Shown: in pieces, positions 1 through 64,000 of the stretch | How positions within the stretch are numbered: the first letter of the stretch is position 1 | Layout of the letters: the number at the start of each line of letters is the position of its first letter | Origin: Rhizobium sp. FKL33 | GTDB taxonomy: Bacteria > Pseudomonadota > Alphaproteobacteria > Rhizobiales > Rhizobiaceae | Length of the DNA: 64,000 bases | Direction: 5' to 3' | Assembly: GCF_005222915.1 (NCBI RefSeq) | Contig: NZ_STFX01000015.1 | Location: forward strand, 1-64,000 | Notes under the pieces: generated by a model | Database searches by the model: none | Told to the model about the DNA's origin: nothing | What the model saw: the letters and a program-made list of their open reading frames with translations, nothing else | Program-made: the position numbers and the translations under genes

Positions 1-43
1 TACTTTGTCTTAAGACACGGGAGAGTAGGTCGCCGCCAGGTCT
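1..43 (+). rRNA. rrf: 5S ribosomal RNA, 3' end only (partial)
   Basis: The first ~43 bases match the 3' end of alphaproteobacterial 5S rRNA: the closing helix region and the gggagagtaggtcgccgcca segment are recognisable. The rest of the gene lies outside the window. It is followed 155 bases later by an initiator tRNA, the usual tail of a rhizobial rRNA operon (16S-Ile-Ala-23S-5S-fMet). The exact 3' end is judged by eye. Confidence 0.85.
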
Positions 44-101
44 GCAAAATGCAAACATCTCAATCCTCTTCACAATCCGCGCTCTCGGTATTCTGCGATA
101 G

Positions 102-188
102 CAAAATACCTGCCGCGGTTTAGCCGTTCCGGACTAAACGATATTTTGCATCACGCAAAAATCGGTCGGTATTTTGGCTCAGCCAAAA
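102..188 (+). other. Structured 5S-tRNA spacer: nested hairpins
   Basis: The spacer contains an outer 9-bp perfect pairing (caaaatacc 102-110 with ggtattttg 168-176). It encloses two hairpins: gtttag/ctaaac at 118-139, and ttttgc/gcaaaa at 144-160. A third hairpin, ttttggc-tca-gccaaaa at 172-188, overlaps the right arm of the outer stem, so the two folds are mutually exclusive. It lies between two stable RNAs, so an RNase processing role is the natural inference. No open frame is present. Confidence 0.5.
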
Positions 189-197
189 ACCTGTTAA

Positions 198-274
<77 letters not shown>

Positions 275-296
275 AAAAATCAAAACACATAAACAT

Positions 297-335
297 CAGC
301 CCCAATGCACATCCGCAGAGGGGCTGTTTGCGTTT
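297..335 (+). terminator. Probable rRNA operon terminator
   Basis: A 7-bp stem (cagcccc 297-303 with ggggctg 320-326) has a 16-nt loop and is followed by tttgcgttt. It lies 22 bases past the end of tRNA-fMet, where an rRNA operon terminator is expected. The T-tract is interrupted, so strength is uncertain. Confidence 0.5.
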
Positions 336-639
336 GAGGATGCGGAAACAAAGCCGTCATTAAGACAAAATTAACGTTTAAATATGCGTCGAGTAAATCC
401 TTCCGGGATAGACGGAACCGCGGACTTCTCAGCCCCGTTCGGTAAATGTACCGAGGCCATATGATGCATGACAAATTCAACAGTGATTCGAAGGCGATAG
501 ACGCCGCTTCACCCAGACTTCGCGGCCAGATGCTTCGTGACTGCGACCAGGCCGCCATGACGAGGGCGATCTGGGCTTTGGCCGATTGCCCGGTGCTTCG
601 GCTCTTCGCCGTGGCCCCGCCGTCGGACGATCGCCGCTA
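336..639. other. Intergenic stretch, little recognisable content
   Basis: Between the rRNA operon terminator and the 3' end of the flavoprotein gene. It begins A/T-rich (around 360-400) and may hold a promoter, but no clear -35/-10 pair stands out. The only coding candidate is the doubtful small frame at 464-646. Confidence 0.4.
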
Positions 640-646
640 TCATTGA
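464..646 (+). CDS. Doubtful small hypothetical protein
   Basis: A 60-residue frame starting at ATG 464 (or ATG 461), preceded by cgagg at suitable spacing. Its third codon positions are mostly G or C, like real genes here, and it ends 7 bases into the convergent flavoprotein gene. There is no recognisable domain, signal peptide or membrane segment. It could equally be chance coding in GC-rich DNA; I list it only because the start signal is acceptable. Confidence 0.22.
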   Translation: MHDKFNSDSKAIDAASPRLRGQMLRDCDQAAMTRAIWALADCPVLRLFAVAPPSDDRRYH

Positions 647-1848
647 CTGCATAGCCAGCTGTGAATGCCATCGGCGGCCCTTGCGCCGGTCGAAAAGCAG
701 GCCGTCAGCAGATAGCCTCCCGTCGGCGCCTCCCAATCCAGCATCTCTCCGGCCAGGAACAGGCCGGGCCTCTTTCTCACCATGAAACCGTCATCGAGTT
801 CTGACCAGGCGACGCCGCCGGCGCTTGAAATCGCCTCTTCGATCGGCCGCGGCGCGACGACGGGGATCGGCAAGCGCTTGATCAGGCGCGCGACGCTGTC
901 GGGCGTATAGGCCGCCATGTCATGGATGATTTCCCGCAACAAGGCCGCCTTGACGCCGTCGAGGCCCGCTCCCTTGCGCAGGCGATTGCTGAAGCTGACC
1001 TTGGCGCTTTGGCGGCGCAGTTCCTGCGCGATGCGGTCCATGCTGCGATCGGGTTGAAGATCGACGATAAGAGGCTCCGCCTCCCCTCTCTCCAGACCAT
1101 CGCGAACGGCGGCGCTGTGGCCATAGACCAGGCTGCCCTCGATGCCATGCCGGGAGATCACGAATTCGCCGCGCGTCTCGCCGGCGGCCGATGTGAGCGC
1201 GACGGATTTGAGAGGCGCGCCGGCGAAACGGTCGCGAAAATGGGCGCTCCAGGCGACGTCGAAACCGCAATTGGCCGGGCGGAGCGGCGAAACCGCGACG
1301 CCGCGATCCCTCAGGAGGGAAACCCAGGCGGCGTCCGAGCCGAGCCGCGGCCAGCTCGCGCCGCCGAGGGCGAGCAAGGTCGCCGCGGGCTTGATGGCGA
1401 TCTCCCCATCCGGCGTCGAAATGAGCAGCCTGTCGCCGTCGAAGCCGATCCATCTGCTGCGGGTTCTGATGTCGACGCCGAGATCCGCGAGCCGTCGCAG
1501 CCAGGCGCGCAGCAGCGGCGAGGCTTTCATCGATTGGGGGAAGACCCGCCCGGATGTGCCGATAAAGGTTTCGGCGCCGAGGGCGTCGGCCCAAGCGCGC
1601 AAAGCGTCGGGTGGAAATGCGTCGAGCGACGCCCGCAACCGGTCGGACGCGGCGCCGAAGCGCGCGGCAAAGCGCGCATAGGGTTCCGCATGGGTGAGGT
1701 TGAGACCCGATTTTCCAGCCAGCAGGAACTTGCGCGCCACGGTCGGCATCGCCTCATAGACAGTGACCTCATGGCCCAATCCCGCCAGCCGTTCCGCCGC
1801 CATCAGCCCCGCAGGGCCGCCGCCGATGATCGCAATATCCCTGTTCAT
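640..1848 (-). CDS. NAD(P)/FAD-dependent oxidoreductase, HI0933-like flavoprotein (TIGR03862 type)
   Basis: 402 residues. The N-terminus IAIIGGGPAGLMAAE is a Rossmann dinucleotide-binding motif for FAD (about residues 5-30), followed by an ARKFLLAGKSGLNLT segment typical of the HI0933/YhiN flavoprotein family. The C-terminal GLFLAGEMLDWEAPTGGYL segment is the second FAD-contacting region of the family. There is no signal peptide, so it is probably cytosolic. The substrate of this family is not established. Length fits the family. It stands alone, facing the rRNA operon, with the next minus-strand gene 40 bases upstream. Confidence 0.88.
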   Translation of the reverse strand: MNRDIAIIGGGPAGLMAAERLAGLGHEVTVYEAMPTVARKFLLAGKSGLNLTHAEPYARFAARFGAASDRLRASLDAFPPDALRAWADALGAETFIGTSGRVFPQSMKASPLLRAWLRRLADLGVDIRTRSRWIGFDGDRLLISTPDGEIAIKPAATLLALGGASWPRLGSDAAWVSLLRDRGVAVSPLRPANCGFDVAWSAHFRDRFAGAPLKSVALTSAAGETRGEFVISRHGIEGSLVYGHSAAVRDGLERGEAEPLIVDLQPDRSMDRIAQELRRQSAKVSFSNRLRKGAGLDGVKAALLREIIHDMAAYTPDSVARLIKRLPIPVVAPRPIEEAISSAGGVAWSELDDGFMVRKRPGLFLAGEMLDWEAPTGGYLLTACFSTGARAADGIHSWLCSQ

Positions 1849-1888
1849 GGCCTGTCATGGCCAAGCCGCGGCGGTGACGCAAGGGCTT

Positions 1889-2170
1889 TTATCGGAGAAG
1901 ACGGCGACGATTGGCTTGCACGGCGCGGAGATAGCGGGAGACGGAGCGCGCCTGCGTGGTTTCGAAGGATTGGCCTCCGGCGAGAGCGAAGGCGTTTTCG
2001 ACCGTCAAGAGGGCGGCAAGCCGCAGTTTTTCGGAAATCATCAGCTGCGCTTCAGCGGCGGCCTTCTGGCCGCCTGCTCCAAACGTCATCAATCTGAGAC
2101 CGATCACCATGTTGGATTCGAAGGCCAGCTGCATCATGTTGAAGCCGAGGGCGACGGGCGGAAAGAACAT
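1889..2170 (-). CDS. Small conserved hypothetical protein
   Basis: 93 residues. The stretch MMQLAFESNMVIGLRLM followed by GGQKAAAEAQLMISEK resembles a small helical protein family common in rhizobia, sometimes loosely compared to phasins; I do not know its function. The C-terminus is basic (RYLRAVQANRRRLL). I see no strong Shine-Dalgarno before ATG 2170, and an internal ATG pair at residues 12-13 is an alternative start. It lies between the flavoprotein and the transporter operon, on the same strand as both. Confidence 0.65.
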   Translation of the reverse strand: MFFPPVALGFNMMQLAFESNMVIGLRLMTFGAGGQKAAAEAQLMISEKLRLAALLTVENAFALAGGQSFETTQARSVSRYLRAVQANRRRLLR

Positions 2171-2232
2171 TGGGAGACCTTTCGGCGCGGAAGGCGCGAG
2201 GGCTCAACGCTTCGCGGGCAGGCCGGTTCCCT

Positions 2233-2994
2233 TCAGGCAACGGTCTCGCCGCCATCGGCGACCAGGATCTGCCCAGTGATGTAAGAAGACCGCTGCGAAA
2301 CGAGAAACAGAATCGGTTCGGCAATCTCCTCGACTTGGGCCCAACGGCCCATCGGCACGCGCCGGGAGATATAGGCCTCGATCGCCTCGCGGCCGCCGAC
2401 CTGGCGGATGAAGGGGTCGTTGAACGGCGTGTCGACCCAACCCGGGCAGAGCGCATTCACCCGCACGCCATATTTGGCATAATCGCCGGCCATCTGCTTG
2501 GTCATGGCGATCACCGCGTGTTTGGTGGTGCAATAGGCGATCATTTCGCGATCGTAGAGTATGCCCGAGCTCGAGGCGGTGTTGAGGATGACGCCTCGTC
2601 CCGCAGTCTTCATGAACGGCATGACCGCCCGGGCGGCGATGAAATGCGCCCGGACATTGAGATCCCAGGACTTGTCGAAGCCGTCGAGGCTGACCTGCTC
2701 GAGATCGCCCTCGACCTGGGCGCCGGCATGATTGTGGAGAATGTCGATGCGGCCGCGGCGGCTATGAAGATCGGTGATCGCGGCGGTGAGGCCCGCGTCG
2801 TCGGTGACGTCAACGATCACAGCCTCCGCTTCCCCGCCGGCATCCTTGATCCGTTTCACGGTTCCCTCGGCGCCGGTCCTGTCGCGATCGAAGACGGCGA
2901 CATAGGCGCCTTCGCGCGCCATGATTTCGGCGCCGGCGCGGCCGATGCCGGAGCCTGCGCCGGTGACGATCGCCGTCTGGTTTGCGAGGATCAT
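2233..2994 (-). CDS. SDR family NAD(P)-dependent oxidoreductase
   Basis: 253 residues, a classical short-chain dehydrogenase. The nucleotide-binding TGAGSGIG motif is near residue 12, followed by an NHAG motif after the fourth strand, a catalytic Ser in NTASSSG, and Tyr and Lys in AYCTTKHAV. The C-terminal GQILVADGG is typical of the family. It starts 1 base after the second permease gene ends and is the last gene of the five-gene transporter operon. It therefore probably oxidises or reduces the imported solute or a derivative. The aspartate-rich second strand (VFDRDR) suggests NAD rather than NADP. The substrate cannot be read from sequence. Confidence 0.88.
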   Translation of the reverse strand: MILANQTAIVTGAGSGIGRAGAEIMAREGAYVAVFDRDRTGAEGTVKRIKDAGGEAEAVIVDVTDDAGLTAAITDLHSRRGRIDILHNHAGAQVEGDLEQVSLDGFDKSWDLNVRAHFIAARAVMPFMKTAGRGVILNTASSSGILYDREMIAYCTTKHAVIAMTKQMAGDYAKYGVRVNALCPGWVDTPFNDPFIRQVGGREAIEAYISRRVPMGRWAQVEEIAEPILFLVSQRSSYITGQILVADGGETVA

Positions 2995-2995
2995 G

Positions 2996-3820
2996 TCAGT
3001 CTCCTTCGGCGGCCCGGGGCTTCTTGTCGCGCATCAGCATACGCGCCAGGCCGATCAGCATGAGCGAGGCGACCAGCACCGAGGTGGCGATCGCGTTGAT
3101 TTCAGGGGTGACGCCGCGACGGATCGAGGCGAAGACGTAGATCGGCAGCGTCGTCTTCGAGCCCGCGACGAAAAAGGCGATGATGAAATCGTCGAAGGAG
3201 AAGGTGAAGGCCAGCAAGAAGCCCGCCACGATCGACGGCATGATCTGCGGCAGCACGATCAGCCTGAAGGTGGTGAGCGGCGTGGCGTTGAGATCGCTGG
3301 AGGCTTCGACGATATCGCGGCCGAGCGAGGCGACGCGCGCCTTGACGATCATCGTCACCAGCGCCAGCGAAAACAGGCCATGCGCAGCGATGATCGAACC
3401 ATAGCCGAGACCGAGCTTCGGCGGCGTCTCGCCCGGCCAGAGGCTCGCGATCAGCGGATTGACAGCGCCGAACACCGCCACCAGCGCCACCAGCGTGGCG
3501 ATGCCGATCACCACGCCGGGCACGACGATGGCCGCAGCGAACAGCGCGTCGAACACCAGCCGGCTGCGCTTGCCCAGCCGCTCCATGCCGAGTGCGGCCA
3601 TCGTGCCGAACACGGCGGCGAGGCCGGCGGAGACGAAGGCGATCAGCAGCGAATTCTGCAGCGCTTCGAGCAGAAACCGGTTGGAAAAGGCCTTGCCGTA
3701 CCAGGCGAGCGAAAAGCCGGTGAATTCGGAGGCGCTGCGGCCGGCATTGAAAGAAAACAGCACCACCAGCGCGATCGGCGCATAGAGGAAGAGATAGACG
3801 GCTGTCACAAGCGCCCGCAT
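2996..3820 (-). CDS. ABC transporter permease, spermidine/putrescine type (PotC-like)
   Basis: 274 residues with about six membrane segments. It has the permease EAA loop in the form VEASSDLNATPLTTFRLIVLPQIMPSI, which contacts the ATPase. The N-terminal APIALVVLFSFN segment and overall order match PotC-like permeases. Its start overlaps the last base of the first permease gene's stop codon, which implies translational coupling. It sits in the inner membrane as half of the heterodimeric channel. C-terminus is basic and cytoplasmic. Polyamine specificity is family-level inference only. Confidence 0.88.
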   Translation of the reverse strand: MRALVTAVYLFLYAPIALVVLFSFNAGRSASEFTGFSLAWYGKAFSNRFLLEALQNSLLIAFVSAGLAAVFGTMAALGMERLGKRSRLVFDALFAAAIVVPGVVIGIATLVALVAVFGAVNPLIASLWPGETPPKLGLGYGSIIAAHGLFSLALVTMIVKARVASLGRDIVEASSDLNATPLTTFRLIVLPQIMPSIVAGFLLAFTFSFDDFIIAFFVAGSKTTLPIYVFASIRRGVTPEINAIATSVLVASLMLIGLARMLMRDKKPRAAEGD

Positions 3821-4686
3821 CAGATCAGGTCCACCTGTTTGGTTCCGGCAATGCGGAAAGCGAGGCGCATCGACACGGTCAGCACGATCACCACCACAGC
3901 GACCAGCGTCAGCGCGATCGCCGAGCCGAACGGCCAGTTGCGCGATTGCAGGAAGAGATCGACCAGCGCATTGCCGATGAAGAACACCTTGCCGCCGCCC
4001 AGCAGCTGCGGGATCAAATATTCGCCGAGAAGAAGAATGGTGACGAGCGCGACCCCGGTCATGACTCCGGGGAGGGAAAGCGGCAGCGTCACCTGAAAGA
4101 AGGTCGCGATCGGCTTTGCGCCGAGATCGGAGGAAGCTTCGAGCAGGCGCCGGTCGAGTTTTTCGAGGCTGACATAGATGGGCATGATCATCAGCGGCAG
4201 ATAGCCGTAGACGATGCCGACGATGACGGCGAAGGGGGTGTTGATCAGACGGAGATCTTCGATGCCGATCATGCCGAGCAGATTGGGAATGCCGCGCGAG
4301 CCGAGAATATACATCCAGGCATAGGTCCGGACGAGAAGGCTGGTCCAGAAGGGCGCCACGATCAGCGACACCAAGAGCAGCCGATAGCGCCGGTCGGCCT
4401 TCACCGCCAGGAAATAAGCGACCGGATATCCAACGATCAGGCAGACGAAGGCGCCCGTCGGGGCGAGGATCATCGTATTGAAGAAGGCCGTGGCGCGGCT
4501 CGGCAGATTGGCGAATTGGGCGAAGGTGAAGGCGGCCTGATAGCCGCCTTCGGGCGCCCGTTCGCCGAAGGCGAAGACGATGATGGCGATGAAGGGCAGG
4601 ACGAGAAAGACCAGCATCCAGATCGCCGCCGGAGCCATCAGCCCCGCCGTCGTCAACGCCTGCTTTCTTTCCGCCGTCATCGCCAT
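3820..4686 (-). CDS. ABC transporter permease, spermidine/putrescine type (PotB-like)
   Basis: 288 residues with six predicted membrane helices starting at APAAIWMLVFLVLPF. The EAA loop is LLEASSDLGAKPIATFFQVTLPLSLPGV. It pairs with the downstream PotC-like permease. The gene starts 16 bases after the binding-protein gene ends. Order in the operon is ATPase, binding protein, permease, permease, dehydrogenase. PotB-type permeases are also used for other organic cations and amines, so the substrate class is inferred. Confidence 0.88.
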   Translation of the reverse strand: MAMTAERKQALTTAGLMAPAAIWMLVFLVLPFIAIIVFAFGERAPEGGYQAAFTFAQFANLPSRATAFFNTMILAPTGAFVCLIVGYPVAYFLAVKADRRYRLLLVSLIVAPFWTSLLVRTYAWMYILGSRGIPNLLGMIGIEDLRLINTPFAVIVGIVYGYLPLMIMPIYVSLEKLDRRLLEASSDLGAKPIATFFQVTLPLSLPGVMTGVALVTILLLGEYLIPQLLGGGKVFFIGNALVDLFLQSRNWPFGSAIALTLVAVVVIVLTVSMRLAFRIAGTKQVDLI

Positions 4687-4702
4687 GGTTCGAGCTTTCC
4701 CG

Positions 4703-5860
4703 TCAGGCCGACTTGAAGCGCGCCATGACTTCGGCGCGGCCCGGATCGGTGAGCGTCACGGCGGCGCCGAATTCGAGCGGCGTCAGCGAGGCTTCGTCGG
4801 GATAGACGATAAGGTTGGAGGTGACGTCCTTGGGCAGGAGCGCCATGACGCGGGAATCGGTGGTCGGCGCGCCGTTGAAGATGTGCTCCTTCACCGCCAC
4901 GTCTGGGGTCATCAGGTAGTCGAGCAGCGCATAGGCCGCCGCCTTGTTCGGCGCATCCTTGGGGATGGCGTAGAAGTCGCACCAGATCTCGCCGCCATCC
5001 TTGCCGAGCACGAATTTGATCTCCGGCATGTCGCGGTTGAGCTGGGCGCCGTCATTGGTCCAGCACATCGTCATCCAGGCGTCGGTCGAGCGCATCGACG
5101 GCTGGTAGTCGGAATTGATCGCAAACAGATGCGGCTTGACCTTGATCAGCAATTCCTCGGCCTTGGCGAGTTCGTCCGCCGCGATCGAGTTGAAGCCGTA
5201 GCCCAGCGCCACCAGCGCGCTGCCGATCGTAGTGAGCTGATAGTCATGCACCATGACGCGGCCGTCGGCCTCGCCTTGGGCGAGGTCGAAGAACTCCTTC
5301 CAGGAGGTCACCGGGCTCTTGAGCTTGGAAGAGTTGAAGGCGATACCGGTGGTGCCCCAGTTCTTCGGGACGGCATAGGTCTTGCCGTCGATCGCGCCTT
5401 CATGGGTAAAGCGCTGGTTCTCTGTCGCCGGCGAGAAATTCGGCAGCTTGGCGAGGTCGAGCTGGTCGATCAGGCCGAGCTTCTGATAGGTCGAGATGGT
5501 GTAATTGGTCGGAACGAACAGGTCCCAGCCCGAAGCGCCGGCTTGCAGCTTGGCGAGCATTTCCTCATTCGACCCGAAGACATTGACCTCGACGGCGACG
5601 CCGGTCTTGGCGGTAAAGGCTTCGAAGGTGGCGGGGTCGTGGTAATTCGGCCAGGTGGCGATCGACATCTGCGTGCCGAGATCGCCGGCGGCGTAAGCGG
5701 GCGAGCCGAAAAGGCCCGTCTGGCGACCCAGCACAGCCGCGGCCAGGCCGAGGCCGGTCACCTCAAGGAAATGGCGGCGGCTCACTGAGCCGCGCTTGTA
5801 GCGCATCAGTTCGTCGGCGAAACGTTCCTGCGTCAAAGGCTTGTCATTGGTCGTCATCAC
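4703..5860 (-). CDS. Periplasmic spermidine/putrescine-type solute-binding protein (PotD-like)
   Basis: 385 residues. The N-terminus has a twin-arginine signal: SRRHFLEVTGLGLAAAVLG, then a small-residue cleavage region near GSPAYAAG. Tat export of a folded binding protein is common in this family. The mature part has the SIATWPNYHDPATFEAFTAKTG opening and the LFVPTNYTI and YAVPKNWGT segments typical of PotD/PotF-like proteins. It lies between the ATPase and permease genes. The ligand could be a polyamine or another amine or small organic solute; I cannot distinguish. Confidence 0.88.
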   Translation of the reverse strand: MMTTNDKPLTQERFADELMRYKRGSVSRRHFLEVTGLGLAAAVLGRQTGLFGSPAYAAGDLGTQMSIATWPNYHDPATFEAFTAKTGVAVEVNVFGSNEEMLAKLQAGASGWDLFVPTNYTISTYQKLGLIDQLDLAKLPNFSPATENQRFTHEGAIDGKTYAVPKNWGTTGIAFNSSKLKSPVTSWKEFFDLAQGEADGRVMVHDYQLTTIGSALVALGYGFNSIAADELAKAEELLIKVKPHLFAINSDYQPSMRSTDAWMTMCWTNDGAQLNRDMPEIKFVLGKDGGEIWCDFYAIPKDAPNKAAAYALLDYLMTPDVAVKEHIFNGAPTTDSRVMALLPKDVTSNLIVYPDEASLTPLEFGAAVTLTDPGRAEVMARFKSA

Positions 5861-5880
5861 ACTGTTCCCTTTGTTGTCGG

Positions 5881-7020
5881 TTATGTTGCGTCATGCGAAA
5901 AGACATGCGGGGCGGCGGGCGAGATCGTCAGCTCCACCCGCGCGCCCGGTTCGAAGAGGCTGGCCGCGCCGCTCTGTTGCGCGCGATCGGCATAGACCAA
6001 GAGATCGCCGAGGCCGGGGACGGCGACCGAATATTCGACCGACGAGCCGAGAAAGATCCGGTGCGTGACGTCGCCGACGAGACCTGTCGAGGCAGGTGTC
6101 GCAGGCTGGAGCGCGATGGCTTCGGGACGGATGGCGACGACGGATTTGCCGACCGCAACGCCAGGGCGGGAAAGCGGCAGAACGAGACCGTTGCCGAAGC
6201 GGGCCGCCACGGATCCACCCTGCTGTTCGACCACCGCGTCGAGACGATTGGTCTTGCCGACGAAATCGGCGACGAACAGGCTGGCGGGATTGTCGTAGAT
6301 GTCCTGGGGACTCGCGAGTTGCACGATGCGGCCTGTATTCATCACGCAGACCTGGTCGCTCATCGACAGCGCTTCTTCCTGATCGTGCGTCACCAGCAGG
6401 AAGGTGATGCCGAGTTCGCGATGCAGGTTCTGCAGCTCCAGCTGCATGGCGATGCGCAGCTTCTTGTCGAGCGCGGCGAGCGGCTCGTCGAGCAGCAGCA
6501 CGCGGGGACGGTTGACGATGGCGCGGGCGAGCGCGACGCGCTGCTGCTGGCCGCCCGACAATTCGTGGATGCGGCGCTTGGCGAATTTGCCGAGATGGAC
6601 CATGTCGAGCGCTTCGGCGGCGCGGCGGCGGATCTCCCGGTCGTCGAGGCGCGGGCGGATCTGCCTGAGGCCATAGGCGACATTGGTCTCGACATCGAAA
6701 TGCGGAAACAGCGCATAATGCTGGAACACCATGTTGACGGGGCGGCGATAGGCCGGCACGCCGCGCATGGACTGGCCGGCGATCAACAAATCCCCATCGC
6801 TCGGCTGTTCGAAGCCGCCGATCATGCGCAGGCAGGTGGTCTTGCCGCAGCCGGACGGGCCGAGCAGCGCGATGAAGGTGCCCCGCTTCAGCTGGAGATT
6901 GATCCCGGAAACCGCCGTCACCTCGCCGTAACGCTTGGCGACGCCGCGGAATTCCACATCGAATTCGGCTGGTTGGTCCACTGTTCTGTTCCCCTGGGGT
7001 CGCGGCGATTGCCTCGCCAT
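5881..7020 (-). CDS. ABC transporter ATP-binding protein (PotA-like), first gene of the operon
   Basis: 379 residues. Walker A GPSGCGKTT near residue 55, signature LSGGQQQR, Walker B VLLLDEPLAALD, switch His in LVTHDQEEA, and a C-terminal TOBE domain (GLVGDVTHRIFLGSSVEYSV). This layout is that of PotA/UgpC-type ATPases. Two starts are possible: ATG 7020 with aggggaatag directly before it, and an in-frame GTG about 39 bases further in, with a similar aggggaacag upstream. The binding-protein gene follows after 20 bases. The divergent promoter region carries perfect palindromes (7047-7075). Confidence 0.88.
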   Translation of the reverse strand: MARQSPRPQGNRTVDQPAEFDVEFRGVAKRYGEVTAVSGINLQLKRGTFIALLGPSGCGKTTCLRMIGGFEQPSDGDLLIAGQSMRGVPAYRRPVNMVFQHYALFPHFDVETNVAYGLRQIRPRLDDREIRRRAAEALDMVHLGKFAKRRIHELSGGQQQRVALARAIVNRPRVLLLDEPLAALDKKLRIAMQLELQNLHRELGITFLLVTHDQEEALSMSDQVCVMNTGRIVQLASPQDIYDNPASLFVADFVGKTNRLDAVVEQQGGSVAARFGNGLVLPLSRPGVAVGKSVVAIRPEAIALQPATPASTGLVGDVTHRIFLGSSVEYSVAVPGLGDLLVYADRAQQSGAASLFEPGARVELTISPAAPHVFSHDAT

Positions 7021-7046
7021 CTATTCCCCTGATGTTGAAAGACTAT

Positions 7047-7075
7047 GCGGATACCGCTTTTGGGGTATATACCCC
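7047..7075. promoter_or_regulatory. Two palindromes in the divergent LuxR/transporter promoter region
   Basis: Within the 118-base region between the two divergent genes lie gcgg-ata-ccgc (7047-7057) and the perfect 14-base palindrome ggggtatatacccc (7062-7075). Perfect dyads between a LuxR-family gene and a divergent transport operon are typical operator positions. The regulator bound is inferred, not shown. Confidence 0.5.
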
Positions 7076-7138
7076 GAAAGAGGTATTTTTCTAACATTTT
7101 GCACATCGGGGGAGTATGAGCGATCGGGGGAGCCGACC

Positions 7139-7918
7139 ATGAGCGTCGATTTCAAATCCATGTTTCACGCGGCGGCGATGCTGTGGGCTGTGGCGGAAGA
7201 TGCGGATGAGGAGCTTGGCCGCGGGCTAGCCGACATGCTCGGGGCGCTGGCGCGGTTCGATTACTGCGTGATCTTCGCCTATCGCGGCGAGGCCAGGCCC
7301 ATCGATCTCTATTCGAGCTTCAACCGGCAGGATTATCATGTCTTCGTGAGGCTCTATCAGGAAGGACCCTATCTCCTCGATCCCTTCTACCGGGCCGCGA
7401 CCCAGCCGCGGCCGGGCGTCTGGCGCATGCGCGACCTTGCGCCCGACAGATTCTTCGCCAGCGAATATTACCGCACCTATTATGTCGAGACGCGTCTTGC
7501 CGAGGAGATCGGTTTCTTCATCCCTGTCGAGGAGGGCGCGACCGTGGTGCTGTCCCTGATGCGCGCCCAGGCGACCGGGCCGTTTCGCGCCGCCGATATC
7601 GATCTCCTGCGCAAGGCGGAGCCTTTGGTCGCGGCCATGGTCAAACGCGTCTGGCGCAATCTCGCCCGGCGGTTTGCGCTGGCTGCGCCGTCGCCTCAAC
7701 CTGCTTCCGACGCCGGGTCGCGGCCGATGCTGACCGAGCGCGAAAAGGCGATCATCGAACTGGTGCTGCAGGGACATTCCTCTGAGTCCATCGGACTGAC
7801 GCTCGGCATCGCCACGGGAACCGTCAAGGTTCATCGGCGCAATATCTATCGCAAGCTCGGCATCGCCTCGCAGACGCAACTGATGTCGCATTACCTTGAA
7901 AGCCTCAAATCCAAATAA
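7139..7918 (+). CDS. LuxR family transcriptional regulator
   Basis: 259 residues from ATG 7139, which is preceded by cgggggagccgacc. The frame is open further upstream, but only this start has a good ribosome binding site. The C-terminal ~60 residues form a LuxR-type helix-turn-helix: LTEREKAIIELVLQGHSSESIG, then TGTVKVHRRNIYRKLGI. The N-terminal ~190 residues are a ligand-sensing type domain that I cannot assign; it lacks the obvious pattern of acyl-homoserine lactone receptors. Divergently transcribed from the polyamine-type ABC operon, so most likely its local regulator. No receiver-domain phosphorylation motif is seen. Confidence 0.85.
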   Translation: MSVDFKSMFHAAAMLWAVAEDADEELGRGLADMLGALARFDYCVIFAYRGEARPIDLYSSFNRQDYHVFVRLYQEGPYLLDPFYRAATQPRPGVWRMRDLAPDRFFASEYYRTYYVETRLAEEIGFFIPVEEGATVVLSLMRAQATGPFRAADIDLLRKAEPLVAAMVKRVWRNLARRFALAAPSPQPASDAGSRPMLTEREKAIIELVLQGHSSESIGLTLGIATGTVKVHRRNIYRKLGIASQTQLMSHYLESLKSK

Positions 7919-8082
7919 ATCCGCGGCATTCCGGCGCGGAACCGGCCATTACTCGATTTCGACGCGACGAAGAAAATTTCTGTTAAGGCCTTGGGTCTAG
8001 TCTGGCGGAAAAATAATACTTTGCAGGCAGCCGCACGATGACCGCGACCAAGGCGCATTTCCTGAACAAGGAAGAGTCCTTC

Positions 8083-8436
8083 ATGTATGATCGGGAGCAC
8101 CGGTTCCCGATGGAAGAAACCATGAACGCCGCCCGGCTCGAATATACCGAGAAGGGCGTCATGCATATGGCGGCGCGGCGCTGCGACCTGATCATGATCG
8201 GACCGAGCGGCGCCGTGCTGGCGCTCAACACCCGATTCAATCTGCCAGAACAGTTCTATCTTGATGTTCCCGACGCCAAGATCGCCCGGGTCGGGTGCCT
8301 GATGATGCGCATCTACGCCAACAACACCGTGCAGGTTCGCTTTCTGTCGATCATGCCGCAGAAGGATATCGACCGCATCTTCGTCTACAGCACGCATCCG
8401 AAACACCGCAACAAACTGCTCGATCTCCGGGCCTGA
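8083..8436 (+). CDS. PilZ-like domain protein
   Basis: 117 residues from ATG 8083, chosen because aaggaag lies at ideal spacing; ATG 8038 would add 15 residues but has no clear ribosome binding site. The middle of the protein, from AARRCDLIMIGPSGAVL through LPEQFYLDV to VQVRFL, follows the beta-barrel pattern of PilZ domains. The Arg-rich RxxxR c-di-GMP contact is not present in standard form (only AARRC), so ligand binding is uncertain. No membrane segments. A GNAT gene follows after 9 bases, suggesting cotranscription. Confidence 0.6.
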   Translation: MYDREHRFPMEETMNAARLEYTEKGVMHMAARRCDLIMIGPSGAVLALNTRFNLPEQFYLDVPDAKIARVGCLMMRIYANNTVQVRFLSIMPQKDIDRIFVYSTHPKHRNKLLDLRA

Positions 8437-8445
8437 GGGTATCTG

Positions 8446-8880
8446 ATGGCGACCCAGCCGGTCATTCTGGTCGCGCCGGTGTTTTCGACGCTCGCCAATC
8501 TGGGCTTCCAGTTGCGCCGGACTGTGTTCGTGCTCGAGCAGAAAGTGCCGGCCGAGGAAGAGGTCGACGCAGACGATCTCACGGCGATCCATATGGTGGC
8601 GCTGATGGAGGGCGAAGTCGCGGGCGTGCTCCGCATCGTGCGCCGACCTGAACATCTGAAGATCGGTCGCGTGGCGGTCGACAGCGCCTTTCGCGGCCGC
8701 GGCATTGCCGGGGCGATGATGAGCCGGGTGCTGGAGGACTATTCGGGTGAAGTCGGCGGCCGGTTCTTCCTGACTGCCCAGACCGACAAGGTCGGTCTCT
8801 ACGAGCGCTTCGGCTTCAAGGTCTTCGGTCAGGAATTCATGGATGCGGGCATTCCGCATCTCGCCATGAAGACCTATTAG
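8446..8880 (+). CDS. GNAT family N-acetyltransferase
   Basis: 144 residues. The acetyl-CoA motif A is clear: IGRVAVDSAFRGRGIAGAMM (RGRGIA pyrophosphate loop). It is followed by FFLTAQTDKVGLYERFGFKVFG, the usual ElaA/YjcF-like C-terminal half. The acceptor substrate is unknown. It has a good ribosome binding site (gaggg) before ATG 8446 and follows the PilZ-like gene closely. The stop codon sits at the very edge of the inverted-repeat element that follows, so the element's outermost bases (ttagag) include the stop codon. Confidence 0.88.
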   Translation: MATQPVILVAPVFSTLANLGFQLRRTVFVLEQKVPAEEEVDADDLTAIHMVALMEGEVAGVLRIVRRPEHLKIGRVAVDSAFRGRGIAGAMMSRVLEDYSGEVGGRFFLTAQTDKVGLYERFGFKVFGQEFMDAGIPHLAMKTY

Positions 8881-8882
8881 AG

Positions 8883-9134
8883 TCTCAGCTTATCCGCCTC
8901 ATTCTGTTGGTCCAAACCGGGATGATCCGCAAGGAGAAGGGCGCAGGTCGTAGCTGATGCTACGGCCAAGCTCTTCGACGACGCGGGCGCCCGGTTTCGA
9001 CCAACCCTTCGGGCCGGATGAATTTCGGCCATTATCTTCGGCTTTTGGCTCCGCCGTACATCTGGGTACGCCCTCGCCAAAAGCCTTGATCCTGACCGAA
9101 ATTGATCCGGCAGAATGAGGCGGATAAGCTGAGA
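8883..9134. repeat. Nested inverted-repeat element with 24-bp perfect ends
   Basis: The ends 8883-8906 and 9111-9134 are perfect 24-base inverted repeats. Beyond them ttagag is repeated on both sides (with 4 extra bases on the right), so the full element may be about 8877-9143. Inside are two further foldback arms. Arm one pairs 8907-8921 with 8990-9004 (14 of 15) and holds cgtagc-tgat-gctacg. Arm two pairs 9014-9049 with 9076-9110 imperfectly and holds a cgtac/gtacg tip. The whole could fold as a cloverleaf. No coding capacity. It resembles a miniature, non-autonomous transposable element or a rhizobial palindromic mosaic repeat. Confidence 0.75.
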
Positions 9135-9139
9135 TACGC

Positions 9140-9172
9140 TCTAAGAGAGCCGCCCGGCGGACCGGGCGGCTC
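9140..9172 (-). terminator. Terminator of the MFS transporter gene
   Basis: A 10-bp GC-rich stem (gagccgcccg 9147-9156 with cgggcggctc 9163-9172, 6-nt loop), read on the minus strand 9 bases after the MFS stop and followed by tctctta. It directly abuts the inverted-repeat element. Confidence 0.65.
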
Positions 9173-9180
9173 CTGAAACA

Positions 9181-10527
9181 TCACTTTTCGATGTCGATGT
9201 GCTGGGTTTCCTCGCCCAGGAACAGGGCGATCAGCGTCAGACCCGCCATGACGGTGAGATAGACGCCGACCCAGAACGGGCTGCCCTGGCCATAGCTCCA
9301 CAGCGCCACCGCGATGAACGGGGCGACAGCCGCGCCGAGGATCGAGGAGACGTTATAGGCGATGCCCGAGCCGGTGTAGCGCACATTGGCCGGGAACAAC
9401 TCCGGCAGAAGCGCGCCCATCGGGCCGAAGGTCATGCCCATCAGGCTGAAGCCGATCACCAGCCAGGCGAGTACGCCGACTTTGCCGAGCGACAGGAGCG
9501 GAACCCAGCTGAGGCCGAACACGGCGATCCCGAGCGTCACTGCGATCAGCATCTTGCGGCGACCGAACTTTTCCGCCCAGGGACCTGACAGGAAGGTGAA
9601 AATGCCGAAGAACACCACGCCGAAGATCAGCATCATCACGAAGCTGCGATAATCGTAACCGAGGCCGGGCACGGCGGCGTCGACGGGCTTGCTGCCGAAG
9701 CTGAGCGAGAAGGCGGTCATCAGGTAGAACAGCACATAGGTCGCCAGCATATAGAAGGTGCCGAGCACGATCTGCTTGCCATGGGTCTGGAAGGCGGCGG
9801 CGAGCGGCAGCTTGCGCACCTGGCCCGTCTTGACCGTCTTGGCGAAGGCGCTGCTTTCGACGAGGTTCAGGCGCACCCACAGGCCGACGATGACCATCAC
9901 GGCGGAGGCGAGGAAGGGAATGCGCCAACCCCAGCTCAGGAAGGCTTCGGACGGCATCGACGGATCCGACGACGGCAGAACCGCCGCGATCAGCAGGAAA
10001 AGCCCGTTGGCGAGAATGAAGCCGATCGGCGCGCCGAGCTGCGGGAAGGTGCCGAACACGGCGCGCTTGCCCTTGGGCGCGTTTTCGGTGGCGACCAGGG
10101 CTGCGCCCGACCATTCGCCGCCGAGCGCGAAGCCCTGCGCCATGCGCAATACGACGAGCAGCAGCGTCGCGAGCCAGCCGACGGACGGATAGGTCGGCAA
10201 GGCGCCGATCAGGAAGGTGGCGACGCCCATGGTCAGGAGCGCGCCCACCAGCGTCGCCTTGCGGCCGCGCTTGTCGCCGAGATGGCCGAAGAAGATCGCG
10301 CCGAGCGGCCGGGCGACCATGGCAGCGCCGAACACCGCAAAAGACGCCAGAAGCGCGGTGGTCGGATCGCCCTTCGGAAAGAACAGATGCGGGAACACCA
10401 GCACGGCGGCGGTGGCGTAGACATAGAAATCGTAGAATTCGATCGTGGTGCCGATCAGGCTCGCCAAAATCACTCGCGCGCGGCTGTTGGCCGGGGCGCC
10501 CGCCGATGCGGCGTCGTAGGAAGACAT
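9181..10527 (-). CDS. MFS transporter, metabolite:H+ symporter (proline/betaine/shikimate-type)
   Basis: 448 residues from ATG 10527, preceded by cggagtagtaaaatc; an open frame extends upstream but lacks a ribosome binding site. Twelve membrane segments. The opening LASLIGTTIEFYDFYVYATAA and the GHLGDKRGRKATLVGALLTMG loop-2 signature are typical of the MHS subfamily (ProP, ShiA, KgtP). Likely a proton symporter for a small organic acid or zwitterion in the inner membrane; the substrate is not identifiable. Divergent from the LacI-family gene; the shared 260-base region contains a LacI-type palindrome, so co-regulation is possible but not shown. Confidence 0.88.
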   Translation of the reverse strand: MSSYDAASAGAPANSRARVILASLIGTTIEFYDFYVYATAAVLVFPHLFFPKGDPTTALLASFAVFGAAMVARPLGAIFFGHLGDKRGRKATLVGALLTMGVATFLIGALPTYPSVGWLATLLLVVLRMAQGFALGGEWSGAALVATENAPKGKRAVFGTFPQLGAPIGFILANGLFLLIAAVLPSSDPSMPSEAFLSWGWRIPFLASAVMVIVGLWVRLNLVESSAFAKTVKTGQVRKLPLAAAFQTHGKQIVLGTFYMLATYVLFYLMTAFSLSFGSKPVDAAVPGLGYDYRSFVMMLIFGVVFFGIFTFLSGPWAEKFGRRKMLIAVTLGIAVFGLSWVPLLSLGKVGVLAWLVIGFSLMGMTFGPMGALLPELFPANVRYTGSGIAYNVSSILGAAVAPFIAVALWSYGQGSPFWVGVYLTVMAGLTLIALFLGEETQHIDIEK

Positions 10528-10711
10528 GATTTTACTACTCCGGTTCTTCTTGTTTTGCGGGTGGCCTACACGAATGAGGATGCGATAAAAAGTCGGAAAT
10601 GGCTGAAAGCGTTCGGTTTGGCGGGCTTTTCGCGTGGGATCTGTCACAAAAGCTCGACTTGGGGCGGTTTCGCTGCCATAGAGTCTCGGGGGGAGCCAGG
10701 CGTTGCCACCA

Positions 10712-10725
10712 AGTAAACATTTACT
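10712..10725. promoter_or_regulatory. LacI-type operator upstream of the regulator gene
   Basis: agtaaa-ca-tttact is an inverted repeat with 6-base arms. It lies nine bases before a candidate -35 (ttgcca 10735-10740) that is spaced 17 bases from a -10 (tagcat 10758-10763). The same sequence in 12 of 14 positions, with the same following actaaaaat, recurs at 11888-11901 before the sugar operon. Inferred target of the LacI-family protein encoded at 10788. Confidence 0.6.
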
Positions 10726-10787
10726 AAAAATCGTTTGCCATGGCACGGCGCAGCGCCTAGCATCGGGGGAATGTCGGACTTACGCTC

Positions 10788-11870
10788 ATGGTGACTATCA
10801 AGGAAATTGCAAAGGCCGTCGGCGTGTCGTCGGCCACCGTGTCGAGGGTGCTCAATTACGATCCCTCGCTGTCGATCTCGGCCGCCAAGCGTCAGGCGAT
10901 CATCGAAACGGCCGAGGCGTTGAACTACGCCACGCCGCGCAATCGCAACCGGCCGACCGCGCTTCCCGGCGCCTTCGTCAATCACACCGCCCCGCTCACG
11001 GCGCTGCCGCGCCTCGCCATCGTGCATTTCCTCGAGCCGTCGGACGAGTTGGGCGATCCCTATTATATCGGCGTGCGACTGGGCATCGAGAACAAATGCC
11101 GCGAGTTCAAGACCGAGATCGTCAAGGTCTTCCATTCCGACGCACTGCCCGACCCGGCGCTGTTGCAGAGCGTCGCCGGCGTCATCGTCATCGGCAAACA
11201 TTCCAAGAACGAGATCGACTGGCTGTCGAGCCATTGCAAGCATCTGGTCTTCGCCGATTTCGATCCGCGCAGCAGCCGCATCGACAGCGTGTTCAGCGAT
11301 GTCGGCCTCGCCACTGAAACCATGCTTAACGACCTCGTTTCCACCGGTTACAGGCGGATCGCCTTCATCGGCAGCTACGAGCATCTGGACGGCCAGACCC
11401 AGCCCTTTGGCGAGCGCCGCTGTCGCGCCTATATCGACTGGCAGAAGGAGCGCGGCGGCTTCGATCCGGAGCTTTTGGCGCTCGGCCAGAACTGCAATTT
11501 CGGCCAGAACCTGCGTCTCGAGACCGGCTATATGCTGGCGCAGAACATTCTGAGCCTCGCCGAACGGCCCGACGTCATCCTCGCCGCCAACGACAATATG
11601 GCCATCGGCGCCTATCGCGCCATCCAGGAAGCGGGTCTGCGCATTCCCGAGGATATCGCCGTCGTCTCGTTCAACGACATTCCCGTGGCGCAATTTCTCA
11701 ACCCGCCGCTGTCGACCATGAAGATCCATGGCGAGCATATCGGCGAGACGGCGGTCGACCTGCTGATCGAGCGGCTCAACGGGCGCGACTACGCCAAGAC
11801 CGTCACCATCGCCACCGAAATGATCTGGCGCGACAGTTGCCGCAAGCCGGATTATTCCGCACCTGCGTAA
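10788..11870 (+). CDS. LacI family transcriptional regulator of the beta-galactoside operon
   Basis: 360 residues. The N-terminal helix-turn-helix TIKEIAKAVGVSSATVSRVLN is the canonical LacI headpiece, with a hinge helix near residues 45-60. The periplasmic-binding-protein-like sensor domain follows; its late segment AVVSFNDIPVAQFLNPPLSTMKIHGEHIGETAV is typical of the family. It is encoded immediately upstream of, and codirectional with, the sugar uptake and beta-galactosidase operon, so it probably senses a galactoside or derivative. Matching palindromes precede both this gene and the operon, implying autoregulation and local control. A weak ribosome binding site makes GTG 10791 an equally possible start. 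Confidence 0.9.
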   Translation: MVTIKEIAKAVGVSSATVSRVLNYDPSLSISAAKRQAIIETAEALNYATPRNRNRPTALPGAFVNHTAPLTALPRLAIVHFLEPSDELGDPYYIGVRLGIENKCREFKTEIVKVFHSDALPDPALLQSVAGVIVIGKHSKNEIDWLSSHCKHLVFADFDPRSSRIDSVFSDVGLATETMLNDLVSTGYRRIAFIGSYEHLDGQTQPFGERRCRAYIDWQKERGGFDPELLALGQNCNFGQNLRLETGYMLAQNILSLAERPDVILAANDNMAIGAYRAIQEAGLRIPEDIAVVSFNDIPVAQFLNPPLSTMKIHGEHIGETAVDLLIERLNGRDYAKTVTIATEMIWRDSCRKPDYSAPA

Positions 11871-11887
11871 GGCCATTTCGCAGGCGC

Positions 11888-11939
11888 AATAAATATTTAC
11901 TAAAAATTTTCTTGCGTTCCCTGTTTTTTTGACGATACT
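11888..11939 (+). promoter_or_regulatory. Operator and promoter of the beta-galactoside operon
   Basis: The operator aataaatatttact at 11888-11901 matches the palindrome upstream of the LacI gene in 12 of 14 bases and continues with the same aaaaat run. A candidate -35 (ttgcgt 11912-11917) and -10 (gatact 11934-11939) are 16 bases apart. The layout operator - ten bases - -35 is nearly the same as at 10712. Confidence 0.55.
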
Positions 11940-11993
11940 TCGCGACAGGCAGGAGGGGCCTGCCGGCGTAACGCCATTTCCAGGGAGGATTTA

Positions 11994-13262
11994 ATGGCTA
12001 TTTCTCCGATTATGAAACGTATTGCGACCGCTGCTCTGGCAAGCGTCAGCGTCTTGACCGCGACCGCCGCCTTCGCCGGCGAGATCACCATCTGGTGCTG
12101 GGACCCGAATTTCAACGTGGCGATCATGAAGGAAGCCGGCGCGCGCTACACCGCGAAACACCCGGAAACCACCTTCAACGTCGTCGACTTCGCCAAGGCC
12201 GACGTCGAGCAGAAGCTGCAGACGGCTCTGTCGTCAGGCGCGACCGACACGCTGCCCGACATCGTGCTGATCGAAGACTACGGCGCGCAGAAGTATCTGC
12301 AGTCCTTCCCGGGCTCTTTCGCCGCTTTGTCCGACAAGATCGACTATTCCGGCTTCGCGCCCTATAAGGTGCAGCTGATGACCGTGGACGACAAGGTCTA
12401 TGGCATGCCCTTCGACTCGGGCGTGACCGGCATGTATTACCGCAAGGATTACCTCGAACAGGCTGGCTTCAAGCCCGAGGACATGCAGAACATCACCTGG
12501 GACCGCTTCATCGAAATCGGCAAGGAAGTCGAGGCCAAGACCGGCCACAAGATGATGGGCTTCGACCCGAACGACGCGGGCCTGACCCGCATCATGATGC
12601 AGTCGGCTGGCGAATGGTATTTCGACAATGACGGCAACCTGAACATCGAGAAGAACGCCGCGCTGAAGGCCGCTCTCGAAACTCAGGGCAAGATCATGCA
12701 GGCCGGCATCTTCAAGCCGACCGCCGGCTGGAACGAATGGCTCGCCTCCTTCACCTCCGGCGATGTCGCCGCTGTCGTGACCGGCGTCTGGATCACCGGC
12801 ACCGTCAAGGCTCAGGCCGACCAGTCCGGCAAGTGGGGCGTCGCCGCCACGCCGAAGCTGTCGATCGAAGGCGCGACCTCCGCCTCCAACCTCGGCGGCT
12901 CCAGCTGGTACGTGCTGGAAAGCTCCAAGGAGAAGGACGAGGCCATTGACTTCCTCAACGAAGTCTACGCCAAGGACACCGAATTCTACCAGAAGATCCT
13001 CACCGAGCGCGGCGCCGTCGGTTCGCTGATGGCGGCGCGCGAAGGCTCGGCCTATGGCGCTGAAGATCCGTTCTTCGGCGGCGAAAAGGTCTGGCAGAAG
13101 TTCTCCGATTGGCTCGCCCAGATCCCGGCCGTCAATTACGGCATCTTCACCAACGAAGTCGATACGGCCGTCACCGCCAATCTCGGCTCGATGGGCAAGG
13201 GCGCCAAGGTCGAGGATGTGCTGAAGGCCATCCAGAGCCAGGCTGAAGGCCAGATCCAGTAA
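11994..13262 (+). CDS. Sugar ABC transporter substrate-binding protein (family 1)
   Basis: 422 residues. N-terminal Sec signal peptide with a basic start (MKRI), a hydrophobic core and cleavage near AAFAGE. The mature protein starts EITIWCWDPNFNVAIMKEAG, typical of family 1 carbohydrate-binding proteins (UgpB/MalE-like), with the TWDRFIEIGKEVEAKTG and LGGSSWYVL segments. Start ATG 11994 follows ggaggattta. First gene of the operon after the operator. Periplasmic; given the downstream GH2 enzyme, the ligand is probably a beta-galactoside, but this is inference from context. Confidence 0.92.
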   Translation: MAISPIMKRIATAALASVSVLTATAAFAGEITIWCWDPNFNVAIMKEAGARYTAKHPETTFNVVDFAKADVEQKLQTALSSGATDTLPDIVLIEDYGAQKYLQSFPGSFAALSDKIDYSGFAPYKVQLMTVDDKVYGMPFDSGVTGMYYRKDYLEQAGFKPEDMQNITWDRFIEIGKEVEAKTGHKMMGFDPNDAGLTRIMMQSAGEWYFDNDGNLNIEKNAALKAALETQGKIMQAGIFKPTAGWNEWLASFTSGDVAAVVTGVWITGTVKAQADQSGKWGVAATPKLSIEGATSASNLGGSSWYVLESSKEKDEAIDFLNEVYAKDTEFYQKILTERGAVGSLMAAREGSAYGAEDPFFGGEKVWQKFSDWLAQIPAVNYGIFTNEVDTAVTANLGSMGKGAKVEDVLKAIQSQAEGQIQ

Positions 13263-13271
13263 TCACCAAAA

Positions 13272-13295
13272 ACGGGCGGCGGCTGCGCCGTCCGT
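13272..13295 (+). terminator. Intra-operon hairpin after the binding-protein gene
   Basis: acgggcggc (13272-13280) pairs with gccgtccgt (13287-13295) with one G-U pair and a 6-nt loop. It lies 9 bases past the binding-protein stop and has no T-tract. Such hairpins usually protect or partly terminate the 5' message so that the binding protein is made in excess over the permeases. Confidence 0.45.
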
Positions 13296-13385
13296 TCCTC
13301 CCCGGGGCAGCGGCGGCGACGCCGCGGCCTTGATGCGCATTTCGACATCTGTCGACACCTCACACCAGCCAGTAGACGGACGACC

Positions 13386-14285
13386 ATGGCCACTGCGAAA
13401 CCCGGCGGATTGAAACGATATTTCGACGTGAACGGATGGCTGTTCGTGGCCCCCGCTCTCTTGTTGATCGGGACCTTCATGATCTTCCCGATCCTCAGGT
13501 CGCTCTGGCTGTCGCTCTATGCCGGCAAGGGCATGATGATGAAGTTCGCCGGCTTCGCAAACATCATGCGCCTGACCAACGATCCCGTCTTCCTGAAGGC
13601 GCTCACCAATACGGTGACCTTCTTTGTGATCCAGGTGCCGATCATGATCACGCTGGCGCTAATCCTGGCCGCCGCGCTCAACGATCCCAAGCTCAAATTT
13701 TCGGGCTTTTTCCGCACCGCGATCTTCCTGCCCTGCGTTTCCTCGCTGATCGCTTATTCCATCCTGTTCAAGAGCATGTTCGCGCTGGACGGCGTCGTGA
13801 ATTCGGCGCTGATCGCGATCGGCGTCGTCGATACGCCGATTTCCTGGTTCACGGAGCCATTCTGGGCCAAGACGCTTGTGATCCTCGCCATCACCTGGCG
13901 CTGGACCGGCTACAACATGATCTTCTATCTCGCGGCGCTGCAGAATATCGACAAGTCGATCTATGAAGCCGCCCGCATTGACGGCGTTCCCGCCTGGGCC
14001 CGCTTCGTCTATCTCACCGTGCCCATGCTGAAGCCGGTGATCCTGTTCACCACCGTCACATCGACGATCGGCACGCTGCAGCTCTTCGATGAAGTCTACA
14101 GCCTGAGCGCCGAAGGCAAGGGCGGTCCGGCGGATTCGACCCTGACGCTCTCGCTCTACATCTACAATCTCACCTTCCGCTACATGCCGAGCTATGGCTA
14201 CGCCGCGACGGTGTCTTATGTGATCGTGATCATGGTGGCGATCCTGTCCTTCCTGCAATTCTACGCCGCGAGGGAACGCAAATGA
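13386..14285 (+). CDS. Sugar ABC transporter permease, MalF/UgpA type
   Basis: 299 residues with six membrane helices; the N-terminal LFVAPALLLIGTFMIFPILRS is typical of carbohydrate permease 1. The EAA loop IYEAARIDGVPAWARFVYLTVPMLKPV is intact. It pairs with the next permease, whose ATG overlaps this gene's stop by 4 bases (ATGA), implying translational coupling. It follows the binding-protein gene after 123 bases that include a hairpin. Confidence 0.92.
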   Translation: MATAKPGGLKRYFDVNGWLFVAPALLLIGTFMIFPILRSLWLSLYAGKGMMMKFAGFANIMRLTNDPVFLKALTNTVTFFVIQVPIMITLALILAAALNDPKLKFSGFFRTAIFLPCVSSLIAYSILFKSMFALDGVVNSALIAIGVVDTPISWFTEPFWAKTLVILAITWRWTGYNMIFYLAALQNIDKSIYEAARIDGVPAWARFVYLTVPMLKPVILFTTVTSTIGTLQLFDEVYSLSAEGKGGPADSTLTLSLYIYNLTFRYMPSYGYAATVSYVIVIMVAILSFLQFYAARERK

Positions 14286-15106
14286 ACGCGCAGCGCCTCA
14301 TCCGCACCCTGCCTGCGGTCTTCCAATATCTGTTCCTGAGCATCGCGGCTTTTCTGTCGGTGTTCCCCTTCATCTGGATGGCGATCAGCGCCACAAACAC
14401 CAATTCGCATATTCTCGAAGGCAAGATGACCTTCGGCAGCGCTTTCTTCGACAATGTCAACGCCTTCATGGCGGCGGTCGACCTGCCGCTGGTGCTGTGG
14501 AACTCCGCCAAGATCGCCATCATCGGCACGGCGGTGACCATGCTGATCTCGTCGCTCGCCGGCTATGGCTTCGAAATGTTCAAGTCGAAGTGGCGCGAGC
14601 GCATCTATGCGCTGATGCTGCTCACGCTGATGGTGCCCTTCGCCGCGATCATGATCCCGCTGTTCATGATGATGGCCAAGGCCAAGCTGATCGACACCCA
14701 TATCGCCATCATCCTGCCCACCATCGCCTCGGCCTTCATCATCTTCTACTTCCGCCAGGCGACCAAGGCCTTTCCGACCGAGTTGCGCGACGCCGCCAAG
14801 GTCGACGGCCTCAAGGAATGGCAGATCTTCCTCTATATCTACATGCCGGTGATGCGCTCGACCTATGCGGCGGCTTTCGTCATCGTCTTCATGGCCAACT
14901 GGAACAACTACCTCTGGCCGCTGATCGTGCTGCAGTCGAACGACACCAAGACCATCACGCTGGTCGTGTCGTCGCTGGCCTCCAGCTACACCCCGCAATT
15001 CGGAACGGTGATGATCGGCACGATCATCGCCACGCTCCCGACCATCTTCGTGTTTTTCGCCATGCAGCGCCAATTCGTCCAGGGCATGCTTGGCTCGGTG
15101 AAATAG
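14282..15106 (+). CDS. Sugar ABC transporter permease, MalG/UgpE type
   Basis: 274 residues, six membrane helices. The N-terminal LSVFPFIWMAISATNTNSHI and the EAA loop LRDAAKVDGLKEWQIFLYIYMPVMRS match MalG/UgpE-type permeases. It forms the membrane channel with the preceding permease. The GH2 gene starts 9 bases after its stop, placing enzyme and transporter on one message. Confidence 0.92.
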   Translation: MNAQRLIRTLPAVFQYLFLSIAAFLSVFPFIWMAISATNTNSHILEGKMTFGSAFFDNVNAFMAAVDLPLVLWNSAKIAIIGTAVTMLISSLAGYGFEMFKSKWRERIYALMLLTLMVPFAAIMIPLFMMMAKAKLIDTHIAIILPTIASAFIIFYFRQATKAFPTELRDAAKVDGLKEWQIFLYIYMPVMRSTYAAAFVIVFMANWNNYLWPLIVLQSNDTKTITLVVSSLASSYTPQFGTVMIGTIIATLPTIFVFFAMQRQFVQGMLGSVK

Positions 15107-15115
15107 GATAGAACC

Positions 15116-17362
15116 ATGCGTAGATACGAGACTTTCAATGGCGGCTGGACCTTCACCGCCGGCTTCGAACCGTGTTGGGTGAACGCCGCCCAGGCTGGCG
15201 AAACGGTTCGCCTGCCGCATACCGCGGTGGAACTGCCCTACAACTATTTCGACGAGACCAGCTATCAGAAGGCCTTCACCTATCAGAAGGTCATCGCCTG
15301 GGAGCCGTCTTTCGAGGGCCGCGAAGTCTCGCTCGTGTTCGATGCGGCCATGGCCGATTCCGTCGTCTATCTGAACGGTCATGAAATCATCGCGCACAAA
15401 GACGGTTACACCCCGTTCGAAGCGCGGCTGACGCCCCATCTCAAGCAGGGCGACAACCTGCTGACCGTCAAGATCGACGGTTCTGAAAATCCTGAAATTC
15501 CGCCCTTCGGCGGCATGATCGACTATCTCTGCTATGCCGGCATCTATCGCGATGTCTGGTTGAAGGTGACGAGCCCGGTCGCGATCAAGAATGTCAAGAT
15601 CGAGACCCCGGACGCGCTGGCCGACGTTAAGACGGTGACCGCCAAGATCCAGCTCGCCAACCATCAGGGCCTCGACGCTGCCGGCTCCGCAACCGTGACG
15701 ATTTCCGACAAGGCCGGCGCGACCATCGCGACCGCCAAGGCGACGCTGTCCGGCCCCGAGACGCTGGTGGAACTCTCGGGCATTTCAGGCGCAGAGATCT
15801 GGGATCTCGACACGCCCGTTCTCTACACGCTGACGGTCGAGATCGAGACCGCTTCGGGCAAGGACGCCTATTCCAGCCGCTTCGGCTTCCGCACCGCCGA
15901 ATATCGCGTCGACGGCTTCTTCCTGAACGGCCGCAACGTCAAGCTCCGCGGCCTCAACCGCCACCAGGCCTGGCCGCATCTCGGCTACGCCATGGGCCGT
16001 CGCGGTCAGGAGAAGGACGCCGATATCCTGAAATATGAGCTGCGCTGCAATGTCGTCCGCACCTCGCACTATCCGCAGTCCAAGTGGTTCCTCGACCGCT
16101 GCGATGAGATCGGCCTGCTGGTGTTCGAAGAAATTCCCGGCTGGCAGCATATCGGCGACAAGGCCTGGCAGCAGGAATCGATCGAAAACGTCCGCCGCAT
16201 GATCGAGCGCGACTGGAACCATCCGTCGATCATCATCTGGGGCGTACGCATCAACGAATCCCAGGACAATCACGATTTCTATCTCGAGACCAACCGTCTC
16301 GCCCATGAACTCGACACGACCCGCCAGACCGGCGGCGTGCGCTTCATCACCAATTCCGAACTGCTGGAAGACGTCTATACGCTGAACGACTTCATTCTCG
16401 GCCAGGAAGAAATGCCGGGCAACAATCGTGGCCGCGTCGTGCTGCGCGACCAGTCCGAAACCACGGGCATCCCGCACAAGGTGCCCTACATGATCACCGA
16501 ATATAACGGTCACATGTATCCGACCAAGCGCGTCGACCAGGAACAGCGCCAGGCCGAGCACGTCACCCGCCATCTTCTGGTGCTCAACGCCGCTGCCGGC
16601 GACCCGTCCATCTCCGGCTCCACCGGCTGGTGCATGTATGACTACAACACCCACAAGGACTTCGGCGCCGGCGATCGCATCTGCTATCACGGCGTGATGG
16701 ACATGTATCGCGAACCGAAATTCGCGGCCTATGCCTATGCCTCGCAGGGCGGCCCGGAAACCGGCGCGGTGCTGATGCCCGTTACCTATTGGGCGCGCGG
16801 CGAGCGCAATATCGGCGGCGTGCTGCCGTTGATCATTCTCACCAATTGCGACTATGTCGAAATCCAGTTCGGCGAATTCGCGCCCAAGCGCATCCATCCC
16901 GATCGCGACAGCTATCCGCATCTGCCGCATCCGCCCGTCATCGTCGACCTGCGCTCGGTGACGCCCGAGGAATTCGGCACCTGGGGCCGCATCTGGCGCG
17001 AAGGCGTGATCACCGGCTATGTCGACGGCAAGGCGGTGAAGACCGTGACGCTTCCGGCTGACCCGCTTCCGGCCAAGCTCGAAGTCGCTCCCGACGACAC
17101 CAATCTTCGCGCCGGCGAAAAGGACACGGTCCGCGTGATTCTGCGCGCGCTCGACCAGAACGGCAATATCCTGCCCTTCATCGACGACCCGGTGGAACTG
17201 TCGGTCGAAGGCGCCGGCCGCCTCGTCGGTCCGACGCTCGCGAGTTTCAAGGGCGGCGCAACCGGCCTCTATATCGAAGCCGGCGATAACGCCGGAACCA
17301 TCACCCTGACCGCCCGCTGCCGTCCGTTCGGCGAGCAGACGGTCACCTTTACCGTAAGCTGA
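15116..17362 (+). CDS. Glycoside hydrolase family 2 beta-galactosidase
   Basis: 748 residues. N-terminal sugar-binding jelly-roll (about 1-165, with GIYRDVWL at its end), an immunoglobulin-like domain (about 170-265), then the TIM barrel. The GH2 signature RTSHYP is present. Catalytic acid/base is Glu381 in RINES and the nucleophile is Glu462 in MITEYNGH. A further Ig-like domain closes the protein (about 655-748). There is no signal peptide, so it acts in the cytoplasm on the imported sugar. It sits between the permease and ATPase genes. GH2 also includes beta-glucuronidases and mannosidases; beta-galactosidase is the best guess but specificity is not proven. Confidence 0.85.
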
Positions 17363-17372
17363 GGCTGAAACC

Positions 17373-18458
<1,086 letters not shown>

Positions 18459-18540
18459 ATTTGCCCGGCCCTCCCGGGCTGGGCTGGATCCGCCTCGACA
18501 ATTGGATGTCCGGCGGGTCGCGATCGGGAGGAGTACGATC

Positions 18541-20544
18541 ATGACGCAAGACAGACTGCGCTGGGGCATCATCGGCCCCGGCACGATAGCGCGCACCTTT
18601 GCAGAAGGCGTCGCCCATTCGAGAACCGGCCGCATCGCGGCCATCGGCACGCGCAATCCCAACAGGCCGGGTCTTGCCGAGGGATTTCCCGGCGCCCGCA
18701 TCGTGTCAGGCTACCAGGCGCTGATCGATGATCCCGAGGTCGAGGCCGTTTATATCGCCACGCCGCATCCGTCCCACCCGGAATGGGCGATCAAGGCCAT
18801 TCGCGCCGGCAAGCATGTGCTCGTCGAAAAGCCCTTGGCGCTCACCGCTTTCGACGCCGACGCCGTCTATCACGAAGCGCGCAAGGCCGGCGTCTTCGCC
18901 GGCGAAGCCTATATGTACCGGCTGCATCCGCAAACGGCGAAGCTCATCGATCTCATTCGCTCGGGCGTGATCGGTCAGGTCAGGCTGATCAAGTCGAGCT
19001 TCGGTTTCGACATGGGCGGCGTGCGCCCCGAACACCGGCTCTTCTCACAGGCGTCTGCCGGCGGCGGCATTCTCGATGTCGGCGGCTACCCCGTGTCCAT
19101 GGCGCGGCTGATCGCCGGCGCGGTCGAGGGCAAGCCCTTCCTCGATCCCGTCAAGGTCACGGGCGCAGCGCGTCTCGGCGAAACCGGCGTCGACGAATGG
19201 GCTTCGGCCGTGCTGAAATTCCCCAACGACATCGTGGCTGAAGTCTCCTGCTCGATCATGGCCGATCAGGACAATGTCCTCCGGGTGATCGGTTCGGAAG
19301 GGCGGCTTGAGGTCGCCGATTTCTGGTTCGCCGCCGGCCACAAAGGCGGCGTCGGCAAGATCGAACTCTTCCGCAAGGATGGGGCGCACGAGACCATCGA
19401 ATGCCCTGAGGACCGTTGGCTCTATTCCTTCGAGGCCGATGCGGCCGCTGACGCCATCCGCGCCGGCGAACGCGAATTCCGCGCCCCCGGCATGGGCTGG
19501 GCCGATTCGCTCGGCAATCTCCGCGCCATGGACGCCTGGCGGGCCGCGGTCGGGCTGAAATACGAACTCGAGACGCCGGCGCTCAGAACGAAGAATATCG
19601 CCGGTGATGTCGTGAAGGCGGGCCATAAGGTTCCCCGGCGCGCCATTCCCGGCCTCGCCAAGCAGGCGTCGACGGTGGCGCTGGGCTTTGAATTCTTCCC
19701 GGATTTCGCCTCGGCCTCGCTGACGCTCGACGCCTTCTACGAGGCGGGCGGTAATCTGTTCGACACCGCCTATATCTATGGCAACGGCGTCACCGAAGCG
19801 GTGTTCGGCGACTGGCATGCGAGCCGGGGCATCGACCGCGAGGAGATCGTGCTGATCGGCAAGGGCGTGCATTCGCCGCTCTGCTATCCCGACCAGATCG
19901 GCAAGCAGCTGACCGTGTCGCTGGAGCGGCTGAAGACCGACTATGTCGATGTCTATTTCATGCATCGCGACAATCCCGATGTGCCGGTCGAGGAATTCGT
20001 CGACGCCATGGATGCGGAAGCGAGCGCTGGCCGGATCCGCGGCATCTTCGGCGGCTCAAACTGGACGCGCGACCGCATGGACGCGGCGATCGCCTATGCC
20101 GAGAAAACCGGAAAGCGGGCGCCGTCGGCGCTGTCGAACAATTTCTCGCTGGCCGAAATGATCGATCCGATCTGGGCCGGCTGCGTCGCCGCTTCCGACA
20201 AAGACTGGAAGGAGTGGCTCTACAGGACGCAGACGCCCAATTTCGCCTGGTCGAGCCAGGGGCGCGGCTTCTTCACCGACCGCGCCGGCCGCGACCGCTT
20301 CGACGACGAGGAAATCGTCCGCTGCTGGTATTCGGAGCAGAATTTCATCCGTCGCGACCGGGCCTATGAACTCGCCGCCAAGAAAGGCCGTAGTCCTATC
20401 CACATCGCGCTCGCCTATGTGCTCGCGCAGCCTTTCCCGGTGATCCCGCTGATCGGGCCGCGCACTCTCAGCGAATTGGAAGACAGTCTTTCGGCGCTCG
20501 ATATCGCGCTGACGCCGGATGAGGTCCGCTGGCTCGAAGGCTGA
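18541..20544 (+). CDS. Fusion protein: Gfo/Idh/MocA oxidoreductase plus aldo/keto reductase
   Basis: 667 residues from ATG 18541, preceded by gggaggagtacgatc. Residues about 1-330 are a Gfo/Idh/MocA dehydrogenase: WGIIGPGTIARTFAEG is the Rossmann motif and LVEKPLALT the conserved Lys-Pro segment. Residues about 365-667 are an aldo/keto reductase with all four catalytic residues visible: Asp in LFDTAYIYG, Tyr in the same segment, Lys in LIGKGVH and His in YFMHRD. The C-terminal IPLIGPRT segment binds NAD(P). Last gene of the operon, 82 bases after the ATPase, so probably acting on the released sugar or its oxidised form. The linker (about 330-365) shows no obvious frameshift. Confidence 0.88.
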   Translation: MTQDRLRWGIIGPGTIARTFAEGVAHSRTGRIAAIGTRNPNRPGLAEGFPGARIVSGYQALIDDPEVEAVYIATPHPSHPEWAIKAIRAGKHVLVEKPLALTAFDADAVYHEARKAGVFAGEAYMYRLHPQTAKLIDLIRSGVIGQVRLIKSSFGFDMGGVRPEHRLFSQASAGGGILDVGGYPVSMARLIAGAVEGKPFLDPVKVTGAARLGETGVDEWASAVLKFPNDIVAEVSCSIMADQDNVLRVIGSEGRLEVADFWFAAGHKGGVGKIELFRKDGAHETIECPEDRWLYSFEADAAADAIRAGEREFRAPGMGWADSLGNLRAMDAWRAAVGLKYELETPALRTKNIAGDVVKAGHKVPRRAIPGLAKQASTVALGFEFFPDFASASLTLDAFYEAGGNLFDTAYIYGNGVTEAVFGDWHASRGIDREEIVLIGKGVHSPLCYPDQIGKQLTVSLERLKTDYVDVYFMHRDNPDVPVEEFVDAMDAEASAGRIRGIFGGSNWTRDRMDAAIAYAEKTGKRAPSALSNNFSLAEMIDPIWAGCVAASDKDWKEWLYRTQTPNFAWSSQGRGFFTDRAGRDRFDDEEIVRCWYSEQNFIRRDRAYELAAKKGRSPIHIALAYVLAQPFPVIPLIGPRTLSELEDSLSALDIALTPDEVRWLEG

Positions 20545-20559
20545 CCGGCGCCAACCGGA

Positions 20560-21636
20560 TCAGGCCGGCCCAGCCGGCCTGTCCAGGCCCGACCATTTCA
20601 CCACCAGCCGCGCCAGCGCCGGGCCGGTGACCAGAATGAACAGGAAGCGGGCCAACTGCATGGCCATGACGAAGGAGACGTCGACGTCGCTGGAGGCGGA
20701 GATGATCGCCACCGTATCGGCCCCGCCGGGACTTGTCGCGAGATAGGCTGTGAGGGGATCGACCCCGGCGACATGCACCAGCACATACGCGAAGCCGCCG
20801 CAGATCACGATCAACGCGAGAATTGCGGCGACCACCCGTGGCAGCGCCTTTAGCGCATAGACCAGGATCGTGCGGGTGAACCGCCCGCCAATGCCCCAGC
20901 CAACCACGGCGTAACTCGCCGCCAGCAACCAGGGCGGCAATTCGATCTGCATCAGCCCGAGATCCTGCAAGAGCGCGCCGAGCGCCATGGGAACCAGCAT
21001 CATGCCGGCCGGAATATTGGCGAGGTTCACGATCACGGCGGAAACCGCGATCAACAGAGCGGTCTGGCCGAGCGGCGCCCAGTCGATGGGCGGAAACCAG
21101 ATGACCGATTGGGCGGCGCCCGTTTCGCCGATGAACATCCGCGACACCAGCGCAGCGGCCAGCGCCACGCAGAGAACCCGCATATATTGCATGATGGCGA
21201 CAAGCCGCATATCGGCGCCGAAGCTCTCCGACATGATGGTCATGGCGGACGCCGCTCCAGGCACCGAGCCCCAGATGGCGGTCGAGCCCGGCAGCACCTG
21301 CATGCGGGCGAGCAGCCAGCCGAAGCCGACGGAGACGGCGATCACCGAGACGACGCCGGACAGAAAGATCGGCCAGGCGCGGCCGATCTCGACCAGCAGG
21401 TCCAGCGGGATGGCCTTGGCCATCAGGCAGCCGATCACCCCCTGGGCGATGAAGGTCGCCTGTTTCGGCACCGGCGCGGCGCGCCCCGCCGCCGCCAGAA
21501 TGATCGCGGCGATCATCGGCCCCAGCAACAGCGCCGCCGGAAGATGGAAGATTTCGAGTCCCGCCACGAACGCCGCCGAGATGAGAAGAAGAATGAGCCA
21601 GTCCGTCAGGATGCGCGATAGAGACTGGGGCGGCAT
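20560..21636 (-). CDS. AbrB family integral membrane protein
   Basis: 358 residues, very hydrophobic, with about ten membrane segments in two similar halves. Each half contains the AbrB-type pattern (first half LLLGPMIAAIILAAAGR and AQGVIGCLMAKAIP; second half MMLVPMALGALL). This is the AbrB/DUF-type membrane family once annotated as ammonia monooxygenase, unrelated to the AbrB DNA-binding protein. Function is not established; transport is suspected. The gene is convergent with the sugar operon and 67 bases from the next minus-strand gene. Confidence 0.82.
   Translation of the reverse strand: MPPQSLSRILTDWLILLLISAAFVAGLEIFHLPAALLLGPMIAAIILAAAGRAAPVPKQATFIAQGVIGCLMAKAIPLDLLVEIGRAWPIFLSGVVSVIAVSVGFGWLLARMQVLPGSTAIWGSVPGAASAMTIMSESFGADMRLVAIMQYMRVLCVALAAALVSRMFIGETGAAQSVIWFPPIDWAPLGQTALLIAVSAVIVNLANIPAGMMLVPMALGALLQDLGLMQIELPPWLLAASYAVVGWGIGGRFTRTILVYALKALPRVVAAILALIVICGGFAYVLVHVAGVDPLTAYLATSPGGADTVAIISASSDVDVSFVMAMQLARFLFILVTGPALARLVVKWSGLDRPAGPA
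20561..20581. terminator. Perfect 9-bp hairpin between convergent genes
   Basis: caggccggc (20561-20569) pairs perfectly with gccggcctg (20573-20581) around a 3-nt loop. It covers the last codons of the AbrB-family gene and lies 17 bases after the fusion gene's stop. It lacks a T-tract, so it may be a 3'-end stabilising or bidirectional termination hairpin. Confidence 0.4.
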
Positions 21637-21703
21637 GAAAATTCCTTTTTCAAACAGTCGCGGCTATTGATTTGCCGGCTAACAAGGTCAGCCGGCTCGC
21701 CGG

Positions 21704-22294
21704 TCATAAGTCCTCGCTGTCGATGGCGAGCCGGCCGCTCGTCAGATCGACCAGCGATCGGATCAGCGCGTCGGCCTGATCGGCCGGCAACAGGCAGCGA
21801 AGAAACACCCCGTCTGCGCCGAACGTCTCCGATAGAATGGTCGCGCCCTCTATGCGCTCCAGGCGCGATTTTATCAATCCATGATCGGAAAAGACGATCT
21901 GCATGCCCTTTTCCACCTGCGGCGTCAGCCGGATTTTCTCAGCCGCCCGCAGGCATTCCGCGGCCGAGCCGCCATAGGCGCGGATCAAGCCGCCGGAGCC
22001 GAGCAGAATGCCGCCGAAGAAGCGGGTCACCACGACCGCCACCCCGTCGAGATCCTGCCCGTCGATCGCCTGCAGGATCGGTTTGCCCGCCGTTCCCGAG
22101 GGTTCGCCATCGTCGTTGAAACGATAGACCTGGCCGATACGATAGGCCCAGCAATTATGATTGGCCGAGGCGTCGCTTTCCGATGCTATGAAGGCTTTTG
22201 CGGCGGCCTCGTCGGCCACAGGCGCAGCAGCGACGATAAATCGGCTCTTCTTGATCTCGACGACATGGCGCGCAACGGCGGTGATGGTCTGCAT
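21704..22294 (-). CDS. YigZ/IMPACT family protein (UPF0029)
   Basis: 196 residues. The IMPACT signature is clear: NHNCWAYRIGQVYRFNDDGEPSGTAG, followed by VVVTRFFGGILLGSGGLIRAYG. A small ferredoxin-like C-terminal domain (about 130-196) follows, as in E. coli YigZ. Eukaryotic IMPACT modulates translation control; the bacterial role is uncertain, possibly ribosome- or stress-related. Length fits the family. Monocistronic by spacing. Confidence 0.88.
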   Translation of the reverse strand: MQTITAVARHVVEIKKSRFIVAAAPVADEAAAKAFIASESDASANHNCWAYRIGQVYRFNDDGEPSGTAGKPILQAIDGQDLDGVAVVVTRFFGGILLGSGGLIRAYGGSAAECLRAAEKIRLTPQVEKGMQIVFSDHGLIKSRLERIEGATILSETFGADGVFLRCLLPADQADALIRSLVDLTSGRLAIDSEDL

Positions 22295-22472
22295 GGAGGG
22301 ATCTCAGGCTGCACTCAGTCTCCCATAGAGGCAATCGACGGCTTCGCCAAAGAAAAATGCCCGGGACGCCCAACCCCTGGATCGGTTCACGCTGCGCTGC
22401 AATTGTATTTTTCTATCACGCGATTGGAGCCGCGCCCTTGATCTTTCCTGGCGTTCGTCAAATACCTGACCA

Positions 22473-24767
22473 ATGACAACAAGTTTTCTCGGAAAGAAGT
22501 CCTCGGCCGCCGGCGGCTGGGGCGCGTTGAAAAGCTGCGGCAAGCGGCTCCTGGAAACCGGCGCCCCGCTGTCGGGGGCGCGCGCCATGCTGAAGGCCAA
22601 CCAGCCCGATGGCTTCGATTGCCCGGGCTGCGCCTGGGGCGATCCCGAACATGGCTCGTCCTTCGAATTCTGTGAGAACGGCGTCAAGGCGGTCGCCTGG
22701 GAAGCCACCGAGAAACGTGCGACGCCGGATTTTTTCGCCCGGAATCGCGTCTCCGATCTGCGCCTGTTGTCAGACTACGAGATCGAACGTCATGGCCGGC
22801 TGACGCATCCCCTGCGCTATGACGCGGCGTCGGATCGTTATCTTCCCGTCGCATGGGACGCCGCCTTCGCCGAGATCGGCGCACTGCTGAAGGGGCTCGG
22901 TAATCCCGACCGCGCCGAATTCTACACGTCCGGCCGCGCCAGCAATGAGGCGGCCTATCTCTATCAATTGTTCGTCCGCGCTTATGGCACCAACAATTTT
23001 CCCGATTGCTCCAACATGTGCCACGAGGCCAGCGGCGTGGCGCTGCGCCAGGCGATCGGCGTCGGCAAGGGCACGGTGCGGCTCGGAGATTTCGAACAGG
23101 CGGACGCGATCTTTGTCGTCGGGCAGAATCCCGGCACCAATCATCCCCGAATGCTCGGCGATCTCCGCCGCGCCGCCCTGCGCGGCGCCCGCATCGTGGT
23201 GTTCAATCCGGTCAGGGAGCGGGGCCTCGAACGCTTTTCCGATCCGCAGGACAAACTCGAAATGCTGCATGCGGGCTCGACGCCCATCGCCAGCCGCTAT
23301 GTCCAGCCGCGGCTGGGCGGCGACATGGCCGCATTCCGCGGCATGAGCAAGGCTGTGTTCGCCGCTGACGACGCGGCGCTGGCCGCCGGCCGCGCTTCGG
23401 TTCTGGACCGTGATTTCCTAGCGACGCATTGCGAGGGTTTCGACGCCTATCGCGCCTCCGTCGATGCGACCGGCTGGGATGAGATCGAAGACCAGTCCGG
23501 GCTGAGCCGCGCGGAGATTGAAGAGGCCGCCGCGATCTATCTCAGCGCCGAACGCGTGATCGCCACCTGGGCGATGGGGGTGACGCAGCACCTGCATTCG
23601 GTGGCCACCATCCGCGAAATCACCAATTTCATGATGCTGCGCGGCCATATCGGCCGGCCGGGCGCGGGCCTCTGCCCGGTGCGCGGCCATTCCAATGTCC
23701 AGGGCGACCGCACCGTCGGCATCAATGAAAAGCCTGGAGACGCGTTTCTCGACGCGCTGGAAGCGCGGTTCGGCCTGCCCATGCCGCGCCAGCACGGACA
23801 CAACGTGCTGGCGGCGATCGGCGCGATGCTGGACGGCTCGGCCCAGGCGTTTATCGGCCTTGGCGGCAATTTCGCGCGCGCCACGCCCGACAGCGCGCTG
23901 GTCGAAACCGCGCTCAGGCGACTGAAGCTCACGGTTCATATCGCCACCAAGCCCAATCATTCGCATCTGATGCCCGGCGAGATCTCCTTCATCCTGCCCT
24001 GCCTCGGCCGCACCGAGATGGATCTCAATTCTGAGGGACAGTCGCAGCTGATCAGCGTCGAGGATTCCATGAGCATGGTGCATGGCTCGGCCGGCATCAA
24101 CCGTCCGGCCTCGCCGCATCTGCGGTCGGAAACCGCCATCATCGCCGGCATCGCCGCAGCGACCGTCGGGTCCGACAGCATCGACTGGCTGGCGCTCGCG
24201 GAGAACTACGATCTGATCCGCGACCATATCGAGGCGACCATACCAGGGTTTGACGACTTCAATCGTCGCCTGCGCCGACCACGAGGCTTTCATTTGCGCA
24301 ACAGCGCCGCCCATCGCGAATGGGAGACGCCGTCGCGAAAGGTCGAATTCTCCTCCGGCGCCCTCCCGAAAGCGACGGTCCATCAGCAGGCGCTGGCGGC
24401 GAACAATCGCTTCGCGCTGCAGACCTTCCGCTCGCATGACCAGTACAACACCACCGTCTATGGTTTGGATGATCGCTATCGCGGCGTCTATGGCGAAAGA
24501 CAGGTGATCTTCATGCACCCCGCCGATCTCGAAGCGCTGGGCGCCAAGGCGGGTGATCGCGCCGATGTGGTGGGCGAATGGCACGACGGCGTCGAACGCA
24601 TCGCCCGCAATTTCCGCTTTGCGCCCTATGACATTCCGCGCGGCAGCGTCGCGGGCTACTATCCCGAGCTCAACGCGCTCGCGCCGCTCGACAGCGCCGG
24701 CGAAGAAAGCGACACGCCGACCTCGAAATCGATCCTCGTATCCTTCCGTCTCCTGAGCGCGGCGTGA
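22473..24767 (+). CDS. FdhF/YdeP family molybdopterin oxidoreductase
   Basis: 764 residues, matching the YdeP-like family in length. The N-terminus has the DCPGCAWGDP motif typical of this group, followed by the molybdopterin-binding domains (FYTSGRASNEAAYLYQLFVRAYGTNN and the VVGQNPGTNHPRML segment). A C-terminal cofactor-binding barrel starts near residue 640 (FRSHDQYNTTVYGLDDRYRG). The usual formate dehydrogenase 4Fe-4S cysteine cluster is not visible, nor is a selenocysteine codon at the active-site position, so formate activity cannot be assumed. No Tat signal; cytoplasmic. E. coli YdeP is linked to acid resistance. The next gene overlaps its stop. Confidence 0.85.
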   Translation: MTTSFLGKKSSAAGGWGALKSCGKRLLETGAPLSGARAMLKANQPDGFDCPGCAWGDPEHGSSFEFCENGVKAVAWEATEKRATPDFFARNRVSDLRLLSDYEIERHGRLTHPLRYDAASDRYLPVAWDAAFAEIGALLKGLGNPDRAEFYTSGRASNEAAYLYQLFVRAYGTNNFPDCSNMCHEASGVALRQAIGVGKGTVRLGDFEQADAIFVVGQNPGTNHPRMLGDLRRAALRGARIVVFNPVRERGLERFSDPQDKLEMLHAGSTPIASRYVQPRLGGDMAAFRGMSKAVFAADDAALAAGRASVLDRDFLATHCEGFDAYRASVDATGWDEIEDQSGLSRAEIEEAAAIYLSAERVIATWAMGVTQHLHSVATIREITNFMMLRGHIGRPGAGLCPVRGHSNVQGDRTVGINEKPGDAFLDALEARFGLPMPRQHGHNVLAAIGAMLDGSAQAFIGLGGNFARATPDSALVETALRRLKLTVHIATKPNHSHLMPGEISFILPCLGRTEMDLNSEGQSQLISVEDSMSMVHGSAGINRPASPHLRSETAIIAGIAAATVGSDSIDWLALAENYDLIRDHIEATIPGFDDFNRRLRRPRGFHLRNSAAHREWETPSRKVEFSSGALPKATVHQQALAANNRFALQTFRSHDQYNTTVYGLDDRYRGVYGERQVIFMHPADLEALGAKAGDRADVVGEWHDGVERIARNFRFAPYDIPRGSVAGYYPELNALAPLDSAGEESDTPTSKSILVSFRLLSAA

Positions 24768-25057
24768 GCGAAGACGAGGAGATCGCAGCGTTTCTCGCCG
24801 AGGTCGATCGCCTCATCGCCCGCGCGCCGCGTCTTGATCCTTTGCAGGCGGCGCTGCTCGCCGCGGCTGCCTCCGGCTTGCCGTCCGACAGCCGCAGCCT
24901 CTCCCGCCGTCTCGGCCTCGAGCATGCGCTGGTTCTCCGGGCGATCCAACAACTGCAACAGGCGCCGCCGCTAATCCGGATCACCCGCGAGGATCCCCGC
25001 ACGATGAGGCGATGGTTCGAATTGACGGAAGAGGGGATATTCGTTTCCGAAGCCTAG
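24764..25057 (+). CDS. Small hypothetical protein, likely winged-helix, coupled to the molybdoenzyme gene
   Basis: 97 residues from a GTG that overlaps the stop codon of the FdhF/YdeP gene by 4 bases, implying translational coupling. The middle part (SLSRRLGLEHALVLRAIQQLQ, then IRITREDPRTMRRWFELTEEG) has the spacing of a winged helix-turn-helix with a beta wing. There are no cysteines for metal binding and no membrane segments. I do not recognise the family. It could be a regulator or maturation partner of the molybdoenzyme; tight coupling argues for a linked function. Confidence 0.7.
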   Translation: MSEDEEIAAFLAEVDRLIARAPRLDPLQAALLAAAASGLPSDSRSLSRRLGLEHALVLRAIQQLQQAPPLIRITREDPRTMRRWFELTEEGIFVSEA

Positions 25058-25094
25058 CGCAAAAAAGTTAAGCCTGTGACTTTGTTGGAAGAAA

Positions 25095-25184
25095 TGGCGG
25101 ACAGAGAGGGATTCGAACCCTCGGTACGCTTTCACGTACACACGCGTTCCAGGCGTGCGCCTTCAACCGCTCGGCCACCTGTCC
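25095..25184 (-). tRNA. tRNA-Ser (anticodon GGA)
   Basis: A 90-nt minus-strand cloverleaf with encoded CCA. The acceptor strand starts GGACAGG and pairs with CCTGTCC-type bases before GCCA. The anticodon loop is CTGGAAC (anticodon GGA), and a long variable arm of class II tRNAs is formed by gtacg/cgtac. The T loop is GTTCGAATC. Decodes TCC/TCT. The region upstream contains an 8-bp inverted repeat (25205-25243). Confidence 0.96.
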
Positions 25185-25452
25185 TTCACCCTGAAAGGGC
25201 GTCGCGAAGCGCTTGATTGGGACCGGTTTTGTCCGGCGCTTCGTTCGGGCGCGATCTATACCGATGCTGTGGCGATAATCAACCCTTCATGACAGAATTT
25301 TGATGCGGAAAATGAGGGCGATGGCGGGGCGGCATTGAAAGTCGGGGTGCGGACCGCTACTTCTTGGGCTCGGGGCGCGCATGGCGCTTCAGCCAGGATG
25401 GCCCGAGCGCGTTGCGCAAAGCGGCTTTGCGGAGAAAGGTCCCGGTGGCGGC

Positions 25453-25785
25453 ATGCTTCTGGTGTTGCGATTCGTCAGTATGGTGTTTCTGGCCTCGGCC
25501 GTGATCGCCGGCGTGGTCGATTCCATTCAGTCGGTGGCGGCCAACGGCGTGATGATCACCTCGCTCGGCAATGCTTTGTTCGGCCTCTATCCCGATGTCG
25601 TGCTGGAAGCTGAACTTTATGTGCAGTCGCATCTCTCCGATTTCATCTGGGACGATGTGATCGCCTGGCTGTTGATTCAGCCCGCTTTCGCCGTGTTTCT
25701 CTGCCTGTCGCTGATCCTCTATCTCGCGGCCTATCGCAGCCCGGTCGCGGTGGCGAAACTGCCGTCTCGCCGCAAGTTCGGCTGA
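25453..25785 (+). CDS. Small conserved membrane protein
   Basis: 110 residues from ATG 25453 (ATG 25381 would add 24 residues without a clear ribosome binding site or membrane character). Two membrane helices, at the N-terminus (LRFVSMVFLASAVIAGVV) and near residues 75-95 (AFAVFLCLSLILYLAAY), flank a loop containing GNALFGLYPDVV and a conserved tryptophan in FIWDDVIAWLL. The C-terminus is basic. I recognise this as a family common in Hyphomicrobiales but its function is unknown. It precedes msrA by 63 bases. Confidence 0.65.
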   Translation: MLLVLRFVSMVFLASAVIAGVVDSIQSVAANGVMITSLGNALFGLYPDVVLEAELYVQSHLSDFIWDDVIAWLLIQPAFAVFLCLSLILYLAAYRSPVAVAKLPSRRKFG

Positions 25786-25848
25786 GAATATTGCTGCTTC
25801 AGGCCGATCGCGCCGCTTTCGATGGTTCGAACAAGGAAAGGAAAGACC

Positions 25849-26496
25849 ATGTTCCTGATCGACATGTTCAACAAGAAGACCGTGATGCCCGATCCCGCCC
25901 ATGCGCTGCCGGGGCGCGACGTCGAATTGCCGACGGCGGACACCCATTTCGTCAACGGCCAGCCGCTCAAGGGCCCCTATCCCGAGGGAACCGAGAAGAT
26001 CCTGCTCGGCCTCGGCTGCTTCTGGGGCGCCGAGCGCCTGTTCTGGAAAACCCCCGGCGTCCATGTGACCGCAGTCGGCTATTCCGGCGGCTTCACCCGC
26101 AATCCGACCTATCAGGAAACCACCACGGGCCTGACCGGCCATACGGAAGTGGTGCTGGTGGTGTATGATCCCAAGGCCGTGTCGCTGCAGCAATTGCTGA
26201 AACTGTTCTTCGAAGAGCATGATCCCACCCAGGGCATGCGCCAGGGCAATGATATCGGCACGACCTACCGGTCGGCGATCTATGTCTACAATGAAGAGCA
26301 GAAGCGCGTGGCCGAGACGGTGCGCGACGCCTACCAGCAGGCGCTCGACCGCGCCGGCCGCAAGGCGCGCATCACCACGGAAATCGCCGAGGTCGGCCCG
26401 TTCTATTTCGCCGAGGAGTATCACCAGCAATATCTCGCCAAGAATCCCGGCGGATATTGTGGATTGAAGGGTACGGGCGTCGCCTGCATCGCCTAG
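25849..26496 (+). CDS. msrA: Peptide-methionine (S)-S-oxide reductase
   Basis: 215 residues from ATG 25849, preceded by aaggaaaggaaagacc. It has the MsrA active-site motif GCFWGAE with catalytic Cys57, followed by VGYSGG, GHTEVV and the EEHDPTQG segment. A second conserved cysteine, available for resolving, lies in the C-terminal GGYCG. Repairs oxidised methionine in proteins using thioredoxin. No signal peptide, so cytoplasmic. A 10-bp inverted repeat follows the stop codon. Confidence 0.95.
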
Positions 26497-26519
26497 CCAA
26501 AGCTGCTGAAGAATGACCC

Positions 26520-26555
26520 CATCCCTCTGTTTTTCATAGAGAAAGCAGAGGGATG
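26520..26555. terminator. 10-bp inverted repeat downstream of msrA
   Basis: catccctctg (26520-26529) is repeated inverted as cagagggatg (26546-26555), with a 16-nt loop. It lies 23 bases after the msrA stop and is followed by aaccgattttt, a short T run at a distance. Most likely the msrA terminator. Confidence 0.5.
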
Positions 26556-26566
26556 AACCGATTTTT

Positions 26567-26587
26567 ACCAACTGAAAAATTTTTGGT
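26567..26587. promoter_or_regulatory. A/T-rich dyad upstream of the nucleoside-binding-protein gene
   Basis: accaa and ttggt flank a central aaaaattttt block. In this GC-rich genome the tract stands out. It lies 132 bases upstream of the BMP-family gene, where it could be an operator or an upstream promoter element. Nothing identifies the binding protein. Confidence 0.3.
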
Positions 26588-26718
26588 GAATTTTTCCCCT
26601 AGCCATGCAAGGATGCCGCGCGCTCGTCTCGAGAGGGAAAGAGGCAGGGCCGTTAGTTGAGAGCCGTTAGAGGGGTCTCCGGCTAATTCCGCAAACTGTG
26701 AGGCAACAGGGAAAAACA

Positions 26719-27714
26719 ATGAAAAAAATCCTTTTGACACTGATGGCGACGGCGTCGATGGCCGCATCCGCTTTCGCCGCCGATGTGAAGCCGGCGATCA
26801 TCTATGATCTGGGCGGCAAGTTCGACAAGTCGTTCAACGAAGCCGCCTATAACGGCGCAGAGAAGTTCAAGGCCGACACCGGCATTGCTTATCGCGAATT
26901 CGAAATCGCCAACGACGCCCAGCGCGAACAGGCGCTGCGCAAGTTCGCCGGCGACGGCAACAACCCGATCGTCGTGGCCGGCTTCTCCTGGGCCGCGGCG
27001 CTCGAGAAGGTCGCGGGCGAATATCCCGACACCAAGTTCGCCATCATCGACATGGTTGTAACAGGCAAGCCGAACGTCAAGTCGATCGTCTTCAAGGAAC
27101 AGGAAGGCTCCTACCTCGTCGGCGTGCTCGCCGGCTTGGCCGCGAAGTCCGGCAAGGTCGGTTTCGTCGGCGGCATGGACATTCCGCTGATCCACAAATT
27201 CGCCTGCGGCTATGTCGGCGGCGTGAAGTCGGTCAACAAGGACGCCGAAGTGTTCCAGGCCTATACAGGCTCTGATCCGAGCGCCTGGAACGACCCGGTC
27301 AAGGGCGGCGAAATCGCCAAGTCGCAGATCGCTCAGGGCGCCGACGTGGTTTACCACGCTGCCGGCGGCACTGGCGTCGGCGTTCTCCAGGCTGCGGCTG
27401 AAGCCGGCAAGCTCGGCATCGGCGTCGATTCCAACCAGAACGGCCTGCAGCCGGGCAAGGTGCTGACCTCGATGCTCAAGCGCGTCGATGTCGCCGTCTA
27501 CAACTCCTTCAACGATGTCAAGAACGACAAGTTCGTGGCCGACATCCAGAATCTCGGCCTGAAGGAAGAAGGCGTCGGCGCCGCCATGGATGACAACAAC
27601 AAGCCGCTGATCACGCCCGAAATGAGCGCCGCCCTCGAAAAGGCCAAGGCGGACATCATCTCCGGCGCCGTGCAGGTGCACGACTATATGTCGGATGAAA
27701 AGTGCCCCTATTGA
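26719..27714 (+). CDS. BMP family nucleoside ABC transporter substrate-binding protein
   Basis: 331 residues from ATG 26719, after cagggaaaaaca. It has a Sec signal peptide (MKKILLTLMATASMAASAFA). The mature protein opens DVKPAIIYDLGGKFDKSFNEAAYNGAEKF, the classic BmpA/PnrA start in which the D-x-G-x-xD-x-SFN segment binds the nucleoside. It lacks a lipobox and is therefore soluble in the periplasm. Proven relatives bind purine or pyrimidine nucleosides. It is the binding component for the ATPase and permeases at 28132-31771, but is separated from them by a terminator and slyX, allowing it to be expressed separately and in excess. Confidence 0.93.
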   Translation: MKKILLTLMATASMAASAFAADVKPAIIYDLGGKFDKSFNEAAYNGAEKFKADTGIAYREFEIANDAQREQALRKFAGDGNNPIVVAGFSWAAALEKVAGEYPDTKFAIIDMVVTGKPNVKSIVFKEQEGSYLVGVLAGLAAKSGKVGFVGGMDIPLIHKFACGYVGGVKSVNKDAEVFQAYTGSDPSAWNDPVKGGEIAKSQIAQGADVVYHAAGGTGVGVLQAAAEAGKLGIGVDSNQNGLQPGKVLTSMLKRVDVAVYNSFNDVKNDKFVADIQNLGLKEEGVGAAMDDNNKPLITPEMSAALEKAKADIISGAVQVHDYMSDEKCPY

Positions 27715-27728
27715 TCGGTTGAATAATA

Positions 27729-27768
27729 AAAAGACCCGTCCTGGCCTGGGCCAGGGCGGGTCTTTTTT
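27729..27768 (+). terminator. Strong intrinsic terminator of the binding-protein gene
   Basis: A long GC-rich hairpin, aaagacccg...cgggtctttttt, with a stem of about 14 pairs (gacccgtcctggc against gccagggcgggtc with one G-U) and a 3-5 nt loop, followed by six T residues. It lies 15 bases after the stop codon. Confidence 0.9.
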
Positions 27769-27803
27769 GGGACAAGAACCCTGCGGATGAACGGGGCTGA
27801 CAA

Positions 27804-28019
27804 TCAATAATGGGGCGGTTTGGTGACGGCGGGCGCTTCGAGCGTCGCGTCTTCAAGCGCGCGGAACTGCTCGGTGAGCCGTTCCAGGCGGAATTGAAGC
27901 TGGTCGATGATTTTCCATTGCCCGGCGATCTCCCCGGACAGATCTTCGATCGTCCGGCTCTGATGCGCGATTGTTTCCTCGAGCAGCGTCACGCGGGCCG
28001 AAAGGTCTTCGTCGCTCAT
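27804..28019 (-). CDS. slyX: SlyX family protein
   Basis: 71 residues from ATG 28019, preceded by cggagaaaacgcc. The protein is almost entirely heptad coiled coil (LSARVTLLEETIAHQSRTIEDL, IIDQLQFRLERL) and ends with the typical PPHY. SlyX function is unknown; it was named by proximity to slyD in E. coli. A longer upstream open frame exists but lacks a better start. It sits on the opposite strand between the nucleoside-binding-protein gene and the rest of the nucleoside transporter. Confidence 0.88.
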   Translation of the reverse strand: MSDEDLSARVTLLEETIAHQSRTIEDLSGEIAGQWKIIDQLQFRLERLTEQFRALEDATLEAPAVTKPPHY

Positions 28020-28131
28020 GGCGTTTTCTCCGTCGCTGTCGGGCGAAAGCCGCTGGACAGGCGTCCCAAACCTCAACACTATCCGTCCAGAAAGCCGCGC
28101 CAGGTGGCCGGCCGTTCCGATATGGGCTGTC

Positions 28132-29667
28132 ATGAGCGAATTTGCAATTGAACTCAAGGGCATCGACAAGAGTTTCGGCCCCGTCCACGCCAACAAGAAT
28201 ATCGACCTCAAGGTCCGCAAAGGCGCCATCCACGGCATTATCGGGGAAAACGGCGCCGGTAAATCCACCCTGATGTCGATCCTCTACGGCTTCTACCAGG
28301 CCGACAAAGGCGAGATCCACATCAACGGCCAGAAGGCCCACATCAAGGATCCCAGCGCGGCGATCTCCGCCGGCATCGGCATGGTGCATCAGCATTTCAT
28401 GCTGGTCGAAAATTTCACCGTGCTCGAAAACATCATGCTCGGCGCGGAAGATTCCCCCATTCTCAACAAGGGCATCGCCAAGGCTCGTGCCGAGCTGAAA
28501 CGGCTCGAGCAGGAATATGAGATGGAGGTCGATCCCGACGCCACGATCGAGGAATTGCCTGTCGGCATCCAGCAGCGCGTCGAAATCCTCAAAGCGCTGT
28601 TCCGCGGCGCGGAGATCCTCATTCTCGACGAGCCGACCGGCGTCTTGACGCCGGCCGAGGCCGATCACCTGTTTCGCATCCTCGCCCAGCTCAAGGCGCA
28701 GGGAAAAACCATCATCCTCATCACCCACAAGCTCCGCGAGATCATGGCGATCACCGATGAAGTCTCGGTCATGCGGCGCGGCGAAATCGTTGCGACGCGC
28801 AAGACCTCAGAGACGACGGTGGAAGAGCTTGCCGAACTGATGGTCGGCCGCCGCGTGCTGCTCAGGGTGGAAAAGGGCGAGGCCAATCCCGCCGGCGTCA
28901 AGCTGTCGGTGCGCAATCTCACCGTCAAGGACAGCCGCGGCGTGACCATGGTCGACGACGTCTCCTTCGATGTGCGCGCCGGTGAAATCGTCGGCATCGC
29001 CGGGGTCGCCGGCAACGGCCAGTCGGAACTCCTGGAAGCCATCGCCGGCATGCGTCGGGCCGTCTCGGGCGCCGTCGACCTGAACGGCAAGTCGGTCGAC
29101 GTGACGGCTCACGGCGATCCGGCCGAGCTGCGCCGCCGGGGGCTGGCGCATGTTTCCGAAGACCGCCATCACACCGGTCTGGTGCTGAAGTTCGAGGAGG
29201 CCGAAAACGCTATTCTCGGCTATCACAATTCGCCGCAATACACCAAGGGCTGGCTGCTCGATGTCGATGCGATCCGCAAGGACGCCGAAGCTAAGATCGC
29301 CCAATATGACATTCGTCCGCCCAATCCGCGTCTCAAGACCGCGAATTTTTCGGGCGGCAACCAGCAGAAGATCGTGCTGGCGCGCGAGATGGAGCAGAAC
29401 CCCGATGTGCTGATCATCGGTCAGCCGACGCGCGGCGTCGATGTCGGCGCGATCGAATTCATCCATCGCCGCATCATCGAAATGCGCGACGCCGGCAAGG
29501 CGATCCTACTGGTGTCGGTCGAACTCGACGAAATCCGTTCGCTGTCCGACCGCATCCTGGTCATGTTCGCCGGCCGCGTGGTCGGTGAGCGTAGTCCGGA
29601 CGCGCCGGAAGGGGAAATCGGCCTGCTGATGGCGGGCGTGGAAGACAAGAAGGAGGCAGCCGAATGA
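28132..29667 (+). CDS. Nucleoside ABC transporter ATP-binding protein (two ATPase domains)
   Basis: 511 residues from ATG 28132; a longer open frame upstream is rejected because homologous ATPases begin at this point. Two nucleotide-binding domains: the first has Walker A GENGAGKST (about residue 38) and LPVGIQQRVEILKAL; the second (about 260-500) has degenerate Walker A GVAGNGQSE and signature FSGGNQQK. MVHQHFMLVENFTVLENIMLG is typical of nucleoside importers (NupA/YufO) rather than ribose importers. The first permease overlaps its stop by 4 bases. Confidence 0.93.
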   Translation: MSEFAIELKGIDKSFGPVHANKNIDLKVRKGAIHGIIGENGAGKSTLMSILYGFYQADKGEIHINGQKAHIKDPSAAISAGIGMVHQHFMLVENFTVLENIMLGAEDSPILNKGIAKARAELKRLEQEYEMEVDPDATIEELPVGIQQRVEILKALFRGAEILILDEPTGVLTPAEADHLFRILAQLKAQGKTIILITHKLREIMAITDEVSVMRRGEIVATRKTSETTVEELAELMVGRRVLLRVEKGEANPAGVKLSVRNLTVKDSRGVTMVDDVSFDVRAGEIVGIAGVAGNGQSELLEAIAGMRRAVSGAVDLNGKSVDVTAHGDPAELRRRGLAHVSEDRHHTGLVLKFEEAENAILGYHNSPQYTKGWLLDVDAIRKDAEAKIAQYDIRPPNPRLKTANFSGGNQQKIVLAREMEQNPDVLIIGQPTRGVDVGAIEFIHRRIIEMRDAGKAILLVSVELDEIRSLSDRILVMFAGRVVGERSPDAPEGEIGLLMAGVEDKKEAAE

Positions 29668-30797
29668 GCGCGCCCTTTGCCAAGCTGCCGAATTGGGCCG
29701 AATACGGCCTGATCCCGCTGCTCAATCTCATCGCGGCCTTTCTGATCTCGGGGCTCGTCGTGCTGTTCGTCGGAGAAAATCCGCTCCGCGCCGCTGAACT
29801 GATGATCACCGGCGCTTTCGGCTCCGGCGAGGGCGTCGGCTATACGCTGTTCTACGCCACGAACTTCATCTTTGCAGGGCTCGCTGTGGCGGTCGCCGCC
29901 CATGCCGGCCTGTTCAATATCGGCGTCGAAGGACAGGCCTATATCGGCGGCATCGGGGTCGCGGTCGCCTGCCTGATGTTCGATTCGACCCTGCCCTGGT
30001 ATGTGGTGTTTCCGCTGGCGATCATCGGCAGCATCGCCACCGGCGCGCTCTGGTCGCTGGTGCCGGCCTGGCTGCAGGCCTATCGCGGCAGCCATATCGT
30101 CATCACCACGATCATGTTCAACTACATGGCCAACAGCCTGATGCTGTGGATGCTGATCAATGTCTTCAAGCCGTTCGGCTCGATGGCGATCCAGTCCCGC
30201 ACCTTCGAGGCCGGCGGACAATTGCCGAAACTCGATTGGCTGCTGGCGATCTTCGGTCTCGACAACCGCAATTCGCCGTTCAATCTCAGCTTCCTGCTCG
30301 CGCTTCTGGCCTGCTATCTGGTCTGGCTGCTGATCTGGCGCACGCGACTGGGCTATGAAATGCGCACGCTCGGCCATTCCTCGGGGGCGGCGCGTTACGC
30401 CGGCATCTCGGAAAAGAAGATCATCATCGTGACCATGCTGATTTCGGGCGCGCTGGCCGGCCTGCTTGCGATCAATTCGATCATGGGCGACCAGTTCCGC
30501 ATCCAGCAGGAATTCGTCGCCGGCGCCGGCTTTGTCGGCATCGCGGTGGCGCTGATGGGTCGGTCGCATCCGGTCGGCATCATTCTCGCCTCGATCCTGT
30601 TCGGCATGCTCTATCAGGGCGGCGCCGAAATCGCCTTCGAGATGCCCAATATTTCGCGCGACATGATCGTCATCATCCAGGGTCTCGTCATCCTGTTCGC
30701 CGGCGCGCTGGAGCATCTGTTCCGCCCCGCTGTCACCCTGACTTTTGCCCGCATGCGCCGCGGCGGCGCGCCCACCACTGAAACTGCCGGAGGCTGA
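29664..30797 (+). CDS. Nucleoside ABC transporter permease 1
   Basis: 377 residues with about eight to ten membrane helices, from the branched-chain/ribose-type permease superfamily. Its GLFNIGVEGQAYIGGIG segment is the hallmark of NupB/YufP-like permeases, followed by the YRGSHIVITTIMFNYMA segment. ATG overlaps the ATPase stop. Forms a heterodimer with the next protein in the inner membrane. Slightly longer than its partner, as usual for this pair. Confidence 0.92.
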   Translation: MSAPFAKLPNWAEYGLIPLLNLIAAFLISGLVVLFVGENPLRAAELMITGAFGSGEGVGYTLFYATNFIFAGLAVAVAAHAGLFNIGVEGQAYIGGIGVAVACLMFDSTLPWYVVFPLAIIGSIATGALWSLVPAWLQAYRGSHIVITTIMFNYMANSLMLWMLINVFKPFGSMAIQSRTFEAGGQLPKLDWLLAIFGLDNRNSPFNLSFLLALLACYLVWLLIWRTRLGYEMRTLGHSSGAARYAGISEKKIIIVTMLISGALAGLLAINSIMGDQFRIQQEFVAGAGFVGIAVALMGRSHPVGIILASILFGMLYQGGAEIAFEMPNISRDMIVIIQGLVILFAGALEHLFRPAVTLTFARMRRGGAPTTETAGG

Positions 30798-30799
30798 TC

Positions 30800-31771
30800 A
30801 TGGAAAATATCGATTGGTGGGTCTCCATCCTCCAGGGCACGATCCGCATGTCCGTGCCGCTCATCCTGACGGCGCTGGCCGGCCTCTATGCCGAGCGCTC
30901 CGGCGTGGTGGATATCGGTCTCGAAGGCAAGCTGCTGGCGGCCGCCTTCGCCGGCGCCTCGGGGGCGGCCGTCACCGGTTCGGCCGTGCTCGGCATCGCC
31001 TCGGCCATTCTCTGCGCCGTGGCGTTCTCTGCCGTGCATGGCTACGCCTCGATCTCCCAGCGCGGCAACCAGGTCGTCTCCGGCACGGCGATCAACTTCG
31101 TCGCGATGGGCGCGACCGTGATCATCGGTCAGGCCTGGTTCAATATGGCCGGCCGCACGCCCTCGCTGTCTGGTTCGGCCAAGCTGCAGACGGTGCAACT
31201 GCCTTTCGCCGCCGAGATCGGCCAGATTCCGGTCATCGGCGTCATTTATGAACGCCTCCTCTCGGGCCATCATCTGCTCACCTATTTCGCCTTTGCGATG
31301 ATCCCGATCACCTGGTGGATCCTGTATCGCACCCGTTTCGGCCTGCGCCTGCGCGCCGTGGGCGAAAATCCGGGCGCGGTGGATACGGCCGGCATTTCCG
31401 TGGCGCGGCTGCGCTATATGGCGGTGCTGCTCGGCGGCGTGTTTGTCGGCCTCGCCGGCGCGTTTCTGTCGATGGCCGTCAGCGGCGGCTTCACCAAGGG
31501 CATGTCGGCGGGCAAGGGCTTTATCGCGCTCGCAGCCCTGGTCTTCGCCAATTGGAAACCGAAGAACATCCTGCTCACCTGCCTGCTGTTCGGCTTCCTG
31601 GAATCGCTTTCCATCGCCATGCAGGGCCAGCCGGTGCCGTTGATCGGCGAAATCCCGGTGCAGCTCTGGACGGCGCTGCCCTATATCCTCACCGTCGTGC
31701 TGCTCGCGGGCTTCATCGGCAAGGCCATGCCGCCCAAGGCGGCCGGCGTCCCCTATGTGAAGGAGCGTTGA
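30800..31771 (+). CDS. Nucleoside ABC transporter permease 2
   Basis: 323 residues, polytopic. The segment YAERSGVVDIGLEGKLL is the NupC/YufQ counterpart of the first permease's signature, followed by GNQVVSGTAINFVAMG. It starts 2 bases after the first permease gene. The cytidine deaminase gene begins 1 base after its stop, placing import and the first catabolic step on one transcript. Confidence 0.92.
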   Translation: MENIDWWVSILQGTIRMSVPLILTALAGLYAERSGVVDIGLEGKLLAAAFAGASGAAVTGSAVLGIASAILCAVAFSAVHGYASISQRGNQVVSGTAINFVAMGATVIIGQAWFNMAGRTPSLSGSAKLQTVQLPFAAEIGQIPVIGVIYERLLSGHHLLTYFAFAMIPITWWILYRTRFGLRLRAVGENPGAVDTAGISVARLRYMAVLLGGVFVGLAGAFLSMAVSGGFTKGMSAGKGFIALAALVFANWKPKNILLTCLLFGFLESLSIAMQGQPVPLIGEIPVQLWTALPYILTVVLLAGFIGKAMPPKAAGVPYVKER

Positions 31772-31772
31772 G

Positions 31773-32168
31773 ATGTCGCTGGACCAGCTTTTCGAGGCGG
31801 CGAAAGACGCCATGGGCAAATGCTATGCGCCCTATTCCAAATTCCCCGTCGGCGCGGCCATCCGCGCCGAGGACGGCGTGATCTACAAGGGCGCAAATAT
31901 TGAAAATCTCGCATTTCCGCAGGGCTGGTGCGCCGAATGCACGGCGATCGGCGCCATGGTCATGGGCGGGGCCAAGAAGATCGTCGAGATCGCCGTGATC
32001 GCAGAGAAGATGGCGCTCTGCCCGCCCTGCGGCGGCTGCCGGCAGAAGATCGCCGAATTCGCCGACCGCAACACGCGCATCTATCTCTGCGACGGGACTG
32101 GCGTGAAGAAGACGATGACGATGGACGAATTGCTGCCGTTCAGCTTCGACACCGACGTCATCGGCTGA
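31773..32168 (+). CDS. cdd: Cytidine deaminase
   Basis: 131 residues, the size of tetrameric cytidine deaminases. The zinc site is visible: Cys53 and catalytic Glu55 in GWCAECTAIG, and Cys86 and Cys89 in CPPCGGCRQK. The substrate-binding FPVGAAI and NIENLAFP segments are present. Converts (deoxy)cytidine to (deoxy)uridine, the entry step before phosphorolysis. A strong ribosome binding site (aaggag) overlaps the end of the upstream permease gene. Confidence 0.95.
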   Translation: MSLDQLFEAAKDAMGKCYAPYSKFPVGAAIRAEDGVIYKGANIENLAFPQGWCAECTAIGAMVMGGAKKIVEIAVIAEKMALCPPCGGCRQKIAEFADRNTRIYLCDGTGVKKTMTMDELLPFSFDTDVIG

Positions 32169-32182
32169 AGGAGACGGAAAGC

Positions 32183-33493
32183 ATGATCCCGCAGGAAGTG
32201 ATCCGCGCCAAGCGGAACGGCGAGACATTGCCGCCCGACGCCATTTACGAGTTCGTCAGCGCGCTGTCGCGCAATGCGATTTCGGAGGGGCAGGTGGCGG
32301 CCTTCGCCATGGCCGTGTGGTTTTCCGGCATGAGCGCCGAGGAAACCGTGGCGCTGACGCTGGCTATGCGGGATTCCGGCGACGTCCTGTCCTGGCCGGA
32401 TCTCGATCGCCCGGTTGGCGACAAGCATTCCACCGGCGGCGTCGGAGACAATGTCTCGCTGATGCTGGCCCCTATCGTCGCCGCCTGCGGGCTAGCCGTG
32501 CCGATGATATCAGGGCGCGGCCTCGGCCATACCGGCGGCACGCTCGACAAGCTGGAATCGATACCGGGCTATGACATTTTCCCGAGCAAGCAACGCTTTT
32601 CCGAGATCGTTCGCGATGTCGGCTGCGCCATCATCGGCCAGACCGGCGAGATCGCGCCTGCCGACAAGCGCCTTTACGCCATCCGCGACGTCACCGCGAC
32701 GGTGGATTCCGTGCCGCTGATCACCGGCTCCATTCTCTCCAAGAAGCTGGCGGCCGGCCTGCAATCCCTGGTCATGGACGTGAAGACCGGAAACGGCGCC
32801 TTCATGCAGACCATGGAGGAGGCGGAAACGCTGGCCCGCTCGATCGTCGACGTCGCCAATGGCGCGGGCGTGAAGACCACGGCGCTGATCACCGACATGA
32901 ACGAACCGCTCGCCGATTGCGCCGGCAACGCCGTCGAAGTCGCCCACGCCATGGAATTTCTCGAAGGAGGCAAGTCCGGCACGCGCAGCTACCGGGCGGT
33001 GATGGCGTTCGCGGCCGACATGCTGGTCAATGCGGGCCTTGCAGCCGATCTCGCCGAGGCAGAACAGCGGGCCTCCGAAGCCCTGTCTTCGGGCCGCGCC
33101 CTGGAGGTTTTCGGTCGGATGGTTCATGCCCAGGGCGGACCCGCCGATTTCGCGAGCTCCTGGCGCGCGCATCTGCCGAAAGCGCTGGTCGTCAAGCCGG
33201 TCGCAGCGCCGAAATCCGGTTTCGTCGCCGGTTATAAGACGAGGGATATCGGTCTCGCCGTGATCGGGCTCGGCGGAGGACGGCTGAGGCCGGAAGATGC
33301 TGTCGATCATCGCACCGGCTTCACCGGCATCATTCCGGTCGGTGGAAGCGTCTCCGCAGGCGAACCGCTTGCCTTCGTGCATGCCGCCGATGACGCAGCG
33401 GCAACCGCCGCTGCTGCGGCCTATCTCGATTGCGTGACGATTTCGGACGAGCCGACGACGGCGCTCCCCGTCGTCTTCAAGCGGATCAGTTGA
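32183..33493 (+). CDS. deoA: Thymidine phosphorylase
   Basis: 436 residues from ATG 32183 (after gaaggagacggaaagc); an upstream open frame overlapping cdd is a shadow. The family motif VGDKHSTGGVGDN (residues 78-90) holds the phosphate-binding Lys, Ser and Thr; SGRGLGHTGGTLDKLESIPGY and MDVKTGNGAFM are also present. Cleaves thymidine, deoxyuridine or uridine to the base plus (deoxy)ribose-1-phosphate, feeding the phosphopentomutase and uracil phosphoribosyltransferase encoded nearby. Its 3' end overlaps the convergent protease gene by 8 bases. Confidence 0.95.
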   Translation: MIPQEVIRAKRNGETLPPDAIYEFVSALSRNAISEGQVAAFAMAVWFSGMSAEETVALTLAMRDSGDVLSWPDLDRPVGDKHSTGGVGDNVSLMLAPIVAACGLAVPMISGRGLGHTGGTLDKLESIPGYDIFPSKQRFSEIVRDVGCAIIGQTGEIAPADKRLYAIRDVTATVDSVPLITGSILSKKLAAGLQSLVMDVKTGNGAFMQTMEEAETLARSIVDVANGAGVKTTALITDMNEPLADCAGNAVEVAHAMEFLEGGKSGTRSYRAVMAFAADMLVNAGLAADLAEAEQRASEALSSGRALEVFGRMVHAQGGPADFASSWRAHLPKALVVKPVAAPKSGFVAGYKTRDIGLAVIGLGGGRLRPEDAVDHRTGFTGIIPVGGSVSAGEPLAFVHAADDAAATAAAAAYLDCVTISDEPTTALPVVFKRIS

Positions 33494-33989
33494 CCAGCCG
33501 CATTTCGCTGTCGTCGGCGGAATAGGAATCGAGCTTTCGCATGAAGCTCATGCCGATGAGCGGCGAGGCGAGCTTGCGGCCTCTCAACACCAGCGCATCG
33601 ACATTGCGGACTTGCACCGTGCCGATTTCCACCGAGCGCAACTGGATGCGCGCCGCCTTGGCGGGGCCGTTGGCTGTGTCCACCTCATAGCGGAAGTTCA
33701 GTTCGTTGCCGCCATAGCCGAGGTTTCGCGCATCCGCTTCGTTGACGGTGACGAAGGTCGCGCCGGTGTCGATCATCGCGTCCAGCGGCTTGCCGTTCAG
33801 GCGGAACCGGCCTTCGAAATGGCCGGCGTCATTGGATTTCAGCACATAACTGCGCGACGGCGACGTGGCGACGTTGATCGCTGCGGTCTCGCCGCCCAAT
33901 GCTGGTTTCTTGGCCGGTTCGACCATTGCCGGCACGTTGACGGCCACCACAATCACCGAGGACCAGATGAGAAGCGCGCGCCCGATCAT
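33486..33989 (-). CDS. Retropepsin-like aspartic protease (TIGR02281 type)
   Basis: 167 residues. One N-terminal membrane anchor (ALLIWSSVIVVAVNVPAMV), then a single-lobe aspartic protease domain with catalytic Asp74 in MIDTGATFVTV and the later LIGMSFM hydrophobic-Gly pair. Such single-lobe enzymes act as dimers, here probably facing the periplasm. Rhizobial relatives are widespread, with substrate unknown. It is inserted between two salvage genes but reads on the opposite strand from deoA, overlapping it by 8 bases, and nothing in it suggests a nucleoside role. Confidence 0.85.
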   Translation of the reverse strand: MIGRALLIWSSVIVVAVNVPAMVEPAKKPALGGETAAINVATSPSRSYVLKSNDAGHFEGRFRLNGKPLDAMIDTGATFVTVNEADARNLGYGGNELNFRYEVDTANGPAKAARIQLRSVEIGTVQVRNVDALVLRGRKLASPLIGMSFMRKLDSYSADDSEMRLVN

Positions 33990-34042
33990 AGAATTCTCCT
34001 ATTCGCACAGGAGAACGACGCTAGGACGGAATTGCTAAGAGA

Positions 34043-34075
34043 TGTGTAAAAACAAAGGCGCCGAGCGGCGCCTTT
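34043..34075 (-). terminator. Intrinsic terminator of upp
   Basis: On the minus strand, aaaggcgcc (34075-34067) and ggcgccttt (34062-34054) form a perfect 9-bp stem with a 4-nt loop, followed by gttttta. It lies about 45 bases past the upp stop codon. Confidence 0.8.
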
Positions 34076-34120
34076 CAGGCTTTTTCGAGAAAAGCGTTAA
34101 ACCCGATTTAAGATAATCGT

Positions 34121-34750
34121 TCACTTTGTTCCGTACATGCGGTCGCCGGCGTCGCCGAGACCGGGAACGATATAGCCTTTCTCGTTCAGATGGCTGTCGA
34201 TCGAGGCGGTGTAGACGGGCACATCCGGATGGAAGGCATGGAAGTTCTTGATGCCTTCGGGCGCGGCCAGCAGGCACAGGAAACGGATATTGGTCGCCCC
34301 GCGCTCCTTGAGCTTGTCGATCGCGGCGATCGAGGAATTGCCGGTGGCGAGCATCGGATCGACCACGATCACCAGGCGCTCGTTGATGTCTTCCGGAGCC
34401 TTGAAATAGTATTCGACGGGCTTCAGCGTTTCATGGTCGCGATAGACGCCGATATGCGAGACGCGGGCCGAGGGCACGAGATCCAGCATGCCTTCAAGCA
34501 GGCCGTTGCCGGCGCGCAGGATCGAGGCGAAGACCAGTTTCTTGCCTTCGAGGATCGGCGCGGTCATCGGAACCAGCGGCGTCTCAATCTCTTCATAGGT
34601 GATTTCGAGGTCGCGGGTGACTTCATAGCAGAGCAACGTGGAAATCTCGCGCAGCAGGCGGCGGAAGCCGGCGGTCGAGGTTTCCTTCTTGCGCATGATC
34701 GTGAGCTTGTGCTGCACGAGCGGATGATTGATGACTGTCACGCCGTCCAT
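34121..34750 (-). CDS. upp: Uracil phosphoribosyltransferase
   Basis: 209 residues from ATG 34750, the usual start ([17 protein letters not shown]) and usual family length; a GTG 24 bases upstream is in frame but less likely. The PRPP-binding loop [15 protein letters not shown] lies near residues 130-144, with [12 protein letters not shown] and the uracil-contact C-terminus [12 protein letters not shown]. Converts uracil and PRPP to UMP, recycling uracil freed by the nucleoside phosphorylase. Followed by a strong terminator. Confidence 0.96.
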
Positions 34751-34827
34751 GTCGGAATGCCTCTTCTTGTTCACTTGTCTGCTGTCGGGCGAGTTTTTTC
34801 ACGATGGCGGCGACCCCGCAAGCGCCC

Positions 34828-34869
34828 ATTTCGCCTTTGTCCCGTCATCCCCATCAAAGAGGCGGAAAT
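34828..34869 (-). terminator. Imperfect hairpin after deoB
   Basis: atttcgcctttg (34828-34839) pairs with caaagaggcggaaat (34855-34869) with small bulges. It lies just past the deoB stop on the minus strand. No T-tract follows, so it may stabilise the message end or be a weak terminator. Confidence 0.35.
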
Positions 34870-34877
34870 CAGGCCTT

Positions 34878-36110
34878 TCAGGCCGACGTCGACCAGAAGC
34901 CCGCCCCATGCGGACCCGGCTGCACGTCGAGGATCTGCGCGACCGTTTCTCCGATATCGGCGAAGCTCTTTCGCTGGCCATGTGAGGCGGGGCGCACGGA
35001 CGGGCCGAAGATCAGCACCGGAACCTGTTCGCGCGTGTGGTCCGCGCCGCGCCAGGTCGGATCGCAGCCGTGATCGGCGGTGAGGATCGCGACGTCGCCC
35101 TGCTTCATGCGCGCAGCGAAGTCCGGCAGCCTGGCGTCGAAGGCTTCGAGCGCCGCCGCATAGCCGGCGACATCACGGCGATGGCCGTAGAGCATGTCGA
35201 AATCGACGAAATTGGTGAAGACGAGATCGCCGTCTTCGGCCGTCTCCATCACCTTCAGCGAGGCGTCGAACAGCGCCATGTTGCCGTTCGCCTTGGTCAG
35301 CGTCGACACGCCCTGATGGGCGAAGATGTCGCCGATCTTGCCGACGGCGTGAACCTTGCGGCCGGCGGCGACGAGGCGGTCGAGCAGGGTCGGTTCAGGT
35401 GGCGGCACGGAGAAGTCACGGCGATTGCCGGTGCGTTCGAAGGTTTCGGCGCTGTCGCCGAGGAACGGACGGGATATCACCCGACCGATATTCAGAGGAT
35501 CGAGAATGACGCGCACCGTCTCCGACAGCGCCATCAACCGTTCCAGCCCGAAGCTCTGCTCATGGGCGGCGATTTGAAACACCGAGTCCGAGGATGTGTA
35601 GCAGATCGGCTTTCCGGTCCGCATATGCTCCTCGCCGAAACGGGCGATGACCTCGGTCCCCGAGGCGTGGCAATTGCCGAGAATGCCAGGCAGATCGGCC
35701 GCCTGGCAAATCTTCTCGACGAGATCAGGTGAAAAAGCATCGCCTTCGCTCGGGAAATAACCCCAGTCGAACATGACGGGCGCGCCGGCGATCTCCCAAT
35801 GGCCCGAAGGCGTGTCCTTGCCTTTCGACGTCTCCTGGGCGGCGGCAAAAGCGCCGAGCAGGCGCGGCGCATGGCGCATTCCGGCCGGCAGCCCGCCATT
35901 GGCCGCCTCATAGGCGTGCAGCAGGCCGAGGCTGGTCATGTGCGGCAGCAGAAGCGGCCCTTCACGAAGACCGGCGCGATCAGCCGCGCCCGCCGCGCAG
36001 AATTCCGCGATATGGCCGAGCGTATCGGCGCCGAGATCGCCGTAGCGCTCTGCGTCGGGCGCGTTTCCGATGCCGAAAGAGTCGAGCACGAAGAGAAAGA
36101 CGCGGGCCAT
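34878..36110 (-). CDS. deoB: Phosphopentomutase
   Basis: 410 residues, alkaline phosphatase superfamily. The N-terminal [26 protein letters not shown] motif binds metal; the phosphorylated Thr100 lies in [10 protein letters not shown]; the C-terminal [20 protein letters not shown] supplies the remaining Asp and His ligands of the Mn site. Interconverts (deoxy)ribose-1-phosphate and -5-phosphate, completing the salvage route started by the phosphorylase at 32183. It reads in the same direction as upp, 127 bases apart. Confidence 0.96.
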
Positions 36111-36188
36111 GTGGATCCTGTGGGATGAAAATGAAGCTGTCCCCGTCAGTTAAGCGGCCCCGCCGCCCTTGGCAAGAAGTGCGTCTCT

Positions 36189-36782
36189 TCAGGAACAGTC
36201 GCCGCAGGGAATTTCGTCGCCCAATCGCTGCTTGAAGTAGAATTCGCGGTTGAGAGTGATGCTGCGCGTCGATCTGTCGAAGGAGCCCGCGCTGGTCATG
36301 TAGAGCAGGATTTCGTGGGGAAGTGATGCTTCGGCCCTGATGAGAAAGCTTGATGGTGTTTTCAGATCGTCGGGCGCATCGACCTCGCTGCCTTTGACAT
36401 AGGGCGCGTTGCCGTCTTGATCCCACGACCAGAGCACGCTCGCATTGCCGGCGCTGTCGACAGATACACCGGTGATCTTCAGACCGAGCCCATCGGCGCT
36501 TTCAGGCGCAAGCGTTGCCTTTGCCGCGTCGATCATTTCGGCAAGCGTCGCCTTGGTCACCGTACTATGCCGCGCAACCGAATCCGCCACCGTGCTCGCC
36601 GCCTTCAAAACTTTCGTCGAAGCGGTATAGGCGGTGGTGATCTCGTAGGAGCTGAGATAGAGCGCGATCAGCACCGGCATCAGAAACGCGAATTCGATGG
36701 CGCTCGCACCTGAGCGACTGTCGAGAAGGCGCTGAAGAGCGACAAGCCGTAGACGCCACGAGTTCCCCCTCCGCTCACTCAT
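36189..36782 (-). CDS. TadE/TadG-like minor pilin of the Tad/Cpa pilus
   Basis: 197 residues from ATG 36782 (ATG 36791 adds three residues but has poor spacing). The N-terminal SRSGASAIEFAFLMPVLIALYLSSYEITTAY is the TadE-type membrane helix with a conserved Glu in the helix start. A C-terminal CGDC pair ends the protein and could form a disulphide. Its start overlaps the end of the preceding TadE-like gene by 8 bases, so the two are coupled. Periplasmic or surface-exposed pseudopilin. Located beside the pilus genes but on the opposite strand. Confidence 0.82.
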   Translation of the reverse strand: MSERRGNSWRLRLVALQRLLDSRSGASAIEFAFLMPVLIALYLSSYEITTAYTASTKVLKAASTVADSVARHSTVTKATLAEMIDAAKATLAPESADGLGLKITGVSVDSAGNASVLWSWDQDGNAPYVKGSEVDAPDDLKTPSSFLIRAEASLPHEILLYMTSAGSFDRSTRSITLNREFYFKQRLGDEIPCGDCS

Positions 36783-37386
36783 AATCTTCATTCTCGAAAA
36801 CAGATGTTGCGACGATCAGGAATTGAGTGGGGCGCGTCTCGCCGGATGGCTTGAGATTGGCGACATAGGGGCGGACGAGATCGGTGACGACGCCCCAGCG
36901 ATAATAGGCGCGCACCATGTTCTTGCTGTCGGCGCCGCCGGGCGAAAAGGCGAATTCGCTGGTGTCGAGGTCGGAATAGGCCGCAGTCGAGATCTTGGGA
37001 ACATCGAGCGGCATGTCCGAATAGGTCGAAAACTGGCGGACATCGATATAGAGCTTGGAAGGCGTGGCGGCTTCCGCGTCGTCGCACATGTGAAAGATGG
37101 CGATCTCGTCGCAAAACGCCTGCCGAAACTCCGCCTCGGTCATATCAGTCGATTTGCCCTGGCCGAAGGTGATCTCGCCGGTGCGGATCTTGCGCGCCAT
37201 GGTGTCGACCGCATTGCCGACAAGCTGTTCGCCAGCAAAGGCGGTGAACGTCTCGAAGATCGCGAACACCAGGATCGAGAACGGCAGAATAAGGATGGCG
37301 AATTCGATTGCCGCAGCGCCGTCGGAGGCGCGTCGAAAGCCGCCAAAGGCGCGTGCCGCCCTGTCAAGAAATTTGTCTCCCAACAT
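36775..37386 (-). CDS. TadE/TadG-like minor pilin of the Tad/Cpa pilus
   Basis: 203 residues. After a basic N-terminus, SDGAAAIEFAILILPFSILVFAIFETFTAFA is the TadE-type hydrophobic helix with a conserved Glu. The rest is periplasmic, with two Cys around residue 90-100 (FCDEIAIFHMCDD). Start ATG 37386 follows gaagggctccg. It is translationally coupled to the next minus-strand TadE-like gene. It probably helps pilus assembly or forms a minor pilus subunit; TadE versus TadG cannot be decided from sequence alone. Confidence 0.82.
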   Translation of the reverse strand: MLGDKFLDRAARAFGGFRRASDGAAAIEFAILILPFSILVFAIFETFTAFAGEQLVGNAVDTMARKIRTGEITFGQGKSTDMTEAEFRQAFCDEIAIFHMCDDAEAATPSKLYIDVRQFSTYSDMPLDVPKISTAAYSDLDTSEFAFSPGGADSKNMVRAYYRWGVVTDLVRPYVANLKPSGETRPTQFLIVATSVFENEDYE

Positions 37387-37499
37387 CGGAGCCCTTCATC
37401 GTCATCATGAACGTGCGGCGATGATAGGCGTCCCGATTTAAAACCGGGTTTGTCCGACTGCTGCAAATTTAACGGTTTTCTCGACCGTATTGGAGTGAG

Positions 37500-37901
37500 T
37501 TAGTTGCTGCTCGACGATGTCAGAGCCTGATGCTGCTCGCAGGCTGGGGTGCATGAGAAGACCGTGCGCTCAGTTTGCCGGAAGAGACGGAGCGTGTTGT
37601 CTTCATCGATGGAGACGAGCACGCGCTCGTCAAGCATAGCGTTGCCCGATGCATCGAGCAGCACGAGATTGGTTGTTCCGAAGGCCTTGCCGGTCAGCAC
37701 GATTGTTTTGGCGTCCGCTACAGTCGCATCCGCGACGGCCGCGTTGCCGACGATGACCTTCGCTACCGGACGGTCAAGCTTCAGGACTTTCGCATGATTG
37801 AGGAAAACCTGCATGAAGTCGTCTTCCGCATGCGCGAACGCGACGCCGAAGGTGGCGGCGAGGCAAGATCCAAGCAAAGCGATGAGGGCCGGCGAACGCA
37901 T
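37500..37901 (-). CDS. Pilus assembly protein with secretin N-terminal (CpaC N-domain-like) fold
   Basis: 133 residues with a Sec signal peptide (ALIALLGSCLAATFGVAFAHA). The mature part FMQVFLNHAKVLKLDRPVAKVIVGNAAVADATVADAKTIVLTGKAFGTTNLVLLD is homologous in pattern to the N-domain of the CpaC secretin encoded at 40939 (IDLPVDAHDILVADPSIADAV). It has no secretin domain, so it is a stand-alone periplasmic partner. The C-terminus contains a CTPAC cysteine pair and ends in a serine run. It is divergent from the Flp pilin gene across 557 bases. Confidence 0.8.
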   Translation of the reverse strand: MRSPALIALLGSCLAATFGVAFAHAEDDFMQVFLNHAKVLKLDRPVAKVIVGNAAVADATVADAKTIVLTGKAFGTTNLVLLDASGNAMLDERVLVSIDEDNTLRLFRQTERTVFSCTPACEQHQALTSSSSN

Positions 37902-38458
37902 AGGCAGATCCGATCATAGAGCGATTTGCCGAAATTATGCGGCGAAAGGGTAAATGGCCGCTTAACGCCGCACTAAGCGCTTTCGAACGCAAAGGTCGAG
38001 GGGAAATCTTCAGCGCGTCCTCTGAGCAAGGTGTTTTGTGCGGTTTTCGCTGGTGAAAAACAACATAGGCGAGATGCTCGACGAGGCTGTTAACCAAAGA
38101 TCTAAAGTGAAATTCAAGACTATCGCCCTAGCGTTCGGCGGTGTCGCTAAATGGAAGATCGTTTGGCAGCTATCGAGGGTAAAGCGTTTTGTCTCTTCCC
38201 CCTGATAGTCAACAAATGAATCCGGCGCTGCCGAAATCGAATGCGGCCTACCGCCGTTTTGGGTGATGAGTTCGATAATGAGTTTGACAACCTCGCAAGC
38301 AAACTGACCGTGAACTGGCCTTGGCAAGAATACTGCGACTTGCTGAAATCTGGATTGCTGCAATCAGAGCATCATTTCGCGCAGCGGCAAAATTAAGACA
38401 AACGCAATTGTGGTGACCTAAAGTCGCAATTGATTGTCGGGTGTCGGAAAGGAAGCGT
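37902..38458. other. Divergent non-coding region before the first Flp pilin gene
   Basis: 557 bases without a credible gene. The base composition is visibly more A/T-rich than the flanks. It must contain the promoters of the minus-strand pilus genes and of the first flp gene. A ttaacca box occurs near 38091, but I see no full CtrA-type pair and no clear -35/-10 or sigma-54 site. Confidence 0.4.
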
Positions 38459-38641
38459 ATGACGAAATTGATCGAGAGTTTCCTTGCAGACAGATCCGGT
38501 GCGACTGCCGTGGAGTATGGCTTGATCACTGCGATCATTAGCGCTGCTCTGCTAGGGGGACTCGGCACATTCAGCAACAAGCTAAACGCCCAGTTTTTCT
38601 TCATCACCAACACGATCGAAAATGCTGTGGCGGATCAGTAA
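38459..38641 (+). CDS. flp: Flp family type IVb pilin (first copy)
   Basis: 60 residues from ATG 38459, preceded by gaaaggaagcgt; an in-frame GTG 18 bases upstream is less likely. The prepilin processing site is DRSG/ATAVEYGLI (cleavage after Gly), followed by a hydrophobic helix and a short C-terminal part with an unusual FFFITNTIENAVADQ tail. This forms or contributes to the pilus shaft. The sequence differs clearly from the second pilin at 39715. The prepilin peptidase gene follows 36 bases later. Confidence 0.9.
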   Translation: MTKLIESFLADRSGATAVEYGLITAIISAALLGGLGTFSNKLNAQFFFITNTIENAVADQ

Positions 38642-38677
38642 AGCCTTTTTTGGCGAACAAGTAAGAGGAAAGACGTC

Positions 38678-39193
38678 ATGCTGATAGCTGCAGTTCTGGT
38701 TATATTTCCGCTCTGCATGGCGATGACGGCAACGAATGACTTCTTGTCTATGACGATTCCGAATCGCCTTTCCGTTATTCTCGTTGTGTCCTTTCTGTGC
38801 CTGGCGCCCTTTTCCGGATTGGGCGTCATGGATATTGGCTGGCATCTTCTCGCCGGTCTTGTGGTTTTTGCAGCGGGATTTGCGCTTTTCGCGCTCAGGG
38901 TTATGGGCGGCGGCGATGCGAAGATTTTGGCGGCAAGCGCCATCTGGTATGGTTGGACCGCCTCGACCACTACCTATTTCGCCTATGTTGGTTTGTTTGG
39001 TGGGTTATTGTCTGTCTTGGTGCTTTTGTTGCGGGCCAACGCCAACTTCATCATAGTCTCCCGGTTGCCTGTTCCCGCCACCATGATGCAACAGAAGAAG
39101 GTGCCGTATGGCATCGCGATCGGCGCGGCGGCCTTCGCGACCTTTCCGCAATCGCCAATGTTTCAGAACATTGTCGGCATTCTGCCGGGCTGA
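38678..39193 (+). CDS. cpaA: Prepilin peptidase CpaA/TadV (A24 family)
   Basis: 171 residues with five or six membrane helices. Two aspartates of A24 peptidases are visible: one in NDFLSMTIPNRLSV and one in MGGGDAKILAA, the GGGD motif. It cleaves the Flp prepilins and TadE/TadG-like pseudopilins at the inner membrane. Small size, without the methylase domain of PilD, is normal for CpaA/TadV. Located between the two flp genes. Confidence 0.92.
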   Translation: MLIAAVLVIFPLCMAMTATNDFLSMTIPNRLSVILVVSFLCLAPFSGLGVMDIGWHLLAGLVVFAAGFALFALRVMGGGDAKILAASAIWYGWTASTTTYFAYVGLFGGLLSVLVLLLRANANFIIVSRLPVPATMMQQKKVPYGIAIGAAAFATFPQSPMFQNIVGILPG

Positions 39194-39714
39194 TCACCAC
39201 CAAACTCGCGCGGCGCACCGGCAAATATTTTTCTTGTTGATCGACGGCCCTGCCGTCGATCTCTTTTTTGCCGCTGATTGCCTTAGATGTCGCCGAACAG
39301 TCGCGCTCAGCGCGCTGGGTGAACGATACAGTCATTCCCTGCGATTTGTTAAATTCGGTCGATCACCTTCATCTGTAGACGCAAGGACTGTTTCGTATCC
39401 GGACACGACGCCTGATGCCTTGTTCGACAATGACCTTGGTTTTGTCACGACGTCTTGCGGCGTGTGAATCGTGTTTCGGTTCAACGCCTTGAAAACCAGT
39501 GGGTCGGCAAAAGCCGACCTCGTCACATTTAAGCGCTCGAATTTTACAAATCACTTTTTCAAATGATTCACCACAAGAAATAGCTTGGCCTCGTTAGGGC
39601 GATTTTAACCTCGTCTGTTAAGGCGGTCGCAATCAGCTCGCGGCTAGGGTGTGCTCATCCGATCGACGGAAACAGTTGACGGAAGTGCTGAAGTTCATCC
39701 CACAGGAGACAATG
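39194..39714. other. Non-coding stretch between cpaA and the second flp gene
   Basis: 521 bases with no credible gene. It must contain the promoter of the second pilin gene. The pair ttaa at about 39605 and 39618, separated by nine bases (cctcgtctg), recalls a CtrA site but the spacing is off (seven expected). No hairpin or repeat stands out otherwise. Confidence 0.4.
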
Positions 39715-39885
39715 ATGTCCTCGATTTTTTCTCGCTTCATGAATGACGAGTCTGGCGCCACCGCAATTGAATACGGCCTGATCGCCGCCCTGATCTCCGT
39801 CGCCCTCATCACCGGCGCCACTGCGCTTGGCAATGCGCTCGACAACAAGTTCGACGACCTGGCCACCACGCTGAACGCGACCTGA
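39715..39885 (+). CDS. flp: Flp family type IVb pilin (second copy)
   Basis: 56 residues from ATG 39715, with caggagacaatg placing aggag six bases away (ATG 39712 is too close). Processing site DESG/ATAIEYGLIAALISVALI, then GNALDNKFDDLATTLNAT. It resembles the standard rhizobial PilA/Flp more than the first copy does. It is followed by a strong terminator that should make pilin message more abundant than the assembly genes. Confidence 0.92.
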   Translation: MSSIFSRFMNDESGATAIEYGLIAALISVALITGATALGNALDNKFDDLATTLNAT

Positions 39886-39928
39886 TCGTTACACGCATAT
39901 CGATTTCGATTTCGATATCGCTTCGAAG

Positions 39929-39960
39929 AGCCCGCCCCACCAGGCGGGCTTTTCCTTTTT
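39929..39960 (+). terminator. Intrinsic terminator after the second flp gene
   Basis: agcccgcc (39929-39936) pairs with ggcgggct (39943-39950) with a 6-nt loop, followed by tttccttttt. Located 44 bases past the pilin stop and before cpaB. Confidence 0.85.
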
Positions 39961-40019
39961 GTTCGGGGCGCGCCGTTTGCGAGCGCCATGCGATGTAAAG
40001 GCTTCCTTTACCAGTCTCG

Positions 40020-40041
40020 TAGTTATTTTGTTAACTATAAT
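40020..40041 (+). promoter_or_regulatory. Inverted repeat overlapping a perfect -10 upstream of cpaB
   Basis: tagtta (40020-40025) and taacta (40032-40037) form a perfect inverted repeat with 6-base spacer; tataat (40036-40041) overlaps its right arm. No good -35 lies 17 bases upstream, so the promoter may need an activator. It is 59 bases before the cpaB start. Confidence 0.4.
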
Positions 40042-40099
40042 TACACCAATTCCTGATCATTCTGCGGACGGAAATTCACCCATTCGCAGGGACCATGGA

Positions 40100-40924
40100 A
40101 TGAAACCCGCCCGTCTGATCATTCTCACTGTCGCCGTCGTCGCGGCCGGCGCGGCCGCCTTCATGGCCATGAATCTCAAGCGTGGTCAAACGGTCGTTCA
40201 GATGCAGTCTGAAACGGTCGTCCAGAAAGAGCCTGTCGTCGATGTCTTGGTCGCCTCTGCCAATCTGCCCATCGGGGCACGTCTCAACGAAGAATCGATG
40301 AAATGGGTGGGATGGCCGCAAAGCGGCGTCGTCGAAGGTTTCATTACGGTCGAAAAGCGGCCGGAAGCGCTCAAGGAACTCAACAACGCCATCGTCCGCA
40401 TGCCGATCTTCGAAGGCGAGCCGATCCGGCCGGAAAAGATCGCCGATCCAAACGGCGCCGTGATGTCCTCCCTTCTTCCATCTGGCAAACGCGCCGTGGG
40501 CACGGAAATCTCGGTGTCCACGAGCGCCGGCGGCTTCATCCTGCCCAACGATCGGGTTGACGTCATCATGGTCAAGAAGTCCGACGAGGGCGCCTATGAC
40601 ACGGAAACGATCCTGAGCAATATCCGCGTTCTCGCCATCGACCAGGAAATCCAGGAAAAAGAAGAGGGGCAAAAGACGGTTGTCGGCACCACCGCGACCC
40701 TCGAACTGACCCCCGATCAGGCCAAGGTGATCGCGGTGGCCCAGCAGATGGCAGACAAGTTGACGCTCGCCCTGCGTTCGGTCGCCGATGCGCAAGAGCC
40801 GGATTCGGTCGTTGCCAAGCATCTCTTGTCCGGTGAGGCGGGCGAAGGCTCGGTCCAGGTCATCAAGTCGGGCGTGATCCAGAAGCTCAGCACCAGCCAA
40901 GCCCCAGAAAACGATAGTCATTGA
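40100..40924 (+). CDS. cpaB: Flp pilus assembly protein CpaB (RcpC)
   Basis: 274 residues from ATG 40100 (gggaccatgga upstream). N-terminal membrane anchor (LIILTVAVVAAGAAAFMAM), then a SAF domain with VVDVLVASANLPIGARLNEESMKWVGWP, and a RcpC-type domain (TEISVSTSAGGFILPNDRVDVIMV). Periplasmic, linking the inner membrane to the secretin or pilus. First gene of the cpaB-tadC run; its stop overlaps the region before the cpaC start. Confidence 0.93.
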   Translation: MKPARLIILTVAVVAAGAAAFMAMNLKRGQTVVQMQSETVVQKEPVVDVLVASANLPIGARLNEESMKWVGWPQSGVVEGFITVEKRPEALKELNNAIVRMPIFEGEPIRPEKIADPNGAVMSSLLPSGKRAVGTEISVSTSAGGFILPNDRVDVIMVKKSDEGAYDTETILSNIRVLAIDQEIQEKEEGQKTVVGTTATLELTPDQAKVIAVAQQMADKLTLALRSVADAQEPDSVVAKHLLSGEAGEGSVQVIKSGVIQKLSTSQAPENDSH

Positions 40925-40938
40925 CCGGGAGCGGAACC

Positions 40939-42477
40939 GTGAGAGTCACAAACAAGAAAATTCTTCTGCCCATGACCACGGCGCTCAGCTTCTCGCTTGG
41001 CTTCGCGGGCATTCCCGGCGCGCCCTTCATGTCGATCTCGCCGGCTCTGGCGGCGACGCAGTCGATCTATAAGATCTCCCAGGTAGGCCCGGGGGTGAGC
41101 AAGAGCCTGAAGCTTGGCCTCAACAAGGCGATCGTCATCGATCTCCCTGTCGACGCGCACGACATTCTCGTCGCCGATCCATCGATCGCCGACGCCGTTA
41201 CCCGCACTTCCACGCGCCTCTACATTTTCGGCAAGACCGTCGGTCAGACCAATGTGTTCATCTTCGGCGCAGGCGGCGAGGAACTGGTGACGATCGAGCT
41301 CGAAATCGAGCGCGACATCTCCACGCTGCAGACACAACTCAAGCGCTTCCTTCCGGACTCCGACATTCAGGTCGAAATCATCTCGGACAACATTGTCTTG
41401 TCGGGAACGGTGCGGACTCCCCAGGATGCGGCTCAGGCCGAACGCCTGGCGCAGATCTTCGTGACGGGCGGCGAAGCGACGACCCGCAATGCCACGGCGT
41501 CGTCGAGTTCCACAAACGGGGACACTGAAGTGGCGATGTTCAACGAAGTCCGCCAGGAATCGCAAATCGTCAACATGCTGACGATCGAGGCGGAAGATCA
41601 GGTGACGCTCAAGGTCACCGTGGCCGAGGTTAGCCGCAGCATCGTCAAGCAACTTGGCTTCAACACTTCCATCTCCGGGGACAATGGCGGAATCAGTTTC
41701 CAGAATCCGACCAACCTCGGCGGCTCCGTCAATTGGACGGCGGCGGCTAACGCAAGCGGCTCAATCGGCAGTCTCGACATCTCGTCCTATATGAACGCGA
41801 TGGAGCAGGCCGGTGTGATGAAGACGCTTGCCGAGCCGAGCCTCACCGCGATCTCCGGCGAGCAGGCCAAATTCTATGTGGGCGGCAGCTTTCGGATGGC
41901 GTCCAGTCAGGATATTGGAGACGACGGCTCGATCTCGCGCGAATATGAGTCCGTGGACTACGGCATCCGTTTGAATTTCAAGCCAGTCGTCCTGTCTCCG
42001 GGACGCATTTCGCTCAACGTTCTCACCGAAGTGTCGGAACCGACCTTCGAAGGCTCCGCCACGATGGCGACGCAGAAATCTGTTCCGGGCCTCACTTATC
42101 TCGGCATTCGCAAGCGTGAGGCGTCGACCACTGTCGAGCTGCCTTCTGGCGGCTCCATCGTCATCGGCGGCCTTGTGCGCGACGAAGTCCGGCAGGCCAT
42201 GTCGGGAAATCCGGCCTTGGCGCAAATCCCGATTCTCGGCACGCTGTTCCGCTCGCGCGACTTCCAGCGCAACGCTACCGAACTGGTCATCATCGCCACG
42301 CCCTATCTGGTGCGTCCGGTCGAGCGCTCCAAACTTGCGCGCCCCGACGACAATCTCGTGCCCGAGGGAGACGTCGCGATGTATTTCCTCAATCGCGTCA
42401 ACAAGGTCTACGGCCTGCGCGAAACGACCAAGACTCCGGGCCGCTACAACGGCGCTGTCGGTTACATCTACAAGTAA
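40939..42477 (+). CDS. cpaC: Secretin CpaC (RcpA), outer-membrane pore of the pilus
   Basis: 512 residues from GTG 40939, preceded by gggagcggaacc; TTG 40921 is in frame but has no ribosome binding site. Signal peptide to about residue 40 (SISPALAA). N-domain about 60-130 (VIDLPVDAHDILVADPSIADAVTRTS), then a BON/N1-like region, and the secretin beta domain from about residue 220 with VKTLAEPSLTAISGEQAKFYVGG and the end motif PILGTLFRS. Forms the multimeric outer-membrane channel. A low-complexity SSSSTNGDTE segment sits near residue 190. Confidence 0.93.
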   Translation: MRVTNKKILLPMTTALSFSLGFAGIPGAPFMSISPALAATQSIYKISQVGPGVSKSLKLGLNKAIVIDLPVDAHDILVADPSIADAVTRTSTRLYIFGKTVGQTNVFIFGAGGEELVTIELEIERDISTLQTQLKRFLPDSDIQVEIISDNIVLSGTVRTPQDAAQAERLAQIFVTGGEATTRNATASSSSTNGDTEVAMFNEVRQESQIVNMLTIEAEDQVTLKVTVAEVSRSIVKQLGFNTSISGDNGGISFQNPTNLGGSVNWTAAANASGSIGSLDISSYMNAMEQAGVMKTLAEPSLTAISGEQAKFYVGGSFRMASSQDIGDDGSISREYESVDYGIRLNFKPVVLSPGRISLNVLTEVSEPTFEGSATMATQKSVPGLTYLGIRKREASTTVELPSGGSIVIGGLVRDEVRQAMSGNPALAQIPILGTLFRSRDFQRNATELVIIATPYLVRPVERSKLARPDDNLVPEGDVAMYFLNRVNKVYGLRETTKTPGRYNGAVGYIYK

Positions 42478-42489
42478 GGATTTCGAGCG

Positions 42490-43179
42490 ATGACGACCTT
42501 TTCGACCAAGCGCCAGATCCGCACCGCATCCCGTCTTCGCCGGAGCGGCGGCCTTGTCCTCGCGCTCATTGCGGCGCTGACGGCGTCGTCCTGCGCTTCG
42601 AGGCGCGATATGCAAACGACGGGCTCGATCCCCGACGATTATCGCACCCGCCATCCGATCACGCTCGCTGAAGTTCGTCACGATCTCGACGTGCCGCTCG
42701 GCGCTGGCGAGACGGACCTCACCGCAGCCACCCGCGACCTGATCCGCGGCTTCGCGCAGGATTACACGACGACGTCCAAGAGCACGATGACCATCGCCAT
42801 TCCGGTCGGCGCCCCCAATTCCGGGGCCGCCCATCGCTTGAGCGGCGCGATCCGGCAGACGTTGGTCGGCTATGGCGTCAAGCCGCAGCGCATCGTTATG
42901 TCCTCCTATGGCTCGTCCTCGTCTGACGGCTCTGCGCCTGTCCGCCTCAGCTTCGTGGCGGTCAAGGCGGTCACCGAAGGATGCGGGCAATGGCCGACCG
43001 ACATGTTCGGCCGCACCCTGCGCGACAACGAGAACTGGGAGAACTTCGGCTGCGCCAGCCAGCAGAACCTAGCCGCCCAGATCTCCAATCCCACCGATCT
43101 CGTCGGCCCGCGCGGCATGAGCCCGATCGACGCGCAACGCCGCGCCACCGTGATCACCACCTATCGCGACGGGGAGTGA
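42490..43179 (+). CDS. cpaD: Pilus assembly lipoprotein CpaD
   Basis: 229 residues. N-terminal signal with a lipobox (LTASSCASRRD; acylated Cys) makes it a lipoprotein, probably at the outer membrane. The GSIPDDYRTRHPITLAE and late ENWENFGCASQQNLAAQISNPTDLVGPRGMSP segments are typical of CpaD. It is thought to help secretin assembly. Follows cpaC after 12 bases. Confidence 0.92.
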   Translation: MTTFSTKRQIRTASRLRRSGGLVLALIAALTASSCASRRDMQTTGSIPDDYRTRHPITLAEVRHDLDVPLGAGETDLTAATRDLIRGFAQDYTTTSKSTMTIAIPVGAPNSGAAHRLSGAIRQTLVGYGVKPQRIVMSSYGSSSSDGSAPVRLSFVAVKAVTEGCGQWPTDMFGRTLRDNENWENFGCASQQNLAAQISNPTDLVGPRGMSPIDAQRRATVITTYRDGE

Positions 43180-43225
43180 GGCGCATGCGCGATCTCCTTT
43201 CCGCCCAAACCGAGAGCCATATGTC

Positions 43226-44512
43226 ATGAACGCTGTCGAATATGGAATTCTTCGCGACGAAGGGCCCGTGGTCGAAAACGAGATCCGGCCCGGAGATCTC
43301 GATCAGATGCGTCCTCTGCCGCGGATCTCGGTGCATGCTTTCTGCGAAACGGAGAACATGTTCCGGCTGATGGAAAAGCTGGCGCAGGATCGCCGCATGG
43401 CAAAGGTCAGCTTCCGCATCAATCAGGGAAGTACCGAAGCCGCCGTCAACATGTTCAGCGGCGCCCCCACGCCAAATCTGATTCTGCTCGAAACCAGCGC
43501 CCAGCCCGGCGCCATTATGGACGAACTCGCGCCGCTTGCCGACGTCTGCGATCCCACCACAAAAGTGGTGATCATCGGCCGCCATAACGATATTCCGCTC
43601 TATCGAGACCTGATCCGCAACGGCATCTCCGAATATATGGTGTCGCCGATTTCCCTGGTCGATGTGATCTCCGCCATCTCCGCCATCTTCGTTGATCCCG
43701 ACGCCGAGCCGCTCGGCCGCTCCATCGCCTTCATCGGCGCCAAGGGCGGCGTCGGTTCTTCCACGATCGCCCACAACATCGCCTGGGGCGTCTCCTCGCT
43801 GTTTTCCTCGGAAGTCATCCTGGCCGATCTCGATTTTCCGTTCGGAACCGCCAATATCGACTTCGACCAGGATCCCGCGCAGGGGATCGCCGAAGCCGTC
43901 TATTCCCCCGAGCGGCTGGACGAGGTGTTCCTCGATCGTCTCCTGACCAAATGTTCGGAACATCTGTCACTGCTCGCCGCGCCGTCCATCCTCGATCGCG
44001 CCTATGATTTCGATCGCGCCGCCTTCCAGCCGGTGCTCGAAATTTTGCAGCGCGCCGCGCCGGTCAACGTTCTCGACGTGCCGCATGCCTGGAGCGAGTG
44101 GACCCGCACGCTGCTGGCGGATGTCGACGAGGTCGTGGTCACCGCCGCCCCCGATCTCGCCAATCTCCGCAACGCCAAGAACATGTTCGATCAGTTGCGC
44201 AAGCTGCGCCCCAACGATCGGCCGCCGCATCTGATCCTCAACCAGGTCGGCCTGCCCAAGCGTCCGGAGATTTCGATGGCGGATTTCTGTGAGCCGCTCG
44301 AGATCGAGCCGATCGCCGTCATCCCCTTCGACGCCGCGCTGTTCGGGTCGGCTGCGAACTCCGGTCGGATGATCGGCGAGTTGGACGGGAAATCGCCGGT
44401 GGCGGAAGTGCTGTCGCAGATCGCCCATGTCGTGACCGGCCGCGTGAGCGTGAAGAAGGCCAAGAAGAGCGCCCTCGGCTCGATCCTCGGCAAGCTCACG
44501 GCCAAGAAGTAA
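43226..44512 (+). CDS. cpaE: Pilus assembly ATPase/localisation protein CpaE (TadZ)
   Basis: 428 residues. N-terminal receiver-like atypical domain (about 30-160), then a MinD/ParA-like ATPase domain with deviant Walker A AFIGAKGGVGSSTIA (signature Lys173) and later LDVPHAWSEW. In Caulobacter and others CpaE/TadZ directs the pilus machinery to the pole. A second ATG at 43221 is out of frame. Follows cpaD after 46 bases. Confidence 0.92.
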   Translation: MNAVEYGILRDEGPVVENEIRPGDLDQMRPLPRISVHAFCETENMFRLMEKLAQDRRMAKVSFRINQGSTEAAVNMFSGAPTPNLILLETSAQPGAIMDELAPLADVCDPTTKVVIIGRHNDIPLYRDLIRNGISEYMVSPISLVDVISAISAIFVDPDAEPLGRSIAFIGAKGGVGSSTIAHNIAWGVSSLFSSEVILADLDFPFGTANIDFDQDPAQGIAEAVYSPERLDEVFLDRLLTKCSEHLSLLAAPSILDRAYDFDRAAFQPVLEILQRAAPVNVLDVPHAWSEWTRTLLADVDEVVVTAAPDLANLRNAKNMFDQLRKLRPNDRPPHLILNQVGLPKRPEISMADFCEPLEIEPIAVIPFDAALFGSAANSGRMIGELDGKSPVAEVLSQIAHVVTGRVSVKKAKKSALGSILGKLTAKK

Positions 44513-44543
44513 ACAGACTTAAGACACTGGAGCGGACGCGCCG

Positions 44544-46043
44544 ATGTTTGGCAAACGTGGAAATGATGGGTTCGGCAAGGCAGGCGGAGCGACCTCCGCT
44601 CCTCCGCCCGTAACGACGGCGGCTCCGGCACCCATGCCGTCCCCGGTCGCGCCGCCGCCGCTCGCGCCGTCGCATGTCCCCGTCCTGCAGGAGCCGCAGC
44701 GCGACGCACAGTCGGCCCTGCGCATGGCGCCGCCAGCGCCGCGCCGCAAGACGCAGCGTTCTGAGAGTTACTACACAACCAAGAGCCAGGTGTTTTCCGC
44801 GCTGATCGACACCATCGATCTGTCGCAGCTCGCAAAGCTGGACTCGGAAAGCGCACGCGAAGAAATTCGCGACATCGTCAACGACATCATCACCATCAAG
44901 AATTATGCGATGTCGATTTCCGAGCAGGAGGAACTGCTCGACGACATCTGCAACGACGTTCTCGGCTATGGCCCACTCGAGCCGCTTCTCGCCCGCGACG
45001 ACATTGCCGACATCATGGTCAACGGCGCCGGCCAGACCTTCATCGAAGTCAACGGCAAGATCGAGGAGAGCGAAATTCGCTTTCGCGACAATGCCCAGCT
45101 CCTGTCCATCTGCCAGCGCATCGTCAGCCAGGTCGGCCGCCGCGTCGACGAATCCTCGCCGATCTGCGACGCGCGTTTGCCCGATGGCTCGCGCGTCAAC
45201 GTCATCGCGCCTCCGCTCGCCATCGACGGTGCGGCGCTCACCATTCGTAAATTCAAGAAGGACAAGCTCACCCTCGACCAGCTGGTCAAGTTCGGCTCCA
45301 TCACGCCCGAGGGCGCGGCGGTGCTGCAGATCATCGGCCGCGTGCGATGCAACGTGGTCGTCTCGGGCGGCACCGGCTCAGGCAAGACGACGCTTCTCAA
45401 CTGCCTGACGCGCTATATCGACACCGACGAACGCATCATCACCTGCGAAGACTCGGCTGAACTGCAACTCCAGCAGCCGCATGTGGTGCGCCTCGAAACG
45501 CGTCCGCCGAACATCGAAGGCGAAGGCGAGATCACCATGCGCGATCTCGTCAAGAACTGCCTGCGCATGCGTCCCGAACGTATCATCGTCGGCGAAGTGC
45601 GCGGACCGGAGGTGTTCGACCTTTTGCAGGCGATGAACACCGGTCACGACGGCTCGATGGGCACCATCCACGCCAACAGCCCGCGCGAATGCCTCAATCG
45701 CGTCGAATCGATGATCGCCATGGGCGGCTTCACGCTGCCGGCCAAGACTGTCCGCGAGATCATTACGGGCTCGATCGATGTCATCGTCCAGGCCGCGCGT
45801 CTGCGCGACGGCTCGCGCCGCATCACCCACATTACCGAGGTGATCGGCATGGAAGGCGACGTGATCATCACCCAGGATTTGATTCGCTATGAGATCGAGG
45901 GCGAGGACGCCAACGGCAAGCTGATCGGTCGCCACAAATCCACCGGCATCGGTCGGCCGCATTTCTGGGATCGCGCCCGCTATTACGGCGAAGACAAGAG
46001 GCTGGCTGCCGCGCTCGACGCCATGGAACAGACAAGAGGCTAA
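44544..46043 (+). CDS. cpaF: Pilus secretion ATPase CpaF (TadA)
   Basis: 499 residues. N-terminal ~75 residues are Pro/Ala-rich and probably disordered. Then the VirB11/GspE-type ATPase with Walker [14 protein letters not shown] (residues 274-286), the catalytic Asp box ([23 protein letters not shown]), Walker [15 protein letters not shown] and His box [14 protein letters not shown]. Powers pilus assembly (and perhaps retraction) as a cytoplasmic hexamer with TadB and TadC. Confidence 0.95.
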
Positions 46044-46098
46044 CTGTAACGCCGGCTAGCCTTGGGCTTTCCGGATGTTGGGGATACGGGAAAAGGCT

Positions 46099-47109
46099 AT
46101 GTTCGGATTCGACCTGACGACGATTGCGATCATTGCGCTGGCTGCCATTTCGGCAGCCGCGGTCGCCTATGGCGTCCTGTTCTCCGATCTCGAGAATGAA
46201 AAGAAGACCAAGAGCCGGTTCGAAAAAGTCGGCATGTCTGATGTGGACAAGACCAAGGTCAAGGCATCCCGCGATCGCCTCGCTGAATTGTCCAAACGAC
46301 GAAAGTCGGTGCAGGATTCGCTCAAGGAACTGGAAAAGAAGCAACAAGAGGCCAACAAGAAGAAGGCCGCCACCCTGAAGTCGCGGATCGTGCAGGCGGG
46401 ATTGAATTTCACTGAAACGCAATTCTATCTCGGCAGCGCGATGCTTGGCGGCGGCGTAGCTCTCTTGCTGCTCCTGTCAGGCGCTTCCATTCTCATCATC
46501 GCAGGCGTCAGCTTCGTGGTCGGGGTCGGTCTGCCGCGGCTCTTCGTGGCGTTCATGTTCAAGCGCCGGATGAAGCGTTTCATCGAAGAATTGCCCAACG
46601 CCCTTGATGTCATGGTGCGCTCGATCAAGTCTGGTCTGCCGCTCAACGACGCCATTCGACTGATCGCATCGGAAGCCAAGGAGCCGGTAAAGACCGAATT
46701 CCGACGCGTCATCGAGGCGCAGCAGATGGGAATGAGCATCCCTGAAGCGGTGGGCCGAATGTCACAAACCGTTCCGCTGCAAGAAGTCAATTTCTTCGGC
46801 GTCGTGATCGCAATCCAGGCCCAGGCGGGCGGCAATCTGTCGGAAGCGCTCGGCAACCTCTCACGCGTGCTGCGCGACCGGAAGAAGATGAAGGCGAAAG
46901 TCTCCGCTCTTTCGATGGAAGCGAAAGCCTCCGCCGTGATCATCGGCGCATTGCCGTTCATCGTCGCCTTTCTGGTCTACCTGACATCGCCGGGCTATAT
47001 GATGATCCTGTTCACGGATCCTCGCGGTCATCTCATCATGGGATTGTCGGCGGTCTGGATGTCGATTGGCATTTTCGTCATGCGCAACATGACCAACTTC
47101 GAAATCTAG
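46099..47109 (+). CDS. tadB: Pilus inner-membrane platform protein TadB
   Basis: 336 residues from ATG 46099 (gggaaaaggct); the frame is open 24 bases further upstream. N-terminal membrane segment, a charged coiled-coil stretch about residues 55-100 (RLAELSKRRKSVQDSLKELEKKQQEA), then a T2SF domain with RMKRFIEELPNALDVMVRSIKSGLPLNDAI and three more membrane helices. Forms the cytoplasmic-membrane platform with TadC. Confidence 0.93.
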   Translation: MFGFDLTTIAIIALAAISAAAVAYGVLFSDLENEKKTKSRFEKVGMSDVDKTKVKASRDRLAELSKRRKSVQDSLKELEKKQQEANKKKAATLKSRIVQAGLNFTETQFYLGSAMLGGGVALLLLLSGASILIIAGVSFVVGVGLPRLFVAFMFKRRMKRFIEELPNALDVMVRSIKSGLPLNDAIRLIASEAKEPVKTEFRRVIEAQQMGMSIPEAVGRMSQTVPLQEVNFFGVVIAIQAQAGGNLSEALGNLSRVLRDRKKMKAKVSALSMEAKASAVIIGALPFIVAFLVYLTSPGYMMILFTDPRGHLIMGLSAVWMSIGIFVMRNMTNFEI

Positions 47110-47121
47110 GACGGAACCGCC

Positions 47122-48102
47122 ATGGAGCTTGCACAAACGCTCACAAATCCACAGGTCGTGTTCGCCGTCCTCGTCGGCATCGCGGTCTTTGCCACTCTAT
47201 ACAGCCTCGTTCTGCCCTATTTCGACAATGGCGGCCTGCAGAAGCGCATGAAGGCGGTGACCACCGAGCGAGATCAGATCCGCAGCCGTGAACGCGCGCG
47301 GCTCAATGCCGAAGGCGCAATTCAGCGCAGCAGCCTGCGTCATCAGAACAACACCAATATCCGCCAGATCGTCGAGCGGCTCAACCTGCGCGAAGCGCTG
47401 GTGGACGCCGGTACAGTGGATAAGCTGAAGGCGGCCGGTTATCGTTCGCAGAACGCTCTCAACGTTTTTCTGTTCGCCCGATTCTTCCTGCCATTCATCT
47501 TCATGATGGTGGCGGCTTTTTATGTCTTCTTCCTGGGCTATCTCGCCGATCAGACCTTCATGGTGCGGCTGTTGACCGTACTTGGCATCGGCTATCTCGG
47601 TTTCTATGCGCCAAACATCTTCATCTCCAACAAGATCAACAAACGTCAGGCCTCCATCCGCAAAGCATGGCCCGACGCCCTAGACCTGATGCTGATCTGC
47701 GTGGAATCGGGTGTGTCGATCGAAGCGGCGATCAAGCGCGTGTCGGAGGAAATGACGGCCAACTCGCCTGAACTGGCCGAGGAAATGGTGCTGACCAATG
47801 CAGAACTCTCCTTTCTGCAGGAGCGGCGTGCGGCGTATGAAAATCTTGCCAAGCGCACGCAACTCGATGCGGTGCAAGCGGTGACCCAGGCTCTCATTCA
47901 GGCGGAGCGCTACGGCACGCCGATCGCGCAGGCCCTGCGCGTCTTGGCTCAGGAAAGTCGCGACCAACGCATGAACGAAGCCGAGAAGAAGGCCGCCGCT
48001 CTGCCGCCGAAACTGACGGTGCCTATGATCCTGTTCTTCCTGCCGGTGCTGATCGCCGTCATTCTTGGGCCTGCCGGCATTCAGGTTTCCGACAAGTTCT
48101 GA
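47122..48102 (+). CDS. tadC: Pilus inner-membrane platform protein TadC
   Basis: 326 residues, T2SF family. KAWPDALDLMLICVESGVSIEAAIKRVSEEM parallels the TadB segment, followed by a C-terminal pair of helices (KLTVPMILFFLPVLIAVILG). It starts 12 bases after tadB. Last plus-strand gene of the locus, followed by a hairpin and the convergent TPR lipoprotein gene. Confidence 0.93.
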   Translation: MELAQTLTNPQVVFAVLVGIAVFATLYSLVLPYFDNGGLQKRMKAVTTERDQIRSRERARLNAEGAIQRSSLRHQNNTNIRQIVERLNLREALVDAGTVDKLKAAGYRSQNALNVFLFARFFLPFIFMMVAAFYVFFLGYLADQTFMVRLLTVLGIGYLGFYAPNIFISNKINKRQASIRKAWPDALDLMLICVESGVSIEAAIKRVSEEMTANSPELAEEMVLTNAELSFLQERRAAYENLAKRTQLDAVQAVTQALIQAERYGTPIAQALRVLAQESRDQRMNEAEKKAAALPPKLTVPMILFFLPVLIAVILGPAGIQVSDKF

Positions 48103-48157
48103 TTCAGATCCGCTGGGGGCCTTGGCCCGGGCGGGTCACATTGTCCTCAAACGACAA

Positions 48158-48181
48158 TCGCCGCCCCAAAAAGGGCGGCGA
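48158..48181. terminator. Bidirectional hairpin between tadC and the TPR gene
   Basis: tcgccgccc (48158-48166) pairs perfectly with gggcggcga (48173-48181) with a 6-nt A-rich loop. It lies between convergent stops; no real T-tract on either side, so termination may rely on the long stem. Confidence 0.5.
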
Positions 48182-48206
48182 CGGCATTGGGAGCGGTGTA
48201 GAAAAA

Positions 48207-48998
48207 TCAATTGGTTCCGTTGTCGGCGTTCGCCAGCTTCTTCCAGCTGTTGTCTTGCGAAAGCATGCCCTTGAGATAGGCTACGTTGGCTTCGGCCTGT
48301 TCCGCGGTCAGCTCCTGCCGAGCGATGTTTTCCGCCTCCTGGAAGCGGCCCTGAAGTCCGACGACGAGGGCGAGGTTCTGCCGGACGCGGCTGTCGGCGC
48401 CGGGTTGGGCGACGGCGGAGCGGAGATAGGTTTCGGCCGTGCGCAGATCGCGGGTCAGGAGATAGGACATTCCGAGATTGGAAAGCACGGATGGCTCGTT
48501 GGGATGAATGTCGAGCGCGTTGCGATAAGCGAGGCGGGCCTCCTGGGTGCGCCCCAGTTGATCGAGGATCGCGCCCTTGGCGGATTCGAGCTTCCAGTCC
48601 GGCCGGTCGGGCGTCTGTGCTCGGTTGACCGTTGAAAGCGCCTGTTCGAGTTGACCGGCGGCGGCCTGCGCCTTGCCATAGGCGGCGAGCACGACGCGAT
48701 CATTCGGATTGTGGATCGCCACCTGCTGCATCACGGCCAGCGCCTGATCGTTCTTGCCGTTCATCCGCAGCAGGGCGGCGTAGTTGAGGCCGGCGTTGCG
48801 GTCATTGGGACTTTTGGCGTAGGCCTCGCCGATTTTGCGCGAGGCGGCCTGCAGCTCCGGCTGCGTCATCGATTCGACGGGCTTGTTCAGATTGGCGGGT
48901 ATTGACCCAGTCGTCTCCCGGCTTGCCGTCGAGCAGGAGCTCAGGAGAATGGTCAGGAAAATCGCGGCGCCGACCGACGCCATGGTCTTGGACTTCAT
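48207..48998 (-). CDS. TPR-repeat lipoprotein, TadD-like
   Basis: 263 residues from ATG 48998 (gaggcgatagg before it); an in-frame TTG upstream is less likely. Signal peptide with lipobox LLSSC, so a lipoprotein. At least four tetratricopeptide repeats: NDRNAGLNYAALLRMNGKNDQALAVMQ, NDRVVLAAYGKAQAAAGQLEQAL, LGRTQEARLAYRNALDIHPNEP, and VLSNLGMSYLLTRDLRTAETYL. Matches TadD, which is needed for pilus assembly or secretin stability. It is convergent with the tad operon rather than within it. Confidence 0.85.
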   Translation of the reverse strand: MKSKTMASVGAAIFLTILLSSCSTASRETTGSIPANLNKPVESMTQPELQAASRKIGEAYAKSPNDRNAGLNYAALLRMNGKNDQALAVMQQVAIHNPNDRVVLAAYGKAQAAAGQLEQALSTVNRAQTPDRPDWKLESAKGAILDQLGRTQEARLAYRNALDIHPNEPSVLSNLGMSYLLTRDLRTAETYLRSAVAQPGADSRVRQNLALVVGLQGRFQEAENIARQELTAEQAEANVAYLKGMLSQDNSWKKLANADNGTN

Positions 48999-49135
48999 CC
49001 TATCGCCTCGTGCCAATACATGCGGCGTTTCTAAAAAATCTCGAGCCGCAACTTTCGCTCCAGCAATACTCTGTTAACCCTAACAGAGTGTTAATTTGGC
49101 GAATCCGCACCAACCGATTCCCGCAAGGACTGTGA

Positions 49136-50533
49136 ATGGCCCCCTTTCAATTCATCGAGCGTCCCACACCGTTCAACACGAAGCTAGGCAAGACGCTGCC
49201 GATTTTTGCGGTGACGCCGGCCCATATCGAGACGGGGCTCGTCGACCCCATTGCGCTCGATTGGGCGCGCAAGGTCGGCTATAAGGCCGAAGCCGGATCA
49301 TTGCTGCTGGTGCCGACGGAAGACGGCCATCTCGGCGGCGCGCTTTTCGGTCTCGGCGGCTATCCGTCTGAAAGCCCCTACCTCACCGGAAAACTGCCGC
49401 GCATCCTGCCTGCCGGCGAGTGGCATATCGAAACGGCGCCCCTGACCGCGAACCGCCTGGCTTTGGGTTATGGGCTCGGAAGCTATCGTTTCGAAAAATA
49501 CAAGAGCGGATCGACAACTCCGCCGACGCTTCTCATTCCTTCCGACGCCGACGCCGCCCGGGTCAAGCGCCTGCTGGCCGGGGTTTTCCTCGCTCGCGAC
49601 CTGATCAATACGCCGGCGAATGATATGGGGCCGGATGCGCTTGAGGCCGCCTTCCGCGCTCTTGCGGCCCATTACAAGGCGGAAGTGTCCGTTGTCAGGG
49701 GAGATGCCCTGCTGCAGGAGAATTTTCCGCTGATCCACGCAGTCGGGCGCGCCTCCGAACAGGCGCCGCGCCTTCTCAAGATGCGCTGGGGCAAGAAGGG
49801 CCACAAGCGCGTGACTCTGGTTGGCAAGGGCGTGACATTCGACACCGGCGGGCTCGATATCAAGCCTTCCTCCTCTATGGCGCTGATGAAGAAGGATCTG
49901 GGCGGCGCGGCCAATGTCCTGGGTCTCGCCCTGATGATCATGGACGCCAAGCTGAAGATCGACCTGACCGTCCTCGTGCCCGTGGCGGAAAACTCGATCT
50001 CCGGCAACGCCTTCCGCCCTGGCGACATCTATCGCAGCCGCGCCGGCCTCACCGTGCAGATCGACAATACCGACGCCGAAGGCCGGCTCATTCTCGCCGA
50101 CGCTCTGGCGCTGGCGGATGAGGACGAGCCCGATCTCCTCATCGACATGGCGACGCTGACCGGCGCCGCCCGTGTCGCGCTCGGCCCGGACGTGCCGCCA
50201 TTCTTCACCGACGACGAAGATCTCGCCCATCAGCTGATGGAATCGAGCCTCGAAGTCGACGATCCCATCTGGCGGTTGCCGCTCTACAAGGGTTACGAGA
50301 AGGACGTGACCGCCAAGATCGCCGATCTCACCAATGCGCCGGCCGGCGGCATGGCTGGGGCGATCACGGCGGCGCTGTTCCTCAAGCGCTTCGTCAAGAA
50401 GACGCGCAGCTGGGCGCATTTCGATATCTATGCCTGGACGCAGACTGAGCGCCCGCATTGCCCGGGCGGCGGCGAGGCGCAGGCGATCCGCGCCATCTTC
50501 GACATGCTCGACGCCAAGGGACGCGCGGATTAA
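49136..50533 (+). CDS. Leucyl aminopeptidase family protein (M17)
   Basis: 465 residues. The M17 signature NTDAEGRLILADAL (Asn311-Arg317 on) and the metal/lysine motif VGKGVTFDTGGLDIKPSS are intact. N-terminal macro-like domain (1-~160) is shorter and more variable than in E. coli PepA. A di-metal enzyme that cleaves N-terminal residues from peptides in the cytoplasm. Followed after 83 bases by a MarR gene and an NlpC/P60 gene, an order I recall as common in rhizobia. Confidence 0.92.
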   Translation: MAPFQFIERPTPFNTKLGKTLPIFAVTPAHIETGLVDPIALDWARKVGYKAEAGSLLLVPTEDGHLGGALFGLGGYPSESPYLTGKLPRILPAGEWHIETAPLTANRLALGYGLGSYRFEKYKSGSTTPPTLLIPSDADAARVKRLLAGVFLARDLINTPANDMGPDALEAAFRALAAHYKAEVSVVRGDALLQENFPLIHAVGRASEQAPRLLKMRWGKKGHKRVTLVGKGVTFDTGGLDIKPSSSMALMKKDLGGAANVLGLALMIMDAKLKIDLTVLVPVAENSISGNAFRPGDIYRSRAGLTVQIDNTDAEGRLILADALALADEDEPDLLIDMATLTGAARVALGPDVPPFFTDDEDLAHQLMESSLEVDDPIWRLPLYKGYEKDVTAKIADLTNAPAGGMAGAITAALFLKRFVKKTRSWAHFDIYAWTQTERPHCPGGGEAQAIRAIFDMLDAKGRAD

Positions 50534-50616
50534 CCCTCCGCGCAGGCCGCGCTTGCGGGGGCGGCAGGTTTGTTCAAGAATGAAACGGTTACGAAACAAT
50601 CCTGCCGGAGGGGCGA

Positions 50617-50964
50617 GTGACCGTCGAACTAACCGCCTCGCAGGCGCTGGGGCTTTGGCATGCGGTGTCGGTGGATGCGGTGCGCTCCGGCGATGGCGAT
50701 CTCTCGATGCGCCAGATGGCCATTCTGCTGCATGTCTATCTGACGCCGCCGCCGCACACGGTGCGCGGTCTCGCCGCGACGCTCGGCGTCACCAAACCGG
50801 TTATCACCCGCGCGCTCGACACGATGGGCGCGATGGGGGTAATTGATCGCATCCGTGACGACAAGGACCGGCGCAATGTGCTGATCAAGCGCACGCTGGC
50901 CGGCGCCGTCTATCTAGAAAAATTCGGTGATGTCATCATCGCCAAGGCCCGTGATCTCAGCTGA
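50617..50964 (+). CDS. MarR family transcriptional regulator (short)
   Basis: 115 residues from GTG 50617, preceded by ggaggggcga. Winged helix-turn-helix with TVRGLAATLGVTKPVITRALDTMGAMGVIDRIRDDKDRRNVLIKRT, where DKDRRN is the wing typical of MarR. It lacks the long dimerisation helices of full-length MarR proteins (usually 140-160 residues). The NlpC/P60 gene follows 10 bases later and a dioxygenase/esterase pair about 1 kb later; these are candidate targets. Confidence 0.8.
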   Translation: MTVELTASQALGLWHAVSVDAVRSGDGDLSMRQMAILLHVYLTPPPHTVRGLAATLGVTKPVITRALDTMGAMGVIDRIRDDKDRRNVLIKRTLAGAVYLEKFGDVIIAKARDLS

Positions 50965-50974
50965 CGGATCAGTC

Positions 50975-51829
50975 ATGACGCTAGACAGACGCATTCACGC
51001 ATTCCGCCCAGATCTCGCCGAGGCGTCGCTTCAAGGCCGCGTCGAAGCGGAGCGCTTCACCGAGGGGGCGGTCGCGCAGGTGCGGGTTCCCAAGATCGCG
51101 CTCCGGGCCAAGCCGGATGTGTTCTGCGGTCTGGACACCGAACTGATGCTGGGCGAGGGGGTCAAGGTGCTCGACGTCGCCGAAGGCTGGGCCTGGGTGA
51201 AATCGGACCTCGACGACTATGTCGGCTATCTGCCGCAGGCGGCGATTATCGATACGGCGCCCGCGCCGACCCATTGGGTCACTGTTCCCCGCACCTTTCT
51301 CTATCCGGAACCGGACATGAAGCGCCCTCCCGTCGACGCGGTGTCGATGGGCAGCCGCATGACGGTGACGGGAGAGACTGAGACGCGCGGAACTCGCTAT
51401 CTTCTCACCACCGAAGGCGCTGTGATCGCCCGCCATCTCGCTCCGCTCGGCGCGACGATCTCCGACGACTATGTCGATATCGCCAGTCTCTTTCTCGAAA
51501 CGCCCTATCTCTGGGGCGGACGCACCGGCTTTGGTCTCGATTGCTCGGGTCTCGTGCAGCTTGCAATGATGATGGCGGGCCGCGCCGTGCCGCGCGATTC
51601 CGATCAGCAGGCGGCAATGCCGGGCGAGGCGCTCACGCGCGCCGATCTCGCTCGCGGCGATCTGGTGTTCTGGAAAGGACATGTCGGGGTCATGGAAAAT
51701 CGCGATACGCTTCTGCACGCCAATGGCCATACGATGAGCGTGGCGCGGGAGAAACTGGATGACGCCATCGGCAGGATCGCGTCCCTCTACGGCCAGCCGA
51801 CCGGCTTCAAACGACCGAACTGTAAATAG
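50975..51829 (+). CDS. NlpC/P60 family cell-wall hydrolase with SH3-like domains
   Basis: 284 residues from ATG 50975; an earlier start would overlap the MarR gene. The N-terminal part (about 1-160) holds two bacterial SH3-like folds (VPKIALRAKPDVFCGLDTELMLGEGVKVL). The NlpC/P60 domain follows: catalytic Cys190 in FGLDCSGLVQL, His236 in WKGHVGVM, and a third polar residue near HANGHTMSV. There is no obvious signal peptide, unusual for a peptidoglycan endopeptidase, so secretion may be non-classical or the substrate cytoplasmic. Confidence 0.88.
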   Translation: MTLDRRIHAFRPDLAEASLQGRVEAERFTEGAVAQVRVPKIALRAKPDVFCGLDTELMLGEGVKVLDVAEGWAWVKSDLDDYVGYLPQAAIIDTAPAPTHWVTVPRTFLYPEPDMKRPPVDAVSMGSRMTVTGETETRGTRYLLTTEGAVIARHLAPLGATISDDYVDIASLFLETPYLWGGRTGFGLDCSGLVQLAMMMAGRAVPRDSDQQAAMPGEALTRADLARGDLVFWKGHVGVMENRDTLLHANGHTMSVAREKLDDAIGRIASLYGQPTGFKRPNCK

Positions 51830-51990
51830 AATATATCTCCGTTCAAAATTCCTGTCTTCGTTTTGTGAACAATCCGTGCCTGTCGGAGGGGATACACGGA
51901 TCGGGGCGCAAGGGGCATATTCGCATCCAGAACGGAACGCCGCTTGGGCGCTCCCGAAAATCAGGCCTCAGCGCCGGAAAGGATGCCATC

Positions 51991-52923
51991 ATGCTCGATC
52001 AGATCAAGGGGCTTCACCACGTCACCTCCATGGCCGCCAATGCCCCGGTCAACAATCACTTCTTCACCAAGACGCTCGGCCTTCGCCGCGTCAAGAAGAC
52101 GGTGAACTTCGATTCGCCTGACGTCTACCACCTCTATTATGGCGACGAAGTCGGCACGCCCGGCACGGTTATGACCTATTTCCCCTTCCCCAATATCGGA
52201 CGCGGTCGTCCGGGCACGGGCGAAGTCGGGACCACGGTGTTCTCCGTGCCGAAGGGCGCACTGGGCTACTGGTCCGAACGGCTCTCTAGCCAGGGCGTCG
52301 ATGGCCTGCAGGCCGAGGAAACCTTCGGCCAGAAGCGGCTGAATTTCGCCGGCCCCGATGGCGACGGCTTCGCGTTGGTGGAAGTGGACGGCGATGACCG
52401 CGCGCCCTGGACTGACAATGGCGTCGACGCCGACCACGCCATTCGCGGCTTTCATTCGGTCGCCATGCGTCTGCGCGATGAAGGCGCGACCGCCGAACTG
52501 TTGAAATATATGGGCTACCAGGAACTCGACCGGAAGGACGGCGTCGTCAGGCTCATCGTGCCCGGCGGCAACGAAGCCTCCACCGTCGATCTCGAAACCA
52601 TGCCCAACATCAACAGAAGCCTGCAGGGCGCGGGCTCGGTGCATCACGTCGCTTTCGCGGTCGAAAATCGCGCAAAGCAGCTGGAAGTGCGTAAAGCGCT
52701 CATGGACACCGGCTATCACGTCACCCCCGTGATCGACCGCGACTATTTCTGGGCGATCTATTTCCGCACCCCGGGCGGCGTGCTGTTCGAAATCGCCACT
52801 AACGAACCGGGCTTCACCCGCGACGAGGATGTCGCCACGCTCGGCGCCGATCTGAAACTGCCGCAGCAGCATAAGCATCTGCGTCCGATTCTGGCCCAGC
52901 ATCTCGAAAAGCTTGAGGATTGA
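51991..52923 (+). CDS. Ring-cleaving dioxygenase / VOC-fold protein (MhqO/MhqE-like)
   Basis: 310 residues from ATG 51991 (cggaaaggatgccatc). Two vicinal-oxygen-chelate modules: HHVT near residue 9 opens the first, IRGFHSVAMRL and GSVHHVAFAV lie in the second, and the metal Glu is in GGVLFEIATNE. The length and order match the Bacillus MhqO/MhqE group of ring-cleaving dioxygenases linked to quinone stress. A hydrolase gene of the matching type starts 3 bases after its stop. Confidence 0.88.
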   Translation: MLDQIKGLHHVTSMAANAPVNNHFFTKTLGLRRVKKTVNFDSPDVYHLYYGDEVGTPGTVMTYFPFPNIGRGRPGTGEVGTTVFSVPKGALGYWSERLSSQGVDGLQAEETFGQKRLNFAGPDGDGFALVEVDGDDRAPWTDNGVDADHAIRGFHSVAMRLRDEGATAELLKYMGYQELDRKDGVVRLIVPGGNEASTVDLETMPNINRSLQGAGSVHHVAFAVENRAKQLEVRKALMDTGYHVTPVIDRDYFWAIYFRTPGGVLFEIATNEPGFTRDEDVATLGADLKLPQQHKHLRPILAQHLEKLED

Positions 52924-52926
52924 ACC

Positions 52927-53520
52927 ATGGACTATCAGCACAGGATCCGGGCCGGCGCGCCCGGATCGCCGATCCTGTTCGCCTTTCACGGCACGGGCGG
53001 CGATGAAAACCAGTTCTTCGATCTCGCCGGCGATCTCATGCCCGGGGCGACGATCGTGTCGCCGCGCGGCGATGTCTCGGAATATGGCGCAGCGCGCTTC
53101 TTCCGCCGCACCGGCGAGGGCGTCTACGACATGGCCGACCTGGCGCGCGCCACCGACAAGATGGCGGCTTTCGTGGAACGGTTGAAGCAGGAGCATCAGG
53201 CCTCCGCCGTTTACGGCTTCGGCTATTCGAACGGCGCCAATATCCTCGCTAACATGCTGATCGAGAAAGGCGCACTGTTTGATCGGGCGGGTCTTCTGCA
53301 TCCGTTGATCCCGTTTGCGCCGAAGCCGCAAGAGGGGCTCAAGGGGGTGAAGACGCTGATCACCGCTGGCGAGCGAGATCCGATCTGCCCGGCGCCCCTG
53401 ACCCAGCGCCTGCAGGACTATCTGGAAAGCCAGGGCGCGGAAGCTTCCCTCGTCTGGCATTCCGGCGGTCATGAACTCAGGCCGCAGGAAGTCGAGGCGC
53501 TGACGCGCTTCTTCGCCTGA
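52927..53520 (+). CDS. Alpha/beta hydrolase, phospholipase/carboxylesterase family (MhqD-like)
   Basis: 197 residues. Oxyanion segment FAFHGTGGDENQF, nucleophile Ser in FGYSNGANI (GxSxG), Asp in AGERDPICP and His in WHSGGHEL complete the triad. No signal peptide. It starts 3 bases after the dioxygenase gene and is surely cotranscribed. In Bacillus this pair (MhqD with MhqE) is induced by catechol and quinone stress. Ends before a strong terminator. Confidence 0.88.
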   Translation: MDYQHRIRAGAPGSPILFAFHGTGGDENQFFDLAGDLMPGATIVSPRGDVSEYGAARFFRRTGEGVYDMADLARATDKMAAFVERLKQEHQASAVYGFGYSNGANILANMLIEKGALFDRAGLLHPLIPFAPKPQEGLKGVKTLITAGERDPICPAPLTQRLQDYLESQGAEASLVWHSGGHELRPQEVEALTRFFA

Positions 53521-53545
53521 TCCGGGCAGTTTCGTAAACACCGAT

Positions 53546-53578
53546 GAGACGGTCTCGCCTTGCGGGGCCGTCTCTTTT
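53546..53578 (+). terminator. Intrinsic terminator after the dioxygenase/hydrolase pair
   Basis: gagacggtctc (53546-53556) pairs with ggggccgtctc (53564-53574) through 11 pairs including wobbles, then ttttctt. Located 26 bases past the hydrolase stop. Confidence 0.8.
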
Positions 53579-53633
53579 CTTCCTGACGATTGCGCCTTAT
53601 GGTCCGGCGCAAACCAGATACAGGGAGAGAGAC

Positions 53634-54620
53634 ATGTTGCGTTTCGGCATAATTTCCACGGCGCGGATCGGCCGCGAGCTGGTAGTCCCCGCCATTCAGG
53701 ATGCGGAAAACTGCGTCGTTACGGCCATCGCCAGCCGCAATCTCGACAGCGCCCGCGCCATGGCCGACCGCTTCGGCGCGCCGCACGCCTTCGGCTCCTA
53801 CGAGGAGATGCTGGCGTCAGATAAGATTGACGCTGTCTATATTCCGCTGCCGACTTCGCAGCATGTCGAATGGACGATCAAGGCGGCCGACGCCGGCAAG
53901 CATGTGCTGTGCGAAAAGCCGATCGCGTTGAAAGCCGACGACATTGACCAGCTGATTGCCGCCCGCGACCGCAACAAGGTGCTGGTGTCGGAAGCCTATA
54001 TGGTCACCTATTCGCCGGTCTGGCGCAAAGTGCGCGAGCTCCTGGCGGACGGCGCGATCGGCAAGCTCCGCTTCGTCCAGGGCGCCTTCACCTATTTCAA
54101 CCGCGACCCCGGCAATATGCGCAATATCCCGGCGCTCGGCGGCGGCGGCCTGCCCGATATCGGCGTCTATCCCACCATCACCACGCGGTTCACGACCGGC
54201 AAGGAGCCGCTGCGCATCCAGGCCAACACAGACCGCGATCCGGAATTCGGCACCGATATCTTCTCGTCGGTCAGGGCGGATTTCGGCGATTTCGAGCTGA
54301 GCTTCTACATCTCCACCCAGCTCGCCGCCCGCCAGATCATGGTCTTCCATGGCGACAAGGGCTTCATCGAAGTGAAATCGCCCTTCAACGCCGATCGCTA
54401 CGGCGCCGAAGAAATCGAACTCACCAACCAAAACCATTCGCAATCCCAGCATTTCCGCTATCAGGATTGCCGTCAGTACCGCTTGGAGGCGGAAGCCTTC
54501 GCCCGCGCGGCGCTGGGCGGCGAGGCGGAGGTGGTGACGCTGGAAAATTCCAAGCTGAACCAGAAGGTCATCGACGCGATCTATCGCGCTTCCGAAAAGG
54601 ACGGCTGGGAGACGGTCTGA
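53634..54620 (+). CDS. Gfo/Idh/MocA family NAD(P)-dependent oxidoreductase
   Basis: 328 residues from ATG 53634, preceded by agggagagagac. Rossmann start [18 protein letters not shown] (with Thr in place of one usual Gly), LCEKPIALK with the conserved Lys, and a C-terminal sheet domain with [12 protein letters not shown]. It likely oxidises a sugar or cyclitol derivative; the substrate is unknown. Distinct from the fused oxidoreductase at 18541. Transcribed alone after a terminator. Confidence 0.9.
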
Positions 54621-54627
54621 GCTCGGT

Positions 54628-55002
54628 TCAGCGTCCGAACACCAGGCGCGAATAGCCGAACCAGGAAACCCCCATCGCCGCGACCGAGGCAATCGCCGCG
54701 GCGATGACGGGGTAGAGCCCGGGAAATGCAATGAGAATGGCTGAATAGATCGCGTAGTTGACCAGCGCGGAAAAAATGCCGACGCCCCCGTAACGCGCGC
54801 CTTCCGAGGCCAGCGACCGACCGCTCCTGCCGAAGGTCAGGCTGCGGTTGAAGATCCAGGTCGCGCACATGGCGAAGGCGATGGCGACGACGCGCGCCCA
54901 GAATGGTCCGATCGGCGTCGCCCAGATCAGAAACGCCAGCATGCCGGCGTCGGACACGAAGCCGAGGCCGCCGGCTATAGTGAAGAGAAAAAGCCGTTTC
55001 AC
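54628..55002 (-). CDS. GtrA family membrane protein
   Basis: 124 residues, four membrane helices. The GLGFVSDAGMLAFLIW start and FNRSLTFGRSGRS loop are typical of GtrA/DPMS-flippase-like proteins, thought to flip polyprenyl-phosphate-sugar across the membrane. Its start overlaps the stop of the GT2 gene by 4 bases, implying translational coupling. Confidence 0.9.
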   Translation of the reverse strand: MKRLFLFTIAGGLGFVSDAGMLAFLIWATPIGPFWARVVAIAFAMCATWIFNRSLTFGRSGRSLASEGARYGGVGIFSALVNYAIYSAILIAFPGLYPVIAAAIASVAAMGVSWFGYSRLVFGR

Positions 55003-55997
55003 GCTGCTCTCTTGCGGGGCGCCCGGACAGGCGAGGGGGCCGGTTCGGCGGGGACAGGGCGGCGGCGGGTTTCCGACAGCGCCGGCAGATCCATATAGTG
55101 GATGCGCAAAAGTTCGGCGCGCGACCGCGCCAGACTGTCGAGGATCAGGCCGGCGGTAAACGTCATGCCCGACATGATCAGCAGCACCATCGACAGCACC
55201 CAGGTCGGCATGCGCGGCACGAGCCCGGTCTGCGCATATTCGATCAGCACCGGCGTCATGAAGGTCAGCGAGGCCGCCATGAGCGCCGAGGAAATCGCAA
55301 AATAGAAGGCGAAGGGCCGGACTTCCTTCATCAGCATGGCGAACATGAACAGGATCTTGCCGCCGTCGCCGAAGGTCGAGAGTTTGGAGAACGAGCCTTC
55401 GGGGCGGCGTCCGTAATCGAGTTCGAGTTCGATCACCGGCAATTTCAGCCGGGAGGCGTGCACCGACATTTCCGTCTCGATCTCGAAACCGTTGGACACG
55501 GCGGGGAAGCTCTTGGCGAAGCGGCGCGAAAAGGCGCGATATCCAGAGAAGATGTCGGTGAAATCCTTGCCGAACAGCGAGCGGTAGAGTGTGTTGAAGA
55601 TCTTGTTGCCGAAGGCGTGGCCCTGGCGGCCGGCGTCGCGGGTCACGTCGCGGCGCGTGCCGACCACCATGTCGGCGCGTTCGGTCACCAGCGTGGTGAT
55701 GAGGTTTTCGGCGTCTTCGGGGGCATAGGTGCCGTCGCCGTCCGCCATCAGATAGATATCCGCGTCGATATCGGCGAACATGCGGCGCACGACATTGCCC
55801 TTGCCCTGGCGGCGCTCGCGAAACACCGTGGCGCCCGCAAGCGCGGCGCGAAGCGCGGTGTCGTCGCGGGAATTATTGTCATAGACATAGATGCGCGCCG
55901 AAGGGAGCGCCTGGCGGAAGCCTCGCACGACATCGCCGATCGTCAGCGATTCATTGTAGCAGGGTATCAGGACTGCGATGTCGAGATCGTCGTTCAT
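54999..55997 (-). CDS. Family 2 glycosyltransferase, GtrB/polyprenyl-phosphate-sugar synthase type
   Basis: 332 residues from ATG 55997 (gcgaggagcacga). GT-A fold with IAVLIPCYNESLTIGDVV, the metal-binding DGDGTYAPED, and GYRAFSRRF. Two C-terminal membrane helices (FYFAISSALMAASLTFM and VLSMVLLIMSGMTFTAGLIL) match GtrB/DPMS-like enzymes that charge polyprenyl phosphate with a sugar. The C-terminal tail is Pro/Arg-rich. Coupled to GtrA downstream and divergent from a GT-C-like protein at 56110. Confidence 0.9.
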   Translation of the reverse strand: MNDDLDIAVLIPCYNESLTIGDVVRGFRQALPSARIYVYDNNSRDDTALRAALAGATVFRERRQGKGNVVRRMFADIDADIYLMADGDGTYAPEDAENLITTLVTERADMVVGTRRDVTRDAGRQGHAFGNKIFNTLYRSLFGKDFTDIFSGYRAFSRRFAKSFPAVSNGFEIETEMSVHASRLKLPVIELELDYGRRPEGSFSKLSTFGDGGKILFMFAMLMKEVRPFAFYFAISSALMAASLTFMTPVLIEYAQTGLVPRMPTWVLSMVLLIMSGMTFTAGLILDSLARSRAELLRIHYMDLPALSETRRRPVPAEPAPSPVRAPRKRAA

Positions 55998-56109
55998 TCG
56001 TGCTCCTCGCCGGCGACCGATGTCGGGCTCCTCGATGGCTTTACTCTTTCTTGAGAAGGTTAAGCTTAGGTTTCGCCCCAATGGTCTTTCGCGCTCGGGC
56101 GGCGGGCAT

Positions 56110-57960
56110 ATGTCTGAAAACGGTAAAGAAGCGATGACTTCTCCCAAACTCCTGGAAAGTTTCCGCACGGACGACGAGCGCGCGGGCGCGGGCTGGCTCC
56201 TGCGGATGATCCTGCTGTTTACCTTTCTGGGCGTGGCCGCGCAGATCGGCTCGCATCTGTCGACCTACAAGGATTATGTCGGTCCCGACCCCGACGACGT
56301 CATGCGGCTCGTGGAAGTGCGAGACTGGCTCGGCGGCCAGAGCTGGTTCGATCTGCACCAGTATCGCATGGGGCCGCCCGGCGGCATGCTGATGCACTGG
56401 TCGCGCTTCGTCGATGCGCCGATCGGCGGCCTGATCCTGCTGTTCGGCCTGTTTATGAGCCCCGAAATGGCGGAAGCCGCCGCCGCCTTCGTCTGGCCGC
56501 TGGTGTTGATCCTGCCCTTGATGGCGGGCGTCGGTCTCGGATCCTATCGCTTGGGCGGCAAGCCCGCCGTGGTGATCGGGCTCGTCCTCGGCTCCATGTT
56601 TCTGTTCACGATGATGCGGTTCCGCCCCGGCGGTCTCGATCATCACAATGTGCAATTGGCCGTGGTCGCGCTTTTGGCCGCCTTTCTCCTCGATCCCCTG
56701 GCGCGGGCCTGGTCTTTCGCAGTCGCCGGCGGCTTGGCCGCCTTCGCGCTCGCTATCGGCGCCGAGACCACGCCGCTGGTCGCGGTCGCGGCCACGGGCG
56801 TCGCCATCATCTGGGCCGTGCGCGGGCAGGATCATCGCCGCGCCGCGATCGCCTTTGGTCTGGCTTTCGCGGGCTTCGCTGCTGTGTTCTTCTTCGCCAC
56901 CACGCCGAAGGCGCTTTGGAGCCGCGTCACCTGCGACACCCTGTCGATCGGCTTCCTGTCGCTTGCCGTCATCGGCGGCGGAGGACTTGCCGCCGCTGCC
57001 GCCTTTACGTCGCAGCGCGGCCCATTGTGGCGCTGGGGCTCGCTTGCCGTTCTCGCTGCGCTGGCCGGCGTCGCGGCTCTCCTCGTCGCGCCCGAATGCC
57101 TCGGCAATCCGCTGTCCAGTCTTGATCCCATGGTGCAGAATCTCTGGCTCGGCGGCATTTCCGAGGCGCAGCCGATCGGCAAACAGTTCGAGGTCAGCCC
57201 CGACGCGATCGGCAGCATTTACGGCGTCGGTTTGATCGCGCTTGGCGTCGCCCTGTTCCGCATTCTGCGCGGCGAGCAGGTTCTTGCCTATAGCCTTCTC
57301 GCCGGCATGATCGCCATCAGCTGGATCGTCAGCGCCATCCAGGTGCGCGGCATGATCTTCACCAATCTTCTGTCCGCGCTGCCGCTATCGGTGATCGTCG
57401 CCGATCTCCGCGCTCACTATCTCGCCCATCGCAATGAACCCAAGGCGGCCATCGCCTTCATTCTCGCCGCCCTGGCGAGCGTGCCCTCCGCCTGGGCCTT
57501 TTCCGGCGCGGCAGTGACGATCGCAGTCAATAAGGTAGCCGGCGTTCCGCCTGAGGAAAAAGAGGATGAGGACAAGCCAGCCTGCATCCGCAAGGACAGT
57601 CTGGCGGAGGTTTCTAAGCTGCCGCCCGGCCGCATTCTCACCGCCTTCAACGCCGGCCCGGCCATCCTCCGGTTCACGCCGCATGCCGTGTTGACCGGAA
57701 ATTATCACCGCAACGCCAAGGGCCTGCTCGACGGCTTGAAGATGGCGACCTCGGACCCCGCTATCGCCGCCGCTTTGATGGAGGAGGATAAGGTCGGTTA
57801 CGTGCTGCTGTGCATGGACGATCCCCAGGTGGAAGCGCTCAAGGAAAAATTCCCGAACGGCTTCTGGGCGCGGCTCGCCCGCGGCGAGATCCCAGAGTTC
57901 CTGGAACCCGTCGACGCCGCGGGCGATCCGCGCATGAAGATCTTCCGGGTGATCCGCTAG
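56110..57960 (+). CDS. Polytopic membrane protein, GT-C glycosyltransferase-like
   Basis: 616 residues from ATG 56110; ATG 56134 is also possible. About eleven membrane helices (first at LLRMILLFTFLGVAAQIG), with a periplasmic first loop carrying paired acidic residues VGPDPDDVMRLVEVRDWLGGQSWFD and YRMGPPGGMLMHWSRFVDAP, and a soluble C-terminal domain (about 510-616) with a CIRKD...ILLC cysteine pair. The acidic pair after the first helix is the layout of GT-C enzymes such as Stt3/PglB and Gtr proteins. Exact family not certain. Divergent from gtrB/gtrA-like genes. Confidence 0.65.
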   Translation: MSENGKEAMTSPKLLESFRTDDERAGAGWLLRMILLFTFLGVAAQIGSHLSTYKDYVGPDPDDVMRLVEVRDWLGGQSWFDLHQYRMGPPGGMLMHWSRFVDAPIGGLILLFGLFMSPEMAEAAAAFVWPLVLILPLMAGVGLGSYRLGGKPAVVIGLVLGSMFLFTMMRFRPGGLDHHNVQLAVVALLAAFLLDPLARAWSFAVAGGLAAFALAIGAETTPLVAVAATGVAIIWAVRGQDHRRAAIAFGLAFAGFAAVFFFATTPKALWSRVTCDTLSIGFLSLAVIGGGGLAAAAAFTSQRGPLWRWGSLAVLAALAGVAALLVAPECLGNPLSSLDPMVQNLWLGGISEAQPIGKQFEVSPDAIGSIYGVGLIALGVALFRILRGEQVLAYSLLAGMIAISWIVSAIQVRGMIFTNLLSALPLSVIVADLRAHYLAHRNEPKAAIAFILAALASVPSAWAFSGAAVTIAVNKVAGVPPEEKEDEDKPACIRKDSLAEVSKLPPGRILTAFNAGPAILRFTPHAVLTGNYHRNAKGLLDGLKMATSDPAIAAALMEEDKVGYVLLCMDDPQVEALKEKFPNGFWARLARGEIPEFLEPVDAAGDPRMKIFRVIR

Positions 57961-57964
57961 CGTC

Positions 57965-58228
57965 TTACACCAGCCCCACGAGGCTGCTTGCGGTCGTGCC
58001 CGTGGCCAGCACGCGCACGATCCGCGCAGGCAGGATCGCGCCTGCCGCAACAGCCGCAAAGGTCGCGACCGCGCCGGATTGAAGCTCGGCGGTCACCGCG
58101 CCGCCCGAGCCGACATAAAGCGCGCGGGTGGTCTCCGGCAGGGCGGCTGTGTCGTCCGGGGTGACCGGAAAAGCGTGAATGGCCGGGCCGTTGAGCGAGG
58201 CGGTGGTGGTCTCGAAGCGATCAGTCAT
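57965..58228 (-). CDS. Spike base protein, RCAP_Rcc01079 (GhsA-like) family
   Basis: 87 residues from ATG 58228, with an excellent ribosome binding site (aaggagacatcgac). The pattern SLNGPAIHAFPVTPDDTAALPETTRALYVGSGGAVTAELQSGAVATFAAVAAGAILPARIVRVLATGTTA matches my memory of the small beta-rich base protein of the Rhodobacter gene transfer agent head spike. No signal peptide or membrane segment. It stands alone on the minus strand between two unrelated plus-strand genes, with no phage or GTA genes beside it in this window. Confidence 0.72.
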   Translation of the reverse strand: MTDRFETTTASLNGPAIHAFPVTPDDTAALPETTRALYVGSGGAVTAELQSGAVATFAAVAAGAILPARIVRVLATGTTASSLVGLV

Positions 58229-58369
58229 GTCGATGTCTCCTTCTGTTTCTGACGGATCATCATCGCATAGCGCTCGAAGTGGGGGACGAAGCGGGGGAAA
58301 ACTCTCGCCCGGCGCCGAGAAGGAGGCAGGGTTCTGGAGCGGAGCGGGCAGGCGCTGATATAGAAGGCC

Positions 58370-59968
58370 ATGAGCTTTCTCGACAACGATTCGCCCGGCA
58401 ACCTCGCCGAATACACGGTTTCCGAGATCTCGGGCTCCATCAAGCGCACGATGGAGACCGCTTTCGAGCATGTGCGGGTTCGGGGTGAAATCTCCGGCTA
58501 TCGCGGCCCGCATTCCTCCGGTCACGCCTATTTCGCGCTGAAGGATGACCGGTCCCGGCTGGAAGCGGTGATCTGGAAGGGCTCCTTCACCCGCCTGAAG
58601 GTCCGGCCTGAAGAGGGCATGGAGGTGATCGCCACCGGCAAGATCACCACCTTCCCCGGCTCGTCGAAATATCAGATCGTCATCGAAAGCCTGGAGCCGG
58701 CCGGCGTCGGCGCGCTGATGGCGCTGCTCGAAGAGCGCAAGCGGAAGTTCGCGGCCGAAGGCCTGTTCGACCCTTCGCGCAAGCAGCTTCTGCCCTATAT
58801 GCCGGCCGTGATCGGCGTGGTGACCTCGCCGACCGGCGCCGTGATCCGCGATATCCTGCACCGCATTTCCGATCGCTTTCCGCTGCATGTCATCGTCTGG
58901 CCGGTCAGGGTCCAGGGCGATGGCGCGGGAGCGGAAATCGCCGCGGCCATCGACGGCTTCAATGCGCTTGGTCCCGACGGTCCCATCGCCCGGCCCGATG
59001 TGCTGATCGTCGCCCGCGGCGGCGGCAGTCTCGAAGATCTCTGGTGCTTCAATGACGAAGCGGTGGTGCGCGCCGCCGCCAATTCCGCCATTCCGCTGAT
59101 CTCGGCTGTCGGCCATGAAACCGACTGGACGCTGATCGACTACGCATCGGACCAGCGCGCGCCGACGCCGACGGGCGCCGCCGAAATGGCCGTGCCTGTT
59201 AAAGCCGACCTCGAAGCGCAACTCGCAGGCCTTTCGGCGCGTCTGGCCTCGGCCATCAACCGGCAGATGGACAATCGCCGCCAGGGGCTGAGGGGGCTTG
59301 CCCGGGCGATGCCGTCGATAGACCAGCTGCTGGCTCTGCCCCGCCGGCGCTTCGATGAAGCGGCCTCCCGGCTCGATCGCGGCCTGGAACTGACCGCGCT
59401 CAACAAGCGCCGCATGCTGGAGCGGGCGGCTTCGCATCTCCGCCCCGATATGCTTGCGGCGCGTTTTGCGGAACGGCGTCAGCGGCTTAGTGATCTCGGC
59501 CTGCGCGCCGAACGCGTGGTGGAGCGGCGCATCGACCAGCTCAAGGCGCGTATCGCCCGCGCCGACGCAGTTTTTTCCGGCCTGCCCGCCCGCCTCGCCA
59601 ACGAGACGGCGCGAAGCCGCGACCGGCTCAACAATATCGCCCGGCGCAGCGATGGCGCGCTTGATGTGCGCCTGAGGCGCGAACGCCAGGCGCTCGCCGC
59701 CCATGACCGCATTCTGCAATCGCTGTCCTACAAGAATGTGCTGAAGCGCGGCTATGCCGTGATCCGCGACGAGAATGGTCAGCCCTTGACCAGAGCGGAG
59801 CAGGTAGCCGCAGGTCAGGCGCTCGCGATCCAGTTTGCCGATGGAAACATTGTCGCGACAGCGGGCGAGGGGTCCGAGCCGTCCCCGTCTTCTCCTCCGG
59901 CGGCTGCGCCGTCGCCGCGCAAGAAATCCGCCAAGGGCCCTGTCATCGATCAGGGGAGCCTGTTCTAG
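58370..59968 (+). CDS. xseA: Exodeoxyribonuclease VII large subunit
   Basis: 532 residues. N-terminal OB fold binding single-stranded DNA ([29 protein letters not shown]), then the catalytic domain with [37 protein letters not shown] and [28 protein letters not shown], followed by a long Arg-rich helical region and a C-terminal [12 protein letters not shown]. The last ~30 residues are Pro/Lys-rich. Works with the small subunit XseB, which is not encoded in this window. The next gene starts 2 bases after the stop. Confidence 0.95.
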
Positions 59969-59970
59969 CC

Positions 59971-60567
59971 ATGGCTCGCCGTTTCATCGTCGTTCTCGCC
60001 CATCCTCTGCCGGAAAGCTACGCGGCGTCCGTGGCGAAAACCGTGGTCGAAACGTTGCGCGACCGGGGGCATCAGGCGGATCTCCTCGATCTCTACCGGG
60101 AGGATTTCGACCCCCGGCTTTCGGCGGCCGAGCGCGCCGCCTATTTCGATACGCCCTGCGATACGAGCGGGGTCGATCCGATCATTGCCCGGCTCAGGGC
60201 GGCCGATGGGCTGATCCTGGTTTTTCCGCAGTGGTGGTTCAATTTCCCCGCCATTCTCAAGGGCTTCTTCGACCGGGTTTTCGCGCCGGGCGTCGCTTTC
60301 ACCCATGATCTGGCGGGCGGACGCATCAGGCCCGCGCTCGGCAATATCCGCCATCTCTACGCCTTCACCACCACGGGTTCGCCCTGGTGGATGGTGAAAT
60401 TCTATATGGGCGATCCCGTGCGCAGGCTGCTGAAACGCGGCATCGCCGCCTTCTGCGCCAAGGACGTCGATTTCCGCATGCTGGCGCTGCACGATATGGA
60501 TCGCGTCTCCGAAGCCCAATTGACCGCGCATCTTGACCGCGTGCGGGCGCTGACGGCGCGGCTTTAA
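59971..60567 (+). CDS. NAD(P)H-dependent flavodoxin-fold oxidoreductase (NQO1/KefF-like)
   Basis: 198 residues. AHPLPESYAASVAKTV binds the FMN phosphate; FPQWWFNFPAILKGFFDRVFAPG is the hallmark of NQO1-like quinone reductases, with LYAFTTTGSPWW later. Likely a two-electron quinone or nitro reductase using FMN/FAD in the cytoplasm. Probably cotranscribed with xseA (2-base gap), though the roles seem unrelated. Confidence 0.88.
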   Translation: MARRFIVVLAHPLPESYAASVAKTVVETLRDRGHQADLLDLYREDFDPRLSAAERAAYFDTPCDTSGVDPIIARLRAADGLILVFPQWWFNFPAILKGFFDRVFAPGVAFTHDLAGGRIRPALGNIRHLYAFTTTGSPWWMVKFYMGDPVRRLLKRGIAAFCAKDVDFRMLALHDMDRVSEAQLTAHLDRVRALTARL

Positions 60568-60603
60568 TGTCCGTCCATCCTCGAAATCCCACGGGTTTCG
60601 CTC

Positions 60604-60639
60604 AAGAAAAGACCCGCGCGCGAGTATGCGGCGGGTCCA
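60604..60639 (-). terminator. Intrinsic terminator of the M29 aminopeptidase gene
   Basis: On the minus strand gacccgc (60637-60631 complement) and gcgggtc (60617-60611 complement) form a 7-bp stem, followed by ttttcttgag. Located about 30 bases past the stop codon. Confidence 0.7.
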
Positions 60640-60669
60640 AACATTTCTCGATAGATCTTCAGGCGGGCC

Positions 60670-61908
60670 TTACGCCCATTCGCCCTTGCGGAACACCGGC
60701 GTGCGGGTTCCATCGGCGGCGACGCCGTCGATGTCGACCTCGCCCGAACCGATCATCCAGTCGATATGGATGAGGCTGGAATTGCCGCCCTGGGCCTTGA
60801 TCTGATCGGGGGTGAGATCGGCGCCGCCGACGAAGCATTTCGAATAGCACTGGCCGAGCGCGATGTGGCAGGCGGCGTTTTCGTCAAACAACGTGTTGTA
60901 GAACAGAAGGCCCGAGGCCGAGATCGGCGAGGAATGCGGCACCAGCGCCACTTCGCCGAGCCGGCTTGCGCCTTCGTCGGTTTCCAGCACCTTCTTCAGC
61001 ACCGCTTCGCCCTTGGACGCCTTGGCCTCGACGATGCGGCCGCCTTCGAAACGCACCTGAATGTCGTCGATCAGCGTGCCCTGATGTGAGAGCGGCTTGG
61101 TGGAAGAGGCCACGCCCTCGACGCGCAGCGCATGTGGGGTGGTGAAGACTTCCTCGGTCGGGATGTTGGGATTGCAGGTCACGCCGTTCTTGGCCACCGA
61201 TGCGCCGCCATGCCACTCATGGCCGTCGGCCAGACCGACGGTGAGATCGGTGCCCGGACCCCTAAAGTGCAGGGCGGAGAACCGCTGCTCGTTCAGCCAT
61301 TTGGAGCGGCGATGCAGCGCGGCGTTATGCTCCCGCCAGGCGGCGACGGGATCGTCGCGATCGACGCGCGAAGCGGCGAAGATGGCGTCGGCCAGCTTGC
61401 GCACTGCGTCATCTTCGCTGAGTTCCGGAAAGATCTGCCGCGCCCAGGATGGGTTGGGATAGGAGACGATGTTCCAGTTGATGTCGAAATTGGAGATCTT
61501 CTCGAGCGCCGGCTTGTAGGCGGTCGACATGGCCCGGTTGGCGCGGGCGACCTTGGACGGGTCCTGCTGAGACAGCAGCATCGGATTGTCGCCTGATACC
61601 GCGAGGCGCGCCGCGCCATTGGCGTAGGCCTTGGCCATGCCTTCATAGAGCCAGCTTGCGGCGCGGTCGAAAGTGTCGTCGGCCGCATGTTCGTAGCGCG
61701 CTAGCGTGACGACCTCGTCATTGTAGAAGGTGGTGACGAGCCCGCCGCCGGCCTTGTAGGCGTGTTTGGTGATCTCGCGCACCAGAGGCGCCGCCGCCAT
61801 CGGCGCGGTTACGACGAGGTCCTGACCTTTCTGCAGGTCGAGGCCGATCTTGATCGCGACTTCGGCGAGTTTTTCCAGCTTGACGGGATCGATTGCGGAC
61901 GCGCTCAT
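60670..61908 (-). CDS. Aminopeptidase, M29 family (AmpS/AmpT-like)
   Basis: 412 residues. Metal-site segments of M29 are visible: NIPTEEVFTTPHA (first Glu), LGEVALVPHSSPIS (second Glu), ACHIALGQCY (His and Tyr) and SSLIHIDWMIGS (His-x-Asp). A two-metal leucine-type aminopeptidase, cytoplasmic and dimeric in known relatives. Unrelated by family to the M17 enzyme at 49136, so the window encodes two aminopeptidases. Divergent from coaBC. Confidence 0.93.
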   Translation of the reverse strand: MSASAIDPVKLEKLAEVAIKIGLDLQKGQDLVVTAPMAAAPLVREITKHAYKAGGGLVTTFYNDEVVTLARYEHAADDTFDRAASWLYEGMAKAYANGAARLAVSGDNPMLLSQQDPSKVARANRAMSTAYKPALEKISNFDINWNIVSYPNPSWARQIFPELSEDDAVRKLADAIFAASRVDRDDPVAAWREHNAALHRRSKWLNEQRFSALHFRGPGTDLTVGLADGHEWHGGASVAKNGVTCNPNIPTEEVFTTPHALRVEGVASSTKPLSHQGTLIDDIQVRFEGGRIVEAKASKGEAVLKKVLETDEGASRLGEVALVPHSSPISASGLLFYNTLFDENAACHIALGQCYSKCFVGGADLTPDQIKAQGGNSSLIHIDWMIGSGEVDIDGVAADGTRTPVFRKGEWA

Positions 61909-62084
61909 GACTGCTCCATGCCTTGCTTTTCTCTGATCCCGTTATGTGGATGATTTGGGCGGCGATGTGAAGGCGGCGCGGCGAATTAACCCTGCGCGGC
62001 GTTTGCGAGACGGGGAAGCCGCCAATCCCGCGCTATTCCGTTGCGCCCGCGGCCCCGACCGCCTATTTTCCGCCGGGAAAAGAC

Positions 62085-63326
62085 ATGGCGGAGAAGGACA
62101 TCATGGCGAAGACCGGCACGCTTTCGGGCAAGCGCATTCTCCTGATCATCGCAGGCGGCATCGCCGCCTATAAGAGCCTCGATCTCATCCGCAGGCTCCG
62201 TGAACGCGGCGCCCGCGTCATCCCGGTCATGACCCGCGCCGCCACCGAATTCATCACCCCGCTCGCGGTCGGCGCGCTGGCCGCCGAAAAGGTGCATCTG
62301 GAACTGTTCGACCGCGAAGATGAAATCGATGTCGGCCATATCCGGCTGGCGCGCGATTGCGATCTCGTGGTCGTGGCGCCCGCCACTGCCGATCTGATCG
62401 GCAAGATGGCCAATGGGCTGGCCAATGATCTCGCCTCCACCATTCTTCTCGCCACCGAGCGCCCGGTGCTGATCGCGCCGGCCATGAACCCGACCATGTG
62501 GTCCAATCCCGCCGTCAGCCGCAACGCCTCGCAACTGCTGATCGATGGCGCCCATTTCATCGGCCCGGTCAGCGGCGAAATGGCGGAGAAGGGCGAGGCG
62601 GGCGTCGGCCGCATGGCCGAACCGCTCGACATCGTCGCTGAAATAGAAACGCTGCTCGACAACAGGCCCAAACCGCTTGCCGGCCGGCGCGCCATCGTCA
62701 CCTCGGGCCCGACGCATGAGCCGATCGACCCTGTCCGCTACATCGCCAACCGCTCCTCTGGAGCCCAAGGCCATGCGATCGCCGCCGCGCTCGCGGGCGC
62801 AGGCGCCGATGTGACGCTGATCTCGGGGCCGGTGACGCTGCCCGATCCGCGCGGCGTCAAGGTCGTCAGGGTCGAACGCGCCGTCGAGATGCGCGACGCC
62901 ACGCTTTCGGCGCTGCCCGCCGATATCGCGGTGATGGTGGCGGCGGTTGCGGATTGGCGCGTCGACGGCGAAGCCTCGGAAAAGATCAAGAAGACCCCGG
63001 GCGATGCCCCCCCGGCGTTCGCGCTCACGGAAAATCCCGACATTCTCAAGATCATCGGCCATCATGAAAAGCGGCCGAAACTGGTGGTCGGCTTCGCCGC
63101 CGAAACCAATGACGTCGAGGACAATGCGCGGGCGAAACTGGCGCGCAAGGGCGCGGACCTCATCGTCGCCAATGACGTGTCGCCGGAAACCGGGGTGATG
63201 GGCGGCAGCCGCAACACTGTGTCGATCATTGCCGCCGATGGCGTCGATCGTTGGCCCGACATGGACAAGGCGGAAGTCGCCGAGCGTCTCGTCGCCCTGA
63301 TCGCCGAACGGCTCAATCCGCTCTGA
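62085..63326 (+). CDS. coaBC: Bifunctional phosphopantothenoylcysteine decarboxylase / phosphopantothenate-cysteine ligase
   Basis: 413 residues from ATG 62085 (ATG 62103 after ggagaaggacatc is equally possible). CoaC flavoprotein domain about 1-190: IIAGGIAAYKSLDLIRRLRE, PATADLIGKMANGLANDL and APAMNPTMW with the conserved Asn. CoaB ligase domain about 195-413: TSGPTHEPIDPVRYIANRSSGAQGHAIA and KLVVGFAAETND, and DLIVANDVS. Catalyses steps two and three of coenzyme A synthesis. In line with full-length fused CoaBC. Confidence 0.96.
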   Translation: MAEKDIMAKTGTLSGKRILLIIAGGIAAYKSLDLIRRLRERGARVIPVMTRAATEFITPLAVGALAAEKVHLELFDREDEIDVGHIRLARDCDLVVVAPATADLIGKMANGLANDLASTILLATERPVLIAPAMNPTMWSNPAVSRNASQLLIDGAHFIGPVSGEMAEKGEAGVGRMAEPLDIVAEIETLLDNRPKPLAGRRAIVTSGPTHEPIDPVRYIANRSSGAQGHAIAAALAGAGADVTLISGPVTLPDPRGVKVVRVERAVEMRDATLSALPADIAVMVAAVADWRVDGEASEKIKKTPGDAPPAFALTENPDILKIIGHHEKRPKLVVGFAAETNDVEDNARAKLARKGADLIVANDVSPETGVMGGSRNTVSIIAADGVDRWPDMDKAEVAERLVALIAERLNPL

Positions 63327-63329
63327 GCG

Positions 63330-64000
63330 CTATTCGGCTGGAACCTTGAGATCTTCGGACTTCTCAAAGGCGGCGACGCCCGTCGAGAACGGAGTGATCT
63401 TGATGCCGTCGTCGGACAGCACCACGGCGCTGCCGTCGGGTATCTCGCCCCAGGTGCGTTCGTCTTCATCAAGCGGTTCTGAGACGAGGCAGTAGCCGCC
63501 GCCCATGCGCGACGCATAAAGCGTCGGCGCCGAAGCGCCCGTGGCGTAGCGGACGCCATAAAGCGTGTCGCCATCGGAAAAGGCGGCGGTGAAGCGCACA
63601 TCCGGCGTGATGCCCATATGCAGGGCCTGTCGTTCAACCAGCGCCAGCGCCTCGCGCAGCGCCGTCATCGGCATGTCGTCCAGCCCGAAATGCAGGGCCA
63701 GCATGAAGATCAGTTCGGAATCGGTGGTGCCGCGGCGGGCGGCGTAGAGCTCGTCCGGCAGCAGGCTTTCCAGCGCCCGGCGCATGCGGTCATACTGGCC
63801 GATCTGGCCGTTATGCATGAAGGACCAGCGGCCATGGGCGAAGGGATGGCAATTGTCGCGCCGGGTTGCGCCATAGGTGGCGGCGCGCACATGGGCGAGA
63901 AACAGCGTCGAGCGGATCTGGCGGGCAAGGCTCTTGAGATTGCAATCGGCCCAGGCCGGCATCACGTCGCGATAGAGACCGGGTTCATCGCGGTCGCCAT
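63330..64000 (-). CDS. Class II glutamine amidotransferase (YafJ/EgtC-like), 5' end beyond the window
   Basis: At least 223 residues visible; the frame stays open to the last base, and upstream codons reading GDRDEPGLYRDV continue the protein, so the true start (with the catalytic N-terminal Cys) is outside the window. FLAHVRAATYGATRRDNCHPFAHGRWSFMHNGQIG is the substrate-binding core of class II amidotransferases, followed by TDSELIFMLALHFG. Related to YafJ and EgtC; the acceptor is unknown. Convergent with coaBC, 3 bases apart. Confidence 0.88.
   Translation of the reverse strand, partial: GDRDEPGLYRDVMPAWADCNLKSLARQIRSTLFLAHVRAATYGATRRDNCHPFAHGRWSFMHNGQIGQYDRMRRALESLLPDELYAARRGTTDSELIFMLALHFGLDDMPMTALREALALVERQALHMGITPDVRFTAAFSDGDTLYGVRYATGASAPTLYASRMGGGYCLVSEPLDEDERTWGEIPDGSAVVLSDDGIKITPFSTGVAAFEKSEDLKVPAE

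Follow-up and report, generated by a model that had tools for sequence, protein, structure and literature searches.

The window analysed here, a stretch of 64,000 nucleotides from Rhizobium sp. FKL33 (contig NZ_STFX01000015.1), carries a nested palindromic sequence between two convergent genes, which raises the question of what this sequence is and how it came to lie there. The original prediction had taken it for a foldback element without coding capacity, and had offered three guesses as to its nature: a non-autonomous miniature element mobilised in trans, an RNA structure or a protein-binding site. By comparison with other copies and with empty sites, the element was delimited to 266 bp in the window copy, with the following parts and neighbours.

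8446–8880, plus strand: GNAT acetyltransferase gene (Pfam PF13673, E 5.1e-18)
8878–9143, no strand assigned: whole foldback element, from TA to TA
8878–8905, plus strand: left arm of the outer stem, beginning TAGAG
8906–9005, plus strand: arm 1, a long imperfect hairpin with tip GTCGTAGCtgatGCTACGGCC (helices 3–7 of the consensus)
9006–9012, plus strand: linker between the arms, a small hairpin CCTTCGG
9013–9111, plus strand: arm 2, a long imperfect hairpin with tip CGTACatctggGTACG (helices 9–12 of the consensus)
9112–9143, plus strand: right arm of the outer stem, with final letters GCTCTA
9147–9172, no strand assigned: G+C-rich hairpin of the host locus, outside the element and present too in element-free relatives
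9181–10527, minus strand: MFS transporter gene, convergent with the GNAT gene, start not settled (Pfam matches on 9184–10527: PF00083, E 1.4e-29; PF07690, E 2.3e-24)

The perfect 24-bp inverted repeat (8883–8906 and 9111–9134) is present as described. The letters ttagag, thought to be repeated just outside it on both sides, read CTCTAA at the right end, which is the reverse complement and not a direct repeat; TTAGAG and CTCTAA are complementary and therefore belong to the inverted repeat. Between 8882 and 8883 other copies carry four nucleotides (of the type CGTR), which the window copy has lost. We found no long reading frame belonging to the element, as had been claimed, and the mechanical 89-aa frame at 9032–9301 (minus strand) overlaps its right part. 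The right end was said to abut a transcription terminator: the hairpin at 9147–9172 is indeed there, but a terminator scan gave no T-run match for it, and the sole terminator-like match of that scan (9012–9030) lies within the element.

The genome to which the window belongs (5.31 Mb, 60 contigs) holds four near-full copies at separate places, namely the window copy, two on contig C55 about 36 kb apart and one on C19 (100, 99, 98 and 95% identity), together with a 78-bp part, a 126-bp deleted form, a form of about 55 bp with the right end CTCTC, and fragments. We considered arm-to-arm copying for the 126-bp copy (L006), which when read on the other strand is an internal deletion. Distribution in the Rhizobiaceae is patchy: a search with the window copy finds matches in 9 of 61 genomes, its own included, while a copy from Rhizobium sp. 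NZLR1 matches 16 of 151 family genomes, with matches in 12 of 106 genera (five candidates were scored per genome in this search, and copy numbers are lower bounds). Among plasmid records, 5 match the window copy and 213 match a copy from S. medicae, 114 of these over at least 80% of its length; no phage record gave a match. A pattern search of named genomes (Rhizobium, Pararhizobium, Ensifer and Jiella) returned 33 stretches, 29 of which were delimited cleanly, two were short (L082, L093) and one ran off its locus (L098); the Jiella stretch (L088) has no element ends and was rejected. As expected of a miniature inverted-repeat transposable element (MITE), which is short and non-coding with terminal inverted repeats, 66 of the 72 delimited copies measure 269–276 bp. 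The remaining six measure 266 (window), 283 (twice), 356 (once) and 372 bp (twice), and the longer forms have two extra, larger hairpins at the linker (R. phaseoli, R. etli and G061). Among the ten annotated copies (window, L069, L070, L072, L193, L194 and L232–L235, with L233 and L235 possibly one site), seven sit between convergent genes, which is too few to test.

Instead of one copy at the same place in all relatives with poorly conserved arms, the outcome that the original prediction had named as telling against it, we thus found several copies at separate places, relatives with empty sites and, as described below, arms that remain paired. In three relatives (G001, G002 and G003) the window site is empty and reads TAT-TGA, against TAT-TAG followed by the element in the window. 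The left end of the element does overlap the stop codon of the GNAT gene, and in fact supplies it: TAG at 8878–8880, where the three element-free relatives read have TGA. The L004 site, too, has an empty counterpart in G003 (97% identity). In the relative, TA is missing from the junction of each of the own-genus sites L001, L002 and L004, and a TA duplication is not evident there.

The R. leguminosarum group is more informative about the target. The fucosidase site reads C[TAGAGCC...GGCTCTA]GCGCGGG when occupied, CTAGCGCGGG when empty in L238, CTAA in L237, and CTAG plus two extra bases in L236 (R. leguminosarum ATCC 14479), these two bases being possibly an excision trace. Three strains with an empty dienelactone-hydrolase site have TTAG, CTAG and TTAG there, one of them with an 8-nt deletion alongside, and the NZLR1 site reads CTAA in four relatives, in two of which the left flank aligns poorly (L159, L160). 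For these three sites TA is found at the junction in all ten relatives fetched, so that insertion in this group occurred at Y-TA-R with duplication of TA. More generally, a pyrimidine precedes TA at 102 of 108 element ends.

This target overlaps stop codons. Of 108 ends, 40 have at least 100 open codons upstream in the frame that reads the terminal TAG, against 12 and 16 in the other two frames. The TAG of the element ends an open frame, in phase, at 38 of the 108, compared with 123 of 784 YTAR sites elsewhere in the 33 named loci (Fisher p 8e-7). The excess can be explained by selection against insertions within genes, and copies in stop codons would persist because the TAG of the element restores the stop. 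This amounts to a mild mode of insertion, in which a target overlapping the stop codon has its stop replaced by that of the element. The element ends may also serve as landing sites for other sequences: an IS630-family sequence with other ends begins at the CTAG of the right end in S. medicae ml18 (L071), a sequence resembling the ends of an IS5/IS427-type locus (L184) begins at the same point in S. medicae WSM1115 (L156), and the IS5/IS427-type in G025 (L184) also adjoins ...acgctcTA.

A possible source of transposase was found in the IS630 family: IS630-type genes (PF13358) are present in six of seven carriers, and PF13340 in five. L161, in genome G004, is a 1047-bp IS630-family element bounded by TAGAGC...GCTCTA, and its protein matches the NCBIfam IS630 model above cut-off; L165, in the window's own genome (C57:22278-23351), is a 1074-bp IS630-family element with the same bounds and a broken frame. 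The L161 protein finds relatives in 71 of 151 genomes of the family and in 818 plasmid records. Among 30 further IS630 loci that were fetched, both ends were found in 15 (1000–1056 bp apart), one end in seven and none in one, with five not located by the end motif and two (L256, L257) set aside for odd spacing. C or T lies outside TA at all 41 IS630 ends read. The element has its ends, and the rule for the base outside them, in common with insertion sequences of about 1.05 kb from its own bacterial family.

The likeness extends beyond the six shared letters. The IS ends vary after TAGAGC, yet positions 7–13 agree between left and right (5.35 of 7 within an IS against 3.06 across IS; 17 IS with both ends). 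Over positions 7–28, 83 distinct arms of the element share 13.2 of 22 positions with the best-matching 5' IS end and 14.3 with the best-matching 3' end, against 8.7 in a shuffle control whose highest value in 200 shuffles was 9.2 (L048 and L065 were also left out here); an example is the element arm TAGAGCGTTTCCTGTTTAGATTGAAGCG (L062) beside the 3' IS end TAGAGCGTTTCACATTTTGATTGAAGCG (L274). For the window-type stem the match to IS ends is weak, at only 12–13 of 22. Carriage of the element was not significantly associated with an IS630 match at E ≤ 1e-20, which was present in 9 of 16 carriers and 62 of 135 non-carriers (Fisher p 0.60, the two 151-genome samples being taken as the same). A PF13340-type transposase locus in the window's own genome (L179, on C7) has a candidate TAGAGC/GCTCTA pair 1020 bp apart. 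Short palindromes of 40–61 bp with TAGAGC...GCTCTA ends and unrelated stems were seen in carriers and non-carriers alike (for example G010:C23:7155-7215); the pattern TAGAGCN{28,58}GCTCTA occurs in 17 of 18 genomes, non-carriers included, and shows no enrichment over a reversed-pattern control, which gives far more matches.

We propose, with a probability of roughly 0.87, that the element is a non-autonomous DNA element of the MITE type moved in trans by IS630-family transposases. These enzymes would read the ends TAGAGC...GCTCTA and insert the element at Y-TA-R, duplicating TA as at the R. leguminosarum-group sites; that the element has moved in this manner is deduced from the sequences compared. 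Of the three guesses of the original prediction, the trans-mobilised miniature element fits best, because the copies are dispersed, empty sites exist, TA is duplicated at three R. leguminosarum-group sites, and an IS630-type insertion sequence of the host group has the same ends, a likeness which is weak for the stem type of the window. The shared ends link a rhizobial foldback family to a common type of insertion sequence, and a transposition test is possible at once.

The two inner arms with their tips, also foreseen, are predicted on either strand, closed by the outer stem. The RNA fold of the plus strand reaches −162.4 kcal/mol, against −91.9 ± 5.4 in 200 shuffles (z −13.0), and the DNA fold of the minus strand gives z −11.9; in neither case did any of the 200 shuffles fold as well, so that the element folds far better than shuffled sequence on both strands. 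We aligned 39 copies, leaving out L044, which lies at the end of a contig, L050, whose right end is degenerate, L054, which was not delimited, L088, which is no element, L098, which its locus end truncates, L082, which was delimited short, and near-duplicates separated by fewer than 8 differences; L093, delimited short, was retained, and the omission of L050 favours pairing slightly. RNAalifold gave 82 pairs, 51 of which have changed on both sides. Standard pairs fill 96.2% of the 3173 pair cells, compared with 80.1% after shuffling and 32–45% with partners slid, and the covariation score is 0.433, compared with 0.145 and 0.047–0.086, respectively; related sequences can exceed shuffles without any structure, whereas the slid control keeps relatedness. 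Both-side changes affect 19 of 25 pairs in the outermost helix, where 97.2% of cells are paired, and 8/11, 3/3, 0/1, 5/7 and 5/5 pairs in the helices of arm 1 and 3/6, 2/7, 3/5 and 2/5 in those of arm 2. All three arms have thus been kept paired by changes on both sides. Pairing of the inner arms, which were compared among element copies while the comparison with IS concerned the ends, is not accounted for by movement through IS630 transposases.

The outer stems differ among copies of one genome. In ten single-genome groups left and right differ by 0.076 on average within the same copy (40 copies), while pairs of copies from the same genome (82 pairs) differ by 0.238 in the stem and 0.090 in the core. 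The clearest group is G004 (left-right 0.070, stem 0.365, core 0.125), in which L148 and L064 have cores 96% equal and stems 50% equal, and L146 and L151 have cores 98% and stems 64% equal. Three of the ten groups are opposite, the left-right difference exceeding that between copies (R. oryzicola, 0.163 versus 0.150; R. lemnae, 0.163 versus 0.054; E. adhaerens Lc04, 0.062 versus 0.038), and two (G025 and R. herbae) show no difference. A general renewal of arms within copies, clear in G004 and absent in these three opposite groups, was accordingly rejected. The outer stems may differ because each copy tracks the ends of one or another IS630 lineage; IS ends vary likewise, left and right together. 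A serious, if less favoured, competitor keeps the same kind of element and attributes the unequal stems on equal cores of G004 mainly to ectopic gene conversion of the core or to template switching between arms. The L148/L064 pair speaks for it, as do the equal numbers of G-T and A-C cells in the outer stem and the fucosidase site of R. leguminosarum, which holds a three-arm form in one strain (L233) and a longer form in another (L242); against it, the IS630 ends vary with left and right matched and resemble the stems, which provides a source of changes from outside. The left end of L242 is without two bases.

It is also conceivable, though rather improbable, that the element represents a class of transposable elements selected for shape, in which an IS630-type transposase would read the short ends and propagation would also need a single-strand foldback with three arms. 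Inner and outer arms would then be preserved or replaced in matching pairs even as their sequence changes, and the 40–61 bp palindromes would be the simplest members. We consider this less likely because the diversity of IS630 ends is a plainer source for the outer stems. Inner arms that remain paired across genera, through changes on both sides and without strand preference, make it possible to ask directly if the shape of its DNA is important to a mobile element.

That the element is mainly a structured RNA, either a 3'-UTR or a small RNA, with pairing kept because the RNA is used, appears more doubtful still. The very strong fold and the compensatory changes would fit such a role, but the strand signal does not. 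An initial count of 94 G-T against 29 A-C cells on plus-strand pairs, suggestive of strand-specific selection, is unreliable because the pairs had been chosen on one strand, and the bias is gone once only pairs found in the predictions for both strands are used, where the cells number 19 G-T and 19 A-C in the outer stem, 25 and 17 in arm 1 and 18 and 42 in arm 2, with no consistent strand preference across the 39 copies. Only 11 of the 39 fold more stably as the plus strand, the element has no Rfam match at gathering score (three weak matches at 9130–9228, below cut-off, lie mostly in its right flank), and a scan of 8700–9300 found no promoter-like site. Strand bias thus lends no support to the RNA structure suggested originally.

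The small, palindromic and intergenic nature of the element might also suggest the REP/REPIN kind, mobilised by a RAYT (Y1 transposase); this is highly improbable, given that Y1_Tnp is found in none of seven carriers by a search positive in 5 of 14 control genomes, and that a duplication of TA is at odds with it. A palindrome between two genes could likewise be a fixed site of this locus for regulation or protein binding, but the empty sites rule this out, relatives having the gene pair without the element and copies lying at other places.

How does the element, read as an IS630-moved MITE, compare with known repeats? A literature search found no earlier description of the family, the original 1995 description of RIME being beyond its reach. 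RIME1 measures about 105–108 bp with two palindromes, and is shorter than the element, which is set apart from it by description, not by sequence. A 102-bp two-palindrome repeat, presumably RIME1-like, lies within arm 2 of an S. fredii copy (L192, CCBAU 25509), and is also common on its own, with 369 plasmid records and at least 2057 places. Extra linker hairpins in G075 (L207, L208) resemble this repeat, by eye only.

According to PMC2573895, intergenic repeats with a conserved secondary structure occur by the dozen in rhizobial genomes, RIME and the A-B and C palindromes of Sinorhizobium among them, which the element resembles in both respects; the family may therefore already have a name. 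The Bru-RS palindromes of Brucella, intergenic repeats of the same order, are given as 103–105 bp in PMC2267715, and here too the element is set apart by description, not by sequence. The Caulobacter intergenic repeats (CIR), also from alpha-proteobacteria, likewise have two long arms and a linker; in PMC2229807 they are about 110 bp long, with a conserved GANTC and no end-to-end stem, whereas the element is about 270 bp with a closing stem. Membership of CIR was rejected, as 29 of 72 copies are without GANTC and the sites total 56 against 73.7 in shuffles. In the bacterial repeats other than CIR described in that paper, end-to-end pairing gives a stem loop without arms. RUP, ERIC/IRU and Correia/NEMIS are, according to the same paper (PMC2229807), likewise small, non-coding MITEs with TA ends and target duplication, and RUP is proposed to be moved by IS630-Spn1, a parallel to the rhizobial IS630 that would move the element; unlike these three, it has three covarying arms and stems that differ among the copies of one genome. 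As an IS630-linked MITE the element is therefore of a known kind, comparable to RUP (PMC2229807), and its three covarying arms make it a variant of that kind.
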